Shown here in pieces: positions 1 to 64,000 of a DNA stretch of 64,000 nt (position 1 is its first letter; the number at the start of each line of letters is the position of its first letter). Under the pieces are notes generated by a model, which was not told the DNA's origin, searched no databases, and saw only the letters and a program-made list of their open reading frames with translations. Made by a program: the position numbers and the translations under genes. This stretch comes from Fibrobacter sp. (GTDB lineage: Bacteria; Fibrobacterota; Fibrobacteria; Fibrobacterales; Fibrobacteraceae). The stretch is taken from positions 1 through 64,000 of the forward strand of contig JAKSIF010000004.1 in NCBI GenBank assembly GCA_024398965.1, in the 5' to 3' direction.

Positions 1-73
1 ACATGGGGGACTTCTTAACAGCGAGGGCGATGGCGTGTTCACGACCGCCGCTACCAACTACGAGAATGTTCAT
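1..73 (-). CDS. purD: PurD, phosphoribosylamine-glycine ligase (N-terminal fragment)
   Basis: Only the first 24 codons lie in the window; the gene continues past the left edge. The frame opens with ATG at 73 and reads MNILVVGSGGREHAIA, the glycine-rich N-terminal loop typical of PurD (GARS), which joins glycine to phosphoribosylamine in purine synthesis. A GAGG ribosome site sits a few bases upstream of the ATG. The assignment rests on this short but very characteristic motif. Confidence 0.85.
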   Translation of the reverse strand, partial: MNILVVGSGGREHAIALAVKKSPM

Positions 74-117
74 AATGACCTCTACAGATTTTCTTTAGAA
101 TATAGAAAATACAAAAG

Positions 118-585
118 TTACGCACTGTACCTAGCCAACGGTTCGTTTACGGTAAAGCCTGAGTTCTCCAACAAAATATCCATAAACTGCGACGGTGTAA
201 CAATGAATGGTTTCACAGGAAAATCCTTGATGTTTCCCGTAACAAGATAGGAATCATCAAAATGAGATTGAGCATCCAAAGAAACCTCGTAAAAAACAAT
301 GTCTTTGGGATCACTCACCGGCTCATCAGAAGTAGCGCCAGAGAGAAACACTGAATTTTGTTCAAAGGCCGCTACAACTTTCTCAATTTTTTCTTTAGAA
401 AAATTAAACTTTTCACGGGACAAGACCGCCTTGTACTCATCAATAATCTTTTCGTGGGCAACAGCGACAACCTCACCACTAAGAAAAGCTTCTAGCACTC
501 TAACTGTCGCGCTTAACTTGTTCTTTGTGAGCAAAGCCGCTACAATCACATTCGTGTCTATGATTGCATAAAATTTTTTATTCAA
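118..585 (-). CDS. PIN-domain toxin of a toxin-antitoxin pair
   Basis: A 155-residue single PIN domain of the COG1569 type. PIN toxins are Mg-dependent ribonucleases. The first acidic residue is D10 in the IIDTNVIVAALL strand, and further conserved acids follow in DEYKAVL, SDPKDIVFYE and VTGNIKDF, so the active site looks intact. The start is a TTG at 583-585 that overlaps the TGA stop of the upstream antitoxin gene by four bases (TTGA), which implies translational coupling and fits a toxin-antitoxin operon. The antitoxin is RelB/DinJ-like, which more often pairs with RelE/YafQ toxins. Toxicity and target are not shown by sequence. Confidence 0.85.
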   Translation of the reverse strand: MNKKFYAIIDTNVIVAALLTKNKLSATVRVLEAFLSGEVVAVAHEKIIDEYKAVLSREKFNFSKEKIEKVVAAFEQNSVFLSGATSDEPVSDPKDIVFYEVSLDAQSHFDDSYLVTGNIKDFPVKPFIVTPSQFMDILLENSGFTVNEPLARYSA

Positions 586-878
586 TGTTCCTCCCGCGCC
601 GCCTTTATTTCAGCATTAATTTCATCCAACGACATGTCCTGAACGCCATTCCTTGCCGCCTCCTCACGAAGTGCATAAAAAGCCTTGCGACCAGTTTCCA
701 AGGATATTTTTTTTGCGTCATCAAGGTTTGCACGGAAGGGCAACCCACGATCAATGACAGACTTCTTTAAAAACATGCGGATAGCCGAGGGCAAGTCCAA
801 GCCCAACTGTTCATAAATCGCCTGAGCCTCATCCTTCAGTTCCTCATCAACCCTCACCTGAACGACTATACTTGCCAT
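582..878 (-). CDS. RelB/DinJ-family antitoxin
   Basis: A 98-residue protein that opens with MASIVVQVRVDEELKDEAQAI, a ribbon-helix-helix strand and first helix as in RelB/DinJ antitoxins, followed by LGLDLPSAIRMFLKKSV, the second RHH helix. The C-terminal half (SLDEINAEIKAAREEH) is charged and helical, as expected for the toxin-wrapping segment. It lies directly upstream of the PIN gene with a four-base overlap. Antitoxins of this family usually repress their own promoter, here somewhere in 879-950; no obvious operator was found by eye. Confidence 0.85.
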   Translation of the reverse strand: MASIVVQVRVDEELKDEAQAIYEQLGLDLPSAIRMFLKKSVIDRGLPFRANLDDAKKISLETGRKAFYALREEAARNGVQDMSLDEINAEIKAAREEH

Positions 879-1315
879 ACAAACTCCATTTTTAGTTCAT
901 CCAAATACAAATATAATACAATTCACTACATATTTCCAATAATATTTCACTCCATAAAAAAAGACCGCCGCTGCGTCCGGGCGTAAGCCCTAGGCAGTAA
1001 AGCGATCTAACAAACTATGTTACGTGATGGAATTTAGAAAGAAGCTACGGGAAAAGCAAGGAACCAGATTTCCATCGATGCATTTTGCAAACAGTTGTTT
1101 GCACGAGAGCCTTGGCGATCAAGTTTACTTGAATCGACATGGCCGAGGCTTAGGTTGTTCTAGAAACAACTGTTGACACGAGTGTTGCAACGTCCATACA
1201 CAGACCTTTCCAGGGAGCAGATCGAAGCGCTCAAGAAATAATTTGTACGGGTTTAAAGGGAAAGGCTTCTGTCTACTTGACAGAAGCCTTTTTTACAACA
1301 AAAAAATGCTAGCAC
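879..1315. other. Gene-free interval with possible decayed coding sequence
   Basis: No ORF of normal size covers this 437-bp stretch. On the plus strand the last codons before TAA at about 1240 read QRPYTDLSREQIEALKK, which looks like the C-terminus of a real protein, but stops interrupt the frame a few codons upstream. A 49-codon ORF from ATG 1027 precedes it in another frame without recognisable features. A strong plus-strand terminator follows at 1261-1294. The simplest reading is a decayed gene that kept its terminator. I tested it against tmRNA, RNase P RNA and 6S signatures and saw none. Confidence 0.3.
1261..1294 (+). terminator. Rho-independent terminator
   Basis: A perfect 13-bp stem (AAAGGCTTCTGTC and its complement) with a TACTT loop, followed by a T run. 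Only the plus strand has a useful T tail, so it would end a plus-strand transcript from the 879-1260 interval. It may also slow the convergent 1316-4939 transcript. Confidence 0.7.
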
Positions 1316-4300
1316 TTATCTTTTCAATAGGACTTTCCACATACGTTTCCCAGCCATAACGATATACGTTCCAGGGCGATTCACTTTTATCCGAGCAGAT
1401 CCATTTGAATAAGACTTCGAAAGCAATTTTCCATTCACATCAAATACAGTAACAAAACCATCAAATTCGTCCACAAAGATTTCATTTTTAAAAGTGTATA
1501 TAGACACAACGGGAATCTTTTTCAATTGGAAATCAAGCCCATCTGTAGCTGAACTGGAATCGGGATCAACTTCGTCACTCGGACTCGATTCAGGATTTTC
1601 GCTTGAACTTGATTCCAAAGTTTCGCTTGAGCTGGATTCAGGAGCATCACCTGGATATGAGGGAATAACTGGAGCTCCAGAAATATTTATTTCACCGGTC
1701 AAATTCGGATAGGAATCTACGCCGATGTTTTGTCCCCACATCGATCCATCAATTTCATCACTGTCATATTCACGCAAGGCTTTCGCAATTGAACCATCAG
1801 CGAACTCTAGCTGAGTCGCAGCTGAGCCAACTGATTCTACACTATCAAGAGACAAATAATAAGAATGTTCAACTTTGCACAAGGAATCGCTATTGCAATT
1901 TATTAGGTTAGAATTACCATTACTTAAAACCATCCCGTTAAAAGAATTGACAATACGAACGAAGCTCCCCGAATTAATTGTTCCAACCAAGCCTCCAACA
2001 CTTACATCATCCCCACTTCTTACGGAACCGATATTAAAGGCATTCCGCACAAGCAAGTGACCATTCTGTTTTACAAGACCGACTAAGCCACCGGCCAGCC
2101 CAGCTGAAATAATAGAGCTGTTGAATACACCTTCCAGCAAAACGTTTCCTTCAACAGTTCCTGCAATCGCACCAGCCTGACCAGAGCTTTTTAGATATGA
2201 TTGAGCAATGCCAACGTTCTTGACAACAGCTCCATCACCCTCGACATCTCCTTTCAAATTTGCAAACAGTCCTACCCCTACAACATAACTTGACGCATAA
2301 AAGAGTCCGTTTATTGTATGTCCCTGACCGTCAAAGGTTCCTCTAAAGTTTTGAATTGGAGTCCATACAACCAAATCATCATCACTAAACTTTAACGTTC
2401 CATCTGGTTTAAGAAAGTCCTTATTAACAGTGATATCAGCTACTTGTTTGGCGCAGGCTCTTTCCTGTTTACTCATTCCATTTGCGCCATTAACAATAGC
2501 AGCAAAACTGTACAGGTCATCGACTGTTTTTATGACATAACATTCATCCTCTGTTTCCGGCGCCCTGATTGAAATCCACTTTGCATAAAATTCCATATCA
2601 CCCTTAGTTTCAGCATTTATAGGATGGACTACAGAACCATCAAATGATTTATTATTATACCATCCAACGAATATCTTATTTTGTACGGATGGGTTCTTGA
2701 TATATTCTGGAACACCTTCAACGTAATTCATGACTTCGTCTGTAATACTTTCGTCATTATAGTGGAACACTGCTTTTGAAACTTTAAATAATTCAGCATC
2801 GAAATTAGCGTTTAAAACAGGATATAAATCTACGCCTACATTTTGTCCCCATACGGATCCATCGACATCCGTACTTGAATAGTTATGCAAGGCCGAAGCC
2901 ACAGAGCCATCCTTGAACTGTTCTAACTTGACCGAGGTTTCTCCATAGCCAGACGAACTAGGAGCATAAGAGTGAACAACAATAACACTACTATCCTTTT
3001 TATTCTTAACGTACCCAACAAAGCCTTGTTTCGTATTGAAGGAATTTATGAACTTGACCTGTTCGTTTCCATACGAACCACCTAGCATACCTCCTACACA
3101 TTGATAGCCAGCAACGTTTCCTGCGAAGTACGAATTGCTAATAGTAAGGGCATGTCCATTTTCGTAGCCAACAAGGCCTCCCGTAAACGTCCCTCCTTTT
3201 ATTGTACTTGTACTGTAAGAATTTTTGACATAAACATAGCCTGTCGCCTTGCCTATCAAAGTCCCCGCATCATCGTGCGAATTGATATAGGAATCTACAA
3301 GACCAACATTTTCTATAATGCCAGGATTTTCGCTTGAGCCAGATACATAACCAAAAAGACCAATCTGATCCTTCTTGGAATCATTGTAATAAAGTCCAGA
3401 TATATAATGTCCTTGGCCATCGAATGTACCGCTAAACGGGCCTATCGGAGTCCAGGTTTTAAAAGTTGATGAACCTGCACTATTCAAATTTCCTTTTTCA
3501 TCAAGAACATTTTTATTGACAACAATATTTGCAGTCAGCCTGCCACAAGCAGTTCGTTCCTGAGTAAATCCATCATTTCCATTGACAATTGCAGCAAAAA
3601 CATAAAGATCTTCACCTGACGAAATTTCATAACAACCGTCTTTCTTTTCAAGTGTCTTTAACCACTTCGCAAAGAACTCTTTTGAGCCAGTATCACTCGC
3701 CAAAATTTTCGTTACAGCATTCCCCGAAAAGTCACTATCGGAATACCATCCTCCAAAAAGATAATTCTGCCGTAAAGGGACCTGTAATGTAGTGCCAACA
3801 CCTTTCAAATACTGTTGGACATATTCAGCAGTGTCGCCATCAAAGGTATGCAGTTTGACATCATAAAGAGTTACTTCTCCCGAATACCCTTTTACAAACC
3901 CACTCAGAATCGGATACGGATCTGTACCAACGTTTTGACCCCAAACCTCACCTTTAAAGCCATAGTGAAGCATAACTGCTAATTCGCCATTAGAGAAGGA
4001 CGCATCCGTTCTCTCAAATTCACCCGAATTCGTCCCTTTATTGAACGAATTATTCGTTGTCAAGTTTGCGGTAGCATCTACATACCCAACCAAACCTGAC
4101 AACAGTGCGTTATACAATTTTACTGTATTAAAAGAATTTTCAATCGTGAGATCAGTTTCTTTACCAACAATTCCGACAATTCCCCCAACATAACTTCCCG
4201 ATTGATCAATTTGTGCGATGTTGTAACAATTTCTCACCAGGTTCTTACCCGTATGAATATAGCCGGCAACACCACCAATGTACATAGCCGGATAAATACT

Positions 4301-4939
4301 ATTGGGTCGTTCATATCCTTTAACAACGCCCTCGTTGTACGAATTAAGGAACGTTCCATTCATGCTGGAAAGTCCAACAAGTCCACCTACCCCCGTAGAG
4401 CCAACCACAGTACCCTTGTGAAAAACATTTTCCAAAGTGAGATTTCTCGCAAGAGCAACAATTCCTCCTACATACAGATCTCCATAGAAATAAGAATCAA
4501 CAATTCCGACATTCCTCACAATCGAGTAATCTTTTTCGGACGTTCCCGTAACAGTCAGGATAAATCCCGCAGAAGCAAAGGTTTCCGTATTTTTGTAGTA
4601 AAGTCCTGATATCGTATGATTTTGCCCGTCAAAAACTCCCGTAAAATTGGCAATAGGAGTCCAGGGAATAAAATCACTTCCATCCCCATTCAGGGAGTCA
4701 TCTTCTAAAACATTGTTGTTGACTACAATATCCGCAACAAGCTTCGCGCAAACCGACTCCTTCGATTGCCCCCCAGCATCCATCTCATTCATGATTTTTG
4801 CGAAACCATACAATTCTTCTGCAGAAGAAATTTGGTAGCAATTGTCAATTTTCATAGGAACCTGCGGGGTTCCTGAGTATGCAGCAAGAACTGATTCACT
4901 TAAAAGGAGGCATAATCCAACGAGAGATACGAATTTCAT
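1316..4939 (-). CDS. Large secreted GLUG / Listeria-Bacteroides-repeat protein
   Basis: A 1207-residue protein with a signal peptide (about 1-19, ending ESVLA). It has three long tandem units, each opening with a Cys-Tyr-x-Ile-x-x-x-x-(E/D)-(E/D)-L-Y-x-F motif (CYQISSAEELYGF, CYEISSGEDLYVF, CYVIKTVDDLYSF) and each containing GLUG-like turns such as GGLVG. The first two units end in WGQNVG-x-D-x-YP followed by a Listeria-Bacteroides repeat (FGGWYSDSDFSG...EFFAKW; FVGWYNNKSFDG...EFYAKW). After the third unit come a Ser/Glu-rich linker and a C-terminal tail (VTVFDVNGKLL...PGTYIVMAG...KVLLKR) like those on the xylan enzymes further right. The architecture points to a surface-displayed adhesin or carbohydrate-contact protein. 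Its ligand is unknown and no catalytic motif was seen. Confidence 0.75.
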   Translation of the reverse strand: MKFVSLVGLCLLLSESVLAAYSGTPQVPMKIDNCYQISSAEELYGFAKIMNEMDAGGQSKESVCAKLVADIVVNNNVLEDDSLNGDGSDFIPWTPIANFTGVFDGQNHTISGLYYKNTETFASAGFILTVTGTSEKDYSIVRNVGIVDSYFYGDLYVGGIVALARNLTLENVFHKGTVVGSTGVGGLVGLSSMNGTFLNSYNEGVVKGYERPNSIYPAMYIGGVAGYIHTGKNLVRNCYNIAQIDQSGSYVGGIVGIVGKETDLTIENSFNTVKLYNALLSGLVGYVDATANLTTNNSFNKGTNSGEFERTDASFSNGELAVMLHYGFKGEVWGQNVGTDPYPILSGFVKGYSGEVTLYDVKLHTFDGDTAEYVQQYLKGVGTTLQVPLRQNYLFGGWYSDSDFSGNAVTKILASDTGSKEFFAKWLKTLEKKDGCYEISSGEDLYVFAAIVNGNDGFTQERTACGRLTANIVVNKNVLDEKGNLNSAGSSTFKTWTPIGPFSGTFDGQGHYISGLYYNDSKKDQIGLFGYVSGSSENPGIIENVGLVDSYINSHDDAGTLIGKATGYVYVKNSYSTSTIKGGTFTGGLVGYENGHALTISNSYFAGNVAGYQCVGGMLGGSYGNEQVKFINSFNTKQGFVGYVKNKKDSSVIVVHSYAPSSSGYGETSVKLEQFKDGSVASALHNYSSTDVDGSVWGQNVGVDLYPVLNANFDAELFKVSKAVFHYNDESITDEVMNYVEGVPEYIKNPSVQNKIFVGWYNNKSFDGSVVHPINAETKGDMEFYAKWISIRAPETEDECYVIKTVDDLYSFAAIVNGANGMSKQERACAKQVADITVNKDFLKPDGTLKFSDDDLVVWTPIQNFRGTFDGQGHTINGLFYASSYVVGVGLFANLKGDVEGDGAVVKNVGIAQSYLKSSGQAGAIAGTVEGNVLLEGVFNSSIISAGLAGGLVGLVKQNGHLLVRNAFNIGSVRSGDDVSVGGLVGTINSGSFVRIVNSFNGMVLSNGNSNLINCNSDSLCKVEHSYYLSLDSVESVGSAATQLEFADGSIAKALREYDSDEIDGSMWGQNIGVDSYPNLTGEINISGAPVIPSYPGDAPESSSSETLESSSSENPESSPSDEVDPDSSSATDGLDFQLKKIPVVSIYTFKNEIFVDEFDGFVTVFDVNGKLLSKSYSNGSARIKVNRPGTYIVMAGKRMWKVLLKR

Positions 4940-5007
4940 ACGTAAACCATCCTATGGCTAAACTGATTTCTTCCACCATCGCAGTGAATTGACTCAGCTA
5001 AATCTGA

Positions 5008-5027
5008 TACGGGACTCAGGATGACGC
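5008..5027. repeat. Half copy of a dispersed intergenic repeat
   Basis: ACGGGACTCAGGATGACGCC between two minus-strand genes matches the right half of the TGGATCCTTC...TTCAGGATGACG element seen at 6501-6610 and 11907-11936. Confidence 0.5.
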
Positions 5028-5033
5028 CATGTG

Positions 5034-6413
5034 TCACTTCAAGAACAGGCTCAGCTTTCCGAAATCGAGAATCGTGATGAACACGAAGAAGCTGATGAAG
5101 AAGGCTGCTGCGACGTTCTGGATAATCGTCTGGGTCTTGGTAGACAAAGGCTTTCCGCGGAGTTTTTCGATACCGAGGAACATGAGGAGGCCGCCATCGG
5201 TAATGGCCAGCGGCAGCAAGTTCATGACGCCAAGGTTAATGCTTATAAGAGCCAAAAGCATGAGGAATTCCTGGAAGCCTTCCATCCAGACATTTCCCAT
5301 GACAGCCACAATGGACACCGGACCAGAGAAAGCATCCACCTTTACCTGGCCCTTGAACATACGACCAAAATAGCGGAAGATACTGGTAGTCATTTTCCAG
5401 CTGGTGGCGCAGGTCTTTTCGAAAGCTTCAATGGGGCCACGACGCACAAGCTTCGTTTCGCGGAAGAGCACATAGCCCATTTGAACGCCCACCATGTAGC
5501 GCTTATATTCCTCATTGTAGACCGGAACCATGGGCAATGTCAAAGTATCGTTATTACGAATCACGGTCACCTTGACTTCTGCACCCTTGGAACCATCAAT
5601 AATGCGAACCACATCCTCATAGCGGGAAATATGTTCCCCGTTGATTTCGAACACGGTATCATTCAAGGCAAGACCCGCCTTTTCTGCAGCGGAGCCTGCA
5701 ATAGGCGGCAAACGTACAATCACTCGGTTCTGAGGATAGATTCCAATGTCACCGATTCCCATCTTGATTTCGGAATCTGTAGAATCCTTTGCAGGAATAA
5801 CCAGCTCCTCAGGGACTACGGTCAACATCACGGGAGCGCCACCACGGTGAACTTCAAGTTCTACGTTGGCACCAAGGCTTACGCCAATCTGTTCGCGGAA
5901 ATCATCCCAACCTTGAGTGGGCTTCCCGTTGATTGCGGTGATAGTGTCTCCAGGAAGAATGCCGGCAACTTCCGCCGGAGAATTCTTGCCAACAAAACCA
6001 ATAATCAGTTCTTTGTTGGCAGGTTCCTGAACACCCACCATGTAGAGAATCATCAATAGGACAAAGGCAAACACAATATTGATGAAAGGGCCGGCGAAAG
6101 CAATAGCAGCACGGGCGCCCACAGACTTTCCTGTAAAGTCACGCTCGCCGGGCATCTGCCCATCTTTAAAGGAATCCGGATTTTCACCCGCCATGGCCAC
6201 GTAGCCACCAAAGGGAATTGCAGAAATGCAATACTCGGTTTCACCCTTCTTAAAGCGAAGAAGTTTCTTGCCGAAGCCTACACTGAATGTATTGACCTTA
6301 ACGTTATTCCACTTGGCAACAAGGAAATGGCCCAATTCGTGAATGGTCACCAGAAAGCTGAGCCCTACAAGGCCCAGCACAAACATCAAAACGTTATCGA
6401 GGACATGTTCCAT
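5034..6413 (-). CDS. rseP: RseP-like site-2 intramembrane zinc protease
   Basis: A membrane metalloprotease of family M50B, about 459 residues from ATG 6413. A TTG 24 bases upstream is possible but less likely. The first membrane segment carries the zinc motif HELGH (VTIHELGHFLVAKWNNV). Two periplasmic PDZ domains follow (GFVGKNSPAEVAGILPGDTI and GSAAEKAGLALNDTVFEING). The late membrane segment has NLLPLAITDGG, the counterpart of the family's N-x-x-P-x-x-x-x-D-G motif that supplies the third zinc ligand. In other bacteria RseP cuts anti-sigma factors after a first cleavage in the periplasm, and removes leftover signal peptides. The gene is often near dxr, cdsA and uppS; dxr lies 2.2 kb to the right here. 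Confidence 0.93.
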   Translation of the reverse strand: MEHVLDNVLMFVLGLVGLSFLVTIHELGHFLVAKWNNVKVNTFSVGFGKKLLRFKKGETEYCISAIPFGGYVAMAGENPDSFKDGQMPGERDFTGKSVGARAAIAFAGPFINIVFAFVLLMILYMVGVQEPANKELIIGFVGKNSPAEVAGILPGDTITAINGKPTQGWDDFREQIGVSLGANVELEVHRGGAPVMLTVVPEELVIPAKDSTDSEIKMGIGDIGIYPQNRVIVRLPPIAGSAAEKAGLALNDTVFEINGEHISRYEDVVRIIDGSKGAEVKVTVIRNNDTLTLPMVPVYNEEYKRYMVGVQMGYVLFRETKLVRRGPIEAFEKTCATSWKMTTSIFRYFGRMFKGQVKVDAFSGPVSIVAVMGNVWMEGFQEFLMLLALISINLGVMNLLPLAITDGGLLMFLGIEKLRGKPLSTKTQTIIQNVAAAFFISFFVFITILDFGKLSLFLK

Positions 6414-6448
6414 CGGTGAGCAATATAGAAAAAGCAAATATACAAAGC

Positions 6449-6475
6449 AAAAAAAGCGCCCCCGAGGGAGCGCCT
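6449..6475 (-). terminator. Terminator of the GH9 gene
   Basis: Read on the minus strand, a GC-rich hairpin (GGCGCTCCC / GGGGGCGC) is followed by seven T. It lies about 185 bp past the GH9 stop, after the repeat block, so the repeats would be transcribed in the 3' UTR. Confidence 0.75.
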
Positions 6476-6500
6476 AAAAGTTTGTATTTTCCAGACTGTT

Positions 6501-6610
6501 CGTCACTGGATCCTTCCAGAATGACAGTAGAGAATCCCTGGACTATCCGTTACTGGATCCTTCACCCCTACGGGGTTCAGGATGACGGTATGCGAAATTC
6601 AGGGTGACGG
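6501..6610. repeat. Cluster of dispersed GGATCC/GGATGACG intergenic repeats
   Basis: Three decayed copies lie in a row: 6501-6526 (CACTGGATCCTTCCAGAATGAC), 6549-6587 (TTACTGGATCCTTCACCCCT then GGGGTTCAGGATGACGG) and a half copy at 6596-6610 (AATTCAGGGTGACGG). The arms around each centre can pair, so the element forms a hairpin. The best copy in the window is at 11907-11936. Confidence 0.65.
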
Positions 6611-6660
6611 GGTGCGGAACCCTAGATACCGCGACATCGCCAGGCTCAGGGCCCATCGAA

Positions 6661-8508
6661 TTACTTTATCTGCATACCCTTCAGATTGTAACGCTTGCCA
6701 GCCTTCTCAATGAAGACCTTCTGATCTGCAAAGCGAAGACGTACAGAGCCTTCTGCGGAAGCCTTGCCAGCCATAGTCGGCTTGATTGCAGCTGTTTCAC
6801 CCTTGGCCACACCTTCAACGGCAAACTTGGGAGCGAAACCAGCGTTGACAGCTTCGATAGCACCCGCAAGATAAGCCATGGGAGCATTCCAGTTAATGGC
6901 AACTTCATTAGAAGCGTAACTGCAATTATGGTCAACATAGGAGGTGGCTGCAGATCCTGTTCTGTAATCCTTACATTCCCAGCTTTCGGTACCGATATCT
7001 TCACCACCGGGCTGAGGACCACCCACCAGCATACCAGGCACCGGAGCAGCAACGCCATCGGAAGTACTAGGACGATGATGAGGCTTCTTGGGAGACTTTG
7101 TACCAAAGCCAGTAAGGAAGGACATGTTCAGCGGATTCTTACCCAGCAGGTAGTCAAGAACCTTGCGGGCAGCCTTGTAATACTTGTCGTCACCGGTAAG
7201 GTAATAGGCATGAAGCAGCCAAACGCCCTGGTTTGCAGCCACAGCGTTGGAACCCCAGACAAAATCAGCCTTATTCATGACTACACCAAAGCCTGTTTCG
7301 GAACGGGTTACGAAATCGTCGGCAACCTTAAGGAGAGAATCCTTGGCAGCGGCAGCGCCTGCACCAAACTCGGTTGAATGAATAGCCATGTCGTAAGTTG
7401 CAAGACCGCCAACATCGCCCCAATTGGGAACATTGCCAGAGGCCTTTGCATTACCGTAAGACGCATCACCCGTAGTCACGAACAGTTCTGCAGAGGCAAA
7501 GCTCATTTCATCGCCGAAGCTGCCATCACCATATTCACCGGTGCTAACATCGCTGGGGTTACGGAAGGCCTTGTTAGGATTCTGCTGACCCCAGGCGTAT
7601 GCCTTCTTGGCAGCCTCAAGGCAAGTGCTTGCGAAAGCTGCATCGTAGGGCTGATACACACGAGCTGCGGTAGCCATGACTGCAGCGAAATCCAATGTTG
7701 CTGCAGAGCCCTTACCGATAACATAGATGGGATCCGTATCCTTAGCCGGCATCACATCGCCAGGGAAGCCCAAGGAAGTCATCTTGTGGAATACGCCGCC
7801 GTCGGTATCCTGCATGGTAAGCATCCAGTCAAGATTGTACTTGATTTCGGCGAGAATATCCGGCAAGGTTCCTTCAGCAGGAATATTCCATTTAAGTGTC
7901 TTAAAATAATCCGGATAATGTTCGTAAAGGGCAAGCAAGGTATAGGTGGTAATGCCAGAGTTTACAATGTAGCGACCATAGTCACCAGCATCGTACCAAC
8001 CCTTAGAAGACTGAATGGATCCCGAGCCTGCGGAATTATGCTTCTGTACCGTGGTATTCGTGTGGCCTGCAGGACGCTTCCATTGACCTGCGTAGGCTTC
8101 TTCCAATGCCATGGAAGCGCGCTGGTAGTAATACCACTTAAGGCTTGCCTTGGCAACTTCTTCAAAGGTGTTTGCAGAAATCTTAAGGTCATTGCGAAGA
8201 GGCTGACCACCTTGCACAACAGAGTAAGTTCCAGGAATGTTCAATTCGGAAAAGTCAACAAGCTGAACCTGCTGATTGTAAGCATCCCAACCGGTAGCAG
8301 CGCCCGGAGCCACAGACAAAACCACCTGGCCTGTTGCATCTACGAAATCGACATTGCCATTACCACCTTCAATAGTCAGTTCCTTGGCATCGCCAGGACG
8401 ATAACCAATCTGGTTGATGTAAGCGGTGGCGGCAAAGGCGGAGGATGCCAAAGTCAATGCAGAAATTGCAAGAGGGGCAAACTGCTTAAGACCGAATTTT
8501 GAAAACAT
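6661..8508 (-). CDS. GH9 endoglucanase with N-terminal Ig-like domain
   Basis: A secreted cellulase of 615 residues. The signal peptide is about 1-26 (ASSAFA). A CelD-type Ig-like domain covers roughly 28-110 (opening INQIGYRPGDAKELTI), followed by the (alpha/alpha)6 GH9 domain. The catalytic aspartates lie in GWYDAGDYGRYIVNSG. The C-terminal motifs are PHHRPS and DHNCSYASNEVAINWNAPM, where the glutamate is the general acid. GH9 enzymes hydrolyse beta-1,4-glucan with inversion. Unlike the xylan island genes it has no CBM6, and it ends in a short basic tail (KVFIEKAGKRYNLKGMQIK). The ATG at 8508 follows AGGAG. No TKGAYA palindrome was found upstream, so it probably belongs to a different regulon. 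Confidence 0.93.
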   Translation of the reverse strand: MFSKFGLKQFAPLAISALTLASSAFAATAYINQIGYRPGDAKELTIEGGNGNVDFVDATGQVVLSVAPGAATGWDAYNQQVQLVDFSELNIPGTYSVVQGGQPLRNDLKISANTFEEVAKASLKWYYYQRASMALEEAYAGQWKRPAGHTNTTVQKHNSAGSGSIQSSKGWYDAGDYGRYIVNSGITTYTLLALYEHYPDYFKTLKWNIPAEGTLPDILAEIKYNLDWMLTMQDTDGGVFHKMTSLGFPGDVMPAKDTDPIYVIGKGSAATLDFAAVMATAARVYQPYDAAFASTCLEAAKKAYAWGQQNPNKAFRNPSDVSTGEYGDGSFGDEMSFASAELFVTTGDASYGNAKASGNVPNWGDVGGLATYDMAIHSTEFGAGAAAAKDSLLKVADDFVTRSETGFGVVMNKADFVWGSNAVAANQGVWLLHAYYLTGDDKYYKAARKVLDYLLGKNPLNMSFLTGFGTKSPKKPHHRPSTSDGVAAPVPGMLVGGPQPGGEDIGTESWECKDYRTGSAATSYVDHNCSYASNEVAINWNAPMAYLAGAIEAVNAGFAPKFAVEGVAKGETAAIKPTMAGKASAEGSVRLRFADQKVFIEKAGKRYNLKGMQIK

Positions 8509-8616
8509 AAGGAACTCCTAATAAATTTCTTCAAATTTAATATACCTACAAAAAATGCTTTTATTTCAAATTGTTCGGCTTTTATGTTTACAGATGTATC
8601 CAGTGTGAGAAAACGC

Positions 8617-8642
8617 AAAAACGCCCTTTTTAGGGCGTTTTC
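8617..8642 (-). terminator. Terminator of dxr
   Basis: The minus strand reads AAAACGCCCTAAAAAGGGCG followed by TTTTT, a compact 7-bp hairpin just past the dxr stop codon. Confidence 0.8.
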
Positions 8643-8672
8643 GGCAACAAGACCTAAATATCAGTCTATTTA

Positions 8673-9818
8673 CTACTTGATCAGGTCCAGAGTCAGGCGG
8701 CGGGCTTCGGCATCGGCTTCCAGCACCTGGTCCAGGGTCAAGTGACCCGTAAGGTTGGGAGCGCCGTTGATGATGGTTTCCACATGACGGGGAATGTCGG
8801 TGAACTTCAGTTTGCCATCCAGGAAACGGTCAACGAGGACTTCGTTGGCGGCATTCATCATGGCGGGCACTACACCGCCGCGGCGGCCTGCTTCAAAAGC
8901 GAGAGCCAGGCAGCGGAACTTGTTAAAGTCAGGTTCGAAGAAGGTGAGCTGCCCCAAGGTGGGCAGATCCAAGCGCTTGGTTTCGAGAGGCAGGCGTTCC
9001 GGCCAGGTGAGGGCCACCTGAATAGGAATGCGCATGTCGGGAGCGCCCAGCTGAGCCATCAAAGAACCATCACGGAACTGCACCAGAGAGTGCACCATGG
9101 ATTGCGGGTGAACCACCACCTTGATCTGTTCGTAAGGAATGTGGAACAGGAAGTGGGCTTCCAAAACTTCAAGGCCCTTGTTCATCATGGAAGCGGAGTC
9201 GATGGTGATCTTACGGCCCATGCTCCACACCGGATGATTGAGGGCGTCGGCCACGGTGATGTTTTCGAAACGTTCAATATCCCAGGTGCGGAAGGGGCCA
9301 CCGGAAGCGGTAATTTCCAGGCATTCCACTTCCTTGTTGGGGCGGTCTGCCAGGCACTGGAAAATAGCGCTGTGTTCGGAATCGATGGGAGTGATGAAAG
9401 CCTTGGGATTTTCAGCCAGCTTGTCCCAGATGACAGGGCCAGCCATGACCATAGTTTCCTTGTTGGCCAAGGCCACATGCTTACCGTGCTCGATGGCGGT
9501 AATAGTGGGCAGGCAACCAACGGCCCCCATCAGGGCGTTGATGATGATGTCGGCCTTGGGGTCGGCGGCCAGTTCGCAAAGGCCTTCCATACCGGAGAGC
9601 ACCGGCATATTGAGCATGGCACTCAGTTCCTTGGCTGCTTCGGGCTTAAACATGCAGACACGTTCCACCTTGAACTTGCGAACAATTTCTGCAACCTTTT
9701 CAACGCTGGAATTTGCAGCCACCGCATAGACCTTGAACAGGTCGGAATGCTGAAGGCAGACATCTACAGTAGAAGTTCCAATAGAACCAGTAGCACCGAG
9801 AAGTACGACATTTTTCAT
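8673..9818 (-). CDS. dxr: 1-deoxy-D-xylulose 5-phosphate reductoisomerase
   Basis: The second enzyme of the MEP isoprenoid pathway: it rearranges and reduces DXP to MEP with NADPH. The protein has 381 residues, normal for the family. The N-terminal NADPH-binding loop GATGSIGTSTVDV is intact. The metal and substrate motifs follow: ANKETMV, PIDSEHSAIFQ, ASGGPFR, and NHPVWSMGRKITIDSASMMNKGLE, with the flexible-loop methionine and the acidic metal ligands. The C-terminal helical domain is complete. It supplies isoprenoid precursors for UppS, encoded 6 kb away. The GH9 gene lies just downstream on the same strand, but a terminator separates them. Confidence 0.96.
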   Translation of the reverse strand: MKNVVLLGATGSIGTSTVDVCLQHSDLFKVYAVAANSSVEKVAEIVRKFKVERVCMFKPEAAKELSAMLNMPVLSGMEGLCELAADPKADIIINALMGAVGCLPTITAIEHGKHVALANKETMVMAGPVIWDKLAENPKAFITPIDSEHSAIFQCLADRPNKEVECLEITASGGPFRTWDIERFENITVADALNHPVWSMGRKITIDSASMMNKGLEVLEAHFLFHIPYEQIKVVVHPQSMVHSLVQFRDGSLMAQLGAPDMRIPIQVALTWPERLPLETKRLDLPTLGQLTFFEPDFNKFRCLALAFEAGRRGGVVPAMMNAANEVLVDRFLDGKLKFTDIPRHVETIINGAPNLTGHLTLDQVLEADAEARRLTLDLIK

Positions 9819-9966
9819 TTTAAAATCCTTATTCTATACAAGAAAAAAGATAGTATAAATCAGAACATAAAAAAAAGTATATCCACACACATCATGCCGT
9901 AGATATACATTAAAAGATTTTACGAGTTAAACTCGCAAAGATTTACGCGTTCAAAAGAGCTTATAA

Positions 9967-10527
9967 TTACTTAAGCCATTTTTCCACTTCCTTTTCGGCC
10001 TTGGACTTTTCATTCTGGGCTGTATGTCCGTAGATGGCAAGACCCGGCGTAACATTAGCGCCCGTCACTTTCTTAAGGCGGGTGACACCGCTGAGGCCGC
10101 TGCCTTCATGAGTGACGAAGGGATGGATGGTCTTCCCCTTCAAATTGTACTTTTCAAAGAAGGTAAACATAGGCATAGGCATTTCACCCCACCACACAGG
10201 ATAGCCTACATAAATTTCGTCATACTCTTCAGGATTGATGCTAATCGGTTTGATATCCGGACGGGCATCGTTTGCCAATTCCTTTTTTGAAACAGCGATA
10301 CACTCGTCATAGTTCTTCGGGTATTCCTTGACTGGTTCTACCTTCAGGAGCGTAGCGCCTGTTTTGGCGGCGATGATTTCGGCAACAATTTCGGTGTTGC
10401 CCTTCTTGATGTAACCTACGCTATAGTTTTCGTCGGCACGGGAATAATAGATGACCAGTTTCTTGGATTCAGCAGCCATGGCAGCCCCCATAAGGATTGT
10501 TAAAAGAATGAGGACGATTTTTTTCAT
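9967..10527 (-). CDS. Exported flavodoxin-like protein (1)
   Basis: A 186-residue flavodoxin_4-type protein with a hydrophobic signal peptide (about 1-18, ending AAMA), so it should act in the periplasm or be membrane-held. The FMN phosphate loop region is VIYYSRADENYSVGYIKKGNTE; later loops are VGYPVWWGEMPMPMF and THEGSGLSG. These match the flavodoxin fold, although the first loop is longer than the classic T-x-T-G-x-T. The gene starts at ATG 10527 behind AGAGG and is driven by the MerR-type promoter at 10549-10578. A second exported flavodoxin (11379-11900) and a nitroreductase are close by, suggesting a shared job in reducing electrophiles or quinones. The electron donor is unknown. Confidence 0.85.
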   Translation of the reverse strand: MKKIVLILLTILMGAAMAAESKKLVIYYSRADENYSVGYIKKGNTEIVAEIIAAKTGATLLKVEPVKEYPKNYDECIAVSKKELANDARPDIKPISINPEEYDEIYVGYPVWWGEMPMPMFTFFEKYNLKGKTIHPFVTHEGSGLSGVTRLKKVTGANVTPGLAIYGHTAQNEKSKAEKEVEKWLK

Positions 10528-10548
10528 TGTAACCTCTTTTTGTACTAT

Positions 10549-10578
10549 AATATATCACTTAGAGTTTACTCTAGGTCA
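10549..10578 (-). promoter_or_regulatory. MerR-type promoter of flavodoxin 1
   Basis: On the minus strand TTGACC and TATATT are separated by 19 bp instead of 17, and the spacer holds the dyad TAGAGTAAACTCTA. Overlong 19-bp spacers with a central dyad are the signature of promoters activated by MerR-family DNA distortion. The predicted transcript would start near 10542, giving a 15-nt leader. Confidence 0.85.
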
Positions 10579-10695
10579 AGACCTTGTTTAAATAAATTTC
10601 TTTTTTTAAAGTCTGTTGTTCGAAAATGCTATTTTTGTAATGAACGTGGTGCCGAATGGCCCTCGCCAAAAACTTTTTTCGCCATAGGTAAAACA

Positions 10696-11238
10696 ATGAT
10701 GAATGAAACCCTGATGACTCTGGAAACTCGCCGCAGCTGCCGCAAGTTCAAGCCCGACATGATTACCGACGAGGAATTGGAAGCCGTACTTCGCGCAGGC
10801 ACATTCGCCCCTTCTGGAAAGAATCAGCAGTCTTCCATCATCATCGCCGTCACCAATAAGGAAATGCGAGATCAGATTGCAGAAGAAAACCGCAAGATTG
10901 GTGGTTGGGAAGAGGGCTTCGACCCATTCTATGGAGCCCCCGTCATCCTGATTGTCATCGCCGATCGCGACGCCAATAACGCTTCCGGCACCTACATCAA
11001 CGACGGCAGCCTCGTTATGGGAAATCTGATGAACGCCGCAGCAAGCATTGGCCTAGGCAGTGTTTGGATTCACCGTGCCCGTCAGGAATTCGAAAGCGAA
11101 TTCGGCAAAGCAATCCTTGAAAAGCTTGGCATCAAGGGTAATTACGAAGGTATTGGTCATGTGGCTTTGGGCTACCGCCAGACCCCCGTACCCAAGGCTC
11201 TTGCCCGCAAGGAAAACTACGTCTATTACATTAAGTAA
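10696..11238 (+). CDS. Nitroreductase-family FMN oxidoreductase
   Basis: About 180 residues from ATG 10696. An in-frame extension to 10540 runs through the divergent promoter and has no similarity to the family, so I discard it. The N-terminus LETRRSCRKFKPDMITDEELEAVLRAGTFAPSGKNQQS is the FMN-binding signature (Arg-rich first helix and the APSGKNxQ loop). The C-terminal part has GSVWIHRARQEF and GIGHVALGYR, the usual second FMN contact. Such enzymes reduce nitroaromatics, quinones or enones with NAD(P)H, as dimers in the cytoplasm. The gene is divergent from flavodoxin 1. The shared MerR dyad lies about 115-140 bp upstream, but no MerR-type -35/-10 pair faces this way, so its own promoter is uncertain. 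Confidence 0.88.
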   Translation: MMNETLMTLETRRSCRKFKPDMITDEELEAVLRAGTFAPSGKNQQSSIIIAVTNKEMRDQIAEENRKIGGWEEGFDPFYGAPVILIVIADRDANNASGTYINDGSLVMGNLMNAAASIGLGSVWIHRARQEFESEFGKAILEKLGIKGNYEGIGHVALGYRQTPVPKALARKENYVYYIK

Positions 11239-11299
11239 ATGCAGGGAACGTGTCGCAACGATTCAAGATAAAATTCTGCAAAAATCACTGCGATAACCC

Positions 11300-11330
11300 T
11301 TGACCTAGAGCTAACTCTAGGTCTTATATT
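11300..11330 (+). promoter_or_regulatory. MerR-type promoter of flavodoxin 2
   Basis: TTGACC (11300-11305) and TATATT (11325-11330) are spaced by exactly 19 bp. The spacer contains the perfect dyad CTAGAGCTAACTCTAG apart from one central base pair. Transcription would begin near 11337, which rules out the upstream in-frame start at 11334. Confidence 0.88.
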
Positions 11331-11378
11331 TTATTGAAAGACATTTTGACGGTCGCAGAAGCGGCAAGGAATACCAAA

Positions 11379-11900
11379 ATGAAAAAATTCATTCTAGCTC
11401 TTATTCTAGGAGTGTTCTGTATTGCAAACGCAAAAACAGCCGTAGTATATTTTAGCGCAACCGGAACCACAAAGCAAATGGCCGAAAAGGCGGCCAAGGC
11501 TGTGGGTGCCGACCTATTTGAAATCGTTCCGGCGCAAGCATACACTTCTGCGGACCTGGATTGGCACGACAAGAAATCCCGTTCTACCATCGAAAGCAAT
11601 GATCCCAAGAGCCGCCCTGCTATCAAGAATAAAATCGACGTAAAGGATTATGACACTGTGATTCTCGCCTACCCTATCTGGTGGGGTTATGCCCCCAAGA
11701 TCGTGTACACTTTCGTAGAAAGTCAGAACTTTGAAAAGAAGAACCTCATTACCCTCTGCACCAGCGGCGGAAGCGGCCTTGGCCCTAGCGGCAAGGACAT
11801 CGCGAAGGCAGCCAAGGGTTCCATCTTCAAGGGTGGCAAGGAATTTAACTACGGTTCCGAAGCCGACATCAAGAAGTTTGTAGATGGAGCCTTGAAGTAA
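11379..11900 (+). CDS. Exported flavodoxin-like protein (2)
   Basis: About 173 residues from ATG 11379. The longer frame from 11334 begins before the likely transcription start. A signal peptide (MKKFILALILGVFCIANA) precedes the flavodoxin domain. The FMN phosphate loop is FSATGTTKQMA, a good S/T-x-T-G-x-T match, and the later loops are YPIWWGYAPKIVYTF and CTSGGSGLGPSG. It therefore looks like a working flavodoxin placed outside the cytoplasm, a rare location. It is controlled by its own MerR-type promoter. The DUF4405 membrane protein follows 76 bp downstream on the same strand and could be its redox partner; that is inference from position. Confidence 0.87.
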   Translation: MKKFILALILGVFCIANAKTAVVYFSATGTTKQMAEKAAKAVGADLFEIVPAQAYTSADLDWHDKKSRSTIESNDPKSRPAIKNKIDVKDYDTVILAYPIWWGYAPKIVYTFVESQNFEKKNLITLCTSGGSGLGPSGKDIAKAAKGSIFKGGKEFNYGSEADIKKFVDGALK

Positions 11901-11906
11901 TTCTGG

Positions 11907-11936
11907 TCTGGATCCTTCACTACGTTCAGGATGACG
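11907..11936. repeat. Dispersed intergenic repeat, best copy
   Basis: The element reads TCTGGATCCTTCACTACG then TTCAGGATGACG and lies in the 76-bp gap between flavodoxin 2 and the DUF4405 gene. CCTTCACTACG and its neighbour can fold into a weak hairpin. Degenerate copies occur at 5008, 6501, 6549 and 6596, always between genes. Confidence 0.65.
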
Positions 11937-11976
11937 CTCGCCGCGGCGCGCGAACTTTGCACAGGACGACACTCAT

Positions 11977-12624
11977 ATGAAACGAATTGCGAAAATTATC
12001 ATCGACATTCTGATGTACAGTTGCTTTCTGTACCTCATGAGTCATGGCGCCATCCGAGACCTTACCGGACACGGATACGTAGGCATTGCACTTTTCGTTT
12101 TATTTATCGTCCATCACACATTGAACTTCTGGTTCTATAGAACCATCGGCAAAGGAAAATGGAACGCCCGCCGTATTATGATGAACGTGACAGACTGGCT
12201 TTTGTTTGCCTTGATGATCTCCATGGTCGTAAGCTCCATTTTTATGACGGGGCTTGTTTTCGAATGGTCTCCCATGAGGACAACACAGACTGCCCGGGAA
12301 GTTCATCTGGCAAGTTGCTGCTGGGGCTTTATGGTGATGCTTTCCCACTTGGGATTCCATCTTGACACAAAGTTAGACAAGCTGGAAAATCTCTGCCGTA
12401 GTCGTGCCTGGAAAACGGTGTTGCTATACATCGCCTACGGGCTGTTGATTGCCGCAGGCGTCTATGGATTTATACAATCCCAACTTTACGTGTACATGTT
12501 CGTGACTGGCGGCTGGAAAATGGCCGCAGAAAGCGTCACCGCGGCTGTACTGCAGTTGCTTGGAATTTCGGCAGGCATGTGCGTCATTACCCATCTAGGA
12601 ATGAAACTTCTTAAAAGATCCTAA
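11977..12624 (+). CDS. DUF4405-family membrane protein
   Basis: 215 residues with about five hydrophobic helices. Two helices carry conserved histidines: ALFVLFIVHHTLNFWFY and ASCCWGFMVMLSHLGFHL. Paired membrane histidines of this kind are seen in cytochrome-b-like and ferric-reductase-like proteins, so heme binding is possible but not shown. The N-terminus MKRIAKIIIDILMYSCFLYLMSHG matches the DUF4405 family as I know it. It may be cotranscribed with flavodoxin 2; no terminator is evident in the 76-bp gap, only the dispersed repeat. A role in moving electrons across the membrane to the exported flavodoxin would fit, as a hypothesis. Confidence 0.7.
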   Translation: MKRIAKIIIDILMYSCFLYLMSHGAIRDLTGHGYVGIALFVLFIVHHTLNFWFYRTIGKGKWNARRIMMNVTDWLLFALMISMVVSSIFMTGLVFEWSPMRTTQTAREVHLASCCWGFMVMLSHLGFHLDTKLDKLENLCRSRAWKTVLLYIAYGLLIAAGVYGFIQSQLYVYMFVTGGWKMAAESVTAAVLQLLGISAGMCVITHLGMKLLKRS

Positions 12625-12737
12625 TCGATCTGCGGACCTTATAAATTCCGCAAGCGACAAGAATTCCGAAGTATTCGGGGCATTTTGTTAATAAAGACGT
12701 CTGTTTAGGTAGGGGCCCGTAACAATGTGTCTGGCAC

Positions 12738-12759
12738 TTGTTAACGTTTTCGTTAACAA
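12738..12759. repeat. Palindrome TTGTTAACG-TTTT-CGTTAACAA, copy 1
   Basis: A perfect 9-bp inverted repeat with a TTTT centre, between convergent genes. An identical copy starts 55 bp further right. Neither has a T tail of terminator type. Confidence 0.8.
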
Positions 12760-12792
12760 AGAACTGCAAAAACGAGTTTTTTTAGCGGTTGT

Positions 12793-12814
12793 TTGTTAAC
12801 GTTTTCGTTAACAA
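12793..12814. repeat. Palindrome TTGTTAACG-TTTT-CGTTAACAA, copy 2
   Basis: Identical over all 22 bp to the copy at 12738-12759, 55 bp away, which is close to five helical turns. Two identical dyads at a helical spacing look like a paired protein site, though they could also form RNA hairpins that end or protect the convergent transcripts. Confidence 0.8.
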
Positions 12815-12868
12815 GCGCGAAAAACAAAAATCCCTGAGGGACATGAATTAGAACTGTTCACAAGAATA

Positions 12869-13363
12869 TTATCCGGCTTCCTGAACTTTCTTGTCAAAAT
12901 CATCGGGAGAGTCAAAGAGCTTTTTCTTGAGGCGCATAATGTTCTTGTCGTTATCAGCGGCTTCAAGGCTTCCCAACTTGATGGCCGTGGTATACAATGT
13001 TTCCTTGAAGGTAATCTTGTTCATTACGACCTGCAGGCGGGCCATTTCTGCTTCCAGGGCCTTGCGGCGATTGGCGAATAGATCTAGACGCTGTTGCAAT
13101 GTGGAGTCGCCCTGGCGGAACCATTCGATGTACTGGCGGATTTCCTTGATCTGCAAACCAGAATCCTTGAGACATTCAATCATGCTAAGCCACTGCAAAT
13201 CGGTAGTGGTATAAACGCGAAGCCCCGAACTGTTCTTGGTAACGAAAGGCAGCAAGCCTTCCTTCTCATAGTAACGCAGGGTATGGGCGGATAGACCAGT
13301 TTGCTTTACCACTTCTCCAATGCTATAGCCCTTGGATTTTTCGTTCTTGATATTGTTTGCCAT
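12869..13363 (-). CDS. MerR-family transcription regulator (NmlR/AdhR-like)
   Basis: About 164 residues from ATG 13363 behind GGAGA. The in-frame TTG at 13396 lies inside the promoter and cannot be the start. The N-terminal winged helix reads YSIGEVVKQTGLSAHTLRYYEKEGLLPF, the standard MerR DNA-binding motif, followed by the wing RVYTTTDLQWL. A long coiled-coil dimer helix occupies roughly residues 85-120. The single cysteine, C64 in MIECLKDSGL, sits where NmlR/AdhR-type regulators have the cysteine that senses aldehydes, nitrosothiols or other electrophiles. Four promoters in this locus, including its own, carry the dyad expected for this subfamily. I infer it activates all of them. Confidence 0.9.
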   Translation of the reverse strand: MANNIKNEKSKGYSIGEVVKQTGLSAHTLRYYEKEGLLPFVTKNSSGLRVYTTTDLQWLSMIECLKDSGLQIKEIRQYIEWFRQGDSTLQQRLDLFANRRKALEAEMARLQVVMNKITFKETLYTTAIKLGSLEAADNDKNIMRLKKKLFDSPDDFDKKVQEAG

Positions 13364-13387
13364 AAAGATGTCTCCAACGATGAAAGA

Positions 13388-13417
13388 AATATACAACTTA
13401 GAGTTAACTCTACGTCA
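13388..13417 (-). promoter_or_regulatory. MerR-type autoregulated promoter
   Basis: On the minus strand TTGACG and TATATT flank a 19-bp spacer with the perfect dyad TAGAGTTAACTCTA. It drives the MerR gene itself, so the regulator should control its own level. Confidence 0.87.
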
Positions 13418-13486
13418 AGACAAAATGATAAAATTCAAACATTCTTAAGTGTATCCTACACAGCCTACAAATTCGCCCAGTGCCCC

Positions 13487-13517
13487 TTGTGTTAGAGCAT
13501 ACTCTAGATGTTATATT
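13487..13517 (+). promoter_or_regulatory. MerR-type promoter of the MBL-fold gene
   Basis: TTGTGT and TATATT are separated by 19 bp, with the dyad TAGAGCATACTCTA in the spacer. The -35 is weaker than in the other three copies. Transcription would start near 13524, only about six bases before ATG 13530, so the mRNA would be nearly leaderless unless the ATG at 13551 is used. Confidence 0.83.
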
Positions 13518-13529
13518 TTATCTTAACGC

Positions 13530-14615
13530 ATGACAAAGAAAAAGAAAATTATGGTAACTACAATTATTCTGTCCATTCTCTTTGCCTTAGGAGACATCGG
13601 TATGTTGTTCTTGAGTCAGGAAAGTTTCGGCCGTTTACCCCAGGGCGAACGCCTTGAACGAATCAGGAAATCTCCTAATTACGACATCTCTAAAAATCAG
13701 TTTGTGAACCTTGAGCCCACAATATTGATGACCGGCGAAAAAAGCGCAGCAGGTAGCTGGGTTGATTTTTTATTCGGCAAGGATACCGTGCAGAAAATTC
13801 CAGATACCGCCCTGACCGTTATCAAGACTGATTTGAAAGTCCTTCCCCAAGATAAGGATTGGCTGGTATGGTTCGGACACTCCAGCTACCTCATTAATCT
13901 GTCCGGAAAGAAATTCCTTATCGACCCGATTTTGTACAGTGGTTCTCCCGTCAGTTTTGCAAACAAGATGTTCAAGGGCACCGACGTCTACAAGCCAAAA
14001 GACTTCCCTGATATCGACTACCTTGTCATTAGCCACGATCACTGGGACCATCTGGACTACAAAGCTGTAAAGGAACTGGAACCTCGCGTAGGCAAGGTGA
14101 TTCTCGGTTTGGGTGTTGGAGAACACTTTGAACGCTGGGGTTACCCCAAGGAGAAGCTGATTGAATTGGATTGGTGGGATGAAGCAAGCCTTGTCTCCGG
14201 CTTTATGGTAACGGCAACGCCGGCCCGCCATTTCTCTGGACGAGACTTGCGGCAGAATCGTACCCTGTGGGCATCCTACGTTGTAGAAACTCCCAAGCGA
14301 ACCATTTGGATTGGCGGTGATACCGGATATGGAAAGCACTTCAAGCAAATCGGCGAAAAGTTCAAGATAGACTTAGGCATCCTCGAAAACGGCCAGTACA
14401 ATGAACAGTGGGCCAACATTCACACCCTACCCAAGTACCTTGGTACAGAGATGACTGAACTAAATGCCGCACGCTACATGACCGTTCACAATTCCAGGTT
14501 CTGTCTTTCAAGGCATAGCTACTTTGAGCCTCTGGAAAATGCGAAAAAGGCTGCCGCGGAATCCGGCAAGCCTCTATTAATGCCTCAAATGGGCGAAGTC
14601 CTTTATCTGGAATAA
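13530..14615 (+). CDS. MBL-fold metallohydrolase, NAPE-PLD/UlaG-like (COG2220)
   Basis: 361 residues. An N-terminal hydrophobic segment (about 8-29) acts as a signal anchor. The metallo-beta-lactamase fold follows: WFGHSSYLINLSGKKFLIDP, the metal motif SHDHWDHLD, then ATPARHFSGRD, WIGGDTGY and later histidines. These match the beta-lactamase-like proteins related to NAPE-hydrolysing phospholipase D. The substrate cannot be read from sequence; lipid amides or phosphodiesters are known for relatives. The start may be ATG 13530 or, to allow a longer leader, ATG 13551. It is divergent from the merR gene and has the same type of promoter, so it belongs to that regulon. Confidence 0.85.
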   Translation: MTKKKKIMVTTIILSILFALGDIGMLFLSQESFGRLPQGERLERIRKSPNYDISKNQFVNLEPTILMTGEKSAAGSWVDFLFGKDTVQKIPDTALTVIKTDLKVLPQDKDWLVWFGHSSYLINLSGKKFLIDPILYSGSPVSFANKMFKGTDVYKPKDFPDIDYLVISHDHWDHLDYKAVKELEPRVGKVILGLGVGEHFERWGYPKEKLIELDWWDEASLVSGFMVTATPARHFSGRDLRQNRTLWASYVVETPKRTIWIGGDTGYGKHFKQIGEKFKIDLGILENGQYNEQWANIHTLPKYLGTEMTELNAARYMTVHNSRFCLSRHSYFEPLENAKKAAAESGKPLLMPQMGEVLYLE

Positions 14616-14620
14616 AGAAC

Positions 14621-15502
14621 CTAACCGATCTTTTCCATGAAATCCAAAAGAATGTAAAGCATGGGGGCCGTGAGGTAGAAGGAATCGCAACGGTCCAACA
14701 CGCCACCGTGGCCTACGAACAGATTACCGGAATCCTTGGTACCGCTCCAACGCTTTAGTGCGCTCATCAAGAGATCGCCTGCCTGACCAGAAATTGCAAT
14801 GATCAAGCCGAGAACGCACCCCTTAACAACATCAAACTGTACGTTGAACGAGGAAAGAGCTGCGCTGTAATTGGACCAATAAACGACCCATGCAACAGTT
14901 GCGACTGTGCCGGCAACAGCACCTTCCCAAGTCTTCTTGGGACTAATGGTCGGAGCAAAGAGGTGACGACCGAAGGGACCCTTGCCTGCAGCAAACTTTC
15001 CGAAGAAGTAAGCCACAGTATCGCAAAGCCACATACAAGTCATGACCAGGATAAAGGGATAGCAATGTTCAAAGCCCTGACCGTTACCCATCATGAGAAC
15101 GTTCATGCCGCCCCAAAGGCCTACGTACAGCGGAGCTGCAATCTGCATTACCAGCCAGGGGAACAGGTGATCAATTTCGACCTTGGAATATGCCATGCCA
15201 ATGTAGCCAGCCAAAATAACGACGCAAGCCATGCCAACAACACAGGGAACTGCGCCAAGCCCAAAGAAGCCGCCCTTGGAAAGAGCCCAGGCCAGCGTAA
15301 GGGCGAAGGTTGCCACGAAGGAGTAGGCACGCATATCCGGGCCCTTGTACATCTTGGAAACCATACCAGCCCATTCCCAAGCGCCAACGCCACCCAGGAA
15401 ACACATCAAGGCGATACGTGAATAATCACTGAACCACAGCAGGCCAAAGACCAGCGGAATGGCAATCAAAGCAGTCAATAAACGTTGTGCTAAATTACTC
15501 AT
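14621..15502 (-). CDS. cdsA: CdsA, phosphatidate cytidylyltransferase
   Basis: A multi-spanning membrane enzyme that makes CDP-diacylglycerol from phosphatidate and CTP, the branch point of phospholipid synthesis. From ATG 15502 (GAAGG six bases upstream) it has 293 residues. At least seven hydrophobic helices can be seen. The family signature near the C-terminus reads KRWSGTKDSGNLFVGHGGVLDRCDS, with the usual PGHGG changed to VGHGG but the KD, GHGG and DRxDS elements kept. It overlaps the end of uppS by eight bases, so the two are translated together. Its 3' end lies six bases from the convergent MBL-fold gene. Confidence 0.95.
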   Translation of the reverse strand: MSNLAQRLLTALIAIPLVFGLLWFSDYSRIALMCFLGGVGAWEWAGMVSKMYKGPDMRAYSFVATFALTLAWALSKGGFFGLGAVPCVVGMACVVILAGYIGMAYSKVEIDHLFPWLVMQIAAPLYVGLWGGMNVLMMGNGQGFEHCYPFILVMTCMWLCDTVAYFFGKFAAGKGPFGRHLFAPTISPKKTWEGAVAGTVATVAWVVYWSNYSAALSSFNVQFDVVKGCVLGLIIAISGQAGDLLMSALKRWSGTKDSGNLFVGHGGVLDRCDSFYLTAPMLYILLDFMEKIG

Positions 15503-16205
15503 GGAGAACCTTCCCAAAGCGGCGTTCACGAGTCTTGAAGAACTCCACCGCCTTCATGAATTCTTCCTTGGTGAAGTCGGGCCACAGGGTGTCTGTTACG
15601 TAGAATTCGCTGTAGGCGGCCTGCCAAAGGAGATAGTTGGAAAGTCTGAATTCGCCACCGGTACGGATGATGAGATCCGGATCGGGAGCACCCTTCAGAT
15701 AAAGGTGATTTGCAAAAACGGAATCATCGATATCGTCGACCTTGATTTCACCTGCAGCAACCTTGGAGGCGATAGCCTTTACCGCACCCACGATTTCCTG
15801 ACGGGCACCGTAGGAAATGGCGAGGTTCAGCTGCATACCGGTATTGTTGGCCGTAATGTCGATAGCTTCCTGGAGCTTTGCGCGAGGCTTTTCGGGCAGT
15901 CGATCCATATTGCCGATGACCGTAAGCTTAACGTTCTTCTCCATCAGGTCGGGAATTTCCTTGATGACCATCTCAATGAGAAGACCCATCAAGTATTCCA
16001 CTTCCTTTGTAGGGCGACCCCAGTTTTCAGAACTAAACACATACAAAGTCATGTGTTCCAACTTAAGGTTCACACCAACTTCTACGGAATCGATCGTAGC
16101 CTGGGTACCCTTACGGTGACCCAGGAAACGTTCGAGGCCGCGGCTTCTAGCCCAACGGCCATTACCGTCCATGATAATGGCCACATGTCTCAGTTCGTTT
16201 GCCAC
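15495..16205 (-). CDS. uppS: UppS, undecaprenyl diphosphate synthase
   Basis: Makes the C55 lipid carrier for peptidoglycan and other wall polymers by adding isopentenyl units to farnesyl diphosphate in cis. The protein has 236 residues. Signatures are HVAIIMDGNGRWARSRG (catalytic Asp and phosphate loop), GHRKGTQA, YVFSSENWGRP and RTGGEFRLSNYLLWQAAYSEFYV near the C-terminus. The start codon is GTG at 16205, just downstream of frr. It is coupled to cdsA. The pyrH-frr-uppS-cdsA order is common in Gram-negative genomes. Confidence 0.96.
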   Translation of the reverse strand: MANELRHVAIIMDGNGRWARSRGLERFLGHRKGTQATIDSVEVGVNLKLEHMTLYVFSSENWGRPTKEVEYLMGLLIEMVIKEIPDLMEKNVKLTVIGNMDRLPEKPRAKLQEAIDITANNTGMQLNLAISYGARQEIVGAVKAIASKVAAGEIKVDDIDDSVFANHLYLKGAPDPDLIIRTGGEFRLSNYLLWQAAYSEFYVTDTLWPDFTKEEFMKAVEFFKTRERRFGKVLHE

Positions 16206-16220
16206 GCGTCGTTACCCTAA

Positions 16221-16754
16221 TTAAACCTTAAGGATGTCTGCTTCCTTGGCAGCAAGGAGAGCGTCGATCTGAGCGATAGCCTTGTCGGTAGCCTTCTGGA
16301 TTTCATCCTGCTGCTTCTTGGCTTCGTCTTCGGGCATTTCCTTGTCCTTCTTGATAGCGTCGTTTGCATCGCGGCGGATGTTGCGGATGGCAACGCGGCC
16401 GTCTTCTGCGTGCTTGCGAGCAATCTTAGCCAGTTCCTGACGACGTTCGGTAGTGAGGATCGGCAGGCTAACACGGATGGAGTTGCCATCCTTCATGGGA
16501 GTAAGGCCGATGTTTGCTGCGTAGATAGCCTTTTCAATGAGGTCTACGATGGTCTTTTCCCAAGGAGCGACGAGAAGCATACGAGGTTCCGGAACAGAGA
16601 CCTTGGCCACCTGAGAGATGGGGGTCGGGGTGCCGTAGTAGTCGATACGAATGTCGTTCAGGATAGCGGGAGAAGCCTGGCCGGCACGGATCTTGGTGAA
16701 TTCACGTTCAGTAGCTTCAACGGCCTTAGCCATTTTTTCAGAATAATCTGCCAT
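16221..16754 (-). CDS. frr: Frr, ribosome recycling factor
   Basis: Splits post-termination ribosomes together with EF-G. About 177 residues from ATG 16754, which has AGAAGG seven bases upstream; the in-frame TTG 18 bases earlier lacks support. The family pattern is clear: FTKIRAGQASPAILNDIRIDYYGTPTPISQVA, the hinge loops, then RRQELAKIARKHAEDGRVAIRNIRRDAND and the C-terminal helix of the three-helix bundle. It lies 15 bp ahead of uppS. Confidence 0.97.
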   Translation of the reverse strand: MADYSEKMAKAVEATEREFTKIRAGQASPAILNDIRIDYYGTPTPISQVAKVSVPEPRMLLVAPWEKTIVDLIEKAIYAANIGLTPMKDGNSIRVSLPILTTERRQELAKIARKHAEDGRVAIRNIRRDANDAIKKDKEMPEDEAKKQQDEIQKATDKAIAQIDALLAAKEADILKV

Positions 16755-16772
16755 AATAAAACCTTCTTTCAA

Positions 16773-16885
16773 TTAACAATTAATAATTAACAATGAACAA
16801 TGTAAATAATCACGCCTCTGGCGTCTTATACAGAAGCACGAAGTGCGATTTTTTCAATTGTTAATTGCTTATTGTTCACTGTTCA
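16773..16885. repeat. AT-rich inverted repeat between pyrH and frr
   Basis: Both ends of the gap carry the words AACAATGAACAATG and TTGTTCACTGTTCATT in opposite orientation, so they can pair over about 30 bases around an interior GCACGAAGTGC hairpin. It probably separates or tunes pyrH and frr expression. No gene is present. Confidence 0.6.
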
Positions 16886-17593
16886 TTAACAATGTACCAG
16901 TGTTCCTAAATTACCTTCAACGGCGGCCTGAGTCAAGCAGCCTTTTTCCATTTTGAACACAAAAATGGGCATGTTGTGTTCCATGCACAGAGCAACGGCA
17001 GCGGTATCCATCACCTTAAGTCCGCGGGCGATCACTTCCTGATAGGTAATGTCGTCGAAGCGGGTGGCGGTAGGATCCTTCATGGGGTCGGCAGAGTAGA
17101 TGCCATCCACCTTGGTCACCTTCATGATAACGTCGCATTCGCTTTCGATGGCGCGAAGGGCGGCGCAGCTGTCGGTGGTAAAGAAGGGATTGCCGGTACC
17201 TGCGGAGAAAATAACCACGGAACCATTTGCAAGAAGTTCAATAGCGCGACGGCGGTTGAAGAATTCGCAGATGGGTTCCATACGAATAGCGCTCATGACC
17301 ACAGAGTTGATACCCTGCTTGTCCAAGGCATCCTGCATGGCAAGGCCATTCATTACAGTACCCAGCATACCCATGGCATCACCCTGGGCGCGGTTCATAC
17401 CACCAGCGCTAGCACTTACGCCACGAATCATGTTGCCACCACCAATGACCAAGGCAACACCAACACCCTTACGTACGACGTCTGCAATTTCAGAAGCCAT
17501 CTCGTTCAAGATGTCGTTGTCGATTCCATGACCCTTGGCACCAGCCAAAGCTTCACCGCTCAACTTAAGCAAGACTCTATTAAACTTTGCCAT
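16886..17593 (-). CDS. pyrH: PyrH, UMP kinase
   Basis: Phosphorylates UMP to UDP, feeding all pyrimidine nucleotide synthesis. The protein has 235 residues of the amino-acid-kinase fold. The N-terminus RVLLKLSGEALAG and the glycine loop VIGGGNMIRGVSASAGGMNRAQGDAMGM are diagnostic, and FSAGTGNPFFTTDSCAALRA is the UMP/ATP site. ATG 17593 follows GGAG. It is downstream of rpsB-tsf, but a strong terminator at 17641-17674 separates them. Confidence 0.97.
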   Translation of the reverse strand: MAKFNRVLLKLSGEALAGAKGHGIDNDILNEMASEIADVVRKGVGVALVIGGGNMIRGVSASAGGMNRAQGDAMGMLGTVMNGLAMQDALDKQGINSVVMSAIRMEPICEFFNRRRAIELLANGSVVIFSAGTGNPFFTTDSCAALRAIESECDVIMKVTKVDGIYSADPMKDPTATRFDDITYQEVIARGLKVMDTAAVALCMEHNMPIFVFKMEKGCLTQAAVEGNLGTLVHC

Positions 17594-17640
17594 AATTAAA
17601 CTCCGTATTTAAGCCCAATATAGTAAAGATTCAACATAAG

Positions 17641-17674
17641 AAAAGACCGCTCCCCGAGGGAACGGTCCTTTTAA
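17641..17674 (-). terminator. Terminator of rpsB-tsf
   Basis: On the minus strand AAAAGGACCGTTCCC and GGGAGCGGTCTTTTC form a long hairpin ending in a T run. A second GC-rich stem (GGGCC-TTCG-GGCCC) lies between it and the tsf stop codon, around 17700-17730. Confidence 0.85.
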
Positions 17675-17749
17675 AGTTCGCTAAGTTGAGGAAAGCTTTA
17701 GCTCAAAGGGCCGAAGGCCCGAGCTCATAGCTCAACACTCAAAACTCAA

Positions 17750-18646
17750 CTAGTTACCGCGTTCGAAGCGGATGAAGTTCACGACCTTCAAGCTGGAGAG
17801 ACCAAGCTGCTTAGCAACGACTTCCTGGAGGTAGTCCTTAACATTGAGCTTCTTGGGGTTCTTTTCAGACATGAAGAATTCCTGGTCTTCGAGAACGATT
17901 TCCTTGAGGACCTTAGCAACACGGCCGTCAAGCTGACGTTCAACGAATTCCGGCTTGGTAGCCTTGCCAGTTGCCTGAGCCTGAGCTTCGATCTGGGCGC
18001 GAGCGATTTCGCGTTCCTTTTCGATAGTTTCAGCAGGAACGTCGGAGTCCTTCAATGCAACCGGAGCGAAAGCAGCGGCCTGCATAGCGATATCCTTAGC
18101 AGCAGCCTTGAGAGCAGCTTCGTCGGCAGAGCCTTCGTAAGCGAGTTCGGTGATAACGCCGATCTTGCCCTTCATGTGGCTGTAAACACCGAACACGGAG
18201 TTTGCAGACTTCTTGATTTCTGCGAACTTACGGAAGTCGATGTTTTCCTGAATCTTAACGAGAACGTCCTGGAGGATGTCGTTCACCTTCTTGCCATCGA
18301 CGACAGCGTTCTTCAGGTCTTCCACAGAGGAGATAGCCTGAGTTTCGACAGCCTTGACAGCGAGGTTAGCGAGAGCAACGAAGTCGTCGTTGTTAGAAAC
18401 CGGTTCGGTTTCGCAAGACAGTTCGAATGCAGCAGCCTTGTCAGCAGTTTCGATAAGATAGATGCGGCCTTCCTTGGCAGCCTTGTCTGCGCGCTTTGCA
18501 GCAACAGCAGCACCCTGCTTACGGAGGAGTTCAATAGCCTTGTCCAAGTCGCCATCAGTTTCGGTGAGGGCCTTCTTGCACTGCATCATGCCTACGCCAG
18601 TCTTCTGGCGGAGTTCGTTAACGAGGGAGGCGGTAATAGTTGCCAT
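17750..18646 (-). CDS. tsf: EF-Ts, translation elongation factor
   Basis: Nucleotide exchange factor for EF-Tu. The protein has 298 residues, with the UBA-like N-terminus VNELRQKTGVGMMQCKKALTETDGDLDKAIELLRKQG (TGVGMM replaces the usual TGAGMM), the core exchange domain and a coiled coil. Only two bases separate its ATG from the rpsB stop, the classical rpsB-tsf operon. Confidence 0.97.
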   Translation of the reverse strand: MATITASLVNELRQKTGVGMMQCKKALTETDGDLDKAIELLRKQGAAVAAKRADKAAKEGRIYLIETADKAAAFELSCETEPVSNNDDFVALANLAVKAVETQAISSVEDLKNAVVDGKKVNDILQDVLVKIQENIDFRKFAEIKKSANSVFGVYSHMKGKIGVITELAYEGSADEAALKAAAKDIAMQAAAFAPVALKDSDVPAETIEKEREIARAQIEAQAQATGKATKPEFVERQLDGRVAKVLKEIVLEDQEFFMSEKNPKKLNVKDYLQEVVAKQLGLSSLKVVNFIRFERGN

Positions 18647-18648
18647 AA

Positions 18649-19386
18649 TTACTTGTCCTCACCGTTGTCAAACTTCTTAGCTTCTTCCTTGGATTCCTTC
18701 TTGTCGGAGGAACGAGGAGCAACGTTGGCAGCGATGTAGTCCACGATGAGCTTCAGGGACTTGACAGCGTCGTCGTTAGCCGGAATCGGGTAGTCGACGA
18801 GGGTCGGATCCACATTAGTATCGCAGATGCCAATGATAGGAATGTGAAGACGACGTGCTTCAGCGACGGCGATCTTTTCGTGAGCGAGGTCGGTAACGAC
18901 CAGCAGGCCCGGAAGGGTCACCATTTCGCGGATACCACCGAAGACTTCCAGGAGCTTAGCGCGTTCGCGGGTCTTGTCCAGAACTTCCTTCTTGGAGAGA
19001 GCCTGGAAAGTACCATCCTGTTCCATGGTGTCGATCTTGTCGATCTTCTTGATGGACTTACGAACGGTCTGGAAGTTGGTCAGCATACCACCCAACCAAC
19101 GGTTGGTGACGGAGAACTGGTTGCAGGAACCTGCAGCGTCCAGAACAGACTGACGAGCAGTCGGCTTGGTACCAACGAAGAGCACGGTCTTGCCGGATTC
19201 AGAGATCTTCTTAGCGGCAGCAGCAGCAACTTCGAGGAGTTCGCGGGTCTTGGACAGGTTGAGAACGTAGATGCCGTTCTTTTCTGCCAAGATATACGGC
19301 TTCATTTTCGGGTTCCAACGCTGAGTCTGATGACCAAAGTGGGAGCCTGCAGCAAGCAGGTCTTCAACGGAAGGCAGATTTGCCAT
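18649..19386 (-). CDS. rpsB: Ribosomal protein S2
   Basis: Small-subunit protein needed for mRNA docking and S1 binding. The protein has 245 residues. Conserved segments are LLAAGSHFGHQTQRWNPKMKPYI, VNRWLGGMLTNF and the C-terminal PIIGICDTNVDPTLVDYPIPANDDA. A charged extension (DKKESKEEAKKFDNGEDK) follows the core. It is the first gene of the rpsB-tsf unit, with a structured leader upstream. Confidence 0.97.
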   Translation of the reverse strand: MANLPSVEDLLAAGSHFGHQTQRWNPKMKPYILAEKNGIYVLNLSKTRELLEVAAAAAKKISESGKTVLFVGTKPTARQSVLDAAGSCNQFSVTNRWLGGMLTNFQTVRKSIKKIDKIDTMEQDGTFQALSKKEVLDKTRERAKLLEVFGGIREMVTLPGLLVVTDLAHEKIAVAEARRLHIPIIGICDTNVDPTLVDYPIPANDDAVKSLKLIVDYIAANVAPRSSDKKESKEEAKKFDNGEDK

Positions 19387-19399
19387 AGTAGTATTCCTT

Positions 19400-19500
19400 T
19401 TTTCGGTTGTTTCTACCCAGCCTGTAATTAAGCCGCAAAGTACCGAGGTACCACCGAAGCGGCTCTTACGAGACCGGTGATTGATTTACGCCCGAGCGTA
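19400..19500 (-). promoter_or_regulatory. Structured rpsB leader
   Basis: Upstream of rpsB the minus strand holds a long imperfect hairpin whose arms are GAGCCGCTTCGGTGGTACC and GGTACTTTGCGGCTTAA. Many bacteria repress rpsB through binding of S2 to its own leader. The fold is visible by eye, but S2 binding is inference. Confidence 0.45.
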
Positions 19501-19559
19501 ATTGCCCAAGCAGGTGCAAATTTAGTTAAATACACCATTTGTTCAAAGATTTGCATACG

Positions 19560-19586
19560 AAAAAAGCCCCTTCAAAGGGGCACTTT
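19560..19586 (-). terminator. Terminator-like hairpin upstream of rpsB
   Basis: The minus strand reads TGCCCCTTTGAAGGGGCTTTTTTC, a strong short hairpin with six T. No intact minus-strand gene ends here, so it may mark the end of a decayed gene in 19590-19690. Confidence 0.6.
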
Positions 19587-19690
19587 TCATCTCAACTAGC
19601 GAATTTCTACGGAATTGACCCTCAAAAGAACCAGAGAAGTTCGTCGGCATTGGTAATGGAATATTCCTCATAATACCCCCGTATTGTTCA
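19587..19690 (-). pseudogene. Possible remnant of a GLUG-type surface protein gene
   Basis: One minus-strand frame reads YYEEYSITNADELLWFF before a TGA. The Y-x-I-x-x-A-x-E-L-x-x-F pattern resembles the unit openings of the 1316-4939 protein (CYQISSAEELYGF). Frames are broken on both sides, and a terminator follows at 19560-19586. This is weak, short evidence of a decayed gene. Confidence 0.25.
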
Positions 19691-19763
19691 GAACAAATAT
19701 GAAAAGGCTCCTGTGCAAAGAGTCAGAAATTTCCAGGATAACTTTACTAATATTTGACAAAAT

Positions 19764-20948
19764 ATGATCCATAGCCCACTTTATCTACTGCTTCTGTCTC
19801 TTTCGGTGTCTGCGCTCCCTTTCATGGCGGGCCAGTACCTGCATACAGCGGTTGCATTCGGGCTATTCTCCACAGAAACCGCATTTCTTGCAATCTTGCT
19901 AAGGTTCTTGAACAAGCCTAGAATTGCAACCGTCATCATTTCTGCTTGCGCCTTATTCTGCCTATTTGCTGATTTCGAAAGCCTGTGCGAATCATTCAAC
20001 CAAAGCACGGCTTCTATCTGGAACCTTTCCACAAATTACTGGTGGGGGCCAATCCTATTCGTGATCATCCCGCTTCTAGTGGTCGCCGTAACGGCAACCC
20101 TAGGGTACAGTTTTTTTTCTTTGAAGCGCTATACAAAAAAAACGTGGTTCACGACCATCATTGTCATGCTATGCATCCTTCCCTTCGGCAATTTTTCTCT
20201 CTACAACCTGCTTCAGGAGAAAAGCATCCCCGAGCCGGAAATTTCCACCGTCACAACGCAAAAAAGACTCGTCGAACAATGGGATAAGAACAAAAACCCG
20301 TTCAACCCCTCCAGGCCAACCCTAGCTGTTCTTGTTGAAAGCCTCGGTGCAAGCCAGGACCACGAAAAAACAAAAGAACTGCTCAGCGCCTATAGTTTCG
20401 GAAAGCCCACATTCTCAGGAATCTCCCTTAGAAATTCAACGCACACTCAGGGAGCCGAATTAGAAGATTTCAAATTGATGACGGCTCTCAAGGACAGCGT
20501 CTTTCAGAAATGGTACGTCCACGGCTATGACGGTAGCTTTTATAGAAGGCAAGCCAACTATTCCAAGGTCGGCTTCGACAGCCTTTTGTTCAAGGAAGAT
20601 TTTGAACAGCGGGGACTGCCAATCTGCAAGCTAGGCTTCACAGGGATTTGCGACTCCTCCATTGTTGAATTCTTAGACAAACTAATGAGCGATTCCATTC
20701 CCAAGTACATCTACTGGACAACGCTGGATACCCACCCTCCCTACGACGATAACACCCCGGGAATCAACGAAGCGGAAATCTTCATGAAACGTCAGCAGAA
20801 TACCGCCCGATATATTGCACAGTTGGCGATAAGGCATCCGGAGTACCAGATTGTTGTACGCGGCGACCACTCCCCCATGACAAACTTCCAGAAGGGAAAG
20901 CTACCCACATTCCTATATAGGTGGGTGCCACTGGTTATATTCAACTAA
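19764..20948 (+). CDS. Sulfatase/alkaline-phosphatase-superfamily membrane protein
   Basis: 394 residues. Four hydrophobic helices fill roughly residues 1-145, then a soluble domain. VLVESLGAS and the C-terminal RGDHSPMTNF resemble the metal-site motifs of the sulfatase-like phosphotransferases (phosphoethanolamine or phosphoglycerol transferases, LtaS/OpgB/EptA type), and GISLRNSTHTQGAE holds a Ser/Thr where those enzymes have their Thr nucleophile. A role in decorating lipid A or a surface polymer fits the layout, but the domain is shorter than usual and the substrate is unknown. It is the only plus-strand gene among minus-strand ribosomal genes, and its ATG has no clear Shine-Dalgarno. Confidence 0.6.
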   Translation: MIHSPLYLLLLSLSVSALPFMAGQYLHTAVAFGLFSTETAFLAILLRFLNKPRIATVIISACALFCLFADFESLCESFNQSTASIWNLSTNYWWGPILFVIIPLLVVAVTATLGYSFFSLKRYTKKTWFTTIIVMLCILPFGNFSLYNLLQEKSIPEPEISTVTTQKRLVEQWDKNKNPFNPSRPTLAVLVESLGASQDHEKTKELLSAYSFGKPTFSGISLRNSTHTQGAELEDFKLMTALKDSVFQKWYVHGYDGSFYRRQANYSKVGFDSLLFKEDFEQRGLPICKLGFTGICDSSIVEFLDKLMSDSIPKYIYWTTLDTHPPYDDNTPGINEAEIFMKRQQNTARYIAQLAIRHPEYQIVVRGDHSPMTNFQKGKLPTFLYRWVPLVIFN

Positions 20949-20960
20949 TAGCGCAGAAAC

Positions 20961-20993
20961 AAAAAAATGGTTGCTCCACGAATGGAACAACCA
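20961..20993 (-). terminator. Terminator of rplM-rpsI
   Basis: The minus strand reads GGTTGTTCCATTCGTGGAGC then AACCATTTTTTT, a stable stem of about 10 bp plus T run, located between the rpsI stop and the convergent sulfatase-like gene. Confidence 0.8.
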
Positions 20994-21031
20994 AAGCTTG
21001 CGTTCGCTTTCGCGAACAATCGAATGATCGA

Positions 21032-21436
21032 TTAGCGCTTGGAGAACTGGAAGTTCTTACGAGCCTTCTTACGGCCGAACTTCTTACGTTCAACTGCACG
21101 AGCGTCACGAGTCATCAAGCCTTCCTTCTTCAGAGCCGGCTTAACTTCGGCGTCGTTAGCAACCAATGCGCGGGAGATGCCGAGACGGACAGCGCCCATC
21201 TGGCCAGCGATGCCACCGCCACGAGCGGTAACTTCGACATCCCATTCTTCTGCGTTGCCGAGGATGGCGAACGGAAGGTTGGCGATCATGTTCTGCACTT
21301 CAGAGTGGAAGTAATCCTTAAAATCACGACCATTGATAGTGCGCTTGCCGGAACCCGGCTTCAGGATCACAGCGGCGATAGCGTTCTTGCGACGGCCAGT
21401 GCCGCGGTAGATCTTCTTATTCTTTGCGGTAGCGAT
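21032..21436 (-). CDS. rpsI: Ribosomal protein S9, apparent ATC start
   Basis: Binds 16S rRNA in the head of the small subunit; its C-terminal arm (KKARKNFQFSKR) touches P-site tRNA. Homology extends well upstream of the first conventional start (GTG 21370): the frame reads AKNKKIYRGTGRRKNAIAAVILKP, and Y-x-GTGRRK-x-A is the conserved N-terminus of S9. Between the rplM stop (TAA 21458-21460) and this segment the frame has no ATG, GTG or TTG. A perfect GGAGG lies eight bases before ATC (21434-21436), followed by GCT ACC GCA. I therefore place the start at this ATC, giving 134 residues. The alternative is a base error that turned ATG into ATC. Confidence 0.9.
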   Translation of the reverse strand: MATAKNKKIYRGTGRRKNAIAAVILKPGSGKRTINGRDFKDYFHSEVQNMIANLPFAILGNAEEWDVEVTARGGGIAGQMGAVRLGISRALVANDAEVKPALKKEGLMTRDARAVERKKFGRKKARKNFQFSKR

Positions 21437-21457
21437 AGAGGTATCCTCCGTTCTAAA

Positions 21458-21886
21458 TTACAAGTCTACGACTTCGAGTTTCTGTGCTGCGTGCGGATGT
21501 TCTGCACCGGCATAGATTTTGAGTTTCTTGATCATCTTGTGACCGAGAGCGCTGTGCGGCAGCATGCCCCAAATGGCAGCTTCCAGCGGAGCGGTCGGGT
21601 GCTTAGCAAGAAGGTCTGCGAAGTTGATCCAACGTTCACCAGCGATGTGGCCAGTGTAGTGGAAGTATTCCTTCTGCAGGTTCTTGTTGCCAGTCACAGC
21701 AACCTTTTCAGCGTTGATCACAACCACGAAATCGCCAGTATCGACGTTCGGGGAGAAGATGGCCTTATGCTTACCCATGAGGAGCTTAGCAACTTCACTT
21801 GCTACGCGACCCATCGGCTTTTCGGCGGCGTCCACAAGCTTCCACTTGCGTTCGACGTTCTTCGGGTTTACCGTAATAGTCTTCAT
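21458..21886 (-). CDS. rplM: Ribosomal protein L13
   Basis: An early-assembly large-subunit protein of 142 residues. Conserved segments are RKWKLVDAAEKPMGRVASEVAKLLMGKHK, DFVVVINAEKVAVTGNK and AIWGMLPHSALGHKMIKKLKIYAGAEHPHAAQ. It precedes rpsI by about 20 bases in the usual rplM-rpsI operon. ATG 21886 has AAAAGGA upstream. Confidence 0.97.
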   Translation of the reverse strand: MKTITVNPKNVERKWKLVDAAEKPMGRVASEVAKLLMGKHKAIFSPNVDTGDFVVVINAEKVAVTGNKNLQKEYFHYTGHIAGERWINFADLLAKHPTAPLEAAIWGMLPHSALGHKMIKKLKIYAGAEHPHAAQKLEVVDL

Positions 21887-21910
21887 GTAAATCCTTTTGG
21901 TTCGTTATTC

Positions 21911-21929
21911 CGGGGCACCCTGCCCCGTG
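21911..21929 (-). promoter_or_regulatory. Leader hairpin of rplM
   Basis: The minus strand reads CGGGGCAGGGTGCCCCG, a stable 7-bp hairpin about 25 bases before the L13 start. L13 leaders with regulatory hairpins are known in other bacteria; control here is inference. The rest of 21930-22135 is AT-rich and shows nothing else. Confidence 0.45.
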
Positions 21930-22135
21930 AAATGCTGGGCATAATTTAGAAGAAAACGGCAATGGTTTCAAGGTAAAAAAAGATGTTTTTTGTAAAAAAT
22001 CCCGTCATTTCAAGGATTTAAACTCTATCAATTATATCAATTGTAGCAATTAGTATGATTGTTGCTAAAATTTTTGGACGATTTCGACATTCATAAGAAC
22101 AGAGTCAATACACCATACTGCAAGCAGGAAGATAC

Positions 22136-22171
22136 AAAAAGGCCCCGAGACATTCGCCTCGGAGTCTTTTT
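22136..22171 (-). terminator. Terminator of GH10 gene 1
   Basis: The minus strand shows AAAAAGACTCCGAGG and CTCGGGGCCTTTTT, a hairpin ending in five T. The preceding 3' UTR contains a 29-bp segment (about 22170-22198) also found after GH10 gene 2 (about 24328-24356). Confidence 0.82.
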
Positions 22172-22218
22172 GTTTGGTGTTTTGGATTAGGATCTTTTAG
22201 GACATTTCAGTCCAAAAC

Positions 22219-24099
22219 TTACTTAGCGATGCGGAAAGTCTTCATTTCTCCAGTGTAGCGAGCACGGAGGAAATACACACCCTTGGACTTGAGGTTATCG
22301 CTAACCTTTACCAGGTTGATAGCTTCGTTCATGCCATAGGCACTGACTCGGCCAACAAACTCACCGCTCATAGTGTAAACATCGAAGTCATCCGGACGTC
22401 CGGTGCTCAGGTTCAAACCGTTGGCAATAGCGGAACCGACTTCTTCGGTTTCAGGATTTTCTGCCGGTTCGTCCTTAACGATGGGTTCCGGATCCTTTTC
22501 GCCCTTGGCAACAAAGGTCATGTAGTCGATATCGAACCAGGCACCAGTAACGGTGAGGCGGAGAACATGCTTGCCCTGGGTGAGGTTCACATCGAAGTCA
22601 ACCTTGTTGTAATCGTCGTAGTTTTCTTCGCCAGCAGCGGCGGCAGGGACGGAAATCACTTCGGAAATGTTCTTGCCGTCCATGGAAAGCTGGAAGCTGG
22701 AAGTAGAACCTGCGGCGGCAACAGCGGCATAAACGGTGTAAGTACCAGTTTCCTTAACATCTACGGTATATTCGTACCAGTTGCCTTCGCTGTTATAACC
22801 AACGATATTGCCAGTAGCCTTCTTATAGATGCTGACGGGCGTACCCTTGCGGTAGTCGGAGTCGCCCTTGTTGGAGCTTTCTGCAGTGCTGTAGGAATCG
22901 TTGCCAGAGCCTACGCCCGGGACGTCGAAGTCTTCGGCTTCAACCTTGCCAGGAATAGTCATAGCCTTGAAAGGTTCCTGAGGGACAGGTTCAACGGGAG
23001 TGACCGTGTTGTTCTGGCCCTTATCAAGGTTATTTGCAAAGTATTCTTCCAGCCAGACCATGGCAGCACGCTTTCTGCCGTCCTTTTCCATAATACCGGT
23101 ATTTGCAGCCCAGGTAGCACCATTGATGTAACCCCAGATAGTGATACCACCGATCCACGGGGTTTCCCACATGAACGGAATCTGGTTTGCATAGTCATTC
23201 TTCTGCTTGGTATCATCTGCTTCACCGATATCGTATTCGGAAATCAGAAGGGGAATGCCTACGGCGTTGTGAATCTTGGTAAGCTTGCTTTCGAAGTCGG
23301 ACTTGCTCATGCCCTTACAGTCGTGAGACTGCTGACCATAGTAATCGATAGGTGCGCCAGCCTTAAGAAGGGTCTGGACCATTTCGATACCTTCGTTCAT
23401 TTGCCAAGAGAGGGTATTGTAGTCGTTATAGATGAGCTTTGCCTTGGGCCAGCGTTCGCGAGCCATTTCGAAAGCCTTCTTCACGAAGTTATACTGATGC
23501 TTGCCGTTGACAACGTCGTCACCGCCCAGAGCCTGAACGATGTAGGTACCGCCGCATTCCGGGTCGTCGGTACTGATGCCTTCGGCACCTGCAGCAGGCT
23601 TGCTATAGCCAGAGTGATAGTTGCCATTATACGGATCGCCAGACCAAATAGCTTCGTTCACCACGTCGATGTATTCCAGGTCGGGGAACTTGGCGGCCAC
23701 GGCATCAAACCATTCTTCGATGTATTGCTTGGTCTTTTCCTTTGTGATGCCAGGATTCTTCTTGGTGCAAAGGAAGTTGGGCTTCTGGGAGCCCCAGATA
23801 AGAGCATGGAACTTGAAGGTACGGCCCGGAGCAGCCTTTGCCCACTTATAACCGTTTTCGCAGCTGTCGAAGCCGTTGAAATTGAAAACGCTCTTTCCGT
23901 TTGCATCGACAGAGTGGATAGAACCCCACTTACAGCCGTTTTCGTTGGTAATCTGGTTCCAGTAGGTACCCATGTCGGAACGGATCTGGCTACTGGTAGT
24001 AATGTTTCCAAGGAACTTGGCACCGCCATCAGCAAGGGCTGCGTGGCTTACAGATGCTGCAGCGAGACCTGCTGCAAGAAGAGACAAAATCTTTTTCAT
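22219..24099 (-). CDS. GH10 xylanase with CBM6 and C-terminal tail (GH10 gene 1)
   Basis: A secreted endo-beta-1,4-xylanase of 626 residues from ATG 24099 (GAGGAT nine bases upstream; a GTG at 24108 is too close to it). The signal peptide is about 1-20. The GH10 barrel covers about 24-360: acid/base E149 in YIDVVNEAIW, nucleophile E288 in LLISEYDIGE, and WGYINGATW near the end. CBM6 spans about 381-533 (IPGKVEAEDFD to WFDIDYMTFV), then an acidic linker and a tail (565-626) with DVYTMSGEFVGRVSAYG and KGVYFLRA...FRIAK. The catalytic half is nearly the same as GH10 gene 3, while the CBM6 half is nearly the same as GH10 gene 2, so the gene is a mosaic. It has its own regulated promoter and terminator. 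Confidence 0.94.
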   Translation of the reverse strand: MKKILSLLAAGLAAASVSHAALADGGAKFLGNITTSSQIRSDMGTYWNQITNENGCKWGSIHSVDANGKSVFNFNGFDSCENGYKWAKAAPGRTFKFHALIWGSQKPNFLCTKKNPGITKEKTKQYIEEWFDAVAAKFPDLEYIDVVNEAIWSGDPYNGNYHSGYSKPAAGAEGISTDDPECGGTYIVQALGGDDVVNGKHQYNFVKKAFEMARERWPKAKLIYNDYNTLSWQMNEGIEMVQTLLKAGAPIDYYGQQSHDCKGMSKSDFESKLTKIHNAVGIPLLISEYDIGEADDTKQKNDYANQIPFMWETPWIGGITIWGYINGATWAANTGIMEKDGRKRAAMVWLEEYFANNLDKGQNNTVTPVEPVPQEPFKAMTIPGKVEAEDFDVPGVGSGNDSYSTAESSNKGDSDYRKGTPVSIYKKATGNIVGYNSEGNWYEYTVDVKETGTYTVYAAVAAAGSTSSFQLSMDGKNISEVISVPAAAAGEENYDDYNKVDFDVNLTQGKHVLRLTVTGAWFDIDYMTFVAKGEKDPEPIVKDEPAENPETEEVGSAIANGLNLSTGRPDDFDVYTMSGEFVGRVSAYGMNEAINLVKVSDNLKSKGVYFLRARYTGEMKTFRIAK

Positions 24100-24145
24100 A
24101 TCAAACACATCCTCATTTCGAGCGGTTTTCCCGTCCTAACCATGG

Positions 24146-24212
24146 TATAAATTAAATCCCTAAAGCCCGCTTTTTACATGTTCAAAACGACATTCTATGG
24201 ACATTTTATCCA
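24146..24212 (-). promoter_or_regulatory. Island promoter of GH10 gene 1: palindrome plus -10
   Basis: Palindrome 24198-24212 (gene-sense TGGATAAAATGTCCA, with matching flanks out to 24195-24215) and -10-like TAATTTATA at 24146-24154; centre to centre 55 bp. Confidence 0.85.
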
Positions 24213-24292
24213 TAGTGTAATTCTGTTCCTGACGTCGAAAAACCGTTCTTTTAAGAAAATTCCGCACTTTTCTGCATATTCCCGAGACAAAC

Positions 24293-24326
24293 AAAACACC
24301 TCGATGCGTTCACATCGAGGCGTCTT
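24293..24326 (-). terminator. Terminator of GH10 gene 2
   Basis: The minus strand shows CGCCTCGATG and CATCGAGGTG around a TGAACG loop, followed by TTTTG. It is the 8-bp CCTCGATG stem typical of this island's single-gene units. Confidence 0.8.
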
Positions 24327-24374
24327 GTTTGGTGTTTTGGATTAGGATCTTTTGAGCCTAGGCTCTAAAACCTT

Positions 24375-26303
24375 TTACTTTGCAATGCGGAAGGTCTGCA
24401 TCTGCTTGGTTGTCTTGTTACGTACGTAGTAGACACCCTTAGCAAACTGGACATCGCTTGCCTTGATAAATCCGATAGCCTGGTCTGCACTATAGGCGCG
24501 GATGCGGCCCATGAAAATACCCTGCATATCGAAGATATCGTAAGCCTGGAGAACATCCATGTTCATGTGGATATTCTGACCGATGACAGAAGGAGTTTCT
24601 TCACCGCCAGTTACACTGGAGCTAGATTCATCCTTTTCGCCAGAAGCGCTGGAGCTCGGATCTTCCTTGACAGAGGAGGAGCTGGATTCCGGTTCTTCCT
24701 TAACGATGGGTTCCGGATCCTTTTCGCCCTTGGCAACAAAGGTCATGTAGTCGATATCGAACCAGGCACCAGTAACGGTGAGGCGGAGAACATGCTTGCC
24801 CTGGGTGAGGTTCACATCGAAGTCAACCTTGTTGTAATCGTCGTAGTTTTCTTCGCCAGCAGCGGCGGCAGGGACGGAAATCACTTCGGAAATGTTCTTG
24901 CCGTCCATGGAAAGCTGGAAGCTGGAAGTAGAACCTGCGGCAGCAACAGCCGCATAGACAGTGTAGGTACCAGTTTCCTTGACATTCACGGTGTATTCGT
25001 ACCAGTTGCCTTCGTTGTTGTAACCGACGATATTACCAGTAGCCTTCTTATAGATGCTGACAGAAGTGCCCTTACGATAGTCGGAATCGCCCTTGTTGGA
25101 GCTTTCTGCAGTGCTGTAGGAATCGTTGCCAGAACCGATGCCAGGAACATCAAAGTCTTCTGCTTCAACCTTACCCGGGATTGCGATTGCAGAGCCCTTG
25201 AACGGAGTCTGCGGTTCCGGATCAGCAACAATGCCTGTGGCGAGACCGGTGGTGTTCACACCCTTGTTGCTCTTCAGATAGTTTCTCATCCAGGTCATCG
25301 CCTTACGATCCTGACCGTTCTTGATCAAGCCGGAGCAACCGCTAGCCTGGCCGTTACAGTCGAGCCAAGTACGGCCATAGATATAACCCCAAATGGTGAT
25401 ACCGGCAACGTTCGGGTCTTCCATCCAGTACGCAAACTGTTCCTTATAGCACTGTTCCTGAATGTTATCATCAGTGGACGGAACGTCGTATTCAGAGATC
25501 ACAACCGGGAAGTTGTTGGTCTTGCTATGGATCTTTTCCATAGTGGACTTGAAGGTGTTGTAGTTAAGGCAGTTGCCACCGCCGCCGGTGCCATTGTAAC
25601 CACCACCAGTGCTCATCAAGTCGTGAGCCTGAAGGCCGTATGCGTCAACCGGTGCGCCATTCTTACGGATGGTGTTAATCAGGTCGATACCCTGGTCCAC
25701 GTTCCACTGGATGGTGTTATAGTCGTTATAGATAAGGATTGCCTTGGGCCAACGTTCACGAGCCATCTTGAAAGCGGTGGTAAGGAAGGCGTAATCGCCA
25801 TTGTTGTCACCGCCGAGAGCCGGAATAATCTTGGTCTTGGTATAGTTGGAATGATACTGACCGTTGCCAGTACGAATAGCTTCGTTGGCCACGTCGATCA
25901 TTTCCAGATCGGGATAATGAGCCTTAACAGCGTCGAACCATGCGGTAATAGCCTTCTTGGTATCATCGACGCTCAGGCTTTCTAGCCAGCTAGGATACTG
26001 GGAACCCCAGAGGAGAGCGTGGAACTTGAAATGGCCACCGTTATTCTTTGCCCAATTGTAGGCGGCATCGCAGCCAGCCCAGTTGTAGCGGCCGCGGGTA
26101 CCTTCGATGGAGCCCCACTTACAGCCGTTTTCGGCAGTGGCCTGGTTCCACAACTTGGTAAATTCGTCGTTAGGACCGGGAGCGGTGTTAGACTGGGTAA
26201 TGTTACCCACAAACTTAGAAGCACCATCAGCCAGACCGGGGCCGGCATGAGATACTGTTGCAGCTGCCAGACCGGCAAGTGCGAGAGAAACGAGTTTATT
26301 CAT
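24375..26303 (-). CDS. GH10 xylanase with CBM6, Ser-rich linker and tail (GH10 gene 2)
   Basis: A secreted xylanase of about 642 residues from ATG 26303, where the signal peptide begins (MNKLVSLALAGLAAATVSHA). The 39 codons upstream in frame cross the promoter and are rejected. Acid/base E141 lies in MIDVANEAIR and nucleophile E271 in VVISEYDVPS. The catalytic domain differs clearly from GH10 genes 1 and 3, with a glycine-rich insertion near 233-243 and several cysteines that may form disulfides. CBM6 (about 373-525) shares 245 consecutive identical base pairs with gene 1. A serine-rich linker (ESSSSSVKEDPSSSASGE) leads to the tail (AYDIFDMQGIFMGRIRAYS...GVYYVRN...FRIAK). Xylan degradation is well supported; the preferred substrate is not known. 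Confidence 0.94.
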   Translation of the reverse strand: MNKLVSLALAGLAAATVSHAGPGLADGASKFVGNITQSNTAPGPNDEFTKLWNQATAENGCKWGSIEGTRGRYNWAGCDAAYNWAKNNGGHFKFHALLWGSQYPSWLESLSVDDTKKAITAWFDAVKAHYPDLEMIDVANEAIRTGNGQYHSNYTKTKIIPALGGDNNGDYAFLTTAFKMARERWPKAILIYNDYNTIQWNVDQGIDLINTIRKNGAPVDAYGLQAHDLMSTGGGYNGTGGGGNCLNYNTFKSTMEKIHSKTNNFPVVISEYDVPSTDDNIQEQCYKEQFAYWMEDPNVAGITIWGYIYGRTWLDCNGQASGCSGLIKNGQDRKAMTWMRNYLKSNKGVNTTGLATGIVADPEPQTPFKGSAIAIPGKVEAEDFDVPGIGSGNDSYSTAESSNKGDSDYRKGTSVSIYKKATGNIVGYNNEGNWYEYTVNVKETGTYTVYAAVAAAGSTSSFQLSMDGKNISEVISVPAAAAGEENYDDYNKVDFDVNLTQGKHVLRLTVTGAWFDIDYMTFVAKGEKDPEPIVKEEPESSSSSVKEDPSSSASGEKDESSSSVTGGEETPSVIGQNIHMNMDVLQAYDIFDMQGIFMGRIRAYSADQAIGFIKASDVQFAKGVYYVRNKTTKQMQTFRIAK

Positions 26304-26347
26304 AATCCACATCCTTTTTCTTTGAATGGTTTCCCATATCACCGTCA

Positions 26348-26414
26348 CATAAATTATTTCGTGCAAGCTGGAATATTTCACCCCCAAATAGACTTTCCAT
26401 GGACATTTTATCCA
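26348..26414 (-). promoter_or_regulatory. Island promoter of GH10 gene 2: palindrome plus -10
   Basis: Palindrome 26400-26414 (TGGATAAAATGTCCA, identical to that of GH10 gene 1) and -10-like TAATTTATG at 26348-26356; spacing 55 bp. Confidence 0.85.
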
Positions 26415-26419
26415 TAACA

Positions 26420-26446
26420 AAAAATCCCCCAGATAGCCTGGGGGAC
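26420..26446 (-). terminator. Terminator of GH10 gene 3
   Basis: The minus strand has CCCCCAG-GCTAT-CTGGGGG followed by six T. The palindrome of the next gene's promoter starts only six bases further on. Confidence 0.85.
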
Positions 26447-26500
26447 TTCCTAATCCACAAAAAACGGCGTTTTTTAGCGAATTTCGACAAATTTTGCTAT

Positions 26501-28369
26501 TTACCTAGCAATTTTAACAGTTTGGACTTCACTTGAATAACGGTTCTTGACAATGTAGACACCCTTGTTCTTGAGGTAGTCGCTATTCTTCACCAAGGAA
26601 ACGGCGGCATTCATACCATAGGCGCTAAGACGACCCATATGCGCACCATTCATGTCGAATACGTCGTAATCGGAAAGGACCTTAGCACCCATGTGCAGAT
26701 TCTGACCAATAGCAAAGCACTCATCATCCGTTTTGCAATCCACTTCCGGCAGAGGTTCTGTATCCGGAGCATTTTCTCCAGCCACGAAGTTGATGTAGTC
26801 GATATCCATCCAGTCACCGGTAACGGTAAAGCGGAGAATATGTTCGCCTGCAGTCAGGTTCACATTAGCGGAGACCTTGTTGTAGTCGTCATAGTTTTCT
26901 TCGCCAGCGGCAGCCTTGGGAACAGAAATCTCCTCGGTAATGTCCTTGTCATCCATAGACAGCTTGAAACCGGAAGTGCTGTTGGCGGAAGCCACGGCGG
27001 CATACATGGTGTATGTTCCAGTTTCCTTGACATTCACGGTGTATTCCAGCCATTCACCTGTCTGGTTATAACCAACGACAATGCGATTGCCGGACTTTTT
27101 ATAAAGATCTACACCTGTACCCTTACGATAATCGGAATCACCATGATTTTCGGTATCCATATCGTAATAGGAATCGTTACCCCTACCCTTACCCGGAACA
27201 TCGAAGTCTTCCATCTCGATCTTTCCCGGAATGGAAAGGGCCTTCCCCTTGAACGGAGTCTGGGGTTCCGGTTCTACAGGAATTGCCGTGTCGTTCTGGC
27301 CCTTATCAAGGTTATTTGCAAAGTATTCTTCCAGCCACTTCATGGCAGCGCGCTTGGTGCCATTGCTTTCCATGATGCCGGTATTGGCAGCCCAGGTTGC
27401 GCCATTGATGTAACCCCAAATGGTGATGCCACCAATCCAGGGAGTTTCCCACATGAAGGGAATCTGGTTGGCATAGTCATTCTTCTGCTTCTGGTCATCG
27501 GCTTCACCGATATCGTATTCGGAAACCAGCAGAGGAATGCCAACGGCATCGTGGATCTTGGTCATCTTGGATTCAAAATCGGCCTTGCTCATACCCTTAC
27601 AGTCATGGGACTGCTGACCATAGAAGTCAATGGGAGCACCATTCTTGAGCAGAGTCTGGACCATTTCGATACCTTCGTTCATCTGCCAGGAAAGGGTGTT
27701 GTAGTCGTTATAGATGAGCTTTGCTTCCGGCCAACGTTCGCGGGCCATTTCGAAAGCCTTCTTCACGAAGTTGTACTGATGCTTGCCGTTAATCACATCG
27801 TCGCCACCGAGGGCCTGCACAATGTAGGTACCGCCGCATTCCGGGTCGTCGGTACTGATGCCTTCGGCACCTGCAGCGGGCTTGCTATAACCGGAATGGT
27901 AGTTGTCGCCAGCCCAGATTGCTTCGTTCACCACGTCGATGTATTCAAGGTCGGGGAACTTGGCAGCCACAGCATCGAACCACTCGGTAATGTACTGAAG
28001 GGTCTTTTCCTTGGTAATGCCAGGATTCTTCTTGGTGCAAAGGAAGTTGGGTTTCTGGGAACCCCAAATCAAGGCATGGAACTTGAAGGTGCGTTCACCC
28101 GGCTTTTCCTTGGCCCACTTGTAACCGTTTTCGCAGCTATCGAAGCCGTTAAAATTGAAAACGCTCTTTCCGTTGGCGTCAACAGAATGGATAGAGCCCC
28201 ACTTACAGCCGTTTTCGTTGGTAATCTGGTTCCAGTAAGTTCCCATATCAGAACGGATCTGGCTATTGGTAGTAATGTTACCCAAAAACTTAGCGCCACC
28301 ATCAGCAAGGGCTGCATGGGACATCGATGCGGCAGCAAGGCCTGCAAGAAGCGATACAAACTTTTTCAT
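26501..28369 (-). CDS. GH10 xylanase with CBM6 and tail (GH10 gene 3)
   Basis: A secreted xylanase of about 622 residues from ATG 28369. The signal peptide is about 1-19. Acid/base E149 lies in YIDVVNEAIW and nucleophile E284 in LLVSEYDIGE. The GH10 domain is almost residue-for-residue that of gene 1, differing mainly in surface positions and a shorter GDNYHSG loop. The CBM6, however, is of the other local variant (MEDFDVPGKGRGNDSYYDMDTENHG) and the tail reads DVFDMNGAHMGRLSAYGM...KGVYIVKN...VKIAR. The gene is at the left end of a divergent pair with the plus-strand CE1 esterase. Confidence 0.94.
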   Translation of the reverse strand: MKKFVSLLAGLAAASMSHAALADGGAKFLGNITTNSQIRSDMGTYWNQITNENGCKWGSIHSVDANGKSVFNFNGFDSCENGYKWAKEKPGERTFKFHALIWGSQKPNFLCTKKNPGITKEKTLQYITEWFDAVAAKFPDLEYIDVVNEAIWAGDNYHSGYSKPAAGAEGISTDDPECGGTYIVQALGGDDVINGKHQYNFVKKAFEMARERWPEAKLIYNDYNTLSWQMNEGIEMVQTLLKNGAPIDFYGQQSHDCKGMSKADFESKMTKIHDAVGIPLLVSEYDIGEADDQKQKNDYANQIPFMWETPWIGGITIWGYINGATWAANTGIMESNGTKRAAMKWLEEYFANNLDKGQNDTAIPVEPEPQTPFKGKALSIPGKIEMEDFDVPGKGRGNDSYYDMDTENHGDSDYRKGTGVDLYKKSGNRIVVGYNQTGEWLEYTVNVKETGTYTMYAAVASANSTSGFKLSMDDKDITEEISVPKAAAGEENYDDYNKVSANVNLTAGEHILRFTVTGDWMDIDYINFVAGENAPDTEPLPEVDCKTDDECFAIGQNLHMGAKVLSDYDVFDMNGAHMGRLSAYGMNAAVSLVKNSDYLKNKGVYIVKNRYSSEVQTVKIAR

Positions 28370-28634
28370 GATTACATCCTTTTTGTAGTAAAACACCATT
28401 TACAATCATGAAAACTACCCGCATTTAGCCCAAATGTATCTCACTAGATCAAAAATCCATTGTATAGTTTGACAACACTCACTTTTCGCATTTAGAAATA
28501 AAATTCTTACACACTTTTAAGACAAAAATTGAAATTTTAGTTTACATTCGGCTATTTTCGCAAAATCTAATGCTATTTTCTTACACGAGTGTATAAAACG
28601 GGATGTTTTGGGTTGGTAAAAAAGGAGACTAACA
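28370..28634. other. Divergent control region between GH10 gene 3 and CE1 gene
   Basis: 265 bp of AT-rich sequence without a gene. It holds the weak palindrome-type promoter of GH10 gene 3 (28409-28475). On the plus side it has two TTACAC words (about 28507 and 28581), the second within the dyad TACAC-GA-GTGTA at 28582-28593. AAAGGAG stands before the CE1 ATG. Confidence 0.5.
28409..28475 (-). promoter_or_regulatory. Island promoter of GH10 gene 3: degenerate palindrome plus -10
   Basis: Gene-sense TTGTCAAACTATACA at 28461-28475 keeps the outer TTG and CA but has a weak right arm. The -10-like TAGTTTTCA at 28409-28417 is exactly 55 bp away. The spacing, more than the sequence, supports it. 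Confidence 0.55.
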
Positions 28635-30143
28635 ATGAATTTTACCCGTTTTTTTGGCGTGGCAAGTGGGATTGCCATGTGTTGTTCTGGCCTTGCTTTT
28701 GGCTGGAGTATCAGCGGACATGTTGTGAATGAAATCGGTCAGGCCATTCCTGGCGTTTCCATCAACTCGTTCAATTACGCAGGCATCAGTGGCGAATCTG
28801 ACACAGACGGCGCATTCAGCCTAAGCAATGACGCAGACGCCCTCTTCGGAACAGCCGTACAACGCAAGATTTCTGTACAAAGGCACGGCAACCTGTTGAG
28901 CATTGCCGGCAACCGGGGCACCATGAAGGTATCGCTGATGGACGCACTGGGCAAGGAGGCCTTCCAGCAGGAATTCAACCAGCAGAACGTCCAGATTGAC
29001 ATGAGCAAGTTCGGCCAGCAGAAGGTCATGATCCTGCGAATTTCCAATCAGAGTTCCAGCGAGAATTTCATCCTGACCCAGAAAGGCGCCGTCAAGAACG
29101 TCTTGAAGAAAGAAGGAGAACAGCCCGCCGTTCTGATGTTCTCCAAGACCGGCTTCCAAAACAGCACCTACACCATGGCTCAGGATGTAGAAACGAACGT
29201 GACCATCACCCTAAAAACGGCAGAAGTCACACCAGGCGATCCGACCGAAAAATCCTCCAGTTCCGTTTTCAATCCCTGGGAACCCCAGCAGAGTTCTTCT
29301 AGCTCTGAAACTCCTGTCGTAAGCAGTTCCAGCAAGATAGAGGAAGTAATAAGCTGCGCCGGCAAGACCTATGCAGCAGGCGATCACAGGATGACCGTAA
29401 ATGTAAACGGCAAGAACCGCACCTACATTATGCACGTGCCCAGCAGCTACAAGGGCGACAAGGCGGTTCCCCTCGTTGTAGATTATCACCCCATCGGAGG
29501 TTCCGGCGAAGGACAGCTTAACGGAACAACATACAAGAGCCTGACCGACCAGGAAGGCGTCATTTCCCTGTATCCCGACGGAACCAGCGGCAAGTCTCCA
29601 ATGGGCGCAGGCTGGAATGTGGGCCCTTGCTGCTCCTACGATGATGACCTGGAATTCTCCAGAGCAATGATCAACATGGTGGAAGAAAAAGTCTGCATCG
29701 ACACCAAGCGCGTCTACGCCACCGGATTCTCCATGGGTGGCGGCATGAGCAATCACGTTGCCTGCTTCATGTCCGACATTTACGCCGCCGTGGCACCTGC
29801 CGGCATGGACCTGAACACCACCAACAGCGCCACCTGCAATCCCGAACGCCCCATATCCATCATCATGTTCCGCGGCACAAACGACTTCGTCTGCAAATAC
29901 CAGGGCGGCGATAGCGGTTTCAACGACGGCTTGAATTTCCTGGGCGCCGAAAAGAACTTCAAGTTCTGGGCAGACAAGAACGGATGTACCGGCTCCCCCA
30001 CCACCAACTCCAACGGCTGCCAGGAATACTCCAGCTGCAAAGATGGCACCAAGGTGGTTCTCTGCACCAAGCAGGGAGGCGGTCATGAACAGGGCGACGG
30101 CAAGGTCGGCTGGCCTTTCCTGAAGCAGTTCACCATGCCGTAA
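28635..30143 (+). CDS. CE1-type esterase with N-terminal tail-like domain
   Basis: A secreted 502-residue protein and the only plus-strand gene of the island. The signal peptide is about 1-23. A carboxypeptidase-regulatory-like strand set (ISGHVVNEIGQAIPGVSI...DTDGAFSL) follows, then a segment at about 80-150 (VSLMDALGKEAFQQEF...KVMILRIS) that resembles the C-terminal sorting tails of the other enzymes but sits inside the protein. A Ser-rich linker (205-235) leads to the alpha/beta-hydrolase. Catalytic residues are S366 (ATGFSMGGG), D417 (FRGTNDFVCKY) and H484 (GGGHEQGDG). This matches feruloyl/acetylxylan esterases and PHB-depolymerase-like CE1 enzymes. Several cysteines suggest disulfides. 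It has no CBM6 and no island-type promoter, so its control may differ. Exact substrate unknown. Confidence 0.85.
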   Translation: MNFTRFFGVASGIAMCCSGLAFGWSISGHVVNEIGQAIPGVSINSFNYAGISGESDTDGAFSLSNDADALFGTAVQRKISVQRHGNLLSIAGNRGTMKVSLMDALGKEAFQQEFNQQNVQIDMSKFGQQKVMILRISNQSSSENFILTQKGAVKNVLKKEGEQPAVLMFSKTGFQNSTYTMAQDVETNVTITLKTAEVTPGDPTEKSSSSVFNPWEPQQSSSSSETPVVSSSSKIEEVISCAGKTYAAGDHRMTVNVNGKNRTYIMHVPSSYKGDKAVPLVVDYHPIGGSGEGQLNGTTYKSLTDQEGVISLYPDGTSGKSPMGAGWNVGPCCSYDDDLEFSRAMINMVEEKVCIDTKRVYATGFSMGGGMSNHVACFMSDIYAAVAPAGMDLNTTNSATCNPERPISIIMFRGTNDFVCKYQGGDSGFNDGLNFLGAEKNFKFWADKNGCTGSPTTNSNGCQEYSSCKDGTKVVLCTKQGGGHEQGDGKVGWPFLKQFTMP

Positions 30144-30162
30144 GAATTATCGTTCTCTCCTA

Positions 30163-30199
30163 ACAAAAAAGGGTCTCCGCCAAAAGCGGGGACTCTTTT
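30163..30199 (+). terminator. Terminator of the plus-strand CE1 gene
   Basis: AGGGTCTCCGC and GCGGGGACTCT pair around CAAAA and end in TTTTG, about 20 bp after the stop codon. Confidence 0.82.
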
Positions 30200-30229
30200 G
30201 CTTAACACTAAGGTTCACCAGCGACAAAA

Positions 30230-30326
30230 CACCGTGATTACCCCGGCAGCAATTCGCCATGGCTATCAGCGACTGCAATTCGCCATGGTTACCCCCAGCA
30301 GCAATTCGCCATGGTTACCCCCGACA
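30230..30326. repeat. Tandem 26-bp repeat around GCAATTCGCCATGG
   Basis: GCAATTCGCCATGG occurs at 30249-30262, 30275-30288 and 30301-30314, exactly 26 bp apart, joined by GTTACCCCC-like words. A fourth partial copy precedes. CCATGG gives each copy a central dyad. Confidence 0.85.
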
Positions 30327-30565
30327 CTAGTACCAATCGCTCTCTTTTTTCAATTTGATACTAGCTTTTAGCACCCATTTTATCTTGGCACTAGTACGAA
30401 CCGCTGTTTTTTTCAAATTCGTACTAGTTTTTAAGGAAAAGTCGTCCAATTACAGTCAAAATCATAGTATGAACTCGACATTACATGCATTTTAGTACTA
30501 GTCGTCCCTCTACAATACAACAAACGCTAGTACTAATATCCTCCTTTCTGAGGTTTAGTACTAAC
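30327..30565. repeat. Family of CTAGTAC dyads and two paired hairpin units
   Basis: About seven copies of CTAGTAC / GTACTAG-type words (near 30327, 30358, 30391, 30421, 30492, 30527 and 30554). Two units are clearly related: 30327-30369 and 30391-30432 each read CTAGTAC(C/G)AA-x-CGCT, a T-rich loop with TTTTTTCAA, then (G/A)TACTAG(T/C)TTTT. Each can form a hairpin with T tail on the plus strand. No gene is present in 30144-30575. Confidence 0.75.
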
Positions 30566-30575
30566 GTCCGACAGA

Positions 30576-33575
30576 TTAATAGGCTGAGACGCGAAGCGTT
30601 TTTTGGAAGGAACCGCTCTTGACGATGGCGATGTAGTTACCCTGAGGAAGAGGACTTGATGCGCCGAATTCCACCAGAGAGGAAGTACCGCCGAGGCCGC
30701 GGGAAACGTCCACCAGCTTGCCATTGACATCGAGAAGACGAACCTCGAAGCTTCTGCCTGCAGGAGCCTTTACCATGAGGGCAACAGAGGCGCGGGACAT
30801 GGGTACAGGAGAAACTTCCAAGCCAGAGACCACCTGAGTGAAAGCAATGGACGTTGTGGAATCCGCCTCCAGGCTGAACCAGTCTACGTTCATCAGGAAG
30901 GAACTTTCACCAGTATATTCAAAGCGAAGAACCTGCTCGCCCTCTGCAAGGGAGATCTTGGTTTCCACCTCGTACCAGTCGTTCCATCCCTTTGTCTTTT
31001 CAGGGTCCACCGTAAGGGTTCCCAGCTCCTTGCCTGTAGAATCCTTGACCACGATACTGCTCTTGGCATCGGCACCGGAAGCGGCTCGAACTTTCAAGTT
31101 ATAGGAACCTGCAGCCGGAACCTTGATAAGGTATTCAGACCAGTCCCCATCATTGATCCAGCCAATGTTAGGTTCGCCGGATTCATCAGGTTCAATCTGG
31201 ACGCCGTCCATTGCCGTGTAATCTTCCGCCTGGATCTTGCCCGGAATGGCAATCGCTTCAAAAGGCTGATTGGTCAACTTCAGGTTTCCATCAAACTGGT
31301 AGTTTCCGCCAGCAACCGAAGTAAAACTCTGGAGATTGCCATTGTACTCGATGTTCACCGTTTCCTTGTTACCGGCGCTTAAGCCGAGGTAAGTCAACTT
31401 GCCATCTTTCCAGGCCAAGGAATCCACGGTGATATCGCCTCGCGCCTTAAGGCCAGCCACAGAACCGCTGGACCATTTAGAAGGCAGCGCAGGCAGAATG
31501 CGAATTTTTCCGCCTTGACTCTGGATGAACATTTCGTTAATGCCCGAAACCGCGCCGAAGTTTCCGTCAATCTGGAACGGCGGATGGGCATCAAAGAGGT
31601 TGTTGTAGGTACGGTCCGGAGTAAGCAAGTTGCGAACCAGCTTGTAGGCATGATCGCCATCCTGCAAACGGGCCCACAGGTTGATTTTCCAGGCCAGGGA
31701 CCAGCCCGTGGCATTGTCGCCACGCTGGGTCAACGTGGTCTTTGCAGCTTCTGCAAATTCAGGAGTGCCGTCTACAGAAATCTGGGCACTGGGGAACATT
31801 CCATACAGGTGGGAAACATGACGGTGATCGCTACGAGGATCGTCCCAGTCTTCGAACCATTCCATCAGCTGCTTGTACTTGCCGATTTGATTGGGGGGCA
31901 GGCGCTTTACCGCATTTTCAAATTCGGCACGAAGGTCTTCGTCAACGCCAAGAATCTTGGAAGCCTCGATGGCGTTATTGAAGGCGTCGCGGGCAATCTG
32001 GATGTCCATAGTTGGGCCAAAGCAGACGTTGTACTTGCCGTGGGTATTTTCCGGAGAGTCGCTGGGAGCCGTCACCAGATACTTGTGGCCGCTGACAGGT
32101 TCTTCCACCATAGTGGATAGGTAAAATTCTGCGGCGCCCTTCATGGTGGAGTAGGCATCCTTCAGGAACTGTTTATCGCCGGTAAAGAGGTAATGTTCCC
32201 ACAGGTGGGTGCTGAGCCAGCCCGCGCCAGAGGGCCATACACCCCAGGAGCCGTCCACAGGTCCTGTGCGGTTCCAAAGGTCGGTATTGTGATGAACCAC
32301 CCAGCCCTTGTCGGTGCCCCAGATGGTCTTTGCAGTCTTAGAGCCTTGAGTGACCAGGGACTTGATCTTGTCGAACAGCGGTACACCGCATTCCTGAAGG
32401 TTGGCGGATTCCACCATCCAGTAGTTCATTTCAAGATTGATGTTGGTGGTGTACTTGCTGCCCCAGGAAGGATTCATTTCGTTATTCCAGATGCCCTGAA
32501 GGTTGGCGGGCTGGCCACCCTTACGGGAGCTGGAAATCATGAGGTAGCGACCAAACTGATAATACAGTTCTACGAAGGAAGGGTCATCGGTGGTGTTAAA
32601 ATTCTTGACGCGGCTGGAGGTAATGTCGCCGGCGTTGGACGCAGGTGTACCCAGGTTCAAGCGCACGCGATTGTACAGTTCCTGATAGTCCTTCAGGTGG
32701 GCGGATTTCAGCTGGTCATAAGTCTTCTTGCTGGCGGCATCGATGGCGGCAGCGGCGCGTTTGCCGGCGTTAGCGGAAACGTTATCGAAGGAGACAAAGT
32801 TCGTACCTGTATTCAGGATGATGTAGGCGGAGTTTGCGCCTTCTACCTTGACGGAGCCGCTACCTGCAGAAACCTTACCGCCGTCAGCCTTCACCACAAA
32901 GCGGGTTTGGAACTTGATGGAATTGATGGTTGCATCTAGAGTTAACGCATCGGAACCTACATTCTTGATGCTCTTGTTGGTATGAGGCGTTGTGAGGGAT
33001 GCGCTAAAGTTCACCTTGCCGCTTGCGTCTGCAGAAATTCGAATGACGATGACGTTGTCAGGATAGTTTGCAAAGTATTCGCGGGTATACTTGACGCCGC
33101 CAGAGGTATAAGTGGTCTTTGCGATGGCAGTTTCCAAATCCAGTTCACGGCGGTAATCTGTACCCGTGTGGCCAAAATCAAGAACCAAGTCGCCTACAGG
33201 CTGGAACTTTGCAATATCGTAAGTAGAAAGTTGACCCGTCAGCTGTTCGGCGCGATCGTAGTTGCCCGAGAAAAGAGAACTGCGGATTTCCGCCATCTTG
33301 GAATAGCCATTGGAAACATTATTGCTGCCGGGGCCGCTGTTCCAGACGGTGCCTTCGTTCAGGTTGATTACATCCTTGCTGACGCCACCATAGACCATGC
33401 CGCCCATATAGCCGTTACCGATGGGCAAGGCATTTGTAAAGGTAGTGCCGGCATCGCTATTATACCAAAGTACATGGGAAGTTTCAGGCGCAGCGGTTGC
33501 CGGGGCAACAAAAGCAGGAATGGCGAGAGTTGCAAAACTCAGACCCAAGCCGAACAGCAAATTTCTAGAAAACAT
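30576..33575 (-). CDS. GH95 glycosidase (alpha-L-fucosidase or alpha-L-galactosidase) with CBM6-like module
   Basis: A secreted protein of about 999 residues from ATG 33575 (GAGGT upstream). The N-terminal GH95 beta-sandwich opens WYNSDAGTTFTNALPIGNGYMGGMVYGG. The (alpha/alpha)6 part carries the family's active-site motifs TTNINLEMNYWMVESAN, APSDSPENTHG (acid) and PPFQIDGNFGAVSGINEM (catalytic Asp base-side). GH95 members invert alpha-1,2-L-fucosides, and some remove alpha-L-galactose from complex xylans; in this setting L-galactose on glucuronoarabinoxylan or fucose on xyloglucan are both reasonable. A divergent CBM6 follows (IPGKIQAEDYTAMDG...NVDWFSLEAD). The C-terminal domain (VRLLDVNGKLVDVSRGLGG...GNYIAIVKSG) is closest to a classic type IX sorting domain. 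No terminator was seen downstream, only the CTAGTAC dyads. Confidence 0.9.
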   Translation of the reverse strand: MFSRNLLFGLGLSFATLAIPAFVAPATAAPETSHVLWYNSDAGTTFTNALPIGNGYMGGMVYGGVSKDVINLNEGTVWNSGPGSNNVSNGYSKMAEIRSSLFSGNYDRAEQLTGQLSTYDIAKFQPVGDLVLDFGHTGTDYRRELDLETAIAKTTYTSGGVKYTREYFANYPDNVIVIRISADASGKVNFSASLTTPHTNKSIKNVGSDALTLDATINSIKFQTRFVVKADGGKVSAGSGSVKVEGANSAYIILNTGTNFVSFDNVSANAGKRAAAAIDAASKKTYDQLKSAHLKDYQELYNRVRLNLGTPASNAGDITSSRVKNFNTTDDPSFVELYYQFGRYLMISSSRKGGQPANLQGIWNNEMNPSWGSKYTTNINLEMNYWMVESANLQECGVPLFDKIKSLVTQGSKTAKTIWGTDKGWVVHHNTDLWNRTGPVDGSWGVWPSGAGWLSTHLWEHYLFTGDKQFLKDAYSTMKGAAEFYLSTMVEEPVSGHKYLVTAPSDSPENTHGKYNVCFGPTMDIQIARDAFNNAIEASKILGVDEDLRAEFENAVKRLPPNQIGKYKQLMEWFEDWDDPRSDHRHVSHLYGMFPSAQISVDGTPEFAEAAKTTLTQRGDNATGWSLAWKINLWARLQDGDHAYKLVRNLLTPDRTYNNLFDAHPPFQIDGNFGAVSGINEMFIQSQGGKIRILPALPSKWSSGSVAGLKARGDITVDSLAWKDGKLTYLGLSAGNKETVNIEYNGNLQSFTSVAGGNYQFDGNLKLTNQPFEAIAIPGKIQAEDYTAMDGVQIEPDESGEPNIGWINDGDWSEYLIKVPAAGSYNLKVRAASGADAKSSIVVKDSTGKELGTLTVDPEKTKGWNDWYEVETKISLAEGEQVLRFEYTGESSFLMNVDWFSLEADSTTSIAFTQVVSGLEVSPVPMSRASVALMVKAPAGRSFEVRLLDVNGKLVDVSRGLGGTSSLVEFGASSPLPQGNYIAIVKSGSFQKTLRVSAY

Positions 33576-33608
33576 AATGACCTCTTTTTTACCCTTTTTC
33601 ATCAAGGT

Positions 33609-33674
33609 ATAAGATACCCCTTTATTAACTCAAAAGAGTTCCTAACCGTCAAAATCCTATGGATAGATTGTCAA
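33609..33674 (-). promoter_or_regulatory. Island promoter of GH95: palindrome plus -10
   Basis: Palindrome 33660-33674 (gene-sense TTGACAATCTATCCA) and -10-like TATCTTATA at 33608-33616; spacing 55 bp. Confidence 0.8.
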
Positions 33675-33698
33675 GGCAACAACCACACATTTCCTCAC

Positions 33699-33730
33699 AA
33701 AAAAACATCCCGAATTTTCATCCGAGATGT
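33699..33730 (-). terminator. Terminator of the GH2 gene
   Basis: The minus strand shows ACATCTCGGA and TTCGGGATGT around TGAAAA, then seven T. Confidence 0.8.
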
Positions 33731-33768
33731 CCGTTATTTGGTGGAAAAACCAATATGGATTTTTAAAG

Positions 33769-37689
<3,921 letters not shown>

Positions 37690-37700
37690 TTACACCAATA

Positions 37701-37767
37701 AGAAAAATATTTCTTATCCAGCATAAAATACCCATCCCAAACGAAAATACCCTTGACATTTTGTCAA
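37701..37767 (-). promoter_or_regulatory. Island promoter of GH2: palindrome plus -10
   Basis: Perfect palindrome TTGACA-AAA-TGTCAA (gene sense) at 37753-37767 and -10-like TATTTTTCT at 37701-37709; spacing 55 bp. A better-looking TATTTTATG at 37722-37730 breaks the spacing and could be an alternative -10. Confidence 0.8.
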
Positions 37768-37799
37768 AGCCCCAATTGCCAATTGCAATTCTCGGGAAT

Positions 37800-37830
37800 A
37801 AAAAAATGCGACTCATTTCTGAGCCGCACT
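37800..37830 (-). terminator. Terminator of GH43 gene 1
   Basis: The minus strand has TGCGGCTCA-GAAA-TGAGTCGCA, a 9-bp stem with one wobble pair, followed by seven T. Confidence 0.88.
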
Positions 37831-37872
37831 CTTATTTCTAAGGAAAATTTAACTTAGCTAAATTATCTTGGA

Positions 37873-40065
37873 CTACTTTGCCACATTCACCTTGGTCATT
37901 TTCTGGCTCTTGATGCCGCGAACCATGTAGAGACCGCGAGCAAAACCTGCAGCACTCATACGCTGAGACAGGCTTTCAGCAGAACCTATACCCAGGTTCA
38001 CACGACCCATGTGCTTACCGGTCAAGTCAAACACGTCGTACTTGGAATCCACAGAAACAGAGTAGTTCACGCTGGACACGATTCCGATAGGACCATCAGG
38101 ATCAGTAGATTCACCGGGATTATTCGGGTCCGTTTCGCCTTCGCCAGGAAGCGGTTCGTCATCTTCGGCGCCCTTGCCTGCTACAAAGTTGAAGTAGTCT
38201 ACGTCAAACCAGTCGCCGGTTGCGGTGAAGCGCAAGATGTGCTTACCTGCAGGAAGCGTAACATCGGCGCTGACCTTGTTATAGTCATCGTAGTTGTCTT
38301 CGCCGGCGGCGGCCTTAGGCACTTCAATGTCGCCCGTAATGTCTTCGCCATCGATGGACAGCTTGAACTTGGAACCACCCGCAGATGCGACTGCGGCAAA
38401 CATGGTGTATTCGCCAGCCTTGGCAACGTCTACGGTGTATTCCAGCCATTCGCCTTCCTGGACATAGCCAAGGACCACGCGGTTATTGGATTTCTTGTAG
38501 AGGTCAACAGCAGGAGCATCATCCTTACGGTAGTCGCTGTCGCCGTGATTTTCGGCATCCTTGTCGCTGAAGGACTGGTTGCCACGACCTACGCCCGGCT
38601 TATCGAAATCTTCGGCCTGGATCTTGCCCGGAATAGCTGCAGCCTTGCCAGAGAACGGTTCCTGGGGAACAGCCTGCTTTGTGCTTTCGAAGAACCAGTA
38701 GTCAAACTTGAAGTTGCCTGACTTAAACACGAAATAAAGATCGCCAACACCATCTGCCCCAGTAACCGGGAAGGAATTTTCCTGCCAGTCAGTGCTTGCG
38801 GGAACGTCGATGGTAGACATCAGCGGACCTGTTGCAGAACCGGAATGAAGTTCAATCTTACCAGAACCGCCCTTGGTGCAAACTACGATATTGTCGGCAC
38901 CGTCGCTCATATCCACGGAACGGACCTTGGTCCAGGAACCCGCATTCATATTGGTAAGGAATACGGTCTTGCCTTCGACATCCACATTCTTGATAATGGT
39001 ATAGCCACCGGTCTTATCCACGGTGATGCCTTCGATCCAAGCCTTGGTTTCGGCTTCTACGCGAGTATACGGATCAAGATTCTTGATAGGCTTGGTAACG
39101 CCATCGTCTGTCATGCGGATGGTAGGAATGGTACCATCGGCACCCCAGGTAAATTCTTCCACAGCGGAAGTACGGGAATAACCGCCTGCACTGGGAACGC
39201 GACGCTGGTTATGATAGAAGAAGAAGCTACGGCCCTTAAAGTCAACAATGCCGGAATGGACCGTAAAGGCAGAACCCTTTTCGGCGCTAGGCATAATGAC
39301 GCCCTTGTATTCCCACGGACCGGTAGGAGAATCACTCCAGGAGTAGTCAATGGATTCCGGAATGCCACCGGCAGCGTAAATCATATAGTACTTCTTGCCA
39401 CGCTTGTGAATCCACGGGCCTTCAGTATACTTGCCGTTAAAGGAAGCCATGTCGGTGACCTTTTCCTTACCGTCACATTCGATCATGTTGTCCTTAAGAG
39501 GGCAGTAATAAAGCTTGGGGTTACCCCAGTAGAGGTAAGCCTGGCCGTCATCATCAATCCATACGGTAGGGTCGATGTAGTCCCAGTTGGGGCCAGCCAA
39601 GTGTTTGCCGTTCAGGGCATCCTTGAAGGGGCCTTCCTTGTAATCGGAAACTGCTACGTTAATGGCGCGGCCACCGCGGGTAGATTCTACGGTTACGTAA
39701 TAGTAGTACTTGAACTTGCCGCTGGAATCCTTACGACGGATAACTTGGGCAGCCCAGTCGCCATTCTTCTTGGCGCTGCCGTTAAAGTCACCGGCTTCAA
39801 GAATGAGGCCATTCATGTCAGTCCAGTTCACCATATCGGTGGTGCAGGAAACACGCCAACCATGCATGGTAAAGAAGGAACCGCCTTCGTCGTTACCGGA
39901 ATAGGAACAAAGGGTATCGCCAAACACGACCGGAGCCGGGTCCGGAGAATAATATGTCTGGATAAACGGATTATCGGCCATGGCATTAGCTGCAAGACCG
40001 AACATTGCAAGTCCGAAAGTAGCGGAAGCAATCTTAAGCTTTTTCATAGAACCATTCTTTCCCAT
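37873..40065 (-). CDS. GH43 enzyme with two CBM6-type modules and tail (GH43 gene 1)
   Basis: A secreted protein of about 730 residues from ATG 40065 (AGGGG eight bases upstream; ATG 40047 is also possible). After the signal peptide (ends near AANAMA) comes a five-bladed GH43 propeller. The catalytic base is D42 in YYSPDPAPVVF; the pKa-tuning Asp is in YIDPTVWIDDDG; the acid Glu is in YTEGPWIHKRGKKYY. A first CBM6-like module (about 340-465, VEAETKAWIEG...FKFDYWFFEST) and a second, island-type CBM6 (about 480-630) follow, then an acidic Pro/Gly linker and the tail (YDVFDLTGKHMGRVNLG...GLYMVRG). The layout is like modular alpha-L-arabinofuranosidases known from Fibrobacter; beta-xylosidase activity is the alternative. 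Confidence 0.9.
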   Translation of the reverse strand: MGKNGSMKKLKIASATFGLAMFGLAANAMADNPFIQTYYSPDPAPVVFGDTLCSYSGNDEGGSFFTMHGWRVSCTTDMVNWTDMNGLILEAGDFNGSAKKNGDWAAQVIRRKDSSGKFKYYYYVTVESTRGGRAINVAVSDYKEGPFKDALNGKHLAGPNWDYIDPTVWIDDDGQAYLYWGNPKLYYCPLKDNMIECDGKEKVTDMASFNGKYTEGPWIHKRGKKYYMIYAAGGIPESIDYSWSDSPTGPWEYKGVIMPSAEKGSAFTVHSGIVDFKGRSFFFYHNQRRVPSAGGYSRTSAVEEFTWGADGTIPTIRMTDDGVTKPIKNLDPYTRVEAETKAWIEGITVDKTGGYTIIKNVDVEGKTVFLTNMNAGSWTKVRSVDMSDGADNIVVCTKGGSGKIELHSGSATGPLMSTIDVPASTDWQENSFPVTGADGVGDLYFVFKSGNFKFDYWFFESTKQAVPQEPFSGKAAAIPGKIQAEDFDKPGVGRGNQSFSDKDAENHGDSDYRKDDAPAVDLYKKSNNRVVLGYVQEGEWLEYTVDVAKAGEYTMFAAVASAGGSKFKLSIDGEDITGDIEVPKAAAGEDNYDDYNKVSADVTLPAGKHILRFTATGDWFDVDYFNFVAGKGAEDDEPLPGEGETDPNNPGESTDPDGPIGIVSSVNYSVSVDSKYDVFDLTGKHMGRVNLGIGSAESLSQRMSAAGFARGLYMVRGIKSQKMTKVNVAK

Positions 40066-40091
40066 AGAGTACACCCCTAGTTTATTACCCT

Positions 40092-40158
40092 AATAAATTA
40101 CCTCTAATTAGGAATAAAATACAGCAGGGCACAAAAAATCCCATGGACAAGTTATCCA
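40092..40158 (-). promoter_or_regulatory. Island promoter of GH43 gene 1: palindrome plus -10
   Basis: Palindrome 40144-40158 (gene-sense TGGATAACTTGTCCA) and -10-like TAATTTATT at 40092-40100; spacing 55 bp. Confidence 0.83.
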
Positions 40159-40219
40159 CAGGAAAAGTGGGAATTTTTGGTCAAAAACCGCCAAAAACAA
40201 GGCTTTTCTTCAAAAAATG

Positions 40220-41884
40220 CTATTTCAGCCCGTTCGGTGCAATCCACTCTCTATAGGGATCCACCTTTTTTAGGCTTTCAGGGTCATCACAGTTCCAGAG
40301 TGGGGCCTCAACAGACCTTCTCACAATTTTCTTGTCGGAAACATCCCAATTCGGGGATGCCTGCAGCAAGAAAACCGAATAATGAACATTCACATCTTCT
40401 GGGCAGCTTCCCACCTTTACAATGTCAGTAACAAGTACAGAGTCTGCTGCAACAGAAGTCAATCCATGGCCTTTCTCCCCCACATCCTTAACCACCACCA
40501 TATAGAAGGAATGTTTGCCAGTTTTGTACTGATGGGAACTCACCGCCACGGAATCGCCCCAGAAGGGATTCTTCACCATTTCCGGGAAAAATACCCCCAC
40601 CAGGGAATCTGGCAACGGATACATGCCTTCTTCCTTGTAAGAAGCTGCCCTTGGATCTTCAGGGAATCCGTTATAGGCAAGTCCTTCTTTGTAGCCTAAA
40701 TCCGGATCGTAGAGGTGAAGAATTCCATCAACAACCGCCTCGTACACTGCAAACTGTTCAAGGTATTTCCTGGGAGTCAATGTCAACGAATCAGCCCACT
40801 CGTCATAGGCGCTGGCCTTGGTTGAATCAATCTGGCGATCCTCACGCCACTCGTCCAAATTCATTTCCTCACCGTTCTGATACCAGCACTGCTCTCGCCA
40901 AGAAGAATTTCCATTTTCATCGATAAATGACCCTCCCGCACAACTACCTGGAGCATGGTCAGGATCATCCTTAGAACTATACATTGTAGAATCTGCCATA
41001 CAGAAATCAATCAATTCCTGTTCATAAATGTCAATATAGGACTGCATGCTCTTTCCTTCGGGCAAGAAGAAAGCACAAGAAACCAGCGGACGCTCCTCTC
41101 GGCAACCATCGCCAAAATCCTTGAACAGGCCATTTTCCTTAGCACAATCATCCTTGAAATTCTGAAGGAATTCAGTGCAACTGTAGTCTAAGCCCCAAAA
41201 GCCTTTCTCTATCTTGGAGGTTCCTACGGCCTTAATGACAATGGTGTCGGAGCCAAGCACCGTATAACGCATCGATGTGACGCTACTAAGGTAGTCATAA
41301 TGGAAAATATTGTCGTATCGAGCGTTAGTCTTGTATTCACGGCTAGAATACACAGCAGAGCCACTGGAATCACTCTGCACATAGCACTCGCGGAAGCCAT
41401 CCTCACTCTTGTATCTGTATTCATGTCTGCCAGAACCCCAGCCACCATAAGGCGACACGATTTTATTGTACGCATCCACCGTTACAGTCCCCTCAGACGG
41501 TTGATCTTCTCCATAATCCCAGCTATCAGGAACGGCACCATACGAAGTATCCAACAGCACCGCAAGCCCGCCGTTCAGAATCGCGATTTGTTCATCAGTC
41601 AAATTCACCACAGGACGATTTGTAGTGAAATCTGTCTCGGAAGTATCTGGATTGGAAGGTTTAACAACAACGGTATCCGTTGCGTTAGTATCTGTCGCAA
41701 TAGGACCTGCGTTAGGAAGATCCGTAGAGCCAGATACATCAACCACTCCAGACGAATTATCATCGGAGCAAGCCATCAGCGAAAACGCAAGACAGCCCGC
41801 GGTGAACACAACTGCAAAAGTTTGCGAAGCTTTAGAACCCATGCATTTCGCACCATTGGCAAGCTCTTTCAACAACATCTTCAT
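40220..41884 (-). CDS. Predicted lipoprotein, unknown function
   Basis: 554 residues with a lipobox LMAC (C39) followed by SDDNSS, so it should be lipid-anchored. The mature part begins with a Thr/Asp-rich linker and then a globular region with many Tyr, Asp and about ten Cys; I recognise no domain. No CBM6 and no sorting tail, unlike its neighbours. ATG 41884 (AAAGGAGG four bases upstream) overlaps the stop of the TIGR02147 gene as ATGA, so the two are translated together. A matching pair exists at 62591-64000. The close pairing suggests the lipoprotein and the TIGR02147 protein work together, perhaps sensing and relaying a surface signal; that is a hypothesis. Confidence 0.7.
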   Translation of the reverse strand: MKMLLKELANGAKCMGSKASQTFAVVFTAGCLAFSLMACSDDNSSGVVDVSGSTDLPNAGPIATDTNATDTVVVKPSNPDTSETDFTTNRPVVNLTDEQIAILNGGLAVLLDTSYGAVPDSWDYGEDQPSEGTVTVDAYNKIVSPYGGWGSGRHEYRYKSEDGFRECYVQSDSSGSAVYSSREYKTNARYDNIFHYDYLSSVTSMRYTVLGSDTIVIKAVGTSKIEKGFWGLDYSCTEFLQNFKDDCAKENGLFKDFGDGCREERPLVSCAFFLPEGKSMQSYIDIYEQELIDFCMADSTMYSSKDDPDHAPGSCAGGSFIDENGNSSWREQCWYQNGEEMNLDEWREDRQIDSTKASAYDEWADSLTLTPRKYLEQFAVYEAVVDGILHLYDPDLGYKEGLAYNGFPEDPRAASYKEEGMYPLPDSLVGVFFPEMVKNPFWGDSVAVSSHQYKTGKHSFYMVVVKDVGEKGHGLTSVAADSVLVTDIVKVGSCPEDVNVHYSVFLLQASPNWDVSDKKIVRRSVEAPLWNCDDPESLKKVDPYREWIAPNGLK

Positions 41885-42708
41885 GTATCCTCCTTTGTAA
41901 CATCCTTAGTCAAAGGGAACAGTTGTAAATTCAAATGATATACCTGAGTATAGTCATCTTCTTCGGCGGCGATAGCCACCACCTTCCGACGAAAATTTTC
42001 CAGTTCACGCACAAGACGTCCATAAGTTTTAGGCGATACTCCCAAAGTAACTCCCGTCATATGGCGTTCAGAAACATCACGATCGTCAATAGCATCCGTC
42101 GCCAATTTTGACATCTGGCGGTGCATGGAGCGAAGCGCCAGCGGGATCGCCTCGGCAGAGCCCGTTACCGACTTTTCCGTCTGCACGTACGCCTCACCCT
42201 TTTTCTTGAGAAGTCCCACAGACACCATGAAATCAAGGGAGTGACGGACCTCGGCGGCACTGACCACCGGGTAGCATTTGCGGGCAAGTTCCAGAGGTTT
42301 CGCCCCCGGCATAATGGGAGCCAGTTCACGCATTACTGGATTCACCCAGGAGTCAAAATAATGGTAGGCGTCGGCATCGATGACCCGCATCCGATTTTCC
42401 TTGGCGATGTCCTGCATCCGCTGGAAGGCAGCCTTCTTTTTCGCCTCCGTCTTTGCATCCTCGAAATCCACCATGGCGGTAAAGTATTCCGCCTGGAAAC
42501 CTTCCAAACCCATGGCGCGGGACACGCTCTCTACCCCCGCCTTGCTGAGGCGGCTCTTGCCTTCGCAAACCACCTTCATATAGTTAGGCGAAGAAAATCC
42601 TGCAATCTTCGAAAATTCACGCCAGGAAAAGGCGGAACAGCGCTTGCGTTCCTCGTAAAAGTCCTGCATGTACTTTCGATAGCTGTGATATTCTACGATT
42701 TCTTTCAT
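41881..42708 (-). CDS. TIGR02147-family protein (putative regulator)
   Basis: 275 residues. The N-terminus YHSYRKYMQDFYEERKRCSAFSWREFSKIAGFSSPNYMKVVCEGKSRLSKAGVESVSRAMGL is laid out like a helix-turn-helix of the Cro/XRE type, followed by a helical domain and the C-terminal strand FRRKVVAIAAEEDDYTQVYHLNLQLFPLTK. This is the pattern of TIGR02147, a paralogous family first defined in Fibrobacter. The role is unproven; DNA binding is likely from the HTH. It is cotranslated with a lipoprotein (ATGA overlap). Its upstream region has a repeated TTTTATACTACAA word (42751 and 42820), not the island palindrome. Confidence 0.8.
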   Translation of the reverse strand: MKEIVEYHSYRKYMQDFYEERKRCSAFSWREFSKIAGFSSPNYMKVVCEGKSRLSKAGVESVSRAMGLEGFQAEYFTAMVDFEDAKTEAKKKAAFQRMQDIAKENRMRVIDADAYHYFDSWVNPVMRELAPIMPGAKPLELARKCYPVVSAAEVRHSLDFMVSVGLLKKKGEAYVQTEKSVTGSAEAIPLALRSMHRQMSKLATDAIDDRDVSERHMTGVTLGVSPKTYGRLVRELENFRRKVVAIAAEEDDYTQVYHLNLQLFPLTKDVTKEDT

Positions 42709-42750
42709 ACCTATAATTTAAGTTTTGCTTTCTATGCTCACAATAGATTT

Positions 42751-42832
42751 TATACTACAAAATCAATGAAATTAAAGAAAAATAAACAAATGTTTAAACA
42801 AATGTCAAAATTTTTAATTTTTATACTACAAT
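42751..42832. repeat. Direct repeat TTTTATACTACAA upstream of the TIGR02147 gene
   Basis: The word occurs at about 42751-42764 and 42820-42832, 69 bp apart, with AAACAAATGT-type repeats between. It could be an autoregulatory site of the TIGR02147 protein. Confidence 0.5.
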
Positions 42833-42844
42833 CCGTAGCATATA

Positions 42845-42883
42845 GAAATCATCCCGAAGTTTTAAAAAACTCGGGATGATTTC
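42845..42883 (-). terminator. Terminator of the GH141-like gene
   Basis: GAAATCATCCCGA and its complement form a 13-bp stem around an A/T-rich loop; it is strong in both directions. Confidence 0.85.
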
Positions 42884-42915
42884 GTTTCAAGATGACGTTG
42901 GCCGACTCGAAGGAC

Positions 42916-45540
42916 TTAGCGGACGTTCATTCTGAAGGCAGAGCCGTTGGGCGTCTTCACCATGTAAATACCGGCGTCCATAACGCGGCTGCGAACCATG
43001 TCGCGAGCCTCGCGGGCGGATGTGGCATTCACATTGCCCATCAGGCGGCCTTGGGAATTGTAGATCCTGTAGGCGCCCACATTGGAAACATCCAGATTCA
43101 GGTTGTAGCCTCCGCGAATTCCGTCGGGCACATCCAATTCCGCTTCGGTGAGCGCAAACTGGATCCAATCCAGATTGCCGTAAGCGCCCGTCATCATGAC
43201 GCGAAGAACATGTTCGCCCTTTGCCAATTTCTCGGTCTTGCCATTGATTTCGGTATAGGTGTCCCAGTCTTCGCCCTTGGGGATAGAGATGGTATCGCTT
43301 ACAGCCTTGCCATCCAAGAACAACTGGAATCCAGCCACATCCAGACCGCTGGCCACGTTGGCGCGGAAGACGTATTCGCTTTCGAGAATCACGTTGACGG
43401 TGTATTCCATCCATTCGCCGGCTTCGGTATAGCCGATAGCATAGCCCTTGCAGTCTTCCGTAGCGGCAGAATCTGCACAACCGAGGCCAACTACGTCCAC
43501 ACCGTCTTCGCGGTAAGCGCCACCCTGGTTTGCAGCATCCTTATCGCTGTAAGAAACTGCCTGACCGCCTTCGTCGTAGTCTTCAAACTGCAGGCGACCG
43601 GGAATGCTATGAACCACATCGTTGAAAGGAGCCTGAGGAACAATGTTGGAGAAATCCGCCACAGGAATGTCCTTGATGTTACGGATGTACTGGAAATCCT
43701 TTTCGATGCCAGCATTGTTTACCACATCGGCGTTGTAGTAATCGTTGGTCTGCTGAAGAGTATTTTGTCCAGCCTGGTTCTGGCCCACACCACTCGGAGA
43801 ATTCTTGAACACGTTTTCCTTCACGGTAAAGCCGCTGGAGCCTTCGTCCAGATAGATGGGCACATTCCAGTAGTCTGCCCACTTAGAAGTTCCATTGTCG
43901 TGAATGTAGTTATGCTGGATTTCGCTGCCGGTACCCTGGTTAGACAAGGTGTAGATCGGACCGGAGTCACACAGCAAGCGGGCAATATGGTGGATGTTAT
44001 TCCAGTTAATGTGGTTGTTGGTCATGGCGGTTTCCTTCTTGGTCCAGCCAAAGCCAACGGAAATTCCGGAGTAGTAAGTGTAGGAAACTTCGTTATGTTC
44101 AATGACAACGTAACGGGGATAGCCAGCGCCAATACCTACTGCCCCCTGATGCTCGTTGGTCACATTAGTCACAAGATTGTTCTTGATGGTATCGCGGGTG
44201 CTGATTTCGTCCTTGTCGGAAGGGTTGTAACCTTCGTGAATTTCGCTGAGGGAGTCGGGCGCAAACTTGCCAAGCATAATGCCTGCGGCACCCACTTCAA
44301 AGAAGGCGTTGCCCTGAATCAAGTCATCGTTTGTTCCGCTAACAAAATCAAGGCCGGTAGCTGCAATCTGGGAGAAGACGCAACCCTGCACCAAGAAATG
44401 ATGGGCGTTTTCTACACGGAAGGCAGCATCGGGGCGCCACAGTAAAAACTTATTACTGTTCAGCTTTTCCCAGTTACCGCGACCCGGATCCGGCAAGACA
44501 TCCACGTTAAAGTTGGCTGCCTGCAAATCCAAGAAGCCTTCTTCGCTGGGGCGGGTATAGTTGGAGTGGGCAAAGGTCAAGCCTTCGAAAGCCATGTAGC
44601 CCACCTTGGTCTTGGTATCCTTACCTAGGACATTAAACAGCGTGTTTACGCGGGGAGCCACCACATTGGCAGTCTGCACATTTTCGCCCTTGCGAGCCTT
44701 GTAGTAAAGTACATGTTCCTTTTCGTCCAGGTACCATTCCCCTTCCGCATCAATAAGGTCGTAGGAATTTTCCAGATAGAAGACCTGCTGCTTGGGCGGA
44801 TTGCTCATGAAGGCGGTGCCCAGCATAGGATATGCTCGATGGAACAGCTTGGTACGTTCGGGATCCTTGGGAATCAGCTTTGCAGTACCGCCGTTCACCT
44901 GGGCCTTTTCAAGACGCAGGATATTTTCGGACCAGGCGATCATCAAGTGGATTTCAACATCCTCGATGTTCTTGATATTCTTGATGTAATCCGCATTCAC
45001 ATCGAAGGCGCGACCCGTAGAGTCCACCTTGGTAAGGCGCACAAAATCATGGTCAAAACCGCCGACGCCCTTGTCGTTTGCCGCAATCACGTTGGGGAAA
45101 CAGGCGCGAACAGCCTTCTGGTTGTTCACATAAAGCTGACGGAAACGGCCCTCAACACCTTCGGCCTTCCAGATGTTATTGGCCTCGTCGTGAAGGGTCC
45201 AGCCCGTAATGGGCATACCGCCAGTAATCAGGGGCTTTTCGCCTTCGGCAGCCTTATAGCGGACGTAATGACCATTCTGGCCACCATCGCGTTCATCAAA
45301 ATTAATGGTATTGGTTACCTGGTAGGTGCCTTCGCGAAGAATCACCTCGATGTCGCCGGTCATGGAACCGTTAATGGCGCGCACAGCCTTCTGGGCTGCA
45401 CCAATGGTCTTAAAGGGAGCATCCTTGGTACCCTTGGCAGCATCGCTTCCATCGGGAGCCACATAAAATGTCGCCTGAGTTGCTGCCACAGACATCTGAG
45501 CCGCAACCAAAGCTGAAGCAAATACCAAACCTTTTTTCAT
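42916..45540 (-). CDS. GH141-like parallel beta-helix glycosidase with CBM6 and tail
   Basis: A secreted 874-residue protein. The signal peptide is about 1-19. The first strand region FYVAPDGSDAAKGTKDAPFKTIGAAQKAVRAIN, then VILREGTYQVTNTINFDERDGGQNGHYVRYKA and RFRQLYVNNQKAVRACFPN, match the right-handed beta-helix enzymes of GH141, a family reported to include alpha-L-fucosidases and xylanases. The helix runs to about residue 620 with Asn/Asp-rich turns (IEHNEVSYTYYSGISVGFGW, IYLDEGSSGFTVKENVF). CBM6 of the YREDGVDV / GEDWDTY subgroup follows (about 650-800), then the tail (AYRIYNSQGRLMGNVNATS...GIYMVKTPNG). The family call is by pattern; catalytic acids are not assigned. Confidence 0.75.
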   Translation of the reverse strand: MKKGLVFASALVAAQMSVAATQATFYVAPDGSDAAKGTKDAPFKTIGAAQKAVRAINGSMTGDIEVILREGTYQVTNTINFDERDGGQNGHYVRYKAAEGEKPLITGGMPITGWTLHDEANNIWKAEGVEGRFRQLYVNNQKAVRACFPNVIAANDKGVGGFDHDFVRLTKVDSTGRAFDVNADYIKNIKNIEDVEIHLMIAWSENILRLEKAQVNGGTAKLIPKDPERTKLFHRAYPMLGTAFMSNPPKQQVFYLENSYDLIDAEGEWYLDEKEHVLYYKARKGENVQTANVVAPRVNTLFNVLGKDTKTKVGYMAFEGLTFAHSNYTRPSEEGFLDLQAANFNVDVLPDPGRGNWEKLNSNKFLLWRPDAAFRVENAHHFLVQGCVFSQIAATGLDFVSGTNDDLIQGNAFFEVGAAGIMLGKFAPDSLSEIHEGYNPSDKDEISTRDTIKNNLVTNVTNEHQGAVGIGAGYPRYVVIEHNEVSYTYYSGISVGFGWTKKETAMTNNHINWNNIHHIARLLCDSGPIYTLSNQGTGSEIQHNYIHDNGTSKWADYWNVPIYLDEGSSGFTVKENVFKNSPSGVGQNQAGQNTLQQTNDYYNADVVNNAGIEKDFQYIRNIKDIPVADFSNIVPQAPFNDVVHSIPGRLQFEDYDEGGQAVSYSDKDAANQGGAYREDGVDVVGLGCADSAATEDCKGYAIGYTEAGEWMEYTVNVILESEYVFRANVASGLDVAGFQLFLDGKAVSDTISIPKGEDWDTYTEINGKTEKLAKGEHVLRVMMTGAYGNLDWIQFALTEAELDVPDGIRGGYNLNLDVSNVGAYRIYNSQGRLMGNVNATSAREARDMVRSRVMDAGIYMVKTPNGSAFRMNVR

Positions 45541-45576
45541 ATTTTCCTCGTTATCACCAGTTTATCAAACACCATC

Positions 45577-45643
45577 CTAAAATTATTTTCAAACGTTTCC
45601 CGAACAAAGACCATAAAAAAAGTTCCCGTTGACAACTTGTCCA
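45577..45643 (-). promoter_or_regulatory. Island promoter of the GH141-like gene: palindrome plus -10
   Basis: Palindrome 45629-45643 (gene-sense TGGACAAGTTGTCAA) and -10-like TAATTTTAG at 45577-45585; spacing 55 bp. The palindrome forms the inner part of the terminator hairpin of the preceding gene. Confidence 0.85.
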
Positions 45644-45651
45644 CGGGAACC
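45614..45651 (-). terminator. Terminator of the GH39-like gene with embedded palindrome
   Basis: The minus strand shows GTTCCCGT and ACGGGAAC flanking the palindrome TGGACAAGTTGTCAA, then seven T. One DNA segment thus serves as transcription terminator and as the putative activator site of the next gene. Confidence 0.85.
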
Positions 45652-45674
45652 GTTCGGTTTGTTTGAAAAAAGAG

Positions 45675-47702
45675 CTACTTAGAGAGATTTAGGCGAATTA
45701 CAGAGCCAGACTTGAGTGACTTGGCAATGTAAAGACCATCCTTCTTTACCAGGTTGCGAGCTTCATGGTGCAAGCTTTGGAAATCCCTTGCGGAAACCTT
45801 ACCAAGGAAGGAACCGTTCAATCCAAAGACCGCATAGGCTTCATTGGAGCCCATCAGGCCAAGACCATTCATACGATCCACGAACTGTCCGATAGCAGTC
45901 GAGTTGGTATCGCTAACTTCACTCGAGTCGGTTGTTTCGGGAATTTCCGGAACTTCAGGAACAGGTTCTGCAAAATTGACCCAGTCGATGTTCACGTAGG
46001 GGCCGTCAATCTGAAGCTTCAGCACATGCTTACCAGCGTTGAGCTTGGCGCTGCCAACTTTCACGACCTTATAGGTTTTCCAATCTTCACCTGTGGCAGG
46101 AATGGTATATTCACCAGTCAATTCCTCGTCATCCAGGAACAGCTTGAAGCCCTTGGTATCAGAGGCGGCTGCCACATTTGCGGTAATTTCGTATTCGCCT
46201 TCGGTAACTACATCTACAGAGTACTTGAGCCATTCATTGGCTTCGGTATAACCGATTACATAGTTATCGCCAGCCTTTTCGATATCCACGCCGTCTTCAC
46301 GGTAGTCACCAGCTCTGTTTTCAGCATCGTTATCGAAGTAGGAGAATCCCTGACCAGCCACATCGTAGTTTTCTGCTTCTACCTTGCCGGGGAGTTCAAT
46401 TACATCCTTGTAGGGCTTCAAAGGAACATTAACAGGAGTCAGATAAACGCGGTAGCCGTAGAACTTGCTTTCGATATTCACCGGAACGGTAAGAGTGGTT
46501 CCGTTCATGGTGTATTCCTTGGTAGAAAGGGTATCGGTCTTGGGGACTGCAGTATCCTTGTCCTTCCAGACAACACGTTCCACAATGGCCTTGACCTTGC
46601 CGCCCAAGAAGGCCGGGATCTTATCGAAGACCACATTGACATCGCCCAGGGTGTTTCCGCCAATCACGACGCTTGCGTAGTTCTGCTTGGCATCTACAGC
46701 GGCAAAGCCATCGACACCGGCGCTCTTGTCGTTAGGAGGGGTAACTTTGGCCATGTAGCCAGACATGTCACCATACCACTTATACAGATGCCAACCACCA
46801 CCGCGCTGGTTCTGTGCGGTGAGCAAGCTACCCAGACGACCTGGAAGCGGTACGAACCACCAGGAAATCATAGCGCTTTCAACGCCGTGGCGTTCAAACT
46901 TTGCAATGAAGGGAACAGAAATACCCGGGCAGCCTTCATAGGAGTGTTCTCCATCGGAGTATTCGTTAATGCTGATGGCGCGGGGGGAAATTCCAAGTTT
47001 CTTTTCAAGGCTACGCAGATTTTCCAAGGCGCCGACGAAACCTTCAGAACCCCACTGATGCCAACTGATTACATCGGGCAGGCAGTTGTTCTGTACGCAG
47101 AACCTAAGGAAGTTTTCCATCCTGGTGGAGTTGTAGTAGGAATAGGAGGGGCCAATAATCTTTGCACCCGGATCCAACTGGCGGATCAAATCGTACGTGG
47201 GTTTCCACAGATCTCTTTCGAAGTTATCAGAGCCTTTCCATGTATCGTTGGGTTCGTTCCAGATTTCGTAACCATCAAAGTTCTGAACCGCAGAAGACTT
47301 CTTGTCGTTAATGACAGAGGTAACTTCCTTTTTCCAGCTATCCCAATTCTGGTACTTATAGGGCCAGCCCGGCAAAATGTCAGCAAGACGAATCTGGACC
47401 TTGGCTGTGGTATTCTTGAGACGGGGAGAAATCAAAAATGCACCGCCAATGGGCTGCTGACGGCCATTACCGCTACGTGCAGGAGCCAGGAACACATTGG
47501 GCTTGAGAGGAGCCACATCGGCATCCACGTTGCTGGGGAGGGTTTCTGTAAAGCCGTAGAGCGAACCGGATGCCACATGGGTTACCGGGCGAATGCTATC
47601 GCCAAGGCTTACGTTCAAAGTCGTTGCAGCAAATACGCTACTCGGCAGGGCTGCAACAGCTGCGATAGAGAGAAGCGACCTAACACTAATTTTTTCAAAC
47701 AT
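45675..47702 (-). CDS. Clan GH-A glycosidase (GH39-like) with CBM6 and tail
   Basis: A secreted 675-residue protein with signal peptide about 1-25 (SSVFA). The barrel shows clan-A motifs: acid/base E150 in FDGYEIWNEPNDTW, a middle WHQWGSEG strand and nucleophile E247 in RAISINEYSDGEH, followed by AMISWWFVPLPGR. Spacing and motifs are nearest to GH39 (beta-xylosidase-like), but the N-terminus (GSLYGFTETLPSNVDADVAPLKPNVFLAPARSG) is not typical, so the family is uncertain. A small beta-domain (about 330-430) precedes CBM6 (about 440-590, GEDWKTYKVV subgroup), then the tail (AYAVFGLNGSFLGKVSARD...GLYIAKS). A xylan or side-chain substrate is inferred from context. Confidence 0.7.
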   Translation of the reverse strand: MFEKISVRSLLSIAAVAALPSSVFAATTLNVSLGDSIRPVTHVASGSLYGFTETLPSNVDADVAPLKPNVFLAPARSGNGRQQPIGGAFLISPRLKNTTAKVQIRLADILPGWPYKYQNWDSWKKEVTSVINDKKSSAVQNFDGYEIWNEPNDTWKGSDNFERDLWKPTYDLIRQLDPGAKIIGPSYSYYNSTRMENFLRFCVQNNCLPDVISWHQWGSEGFVGALENLRSLEKKLGISPRAISINEYSDGEHSYEGCPGISVPFIAKFERHGVESAMISWWFVPLPGRLGSLLTAQNQRGGGWHLYKWYGDMSGYMAKVTPPNDKSAGVDGFAAVDAKQNYASVVIGGNTLGDVNVVFDKIPAFLGGKVKAIVERVVWKDKDTAVPKTDTLSTKEYTMNGTTLTVPVNIESKFYGYRVYLTPVNVPLKPYKDVIELPGKVEAENYDVAGQGFSYFDNDAENRAGDYREDGVDIEKAGDNYVIGYTEANEWLKYSVDVVTEGEYEITANVAAASDTKGFKLFLDDEELTGEYTIPATGEDWKTYKVVKVGSAKLNAGKHVLKLQIDGPYVNIDWVNFAEPVPEVPEIPETTDSSEVSDTNSTAIGQFVDRMNGLGLMGSNEAYAVFGLNGSFLGKVSARDFQSLHHEARNLVKKDGLYIAKSLKSGSVIRLNLSK

Positions 47703-47754
47703 TCCCTTTGTCCTTTTTTATTTGACTCATGGACTGATGCACAACATCACATGT

Positions 47755-47820
47755 ATAAAAGTACCTCACCTTTGTTGAAAAAACGCACCATTTTTGCAAA
47801 TACTTTTGCAAAAATGACAA
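47755..47820 (-). promoter_or_regulatory. Island promoter of the GH39-like gene: degenerate palindrome plus -10
   Basis: Gene-sense TTGTCATTTTTGCAA at 47806-47820 is half-degenerate. The -10-like TACTTTTAT at 47755-47763 is 54 bp away. Overlapping it is the separate inverted repeat TTTTGCAAA-TACT-TTTGCAAAA (47792-47813), which may bind another protein. Confidence 0.55.
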
Positions 47821-47855
47821 AAGGCCCTTTTACCTCATTTCGGGGTAAAAAGGCC
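47819..47855 (-). terminator. Terminator of the GH5 gene
   Basis: The minus strand shows AGGCCTTTTTACC and GGTAAAAGGGCCT around CCGAAATGA, then TTTTG. The palindrome of the next promoter starts at its T run. Confidence 0.8.
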
Positions 47856-47893
47856 TGTTTTTTGATAAAAAAGCGTGTTTTTGGGGGAGCGGC

Positions 47894-49693
47894 TTACTTT
47901 GCCTTACGAACAATCAGGTTTTTCACGCCAGGAATGCGAACCAGATACACACCCTGTCCCAAGGCGGCATTTCTGCTAATGCGATTTCCACGCATATCGA
48001 AATACTGGGCCCTGGACAAATCCGTAGGAACAATGGACAGCCCCTGATTGCGAATTGCGATAACTTCTTCACAACCTTCGTCAGAGGAATTCACGCAATC
48101 TTCACCGGGTTCAACATCCGGGTCGTCAGAGTCAACAGGATCCTTTACGATAGGTTCCGGATCAGTAGCATCCTTGCCTTCTACGAAGGTAAAGTAGTCT
48201 ATGTCGAACCAGTCGGCTGTGGCTGTTACACGGACAACATGCTCGCCTGCGGTAAGGCTTACATTCGCGCTGACCTTGGCGTAGTCATCAAAGTTCTGCT
48301 CATCGCCTTCTGCCTTGTCGGCCTTGGGAACCTCGATATTTTCCACAACAACCTTTCCATCAACAGACACGCTAAAGCTGGAGCCCCCGTCGGAAGCAAC
48401 TGCAGCAAACATGGTGTAATCGCCAGCCTTGGCAGCATTGACAGTGTATTCCAGCCATTCGCCATTCTGGATATAGCCTACAACAACACGGTCGCCAGAC
48501 TTCTTATACAAATCAACGCCTGTATCCTTGCGGTAGTCGGAGTCACCATGATTATCCTTGTCCTTGTCGTAATAGGAATCGTTATCCTTTCCTACGCCCG
48601 GGACGTCGAAATCCTCGGCCTGGATCTTGCCAGGAACCGCCCAGGCCTTGCCGCCAAAGGGTTCCTGAGGAACAGGCTTCACTTCCACGGTATCGGTCCA
48701 GGAATACTGCATACGATCTACACCGGACTGGTTCACAATACTCAAGGTGGTGTTAGCACCGGAACCGGAGCGTTTTGTCATGCTGTACCAGTCTTCGTCA
48801 CGGAGGCCAACCCAGTAGAAGCTACCCATCTTCCATTGACGCAGCTGTTCGGACATACCGCGAATGTAGGCCATGAAGTAGTTGGTGGGATTGGGATCGT
48901 TGTAATCCATGATTTCGTAATGAACGCCAGCCTTGTCGCCGGGGCCCATGGCGCCGCCCCATTCGGTTGCCACGGTGCGGTCGGCGTACTTACCTACCTT
49001 GCCCTTGAAACTGTTCATCCAGCCCTGTTCGGTGGTAATGCTCATGTTCCAGAAGGTGTATTCGTGCACTGCGAAAAGGCAGCCGTCAAAGCGGGAATCA
49101 TCGGCAATTTCGGGCACATTCCATGCGAGGCCAGTACCATCCAGCAAAACGTGGTCACGAGGTACATCCGGATAGCGCTTCAGCCAATCCGCGTACAGAT
49201 TGCGGAGCTGATCCTTGGTATACATGTGGGGTTCGTTGAAAATTTCAAAATAGGCATCGGGATTGGAGCCATATTCCTTAACGACGGTATCCCACATTTT
49301 CCACCAGTCGTCCATGTTCTTTGGGCCAGCAGGCTGTGCAGGGCCCCAATAACCGATAAGCATACGGCCATGGGCCAAGATGCCATCGATAATGCCCTTG
49401 TAGGACCCCCAAGCCTTCAAGGCCGTAGGTTCGTTAATAGGAATACGCAAACTGTTGATGCCCAGTTTTTCAACAAACTGGCTCATGACGCGGTCGGACA
49501 GTGCGTAAGCATCCTGATAGTTCTCAGTTCCGCTCATACCGGAAAGCTTCAGCACATCAGACACGAAGTTGTCGCGCTTATCGGCCCAGTTTGTACCACG
49601 GAATTGATTTGTAACCGCAAATGAATTGACAGCAGATGCTGCAACGAACGAAGCCACCAAAGAAGCCGTGGCCAAAACCTTTTTCAAACCCAT
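47894..49693 (-). CDS. GH5 glycosidase with CBM6 and short basic tail
   Basis: A secreted 599-residue protein with signal peptide about 1-26. The TIM barrel (about 28-335) has SLRIPINEPTALKAW, acid/base E154 in YFEIFNEPHMY, the FAVHEYTFW strand and nucleophile E244 in TVATEWGGAMG, all standard for GH5. The subfamily cannot be set by eye; with CBM6 in a xylan island, a xylanase or arabinoxylanase is more likely than a cellulase. CBM6 is about 345-500. The C-terminal tail is the short type (LSRAQYFDMRGNRISRNAALGQ, then GVYLVRIPGVKNLIVRKAK), shared with the CE6 esterases. ATG 49693 follows GAGGA. Confidence 0.9.
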   Translation of the reverse strand: MGLKKVLATASLVASFVAASAVNSFAVTNQFRGTNWADKRDNFVSDVLKLSGMSGTENYQDAYALSDRVMSQFVEKLGINSLRIPINEPTALKAWGSYKGIIDGILAHGRMLIGYWGPAQPAGPKNMDDWWKMWDTVVKEYGSNPDAYFEIFNEPHMYTKDQLRNLYADWLKRYPDVPRDHVLLDGTGLAWNVPEIADDSRFDGCLFAVHEYTFWNMSITTEQGWMNSFKGKVGKYADRTVATEWGGAMGPGDKAGVHYEIMDYNDPNPTNYFMAYIRGMSEQLRQWKMGSFYWVGLRDEDWYSMTKRSGSGANTTLSIVNQSGVDRMQYSWTDTVEVKPVPQEPFGGKAWAVPGKIQAEDFDVPGVGKDNDSYYDKDKDNHGDSDYRKDTGVDLYKKSGDRVVVGYIQNGEWLEYTVNAAKAGDYTMFAAVASDGGSSFSVSVDGKVVVENIEVPKADKAEGDEQNFDDYAKVSANVSLTAGEHVVRVTATADWFDIDYFTFVEGKDATDPEPIVKDPVDSDDPDVEPGEDCVNSSDEGCEEVIAIRNQGLSIVPTDLSRAQYFDMRGNRISRNAALGQGVYLVRIPGVKNLIVRKAK

Positions 49694-49766
49694 ATTTTCC
49701 TCTCAAATAGAAACGCCAACAAGGCATTTTCCCATAGTAAGCAACCCACCACGGTCACTCACCAAT

Positions 49767-49832
49767 AAAAAAATATTGTTTTCACGACAAAAAAATACTT
49801 GCTTTCAAAAAGTTCTTTTGTCATTTTATCAA
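49767..49832 (-). promoter_or_regulatory. Island promoter of GH5: degenerate palindrome plus -10
   Basis: Gene-sense TTGATAAAATGACAA at 49818-49832 and a T-rich -10-like TATTTTTTT at 49767-49775; spacing 54 bp. Confidence 0.6.
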
Positions 49833-49888
49833 CATACACTTAGTACACTTTGAATATTTTGAGATTCATTTTCAAAGCAATTCCTTGA

Positions 49889-49918
49889 CAAAAAAATCCC
49901 GGACTTCTCCGGGATCTT
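49889..49918 (-). terminator. Terminator of the GH27 gene
   Basis: The minus strand has ATCCCGGAGAAGTCCGGGAT followed by TTTTTTG: an 8-bp stem with a GAAG-type loop. Confidence 0.85.
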
Positions 49919-49951
49919 TGAAACAGTTCGTTTATGAATTCTTGCGATTTA

Positions 49952-51937
49952 CTACTTCACCTGAACTCGCATGATCTTAGAGCCATTAGCTCCGCGAACC
50001 ATGTAAACGCCCTTGGCATAGCCGGCGGCCTTCAGAGAAGCGGAAACTTCATTTGCAGAAGATGCTCCGAGAGTTACGCGGCCAAGATGTTTACCTGTTG
50101 CAGCAAACACGTTGAATTCACGAACTGTTGCAGCACTGAAACCAACATTGCTGACATGGATGGCGGTACCGTCGCCAGAGTCGTCCGCTCCATTAGCAGG
50201 ATCATTGGAATCATCAGGATTTTCTTCCTTGCCTTCGATGGGAGCGTCGTCCTTCGCATTTTCGCCAGCCACAAAGTTGATATAGTCGATATCCATCCAG
50301 TCGCCAGTGACCGTAAAGCGAAGGATATGTTCACCCTTGGTCAGGTTCACGTTGGCTTTCACCTTATTGTAGTCATCGTAGTTTTCTTCACCTTCGGCAG
50401 CCTTGGGAACAAGGATTTCTTCAGTGATATCCTTTCCGTCCATGGACAGCTTGAAGCTGGAAGTGGAACCTGCGGCAGCAACTGCGGCATACATGGTGTA
50501 AGTGCCAGTTTCAGCGACATTCACGGTGTATTCCAGCCATTCGCCGGCCTGGTTGTAGCCCACAATCACGCCAGTTGCCTTCTTGTAGAGGTCCACACCG
50601 GTACCCGGGCGAAGATCGCTATCGCCGTGGTTTTCGGAATCCATTTCGTTGAAGGAAGCGTTACCTGCGCCAGTACCCGGAATGTCGAAGTTTTCCATTT
50701 CGATCTTGCCAGGAATGACTGCTGCCTTACCGCCAAAGGGTTCACGAGGAACGGGCTTTACAACAAGACGGAGATATACGGTGCCGTGTGCCGGGATTTC
50801 CGCAGAAACACTGGACTTTAGGCCCAGATCCTTCTTCTGCCAGACATCGCGGACTTCCACTTCGCCTTCTACGCCAATATCCTTAAAGTTGACTTCGATA
50901 GTCTGGGTAGAAGTATTGTCATTCAGGAGGGCTACAGCGAGGTCACCATTGCGCAAGGGTTTGGTCCAAACCTGCTTGCCGTTCACATTGGAAATTCGAT
51001 GGCCCTGAACGCCCAGGGAGTCCTGGTTAATGGCAATCATATCCTTGTTCAGGTAAAGGTCCTTAACCTGATCACTCATCTTGCGGACATCGGAACTGAT
51101 CATGATGGGAGCCGCCATAATGGACCACATGGTCATCTGGGACTTCTGTTCTTCGTAAGTCAGGTTTCTGTTATCCACTTCCAGCATGTCCGGGTCATTC
51201 CAGTTACCCGGCTTTGCAATCTTCCAGTACTTGTCATTGGCATCGATAATTTCGTAAACGCCGCGGTACCAGGAGGTAGATCTCCATTCGGGGCCAATAT
51301 CGAAAGTGGTACGCCACAGATGGGCGATTTTCGGCATCCAGTCCTTATATTCCCAGGCGCAAATGCTGAACACGATGTCGCGGCCGGAATTGCGGAGAGC
51401 CTTACTCATGCGGGTGTAATCCGCTTCCTGGTTGGAGCCGGGAGCCGGGTCGCAGTTATCGTACTTCAAGTAGTCAACGCCCCATTCGGCAAACTTCTTG
51501 GCATCCTGTTCTTCGTGCATGTAGGAGCCGTTTTCACTGTCCCAGTTGCTGTTGTAATGATGGCAGGTACGTTTACCGCGGTCGCCATACACACCAAACT
51601 TCAGACCCTTCTTATGAATGTAATCGGCCAGAGCCTTCATACCGCTGGGAAAAGTCTTGGGATGGTTCTGAAGGTCACCATTGGCGTCGCGTTTGGTATC
51701 CATCCAGTTGTCATCCAAGTTCAGATAGATGTAGCCAGCATCGCGAAGGCCGGAAGAAACCATGGCGTCGGCAACTTCCTTGATCTGGTTTTCATTAATG
51801 TTTTCGTGGAACACGTTCCAGCTGTTCCAACCCAGAGGGGGCGTAAGCACCAAGCTATCGGGATGCGCGTTTACAGAGGCCGCAATGGCCAAAGTTGCCA
51901 TAGCTGCAACACCTAAAGACTTTTTCAAACCGAACAT
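49952..51937 (-). CDS. GH27 alpha-galactosidase-type enzyme with CBM6 and tail
   Basis: A secreted protein of about 661 residues from ATG 51937 (AAGGAG nine bases upstream; the GTG nine bases earlier is too close to it). The signal peptide is about 1-24. GH27 motifs are all present: PPLGWNSWNVF, LNLDDNWMD, nucleophile D160 in VDYLKYDNC, acid/base D213 in WRTTFDIGPEW, and WNDPDMLEV, then MAAPIMISSDVR and AINQDSLGVQG. The C-terminal beta domain ends near 385 and CBM6 covers about 395-545. The tail reads FNVFAATGKHLGRVTLG...KGVYMVRG. Family members release alpha-galactose, or beta-L-arabinopyranose in some cases. Here it likely trims xylan or mannan side chains. Confidence 0.93.
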   Translation of the reverse strand: MFGLKKSLGVAAMATLAIAASVNAHPDSLVLTPPLGWNSWNVFHENINENQIKEVADAMVSSGLRDAGYIYLNLDDNWMDTKRDANGDLQNHPKTFPSGMKALADYIHKKGLKFGVYGDRGKRTCHHYNSNWDSENGSYMHEEQDAKKFAEWGVDYLKYDNCDPAPGSNQEADYTRMSKALRNSGRDIVFSICAWEYKDWMPKIAHLWRTTFDIGPEWRSTSWYRGVYEIIDANDKYWKIAKPGNWNDPDMLEVDNRNLTYEEQKSQMTMWSIMAAPIMISSDVRKMSDQVKDLYLNKDMIAINQDSLGVQGHRISNVNGKQVWTKPLRNGDLAVALLNDNTSTQTIEVNFKDIGVEGEVEVRDVWQKKDLGLKSSVSAEIPAHGTVYLRLVVKPVPREPFGGKAAVIPGKIEMENFDIPGTGAGNASFNEMDSENHGDSDLRPGTGVDLYKKATGVIVGYNQAGEWLEYTVNVAETGTYTMYAAVAAAGSTSSFKLSMDGKDITEEILVPKAAEGEENYDDYNKVKANVNLTKGEHILRFTVTGDWMDIDYINFVAGENAKDDAPIEGKEENPDDSNDPANGADDSGDGTAIHVSNVGFSAATVREFNVFAATGKHLGRVTLGASSANEVSASLKAAGYAKGVYMVRGANGSKIMRVQVK

Positions 51938-51967
51938 TTTGTACACTCCTTAATAATTATTTCAATT

Positions 51968-52034
51968 ATAAAGTTACCTGTTAAAACGCAAAAAAGGCAT
52001 GGCAGAGCCACACCTTTTATGGACATTTTGTCAA
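51968..52034 (-). promoter_or_regulatory. Island promoter of GH27: palindrome plus -10
   Basis: Palindrome 52020-52034 (gene-sense TTGACAAAATGTCCA) and -10-like TAACTTTAT at 51968-51976; spacing 55 bp. The palindrome lies just past the CE1 stop codon, upstream of that gene's terminator. Confidence 0.83.
51990..52018 (-). terminator. Terminator of the minus-strand CE1 gene
   Basis: The minus strand reads AAAAGGTGTGGCTCTGCCATG then CCTTTTTT; the stem pairs AAAAGG-TG-TGGC with GCCA-TG-CCTTTT. Confidence 0.78.
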
Positions 52035-52038
52035 AGGA

Positions 52039-53619
52039 TTACTTCTTGACCTGAATCATTTTCATGGCACTGCCGGTACGAATCATGTATATACCAGCCT
52101 TTTCAGGAATCTTCGTTCCCAAGAATGCGCCAGACAGGCTGTAAACCTTAAAACTTCTGGATGTAGCTCCGTCTAAGGCGATTCGTGAATGAATTGTAGC
52201 AGGAGAGCCCTCGCACTTTTCACCTTCGTCGCACTTATCGGAATCGCCAGTCTGATTGCCCGGATTTTCCGGATCAACTGGATCGACTGCAGGAGTCTCG
52301 ATAGGTTCCGGGTCGGCCTCGCCCTTTGCTACAAAGGTCATGTAGTCGATGTCAAACCAGGCGCCAGTGACGGTAAGACGCAGGATATGCTGACCCTTGG
52401 AAAGCTTCACGTCAAAGCTGACCTTGTTGTAATCATCATAGTTGTCCTCGCCTGCGGCAGCCGCGGGAACGGCAACCTTCTCGGAAATTTCCTTGCCGTC
52501 CATGGACAGCTGGAAACTGGAAGTAGAACCTGCGGCGGCAACAGCGGCGTAAACCGTGTATTCGCCGTCGGCCTTCACATCAACCGTATATTCGTACCAG
52601 TTGCCTTCGCCGTTATACCCGATGACATTGCCGGTGGCCTTCTTGTAGATGCTTACCGGGGTATCCTTACGGTAGTCAGAATCGCCCTTGTTTTCGGAAG
52701 TGGCAACGCTGAAGGACTGATTGGTAGTACCATCTGCATTGCGGCCAACGCCCGGAATATCGAAATCTTCGGCTTCCACCTTACCCGGGATAGCGATAGC
52801 TGTACCCTTGAATGGCTTCTGGGGTTCTGGTTCTACTGCATCTACGGAGCCGTCCAGAGTGTAATTCTTGATAAAGTTCCAGATGGACTTGCTGGTATGA
52901 ACCACAGCCTCGTCGTTGGAATGCCAATGGCCCTTGCCGCCCAAGGTTACAAGCTTGACGCTAACGCCATCATCGCAGGGGCCCCACATTTCAGACTTGG
53001 AATTTGCAGGGAACGTCTGGGTTTCAGAGGGATTTGCAGGGCAGTTAAACTGATTCTTGTAGGCATTGATGTGGGTCATCACGTTGTTGTAGGTAACCAC
53101 ATCGTCGCTGGTGCCGTGATGGTGAATAATAGGCACAGGGCGCTGAGCCTTGCCCGGGCCGCCCATCATGTAACCGGAAACAGGAGCGAAGGCAGCAATC
53201 TTGTCGGCAATCTTACCCATGGCGTAATAGGTGAACATGCCGCCCATGCTAAAGCCGGACAGGTATACGCGGGAAAGGTCAATCTGGTAACGCTTGGACA
53301 TTTCGTCGATAATGTCCTTCATCAGGTTGATATCCTTGTCACCGCCAAGATCCCAGCCCTTGTTGATGCCGTTGGGGTAAACCACCACAAAGCGGGCGGT
53401 ATCGGCAATATCTTCCCAGCGGGCCTGATTGCTCTGGTAGGCAGCATCCTGATTCATGCCATGGCAGGAAATCAAAAGCGGCTTGTTCTTCTCAATGTTT
53501 GCAGGCGCATAAACATAAATGGAGCGACCGTTCAAAGTTTCGGCCTTTGCATTACCTGCAAAAGATTCTGTCGCACCAACCAGTGCCAACACGGCGGAAA
53601 AGAGAAGTTCCTTTTTCAT
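52039..53619 (-). CDS. CE1-type esterase with CBM6 and short tail
   Basis: A secreted 526-residue protein with signal peptide about 1-21. The alpha/beta-hydrolase has the oxyanion strand PLLISCHGMNQ, nucleophile S124 in LSGFSMGGM, acid D172 or D173 in HHHGTSDDVV, and H231 in GGKGHWHSND. This is the CE1 acetylxylan/feruloyl esterase pattern, with a longer N-terminal cap lacking compared with the plus-strand CE1 gene. CBM6 (about 270-435) contains an insertion GRNADGTTNQSFSV. The tail is short (SFKVYSLSGAFLGTKIPEKAG then IYMIRTGSAMKMIQVKK). It would remove feruloyl or acetyl groups that block the xylanases. Substrate choice cannot be read from sequence. Confidence 0.88.
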   Translation of the reverse strand: MKKELLFSAVLALVGATESFAGNAKAETLNGRSIYVYAPANIEKNKPLLISCHGMNQDAAYQSNQARWEDIADTARFVVVYPNGINKGWDLGGDKDINLMKDIIDEMSKRYQIDLSRVYLSGFSMGGMFTYYAMGKIADKIAAFAPVSGYMMGGPGKAQRPVPIIHHHGTSDDVVTYNNVMTHINAYKNQFNCPANPSETQTFPANSKSEMWGPCDDGVSVKLVTLGGKGHWHSNDEAVVHTSKSIWNFIKNYTLDGSVDAVEPEPQKPFKGTAIAIPGKVEAEDFDIPGVGRNADGTTNQSFSVATSENKGDSDYRKDTPVSIYKKATGNVIGYNGEGNWYEYTVDVKADGEYTVYAAVAAAGSTSSFQLSMDGKEISEKVAVPAAAAGEDNYDDYNKVSFDVKLSKGQHILRLTVTGAWFDIDYMTFVAKGEADPEPIETPAVDPVDPENPGNQTGDSDKCDEGEKCEGSPATIHSRIALDGATSRSFKVYSLSGAFLGTKIPEKAGIYMIRTGSAMKMIQVKK

Positions 53620-53675
53620 CTAATACCCATACACCCCTTTTTGACACCATTATCAAATAACAGGGGCCACCATTC

Positions 53676-53742
53676 TATAAATTAAATGAAATTTCAGGGT
53701 GTAGCGCCAAAACAGAACTAGCTTTTGTGGACAGTTTGTCCA
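53676..53742 (-). promoter_or_regulatory. Island promoter of the minus-strand CE1 gene: palindrome plus -10
   Basis: Perfect palindrome TGGACA-AAC-TGTCCA (gene sense) at 53728-53742 and -10-like TAATTTATA at 53676-53684; spacing 55 bp. Confidence 0.88.
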
Positions 53743-53764
53743 TAATGAAAACAAGCCAAACAAT

Positions 53765-53796
53765 AAAAAAGAAGCCCCAGGAACAAGCCTGGGACT
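53765..53796 (-). terminator. Terminator of GH43 gene 2
   Basis: The minus strand shows AGTCCCAGG-CTTGTT-CCTGGGGCTT followed by CTTTTTT. Confidence 0.85.
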
Positions 53797-53836
53797 CCAC
53801 GAGGTAATAAAAACCGCTAAATTCGGCTAATTTCGG

Positions 53837-56188
53837 CTATTTTGTAATAGACACACGATGAATCAGGCCGTTCTTGGTAGACTTGACCAGATAAATACCC
53901 TGCTGCTTGACCAAGTTGCGAGTCTGTGTTCTAATTTGCTGAATATTGGCAGCTTCGATGCTACCCATGAACGTTCCAGTCAAGCTGAATACATTGTAAT
54001 TCTGGCCCTGGGAAACACTATACTGGATCTTGGAAGCAATCACGGTATGGTCACCACTGCCTTCGTCATCGCCTTCACCTTCTTCGGGATCTTCCGGTTC
54101 TACGATGGGTTCCGGGTCAGTAGCATCCTTACCCTTCACGAAGGTGATGTAGTCAATATCAAGCCAGGAACCAACTACGGTAAAGCGCAGCACATGTTCG
54201 CCAGCGGGCAAAGTGACATTGGCAGAAACCTTGTTGTAGTCATCGTAGTTTTCTTCGCCAGCCTTAGCAGCAGGAACCGCGATGGTTTCGGTAATGTCCT
54301 TGCCATCCAGGGAGAACTTGAAGCTAGAGGTAGAACCTGCGGCGGCAACAGCGGCAAACAGGGTGTAGTCGCCAGCTTCCTTTACGTTCACGGTGTATTC
54401 CAGCCATTCGCCTTCTGCGTTGTAGCCAACGATAACGCGATCGTTGGACTTCTTGTACAGATCAACGCCGGTATTGCTACGATAGTCGGAGTCGCCATGA
54501 TTTTCGGAATCGGTATCATAGTAGGAGGCGCCATCCTTGCCCTTGCCCGGATCATCGAAATCTTCCATCTGGATCTTTCCCGGAATTGCCCACGGGGTCT
54601 GAGTAGCGTTATGAGCGGTCTGGGGAACAGGTTCAATTGCGCCATCCAGGTAGATTTCGTCGTTGACATCGTCGCCAACCTTGAACCAGTCAAATGCGGC
54701 GGTACCACCGGCAGTCTTCTTGGCATAGTTAAACAGGCCAAAACGGTAACCCACGAACATGCCCAAGGTATAGGGCAACTTCAGTTCCTTGCCATACTTG
54801 GTCCAGCTCTTTCCATCAGTGCTGTAGTAGAAGTTTGCGCGGTCCCTAGTGAAGTCGAAGTCTATGCGGAGGTAAACTTCGTCGCCATTGATAGGAGTGC
54901 CGGAAATCTTGAATTCACGTTCGTAGTAAACCACTTCAAAGCTGTTGCCGTTCTTTTCCAGAGCAACAAAGCCCAGGGAGTCTGCAAGTGCAACAAGACC
55001 GGCAACATCGCCATCCTTCATGTCCTTGCCGCTCACCAGAGTACGGCCAGAGCACTTGGGGCCATAGGTACGCTGGGTCAAGGTGTTCTTTGCATTATAA
55101 AGCTTGCCATCGACGCGGCCAGTGGTAATCTTCAGCTTGCCGTCGGAAAGAGCCCACTTGCTGTTATCGGGATTGTGGTTCCACTGCCATTCCAGCGGAA
55201 GCTCCGGACCGTCGAATTCATCGGAGGTAACCATGCCATAGCCAGGATCAACAGCGTTCGGCAAATTGATGGTAGAAGGAGCCTTGCCGCCAACAACAGT
55301 GGGCCAGCCATCCTTCCATTCCACTTCCATCAAATAGGGAATACGACCGATGCCACCGCTATCGCGGAACAGGTAGCCATACCACTTGCCACCTTCGGTC
55401 TGGAAGATACTACCCTGAGCAACACCGTTGTTCTGCAGGAAAACCTTGCCGGAATAACCACTCTTAAGGCTCTTGGAACGGAATACCAATTCTGTACGGC
55501 AAGGGCCATACCAGCTAATGCCAAACAGGTAGTATTCGCCATTGACTTTTTCCATGTGGGCACCTTCAAGAGCCACAATGTAGCTGCTAGTGCCAGAAGT
55601 CTGATTACGCAGGGCTTCGCTCACCAATACGGTAGATCCGCCATCGGGGCCGGAAAGGTCGGATTTCAGCTTTACGATACTGAGCTGGCCACCGCCGTAA
55701 ACAACGTAGGCACTGCCATCATCGTCAATAAAGAAGCTGGGGTCGTGATAGAAAGGCAAAAGCTTTTCGGTAAAGGGACCGTTTTCGATATCGTCGGTAA
55801 TATAAAGATGAGTTTTGTTGGTGGTATAGGACGGAGTCAAGATATACCACTTGCCCTTATGATAACGGATAGCGGATGCCCAGGAGCCCTTACCGTAGGC
55901 ATTCTTGCCGCCGTTCAGGTTCATGTTGTCGCTATTGGTCAAGGTCTGGTAAGCATAATTGACGGTACGCCAATTTGCCAAGTCGGTAGACTTCATGATA
56001 GGCACACCAGGAGCATAGTGCATGGTGGTACTTACCATGTAATAGTTGTCGCCCTCGCCCTTGGCAATGCAAAGGTCCGGAACATCGGAATAAATCCACG
56101 GATTGGAAACGGATGCGGCAACAGCAGAACCTGCCAAGGCAGAGCCAATCAAGGCTGCGGCGCCCAAAATCTTCTTAAAACATCCCAT
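53837..56188 (-). CDS. GH43 enzyme with C-terminal beta-sandwich, CBM6 and tail (GH43 gene 2)
   Basis: A secreted protein of about 783 residues from ATG 56188 (AGGAG seven bases upstream). The signal peptide is about 1-25. The propeller starts NPWIYSDVPDLCIAKGEGDNYY with catalytic base near D38; the tuning Asp is in YHDPSFFIDDDGSAYVVYGG and the acid Glu in VALEGAHMEKVNGEYYLF. A laminin/concanavalin-like beta-sandwich (about 325-520, EFDGPELPLEWQWNHNPDNSKW), usual for GH43 beta-xylosidases, follows, then CBM6 (about 540-690), an acidic linker and the tail (YNVFSLTGTFMGSIEAAN...GIYLVKST). Beta-xylosidase or alpha-arabinofuranosidase activity is expected. This is a different GH43 type from gene 1. 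Confidence 0.92.
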   Translation of the reverse strand: MGCFKKILGAAALIGSALAGSAVAASVSNPWIYSDVPDLCIAKGEGDNYYMVSTTMHYAPGVPIMKSTDLANWRTVNYAYQTLTNSDNMNLNGGKNAYGKGSWASAIRYHKGKWYILTPSYTTNKTHLYITDDIENGPFTEKLLPFYHDPSFFIDDDGSAYVVYGGGQLSIVKLKSDLSGPDGGSTVLVSEALRNQTSGTSSYIVALEGAHMEKVNGEYYLFGISWYGPCRTELVFRSKSLKSGYSGKVFLQNNGVAQGSIFQTEGGKWYGYLFRDSGGIGRIPYLMEVEWKDGWPTVVGGKAPSTINLPNAVDPGYGMVTSDEFDGPELPLEWQWNHNPDNSKWALSDGKLKITTGRVDGKLYNAKNTLTQRTYGPKCSGRTLVSGKDMKDGDVAGLVALADSLGFVALEKNGNSFEVVYYEREFKISGTPINGDEVYLRIDFDFTRDRANFYYSTDGKSWTKYGKELKLPYTLGMFVGYRFGLFNYAKKTAGGTAAFDWFKVGDDVNDEIYLDGAIEPVPQTAHNATQTPWAIPGKIQMEDFDDPGKGKDGASYYDTDSENHGDSDYRSNTGVDLYKKSNDRVIVGYNAEGEWLEYTVNVKEAGDYTLFAAVAAAGSTSSFKFSLDGKDITETIAVPAAKAGEENYDDYNKVSANVTLPAGEHVLRFTVVGSWLDIDYITFVKGKDATDPEPIVEPEDPEEGEGDDEGSGDHTVIASKIQYSVSQGQNYNVFSLTGTFMGSIEAANIQQIRTQTRNLVKQQGIYLVKSTKNGLIHRVSITK

Positions 56189-56237
56189 AGGAGAACTCCT
56201 TTTCGAAGGGTACACCGACCCTTACCATTCTACACTC

Positions 56238-56304
56238 ATAAAAATATCCATAAAAGAGGTGTTTCTACCTGCTTTTATTCCATCTTCTATGGATTTTTTA
56301 TCAA
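56238..56304 (-). promoter_or_regulatory. Island promoter of GH43 gene 2: palindrome plus -10
   Basis: Palindrome 56290-56304 (gene-sense TTGATAAAAAATCCA) and -10-like TATTTTTAT at 56238-56246; spacing 55 bp. Confidence 0.75.
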
Positions 56305-56336
56305 CGGGCAACTCGAACAAAACCCCGTCTTTAAGC

Positions 56337-56365
56337 AAAAAAATCCCGATCAAAAGACCGGGATT
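56337..56365 (-). terminator. Terminator of the CE6 operon
   Basis: The minus strand has AATCCCGGTC-TTTT-GATCGGGATT and then more T. It follows the 27-residue ORF, so that ORF is inside the CE6 transcript. Confidence 0.85.
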
Positions 56366-56392
56366 CTTGAAAGTTTCCTCAAACGGACTTAT

Positions 56393-56476
56393 TTAGCCGT
56401 ACAGAAAGCCCAAAATAACTGCCACCGCAAAAAAGAGGCCGAATTGCTTCAAAATGAACATTTCCTGCTTTTTCAT
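56393..56476 (-). CDS. 27-residue membrane peptide coupled to the CE6 gene
   Basis: A short ORF overlaps the CE6 stop codon by one base (TAATG) and has its own strong AAGGAG five bases before the ATG. It encodes MKKQEMFILKQF, then a purely hydrophobic segment GLFFAVAVILGFLYG and a TAA stop. That makes one short membrane helix with a basic N-terminus. A terminator follows 28 bp later. The ribosome site, tight coupling and membrane pattern argue that it is translated. I do not recognise it. It could help anchor or secrete the esterases, or regulate a membrane complex; the function is unknown. Confidence 0.6.
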   Translation of the reverse strand: MKKQEMFILKQFGLFFAVAVILGFLYG

Positions 56477-58131
56477 TACTTCTCCTTACGGACAATAAAG
56501 GACTTTACACCGGGAACACGAACCAGGTAGACACCCAGCTTCTGGGCATCGGACTTGCCTACACGATTACCCCGCATATCAAAGTACTGGGCCTTAGACA
56601 TATCCTCTACACGGTTAGCCAAAACGCCGGCACGAATGCCAATTGGTTCAAAGCATTCAGAGCCTTCGCATACAACAGGCAACGTATCCTTCACTGTGGT
56701 ATCAGACGGAACGGGATTTTCCGGGTCCGGCTCCACAACTTCGGCTTCAGCCTTCTTGAATTCCACATAGTCAATATTTACCCAGTCCGACTCAATCTGG
56801 ATCTTGAGATCATAATCGCCGGCCTTCAAGGTAACCTTACCACCGCTAATGCTCGTATAGGTATCATAGTCGTCGGCAGCATTCTGCTTAGAAACCATGG
56901 TTTCACCAATCTTGTCATCACCCAGGTAGACTGCGATAGCACCGGTACCGTTCGTGCCAGAAAGAAGCGCGCTCATTTCGTATTCGCCGTCTTCTTCCAC
57001 ATGAACGGAGTACTTCATCCATTCACCCTTCTGGCAGTAACCTACAGCCATGCCCATGCCGGCCTTGTAAATATCGACGCCGTCACCGCGGTATTCATCG
57101 CCCTGGTTCTTGCTATCCATATCGGAATAGGCAACGCCGGAACCGCCCTTGTTGTAGTCTTCGGCCTGAATCTTGCCAGGAATCTTGAACACGTCGCCAT
57201 AGGGGCCATATTCCTCGGGCTTTTCGCTACCTGCAGAACCGCCGCCGTAAAGAGGTACACTTACCGAGGGTGCGCTGGGATCCACCGTCTTGTCGATAAG
57301 CTTCAGCATTTCGGCAGCGTAACGCTTACCCATTTCTACATAGCCATCGTGGTCAAAGTGCAAACGGTCGCTCTGCATGCCCGTTCCCTGGGACTTGGCA
57401 ACGCCAAACTTTGCAAAGTACTTGGAAAGACCGTTTACGCGGGTGCTCATGCCGTGGCAGGCGCCATTGTACACCATTTCACCAGCGACGAAGGGCAATT
57501 CTTCCTTAATGCCCAGGTCGTTACGCATGTCGTTATAAGTCTTTTGGACAATCTGTTCCCAGTTACCCATGCCGCCATCGGTTTCGCCCTGATGGAAAAT
57601 GAATCCCTTGATGACACCCACTTCCTGAGCCTTCTTGGCCAGGTTGATAATAGCAGCATAATCATTGCCCTGGGAGTCATAATCTTTTGCCCAATTGGCA
57701 AGCCAACTTTCGGAGGAGTTCACATAGCTCTGCCACTGGGCCTTGTCAAACAGCTTGATGGAGGCGCCACCAACAGCCACAGGAATAATACCGATGGTCA
57801 CGTTGGGCATTTCCTTGGCCATGGTCTTTCCGAAATAGTCTGCCACAGAAAGGCCTTCCTGGCAATGGAACATAGGAGGCACGGCCTTGGACCACTGACC
57901 CTTGGCAAGCTTGATGTTGGTACCGCCCTTACGGGAATTACAGTCAACACCGGAGATCATGACAAAGTTGTCAACAGGATCCTGATCGCCCGCCTGAATG
58001 GAGCCAGCGCCAGCCATGTTGCTCTGGCCGTAGGCGATATAAATGTGGAAATTGGGATTAGGCGCCGCACTAGCCTGGCTTGCAAGCATCAGCGCAGCAC
58101 CTGCCACTAAACCTTTAATTGAAACCTTCAT
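56476..58131 (-). CDS. CE6 acetylxylan esterase with CBM6 and short basic tail (second in operon)
   Basis: A secreted protein of about 551 residues from ATG 58131 (AAAGGG upstream). The signal peptide is about 1-22. The SGNH-type CE6 domain has nucleophile S37 in YIAYGQSNMAG, then GIIPVAVGGASIKLFD, GFIFHQGETDGG and the C-terminal RLHFDHDGY carrying Asp/His. CE6 enzymes remove acetyl groups from xylan. CBM6 is about 320-455 (IPGKIQAEDYNKGGSG...IDYVEF), followed by an acidic linker and the short tail (MSKAQYFDMRGNRVGKSDAQ, then KLGVYLVRVPGVKSFIVRKEK). It lies 19 bp downstream of a second CE6 gene with no promoter between, so they form an operon. An adjacent CE6 pair (Axe6A/Axe6B) has been described in F. 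succinogenes; which gene is which is not settled here. Confidence 0.92.
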   Translation of the reverse strand: MKVSIKGLVAGAALMLASQASAAPNPNFHIYIAYGQSNMAGAGSIQAGDQDPVDNFVMISGVDCNSRKGGTNIKLAKGQWSKAVPPMFHCQEGLSVADYFGKTMAKEMPNVTIGIIPVAVGGASIKLFDKAQWQSYVNSSESWLANWAKDYDSQGNDYAAIINLAKKAQEVGVIKGFIFHQGETDGGMGNWEQIVQKTYNDMRNDLGIKEELPFVAGEMVYNGACHGMSTRVNGLSKYFAKFGVAKSQGTGMQSDRLHFDHDGYVEMGKRYAAEMLKLIDKTVDPSAPSVSVPLYGGGSAGSEKPEEYGPYGDVFKIPGKIQAEDYNKGGSGVAYSDMDSKNQGDEYRGDGVDIYKAGMGMAVGYCQKGEWMKYSVHVEEDGEYEMSALLSGTNGTGAIAVYLGDDKIGETMVSKQNAADDYDTYTSISGGKVTLKAGDYDLKIQIESDWVNIDYVEFKKAEAEVVEPDPENPVPSDTTVKDTLPVVCEGSECFEPIGIRAGVLANRVEDMSKAQYFDMRGNRVGKSDAQKLGVYLVRVPGVKSFIVRKEK

Positions 58132-58150
58132 AAACACACCCTTTCTTTTT

Positions 58151-59827
58151 TTACTTATTGTTTCGTACAATAAATGTCTTTACGCCCGGAATACGGACAA
58201 GGTAAATACCCTGATTCCTTGCAGCAGCCTTTCCTATGCGATTTCCGTTCATGTCAAAGTACTGAGCCTTGGACATATCCAGCGGACCATTTACCATGAG
58301 TTTCTGGCCAATGGCATCCGGGCAATCAGCTTCGTCACAAGGAATGCGGTTAAACACTGAATCTATTATTATCACAGGATCCTTGGGATTTTCCGGATCC
58401 ACGCTGGTCTGTCCAGAAACCTTCTTGAACTCCACGTAGTCAATGTCAATCCAAGAATTGGTGATTTCAAGCTTCAGCTCATGTTCGCCAGCCTTGAGGG
58501 TTGCCTTGCCACCACTTACGGTGGTAAATTCGCCAAAGCCCTTACCTTCGTTAACGAGGTCCTCGCCAATCTTCTTATCGTCGATGTAAAGAGCAAAACT
58601 GCCGGTGCCATTGTCGCCCGCCACCAGAGCGGAGATTTCGTAGTCACCATCTTCAGCGACCTTCACGGAATACTTCATCCAGTCGCCCTTCTCGCAGTAG
58701 CCCACAACCATACCCATATTGGGCTGGTAAATGTCTACGTCATCCTTACGGAGGATTCCGCCTTCGTTACCCTTGTTGTTATCGTGATAGGCAACCTCGG
58801 CACCACCCTTGTTGTAGTTTTCAGCCTGGACCTTGCCCGGAATTTCAATGACATCTACATAGGGGCCGTATTCTTCAGGAGGTTCGTCGGGAACAACGGA
58901 ATTTTCCGGATTTACCAAATCTACAGGAGGAGCGTTGGGGTCGATGGTCTTGTCAATAAGCTTCAGCATTTCGGAAGCATAGCGCTTGCCCAGCTCAATA
59001 ACGCCTTCGCGGCCAAAGTGATAAGGATCCTTGCCATTGCCCTTCAGGCCCTGAGAAGAAGCCAGGCCGAACTTCTTGAAGTTGTTCTTGAGCATGGCGA
59101 TGCCCGGATTCTTGCTGGAGCAGCAGGCGCCAGATTCCTGGAGCATTTCGCCTGCCACAAAGGGAACATCGTTTTCGTTCAGGCCGAGAGCGTCAATCAC
59201 GTCCTTGTAGGTCTTGTAAACGGTTCTACGCCAGTTGTCGTCAACGCCGTCAGATTCGCCCTGATGGAAAATGAAGCCCTTGATGACGCCCACCTGCTGG
59301 GCCTTCTTGGCAAGTTCCAGGATACGTCCCGGAGGATTGTTGTCGTAATCCTTGGGCCAGCCCCAGGACATGATGTCCTTACCGTCGCCCTTGAAGTAGG
59401 ATTCATACTGGTCCTTGTCGAAGGCGCGGATACTTACGGCACCGATGGCAACGGGAATAATACCCACGGTGACACCCGGAAGAGAATCTACCATAGCGCG
59501 GCCAAAGTAGTCCGCCGGAGAAAGCTGTTCGAAGGCGTGGAACATGGGGGGAATTGCCGGATACCACTCGCCCATCTTGATGGACTGATTGGTCTGGCCT
59601 TTACGGCTGCTAGCGTTTGCCGTATGGGAGGCTAGCATCAAAAAATTCTTTGGATTGGTCGCCTGATCTACGGAAGGCACAATTTCGCCGTTACCCGCCA
59701 TATTGGACTGGCCGTAGGCGATATAAATATGGAAATTGGGATTGGGAGCAGCGACAGCCAACGAAGCAAGAGATAAAACTGTGCCCAACGCGAAAATAGA
59801 ACGGGCAAGCCTGCTAGAAAAACCCAT
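58151..59827 (-). CDS. CE6 acetylxylan esterase with CBM6 and short basic tail (first in operon)
   Basis: A secreted protein of about 558 residues from ATG 59827 (AAGGAG six bases upstream). The signal peptide is about 1-27 (SLAVAA). Nucleophile S41 lies in YIAYGQSNMAGNG; further CE6 motifs are GIIPVAIGAVSIRAFD, GFIFHQGESDGV and DPYHFGREGVIELGKRYASE. It contains two more cysteines (SGACCSSKN) than its partner. CBM6 (about 325-460) has the YHDNNKGNEGGILRKDDVDIY variant. The tail (MSKAQYFDMNGNRIGKAAARNQ, then GIYLVRIPGVKTFIVRNNK) is almost that of the partner gene. It is the first gene of the two-esterase operon and carries the island promoter. Confidence 0.92.
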   Translation of the reverse strand: MGFSSRLARSIFALGTVLSLASLAVAAPNPNFHIYIAYGQSNMAGNGEIVPSVDQATNPKNFLMLASHTANASSRKGQTNQSIKMGEWYPAIPPMFHAFEQLSPADYFGRAMVDSLPGVTVGIIPVAIGAVSIRAFDKDQYESYFKGDGKDIMSWGWPKDYDNNPPGRILELAKKAQQVGVIKGFIFHQGESDGVDDNWRRTVYKTYKDVIDALGLNENDVPFVAGEMLQESGACCSSKNPGIAMLKNNFKKFGLASSQGLKGNGKDPYHFGREGVIELGKRYASEMLKLIDKTIDPNAPPVDLVNPENSVVPDEPPEEYGPYVDVIEIPGKVQAENYNKGGAEVAYHDNNKGNEGGILRKDDVDIYQPNMGMVVGYCEKGDWMKYSVKVAEDGDYEISALVAGDNGTGSFALYIDDKKIGEDLVNEGKGFGEFTTVSGGKATLKAGEHELKLEITNSWIDIDYVEFKKVSGQTSVDPENPKDPVIIIDSVFNRIPCDEADCPDAIGQKLMVNGPLDMSKAQYFDMNGNRIGKAAARNQGIYLVRIPGVKTFIVRNNK

Positions 59828-59853
59828 AAACAACTCCTTATAGTTTTACAAAC

Positions 59854-59920
59854 CTAAAACTATCCCCTACAGGAGTAAAAATACATCATAAAGAGCCAAA
59901 TAGTATGGATAATATATCAA
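59854..59920 (-). promoter_or_regulatory. Island promoter of the CE6 operon: palindrome plus -10
   Basis: Palindrome 59906-59920 (gene-sense TTGATATATTATCCA) and -10-like TAGTTTTAG at 59854-59862; spacing 55 bp. No palindrome precedes the second CE6 gene, as expected for an operon. Confidence 0.8.
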
Positions 59921-59982
59921 TAGGTTTTTACGCAATCTCTCTTTAAAAATGCCCCTATCAGCAAAAAAACGGCATTTTTCAT

Positions 59983-60011
59983 AAAAAAAAGCCCCTGCCG
60001 AAGCAGGGACC
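59983..60011 (-). terminator. Terminator of the GH30 gene
   Basis: The minus strand has CCCTGC-TTCG-GCAGGG, a stable TTCG tetraloop hairpin, followed by eight T. Confidence 0.9.
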
Positions 60012-60041
60012 TTCTTTGGATATTGGTGTTTATGAAAACTT

Positions 60042-62210
60042 TTACTTGTTCATCACGGAAATGCGCTGCATGGAGCCATTTTCGGACTTAACGAGGTAGA
60101 CACCGCCGCGCTTAACCAAGGAAAGGGTCTTGCTCTTGATTTCGTCGCTGTTCTGAGCCATAGCCTTGATATTGCCGAGGAATTTGCCAGTCAGGCTATA
60201 GACTTCGAAACTTACCGGGGCGGAGCTCAACAGGAACTTGGCATTAACAATGCCGGTACTGTTGCCATCGTCAGTATTTCCTTCACCTTCGCCGCCTTCG
60301 GTATTACCCGGAGTTTCAGGATCGGTCTTTTCGTCTTCCTTGACAATGGGATCGGTGTCATCAGCGCCAGCACCAGCCACAAAGTTGATGTAGTCGATGT
60401 CCATCCAGTCACCGGTAACGGTAAAGCGCAGGATGTGCTGGCCCTTGGTCAACTTGACTTCGGCAGAAACCTTGTTATAGTCGTCGTAGTTTTCTTCGCC
60501 AGCGGTAGCGGCAGGAACAGCCAGTTCCTTGGTAATGTCTTCGCCATCCATGGACAGCTTGAAGCTGGAGGTGTTATTTGCAGAAGCTACTGCGGCAAAC
60601 ATGGTGTAGGTGCCGGTTTCCTTGACATCTACGGTGTATTCCAGCCATTCATCCTTCTGGTTGTAGCCAACAACTACGCGGTCACCACTCTTCTTGTACA
60701 GATCAACGCCGGTATCCTTACGGTAGTCGCTATCGCCGTGGTTTTCGGGATCGTTGTCGTAGTAAGAGTTGTTGCCCTTGCCGGCACCCGGAACGTCGAA
60801 GTCTTCCATCTGGATCTTGCCGGGGATTGCCCAAGCCTTACCGCCAAAGGGTTCCTGAGGAATAATAATCTGTTCGCCAACACCTACGAGAGTAACGATA
60901 CAGTCCTTATTGGAGGAGCCGGATTCCATCTTCACGGTCACGGAGCCATTCACGACATCCAGTTCACCTTCGTACTTGGCATTCTTGGATTCGCTGGTGG
61001 TGTACATGTGGACGGTCTTGACATCGGCGCCCTTGATGTTAACGGTAACGGTCTTTGCATTACCGTAGTCGCGGTTCACGAGGACAACGATAGTGGAGTC
61101 GCCATCGGCACTCTTATAGGCAGATGCGAAAACGTTAGCTTCGGGCTTTGCAGTAGCTCCCACGCGGATTGCACCGGGGCGGATAAAGCGGGCAAACTGG
61201 GAAAGCACATAGCCACGCTTAGAAATCTTGCCGATTTCGTTGGAGTTGACCTGGAGCTTGTTACCAAAGTCCTTTTCCATGATCAGGCCGTAGCAACGAC
61301 GGATGTACCACCAGGTGTACTGGCTGAAGTTACCCACAACCATGGCGCGATGGATTTCGTAACCCACGTCCATGGCGCGAACGGTATCCCTCTTGGCAGC
61401 GTTTGCCTGGTCGCCAGTCACCATCACATGGCGCCAGTAGTTACCACTGCCCTGGCTTTCGGTGTAGTGTTCGGTCATCCAGCGTTCCACTTTCTTCTGG
61501 TCAGCGAGAGAGTAGGCAAACCAGGAATCAGCAGTGTTAGCTTCACTAGCGTAGAAATGGGCACCAAGAATGTCCCAGTTCTTGAGAGCGTTGGCGTCGT
61601 TCAGAACGTTATCGTAAAGCTTCTTCTGGTAGGCAAAGGATTCGGTAGAAATTACCTTGGTGCCATGCTTGCGCATCTGGCCAGCATAGTTCTTGGTGAA
61701 GTTGTAAATTTCGTCTACAGACCAGCAAGCCCATTCAGAGCACCAGTCCGGTTCGTTACTGATAGAGAGAGCGTACAGAGGAACGCCCTGGCCCTTCATG
61801 TATTCAGCAAAGCTGTTCAAGTGGTCTACATAGCCCTGATAGTTGCTTGCGGCAATATGCTGGTTTCCGCCTGCATACTGGGAAGTCCAAGGAGTAGCAT
61901 AGAGAATAAAGTCGTCGCCGGCGTACTTCTTGGCCCACTTTGCGGCCTGGACTTCCTTACCGAAGTCATTCTTGTTGCCGTTTACCGGAATACGGAGGGT
62001 GTTAAGGCCCAAGGTTCCGTCGCCAGTGCCGAAGGCGATCTTTGCATCGGCTTCAGAGAGGCCTGCGCCGCCCTGCCAGGTATTATGAACCATGCCGCCG
62101 AAACCGCGAATGACCTGATGTTCTTCACCAACGTCCACATTCACGGTAGAAGCCCCTGCGATAGCAGCAGCGCTGAGGCAAAGAGCGAAAAATTTTTTAG
62201 AGAGTTTCAT
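60042..62210 (-). CDS. GH30 xylanase with CBM6 and tail
   Basis: A secreted protein of about 722 residues from ATG 62210; 37 in-frame codons upstream cross the promoter and are rejected. The signal peptide is about 1-20. The barrel plus side beta-domain (about 22-480) shows IRGFGGMVHNTWQGG, acid/base E153 in LYALSISNEPDWCSEW, nucleophile E247 in VERWMTEHYTESQG and PGAIRVGATAKPE in the side domain, as in subfamily 8 glucurono-xylanases. Whether it needs glucuronic acid side chains cannot be told by eye. CBM6 (about 493-640), an acidic Gly-rich linker and the tail (FEVYSLTGKFLGNIKAMAQ...GVYLVKSENG) follow. It is the right-hand gene of the island. Confidence 0.92.
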   Translation of the reverse strand: MKLSKKFFALCLSAAAIAGASTVNVDVGEEHQVIRGFGGMVHNTWQGGAGLSEADAKIAFGTGDGTLGLNTLRIPVNGNKNDFGKEVQAAKWAKKYAGDDFILYATPWTSQYAGGNQHIAASNYQGYVDHLNSFAEYMKGQGVPLYALSISNEPDWCSEWACWSVDEIYNFTKNYAGQMRKHGTKVISTESFAYQKKLYDNVLNDANALKNWDILGAHFYASEANTADSWFAYSLADQKKVERWMTEHYTESQGSGNYWRHVMVTGDQANAAKRDTVRAMDVGYEIHRAMVVGNFSQYTWWYIRRCYGLIMEKDFGNKLQVNSNEIGKISKRGYVLSQFARFIRPGAIRVGATAKPEANVFASAYKSADGDSTIVVLVNRDYGNAKTVTVNIKGADVKTVHMYTTSESKNAKYEGELDVVNGSVTVKMESGSSNKDCIVTLVGVGEQIIIPQEPFGGKAWAIPGKIQMEDFDVPGAGKGNNSYYDNDPENHGDSDYRKDTGVDLYKKSGDRVVVGYNQKDEWLEYTVDVKETGTYTMFAAVASANNTSSFKLSMDGEDITKELAVPAATAGEENYDDYNKVSAEVKLTKGQHILRFTVTGDWMDIDYINFVAGAGADDTDPIVKEDEKTDPETPGNTEGGEGEGNTDDGNSTGIVNAKFLLSSAPVSFEVYSLTGKFLGNIKAMAQNSDEIKSKTLSLVKRGGVYLVKSENGSMQRISVMNK

Positions 62211-62253
62211 AACCAAACATCCTTTTCTAATTGTTTCCCTAACACTAACCAGT

Positions 62254-62320
62254 CTAAATATATCCCTAAAAAACGCCCCAAAAACATGGCTGAACATATC
62301 CATTATGGACAATATGTCCA
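62254..62320 (-). promoter_or_regulatory. Island promoter of GH30: palindrome plus -10
   Basis: The best palindrome of the set: TGGACA-TAT-TGTCCA (gene sense) at 62306-62320, with flanks extending the perfect arms to 62303-62323. The -10-like TATATTTAG is at 62254-62262; spacing 55 bp. Confidence 0.9.
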
Positions 62321-62321
62321 T

Positions 62322-62353
62322 AAAAAACGCCCCGGGAAAAACCCGGGACGTTT
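62322..62353 (-). terminator. Terminator without an upstream gene
   Basis: The minus strand has AACGTCCCGGG-TTTTT-CCCGGGGCGTT followed by six T. The lipoprotein to the right already has its own terminator at 62531-62575, so this one would end a separate short transcript. Confidence 0.85.
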
Positions 62354-62425
62354 CGGATGTGTGTTTATGGAGGTCTTTTGATATTTCAAGGAATCAAGGA
62401 TATTCCCCATTCCTCTCTAATCTTT
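62322..62425 (-). ncRNA. Candidate small RNA made from an orphan island promoter
   Basis: An island-type palindrome and -10 (62432-62498) point leftward into a stretch of about 100 bp that ends in a strong terminator at 62322-62353, with no convincing gene in it. The predicted RNA contains GACCTCCAT (62368-62375 region), complementary to the AUGGAGG/AGGAGG words of ribosome sites, in a region likely to be single-stranded. It could be a co-induced small RNA. Alternatives are the leftover control region of a lost gene, or a 35-codon ORF from ATG 62410 that runs through the hairpin and is unlikely. Confidence 0.45.
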
Positions 62426-62472
62426 ACATGTAAAAAAATACCATCTTAAATCACGATAGATTTACATGTAAA
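62423..62472. repeat. Twin palindromes TTTACATGTAAA
   Basis: Two perfect 12-bp palindromes at 62423-62434 and 62461-62472, 38 bp apart. One lies over the predicted -10/start of the orphan transcript and the other between that -10 and the island palindrome, so a protein bound here could block the orphan promoter. Confidence 0.75.
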
Positions 62473-62498
62473 ACAAATTCCCGTGGATAAAATATCCA
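62432..62498 (-). promoter_or_regulatory. Orphan island promoter: palindrome plus -10
   Basis: Perfect palindrome TGGATA-TTT-TATCCA at 62484-62498 (arms extend by one more pair to 62483-62499) and -10-like TATTTTTTT at 62432-62440; spacing 55 bp, as in the gene-linked copies. Confidence 0.78.
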
Positions 62499-62530
62499 CA
62501 GGGTTGAATTTGCATACAAAAGATTAAAAC

Positions 62531-62575
62531 AAAAAAAGCCCCGCCCTTCTGTTCGTTGGGCGAGGCGAGACTTTT
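62531..62575 (-). terminator. Terminator of the TIGR02147-lipoprotein unit
   Basis: The minus strand shows GCCTCGCCC and GGGCGGGGC around an AACGAACAGAA loop, followed by seven T. Confidence 0.85.
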
Positions 62576-62590
62576 AAAATGGGGATCAGG

Positions 62591-63844
62591 CTAAGGTCTT
62601 TCGAATTCCTTGACACCGAAGATTTCGATATCATCGACCCAGAGGTCGTAACCCTTACCACCACCGAAGATGCTGATGTTGGTCACATGATCCTTTACAG
62701 CTTCCCAGCCGATGTTTCCACCATTGGTGTCTGTTTCAGGATCCCTGAAGTCGGAAGGAACTACAACAATACGGTTCCATTCGCCATTGATAGACTTATG
62801 AGCCCAAGCCTTACCGGACTTGTACTCAGAAGTGCTGTCTACAAGCACATCGAAAGCAATGCTAACCCACTGGGTATCTGCATCTGCACTTCCTCGAATC
62901 CACAGTACGACAGAGTCCATAGTGCTGAAGTCCTGCATTTCAGAGAATGCGTGGCCAATCAAAGCCCAGTTATACAGGGAATCGTTGGTATACTCGAAGT
63001 GTGCAGCCAGGCCACTGCGGCCCATTCCGGCCTCGTCGGCAGAAAGCTTTCCAGTAGCATGCTTAGACAAGGCCGTATACCAACCATAGGTACTGTCTTC
63101 GAAATCTTCGAACATGGTGGGAGATACGTTGACCGTGTCACGAGGAGTGCCGATCACGACATCTTCAACGGCTTCGTCGGATGCAAGGGAAACAGTATGC
63201 TTACCAACCGGCATGTACTTGTCGTAATTCTGGATCTTACCCGTTTCATCAACATAAGGCTGAACAGAATATACAAAGGCCAGCACAGACAAATCGCCTT
63301 CCGGCACAGACGGGAACTCGAAGTTACCGAGAGTGTCAGTCTTGACAGTGTAATCCAAGCCAACGATACCAACACTCACCGTCTTTGCTGCAGCAGGCAG
63401 AACTACCTGACCCTTGACGGAGGCTGCCGGAGTCATAACCACTGTATCAGAGAATGCAGAATCATCCTCGGCAAGAGTAAAGTGAATTGCACCCTTCATG
63501 TCTTCGCCATTACGGGCTTCGATCACATAGCTTCCTGCCTTAAGGGAATCAATAATGACAAGACCACTATCGTTGGTCTTGGCATTAACAAAGCCCTTGG
63601 AGTAATCATCCTTATTAAAGCGAATACCAGAGCCAGCAACAAAATCATCAGGACGGACAATCACCTGCATGCGTGCAGCAGGCTTGCCGTTGGAATACTG
63701 GACAACGACAGCATTGTTTGCAACGGAGTTTTCTGTTTCCAACGTTGAACCTGCGGTATTGGTATTATCACCGCAAGCAACGATGGATGCTCCCGTAGCA
63801 GCCATCAGCAAAGCTAATCCATAATAACACACCGTCTGTTTCAT
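62591..63844 (-). CDS. Predicted lipoprotein with carboxypeptidase-like and carbohydrate-contact regions
   Basis: 417 residues with lipobox SIVAC (C24) and GDNTNTAGS after it, so lipid-anchored. The region 45-110 has a regulatory-like strand pattern (NGKPAARMQVIVRPDD...DSGLVIIDSLKAGSYVIEARNG), a second one follows (VKGQVVLPAAAKTVSVGIVGLD...GNFEFPSVPEG). The C-terminal 200 residues (FEDFEDSTYGWYTALSK...WNRIVVVPSDFRD...ISIFGGGKGYDLWVDDIEIFG) resemble beta-sandwich CBM/CIA30-like domains that bind sugars. It could sense or hold polysaccharide at the surface. ATG 63844 (AAGGGAG upstream) overlaps the stop of the TIGR02147 gene as ATGA. Confidence 0.7.
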   Translation of the reverse strand: MKQTVCYYGLALLMAATGASIVACGDNTNTAGSTLETENSVANNAVVVQYSNGKPAARMQVIVRPDDFVAGSGIRFNKDDYSKGFVNAKTNDSGLVIIDSLKAGSYVIEARNGEDMKGAIHFTLAEDDSAFSDTVVMTPAASVKGQVVLPAAAKTVSVGIVGLDYTVKTDTLGNFEFPSVPEGDLSVLAFVYSVQPYVDETGKIQNYDKYMPVGKHTVSLASDEAVEDVVIGTPRDTVNVSPTMFEDFEDSTYGWYTALSKHATGKLSADEAGMGRSGLAAHFEYTNDSLYNWALIGHAFSEMQDFSTMDSVVLWIRGSADADTQWVSIAFDVLVDSTSEYKSGKAWAHKSINGEWNRIVVVPSDFRDPETDTNGGNIGWEAVKDHVTNISIFGGGKGYDLWVDDIEIFGVKEFERP

Positions 63845-64000
63845 TTCGACTCCCTTGCGTCGTCCTCCGTTTCCTTAGCCGTTGGAACCCCTCCCTTACG
63901 GGCCACCGGATAGAATGCCAAAGAAAGCTGCATTACACGGTCTGGGCTCTTAGCGCTATCGACGCGTTTTTGAACAAGACGTCTAAATTCCTTGAGCATA
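63841..64000 (-). CDS. TIGR02147-family protein (C-terminal fragment)
   Basis: The frame is open to the right edge and ends at TGA 63841-63843. The last residues (LKEFRRLVQKRVDSAKSPDR, VMQLSLAFYPVARKGG) line up with the C-terminus of the 41881-42708 protein (LENFRRKVVAIAAEEDDYTQVYHLNLQLFPLTK): the FRR, the acidic/serine turn, Q-L/HLNL and F-Y/FP match. A 20-residue charged extension follows. Stop and start of the next gene overlap as ATGA, exactly as in the other TIGR02147-lipoprotein pair. Confidence 0.7.
   Translation of the reverse strand, partial: MLKEFRRLVQKRVDSAKSPDRVMQLSLAFYPVARKGGVPTAKETEDDARESK

Follow-up and report, generated by a model that had tools for sequence, protein, structure and literature searches.

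A predicted 27–28-residue membrane protein family of Fibrobacter, encoded behind secreted hemicellulase genes and as genes of its own

KdpF and CydX are single-helix proteins of about 30–40 residues that are co-transcribed with larger genes. KdpF is one such small subunit (PMC3618439). A second reference point is AcrZ (PF10766), the accessory protein of the AcrB efflux pump, likewise a small single helix, in which P16 matters for binding and the topology is N-out/C-in (PMC7267776). DltX (PF12459), the acyl shuttle of teichoic acid D-alanylation, is a membrane microprotein too; a Tyr close to its C-terminus is conserved, and its neighbours have the SGNH fold. There are also MBOAT systems that carry a fused shuttle tail and have no separate microprotein (PMC12148441). 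Finally, the peptides of type I toxin-antitoxin pairs, of which TimP is an example (PMC7667032), are similar in size, hydrophobicity and occurrence in several copies to the protein described here.

The window, i.e., the whole stretch of 64,000 nucleotides of Fibrobacter DNA that was analysed, encodes this protein at the end of an operon with two acetylxylan esterase genes:

53837..56215, minus strand: GH43-CBM6 enzyme, identified by its domains, the next gene behind the terminator
56339..56368, minus strand: intrinsic terminator (hairpin plus U-run) that closes the CE6-CE6-peptide operon, identified by folding against shuffles
56393..56476, minus strand, stop codon included: predicted 27-residue single-helix membrane protein MKKQEMFILKQFGLFFAVAVILGFLYG, identified by its ORF, homologues and selection
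56482..56487, minus strand: Shine-Dalgarno sequence AAGGAG in the last CE6 codons (Lys-Glu-Lys), 5 nt before the peptide ATG
56476..58131, minus strand: second CE6-CBM6 acetylxylan esterase (PF03629, PF03422), with a 1-base overlap with the peptide; start set at the ATG of MKVSIKG
58151..59833, minus strand: CE6-CBM6 acetylxylan esterase encoded first in the operon, with no peptide behind it

The peptide ATG (56476-56474) has its A in common with the CE6 stop codon (TAATG), and the peptide stop codon TAA lies at 56395-56393. The terminator hairpin (-21 kcal/mol, z -3.7, with none of 200 shuffles as good) has its G+C core about 28–30 nt past that stop. The sequence-only reading of this locus had described a start inside the CE6 stop codon, an AAGGAG site and a terminator 28 bp past the ORF; on re-reading, all of this is correct, as are the coordinates and sequence of the peptide. 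The surroundings of the operon, with two CE6-CBM6 genes upstream of the peptide and the GH43-CBM6 gene downstream, contain more CBM6-bearing hemicellulases. The small single helix and the co-transcription with larger genes are reminiscent of subunits of the KdpF/CydX type, but the genes to which the peptide is coupled encode secreted hydrolases rather than membrane complexes, and a promoter-driven paralogue exists.

Homologue searches, which took in 111–168 genomes, identified 127 distinct homologous sites in 65 genomes that encode 104 distinct peptides of 27–28 residues. The carriers are 64 of 80 Fibrobacter genomes, mostly with one to three copies each, and a single genome of a sister genus (G102), where the peptide overlaps a CE6 gene as well. 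When 84,980 species genomes, a set from which entries closely related to the genome of the window may be missing, were scanned with a degenerate DNA pattern, 53 stretches matched, 52 of them on Fibrobacter contigs and one (L146) on a contig of the Fretibacterium MAG RUI161. Because the latter contig bears both a CE6 end and a peptide of the Fibrobacter type, it is probably misbinned. No Pfam or NCBIfam model was matched by the peptide over its cut-off (the only hits, DUF3270 and DltX, were both far below), these libraries gave no match to KdpF, CydX or other named small-subunit families, and no description of the peptide was found in the open-access literature searched; the family is apparently undescribed so far. 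What appears to be new here is a predicted membrane protein family of 27–28 residues in Fibrobacter, absent from the profile libraries searched and with two modes of expression recognizable from gene context. In the S85 genome paper, the adjacent CE6 genes Fisuc_1766 and Fisuc_1767 are followed by the CE1 gene Fisuc_1768 with consecutive tags, which is compatible with, although no proof of, a peptide gene left unannotated in S85. Carriers have 2–7 PF03629 genes, compared with 0–2 in Fibrobacter non-carriers, and possess an MBOAT of ~473 aa, whereas 14 of 16 non-carriers show only an MBOAT of ~620 aa; both patterns may reflect one and the same clade effect.

The pattern of substitution in this family is that of a coding frame under strong purifying selection. 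In tests that start at codon 5, as codons 1–4 of many copies overlap with CE6, pN/pS is 0.14–0.16 in the reading frame (0.16 for 449 related pairs), compared with 1.2 and 4.2 in the two alternative frames. Across 50 non-overlapping pairs, 300 synonymous differences stand against 123 non-synonymous ones, with 305 of the 423 differences at codon position 3. Beyond the stop codon, identity collapses, from 82% in the CDS to 34% in the next 60 nt (ungapped, same pairs). The frame-specific selection and the collapse of identity past the stop rule out a chance ORF, and, judged by these sequence comparisons, it is close to certain that the peptide ORF is a genuine gene. The sequence-only reading had proposed a real, conserved small membrane protein and had named an unconserved frame, or substitutions spread evenly across codon positions, as the contrary outcome; the 127 homologous sites, the selection and the excess of differences at position 3 bear the proposal out.

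Conservation extends to the last residue. Every one of the 127 sites ends at the same residue, the C-terminal pattern of the family being L-G-x-x-Y-G. L22 and G23 do not vary across the 104 distinct peptides, and position 10 is always basic (K/R10, 104), followed by Y26 (103), Q11 (101), G27 (99) and A19 (95); the AxxxGxxxG spacing is present in 95, and the peptide ends with xYG in 99 and with YR, YH or FS otherwise. There is no net charge past residue 11 in 101 of the 104 peptides and no proline after residue 5 in any of them. The same residues are conserved in copies that are coupled to enzyme genes and in those that stand alone. The one feature that suggests a docking face is the AxxxGxxxG spacing, since conservation has no significant moment towards one face of the helix (p 0.12).

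For about 70 copies, the start codon falls within or shortly after the stop codon of a gene for a secreted CE6 or GH43 enzyme. The geometry is mostly an overlap of 8 or 11 nt with CE6, some copies being located 14–18 nt behind CE6 and a GH43 subgroup 3 nt behind its gene, and the copy in the window has the 1-nt overlap. In most coupled copies, a Shine-Dalgarno sequence (AAGGTGG, encoding Lys-Val-Val) lies within the last codons of the enzyme; the homologues have AAGGTGG/AAGAAGGTGG at the position equivalent to AAGGAG in the window. A 7/8 Shine-Dalgarno match was found in 46 of 54 CE6 genes with a peptide behind them versus 4 of 33 without one, a contrast that is approximate given that some ORF ends in the latter group are spurious. 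Tandem CE6 copies retain a peptide each, and the divergence of CE6 is correlated with that of the peptide (Mantel r 0.50, 0 of 1000 permutations). The overlap of start and stop codons and the Shine-Dalgarno sequence placed in enzyme codons predict translational coupling. Many CE6-coupled copies also have a GH43 relative as their downstream neighbour. The signal peptide MKKENLKIIKQTVGLLAFAAVLALPG of a GH43 enzyme downstream of the peptide in some genomes (L042, 8107 onward; L056, 8205 onward) matches the peptide profile at E ~0.003, and one of the two may have been derived from the other.

The remaining copies, about 55, are genes of their own, most with a conserved three-part promoter. The ordered elements TCAC, CTTACA and TnTAnnTT occur in 39 of the 56 upstream regions classified as stand-alone, a few of which belong to distant members of enzyme clusters, but in none of the 71 coupled ones (shuffle mean 0.0). 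TCAC is often part of TGA-N6-TCAC, with spacing as in CRP/FNR-type sites. A leaderless mRNA is suggested for one subgroup, in which ~7 nt separate the end of the last promoter element from the ATG. The neighbours of the stand-alone copies are coaE, EamA, DUF3392, TrpS or GDSL genes in variable order. DUF3392 can be discarded as an obligate partner, since many carriers lack it and some non-carriers have it. A search for a regulon based on the promoter of the stand-alone copies retrieved mainly peptide genes, with other matches at about the level of the control pattern, and a stricter pattern had no match in the window's own genome. At least 40 of the 65 genomes carry both kinds of copies, a lower bound because identical copies were merged. 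The sequence-only reading had tied the peptide to secreted esterases. Its part on the CE6 genes holds, the peptide being placed for co-transcription and translational coupling with them, but an esterase-only view is too narrow, because at least 40 genomes have a stand-alone copy as well and one subgroup follows a GH43 gene.

The charged head, uncharged remainder, hydrophobic core and AxxxGxxxG spacing point to a single N-in inner-membrane helix that packs on another helix. As the best explanation for all these observations jointly, to which we assign a probability of about one half, we propose a Fibrobacter-restricted family of single-pass microproteins in which the peptide is an inner-membrane accessory helix on a polytopic protein, its dose being raised together with that of hemicellulases. 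In this model, the helix spans the inner membrane such that its charged N-terminus would stay in the cytoplasm and its neutral YG end would reach the periplasmic side (N-in/C-out, a topology predicted from charge only). Packing would involve A19-x3-G23-x3-G27, with K10-Q11 at the cytoplasmic interface, and the helix would dock on a polytopic membrane protein and adjust how this protein assembles or works. Whenever xylan-degrading enzymes are made, the copy coupled to a hemicellulase gene would add to the peptide dose. The role as an accessory subunit or regulator is suggested by analogy with known proteins of similar size; the regulation of transporters or secretion machinery that the sequence-only reading had in view is hypothetical. 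More tentatively, and with odds that we would put on the doubtful side, this could be a portable microprotein gene of one genus, whose helix is both appended to hemicellulase genes and separately regulated, such that the state of an inner-membrane machine would follow the synthesis of extracellular plant-cell-wall enzymes.

By analogy with AcrZ, the peptide could bind an RND-type or other transporter and tune its substrate range. AcrZ entries are the only PDB sequences matched by the family profile, and both proteins share an A-x3-G-x3-YG pattern in the C-terminal half of the helix, at nearly the same chain position (VVMAIILGLIYG in AcrZ and VAVxLGFxYG in the family); the PDB match, however, has an E-value of 2 only, and no RND gene is found near those peptide copies whose neighbours were identified. 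Membership in the AcrZ family itself is rejected: PF10766 had no match over its cut-off in 21 genomes (the sole peptide site listed scored 10.4 bits versus 26.2), the proline bend of AcrZ is missing from the helix of all 104 peptides and the predicted topology is opposite. Furthermore, the peptide has 27 residues compared with 49 in AcrZ, is confined to Fibrobacter and is encoded behind CE6/GH43 genes. We regard an AcrZ-like function as unlikely. A similarly low probability seems appropriate for a mimic of a signal peptide, that is, an uncleaved helix that occupies or primes Sec/YidC during the export of large amounts of enzyme and may have arisen from a hydrolase signal peptide encoded nearby. 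The location of the coupled copies behind genes for secreted enzymes agrees with such a role, as does the match to the GH43 signal peptide, although the latter may be a convergence of charged head and hydrophobic core; the stand-alone copies adjoin housekeeping genes, and we know of no counterpart in signal peptides of the invariant C-terminal LGxxYG. The exact overlap of start and stop also fits a frame in which the act of translation is all that counts, e.g., by setting ribosome traffic where the esterase mRNA ends, with an inert peptide. This is refuted by the frame-specific selection, which acts at the amino acid level, and the fixed C-terminus and the promoter-driven stand-alone copies argue against it as well.

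Small size, a single helix and several copies per genome would be expected of a hydrophobic toxin peptide of the type I toxin-antitoxin kind. Such a toxin is quite improbable, because the peptide is coupled to hydrolases, about 70 of its copies being tied in this way to hemicellulase genes; moreover, the leaders of the stand-alone copies are short (in one subgroup, the ~7 nt already mentioned), and, by eye, no conserved block besides promoter and terminator is a candidate for an antisense RNA. The nearly invariant Tyr next to a probably extracytoplasmic C-terminus, the coupling to SGNH-type esterases and the distribution of the ~473-aa MBOAT recall DltX and would be compatible with an acyl shuttle in which this Tyr carries acetyl or another acyl group from an MBOAT to an SGNH transferase. 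Single peptides do match the DltX model weakly (E 0.005–0.08), but the alignment covers the helix only, PF12459 was over its cut-off in none of 61 genomes and the peptide lacks the FxYxxF shuttle motif. Up to three MBOAT types occur in Fibrobacter (L245-L254), and the ten proteins read, a sample of the MBOATs of the genus that covers three types and comprises nine proteins of carriers and one of a non-carrier, all end with a fused FxYxxF-type tail (NPFLYFQF, PFIYFQF, SQFIYANF). Since these MBOATs carry the motif themselves, a DltX-type shuttle is disfavoured and, in our estimation, very improbable. A core component of the T9SS is disfavoured as well, because SprA is present with or without the peptide, i.e., in 40 of 40 high-quality Fibrobacter genomes, including non-carriers of the G031 type (G032, G046, G090).

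In herbivores, Fibrobacter is one of the leading degraders of fibre, and there is little understanding of how its envelope is coupled to the digestion of plant cell walls. A protein of 27 residues that is conserved to its last residue and present in most Fibrobacter genomes is a compact handle on this problem, in that the protein to which it binds would lead to an inner-membrane machine with a link to the use of hemicellulose. The maintenance of one small gene in two ways, with its own promoter and by start/stop overlap with enzyme genes, is also relevant to the annotation of small proteins.

Several features were noticed in the course of these comparisons. At 28470-28511 on the plus strand, the window contains a CRP-like TGA-N6-TCAC together with TTCTTACA, arranged as in the stand-alone promoters, between a divergent GH10-like ORF (26501-28399, minus strand) and a CE1-like esterase ORF (28635-30143, plus strand); such matches are near the control level. 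A protein of 336–368 aa (MPAEIKILERAEMYLRKLS...) is encoded directly behind many stand-alone copies (L052, 8160-9263; L057, 8411-9418; and others), and one such protein had no match in a Pfam search. Directly before the terminator hairpin, many stand-alone copies (e.g., L039, L048, L107 and L111) have a GAGAGAGA box, which occurs once in the 64-kb window.
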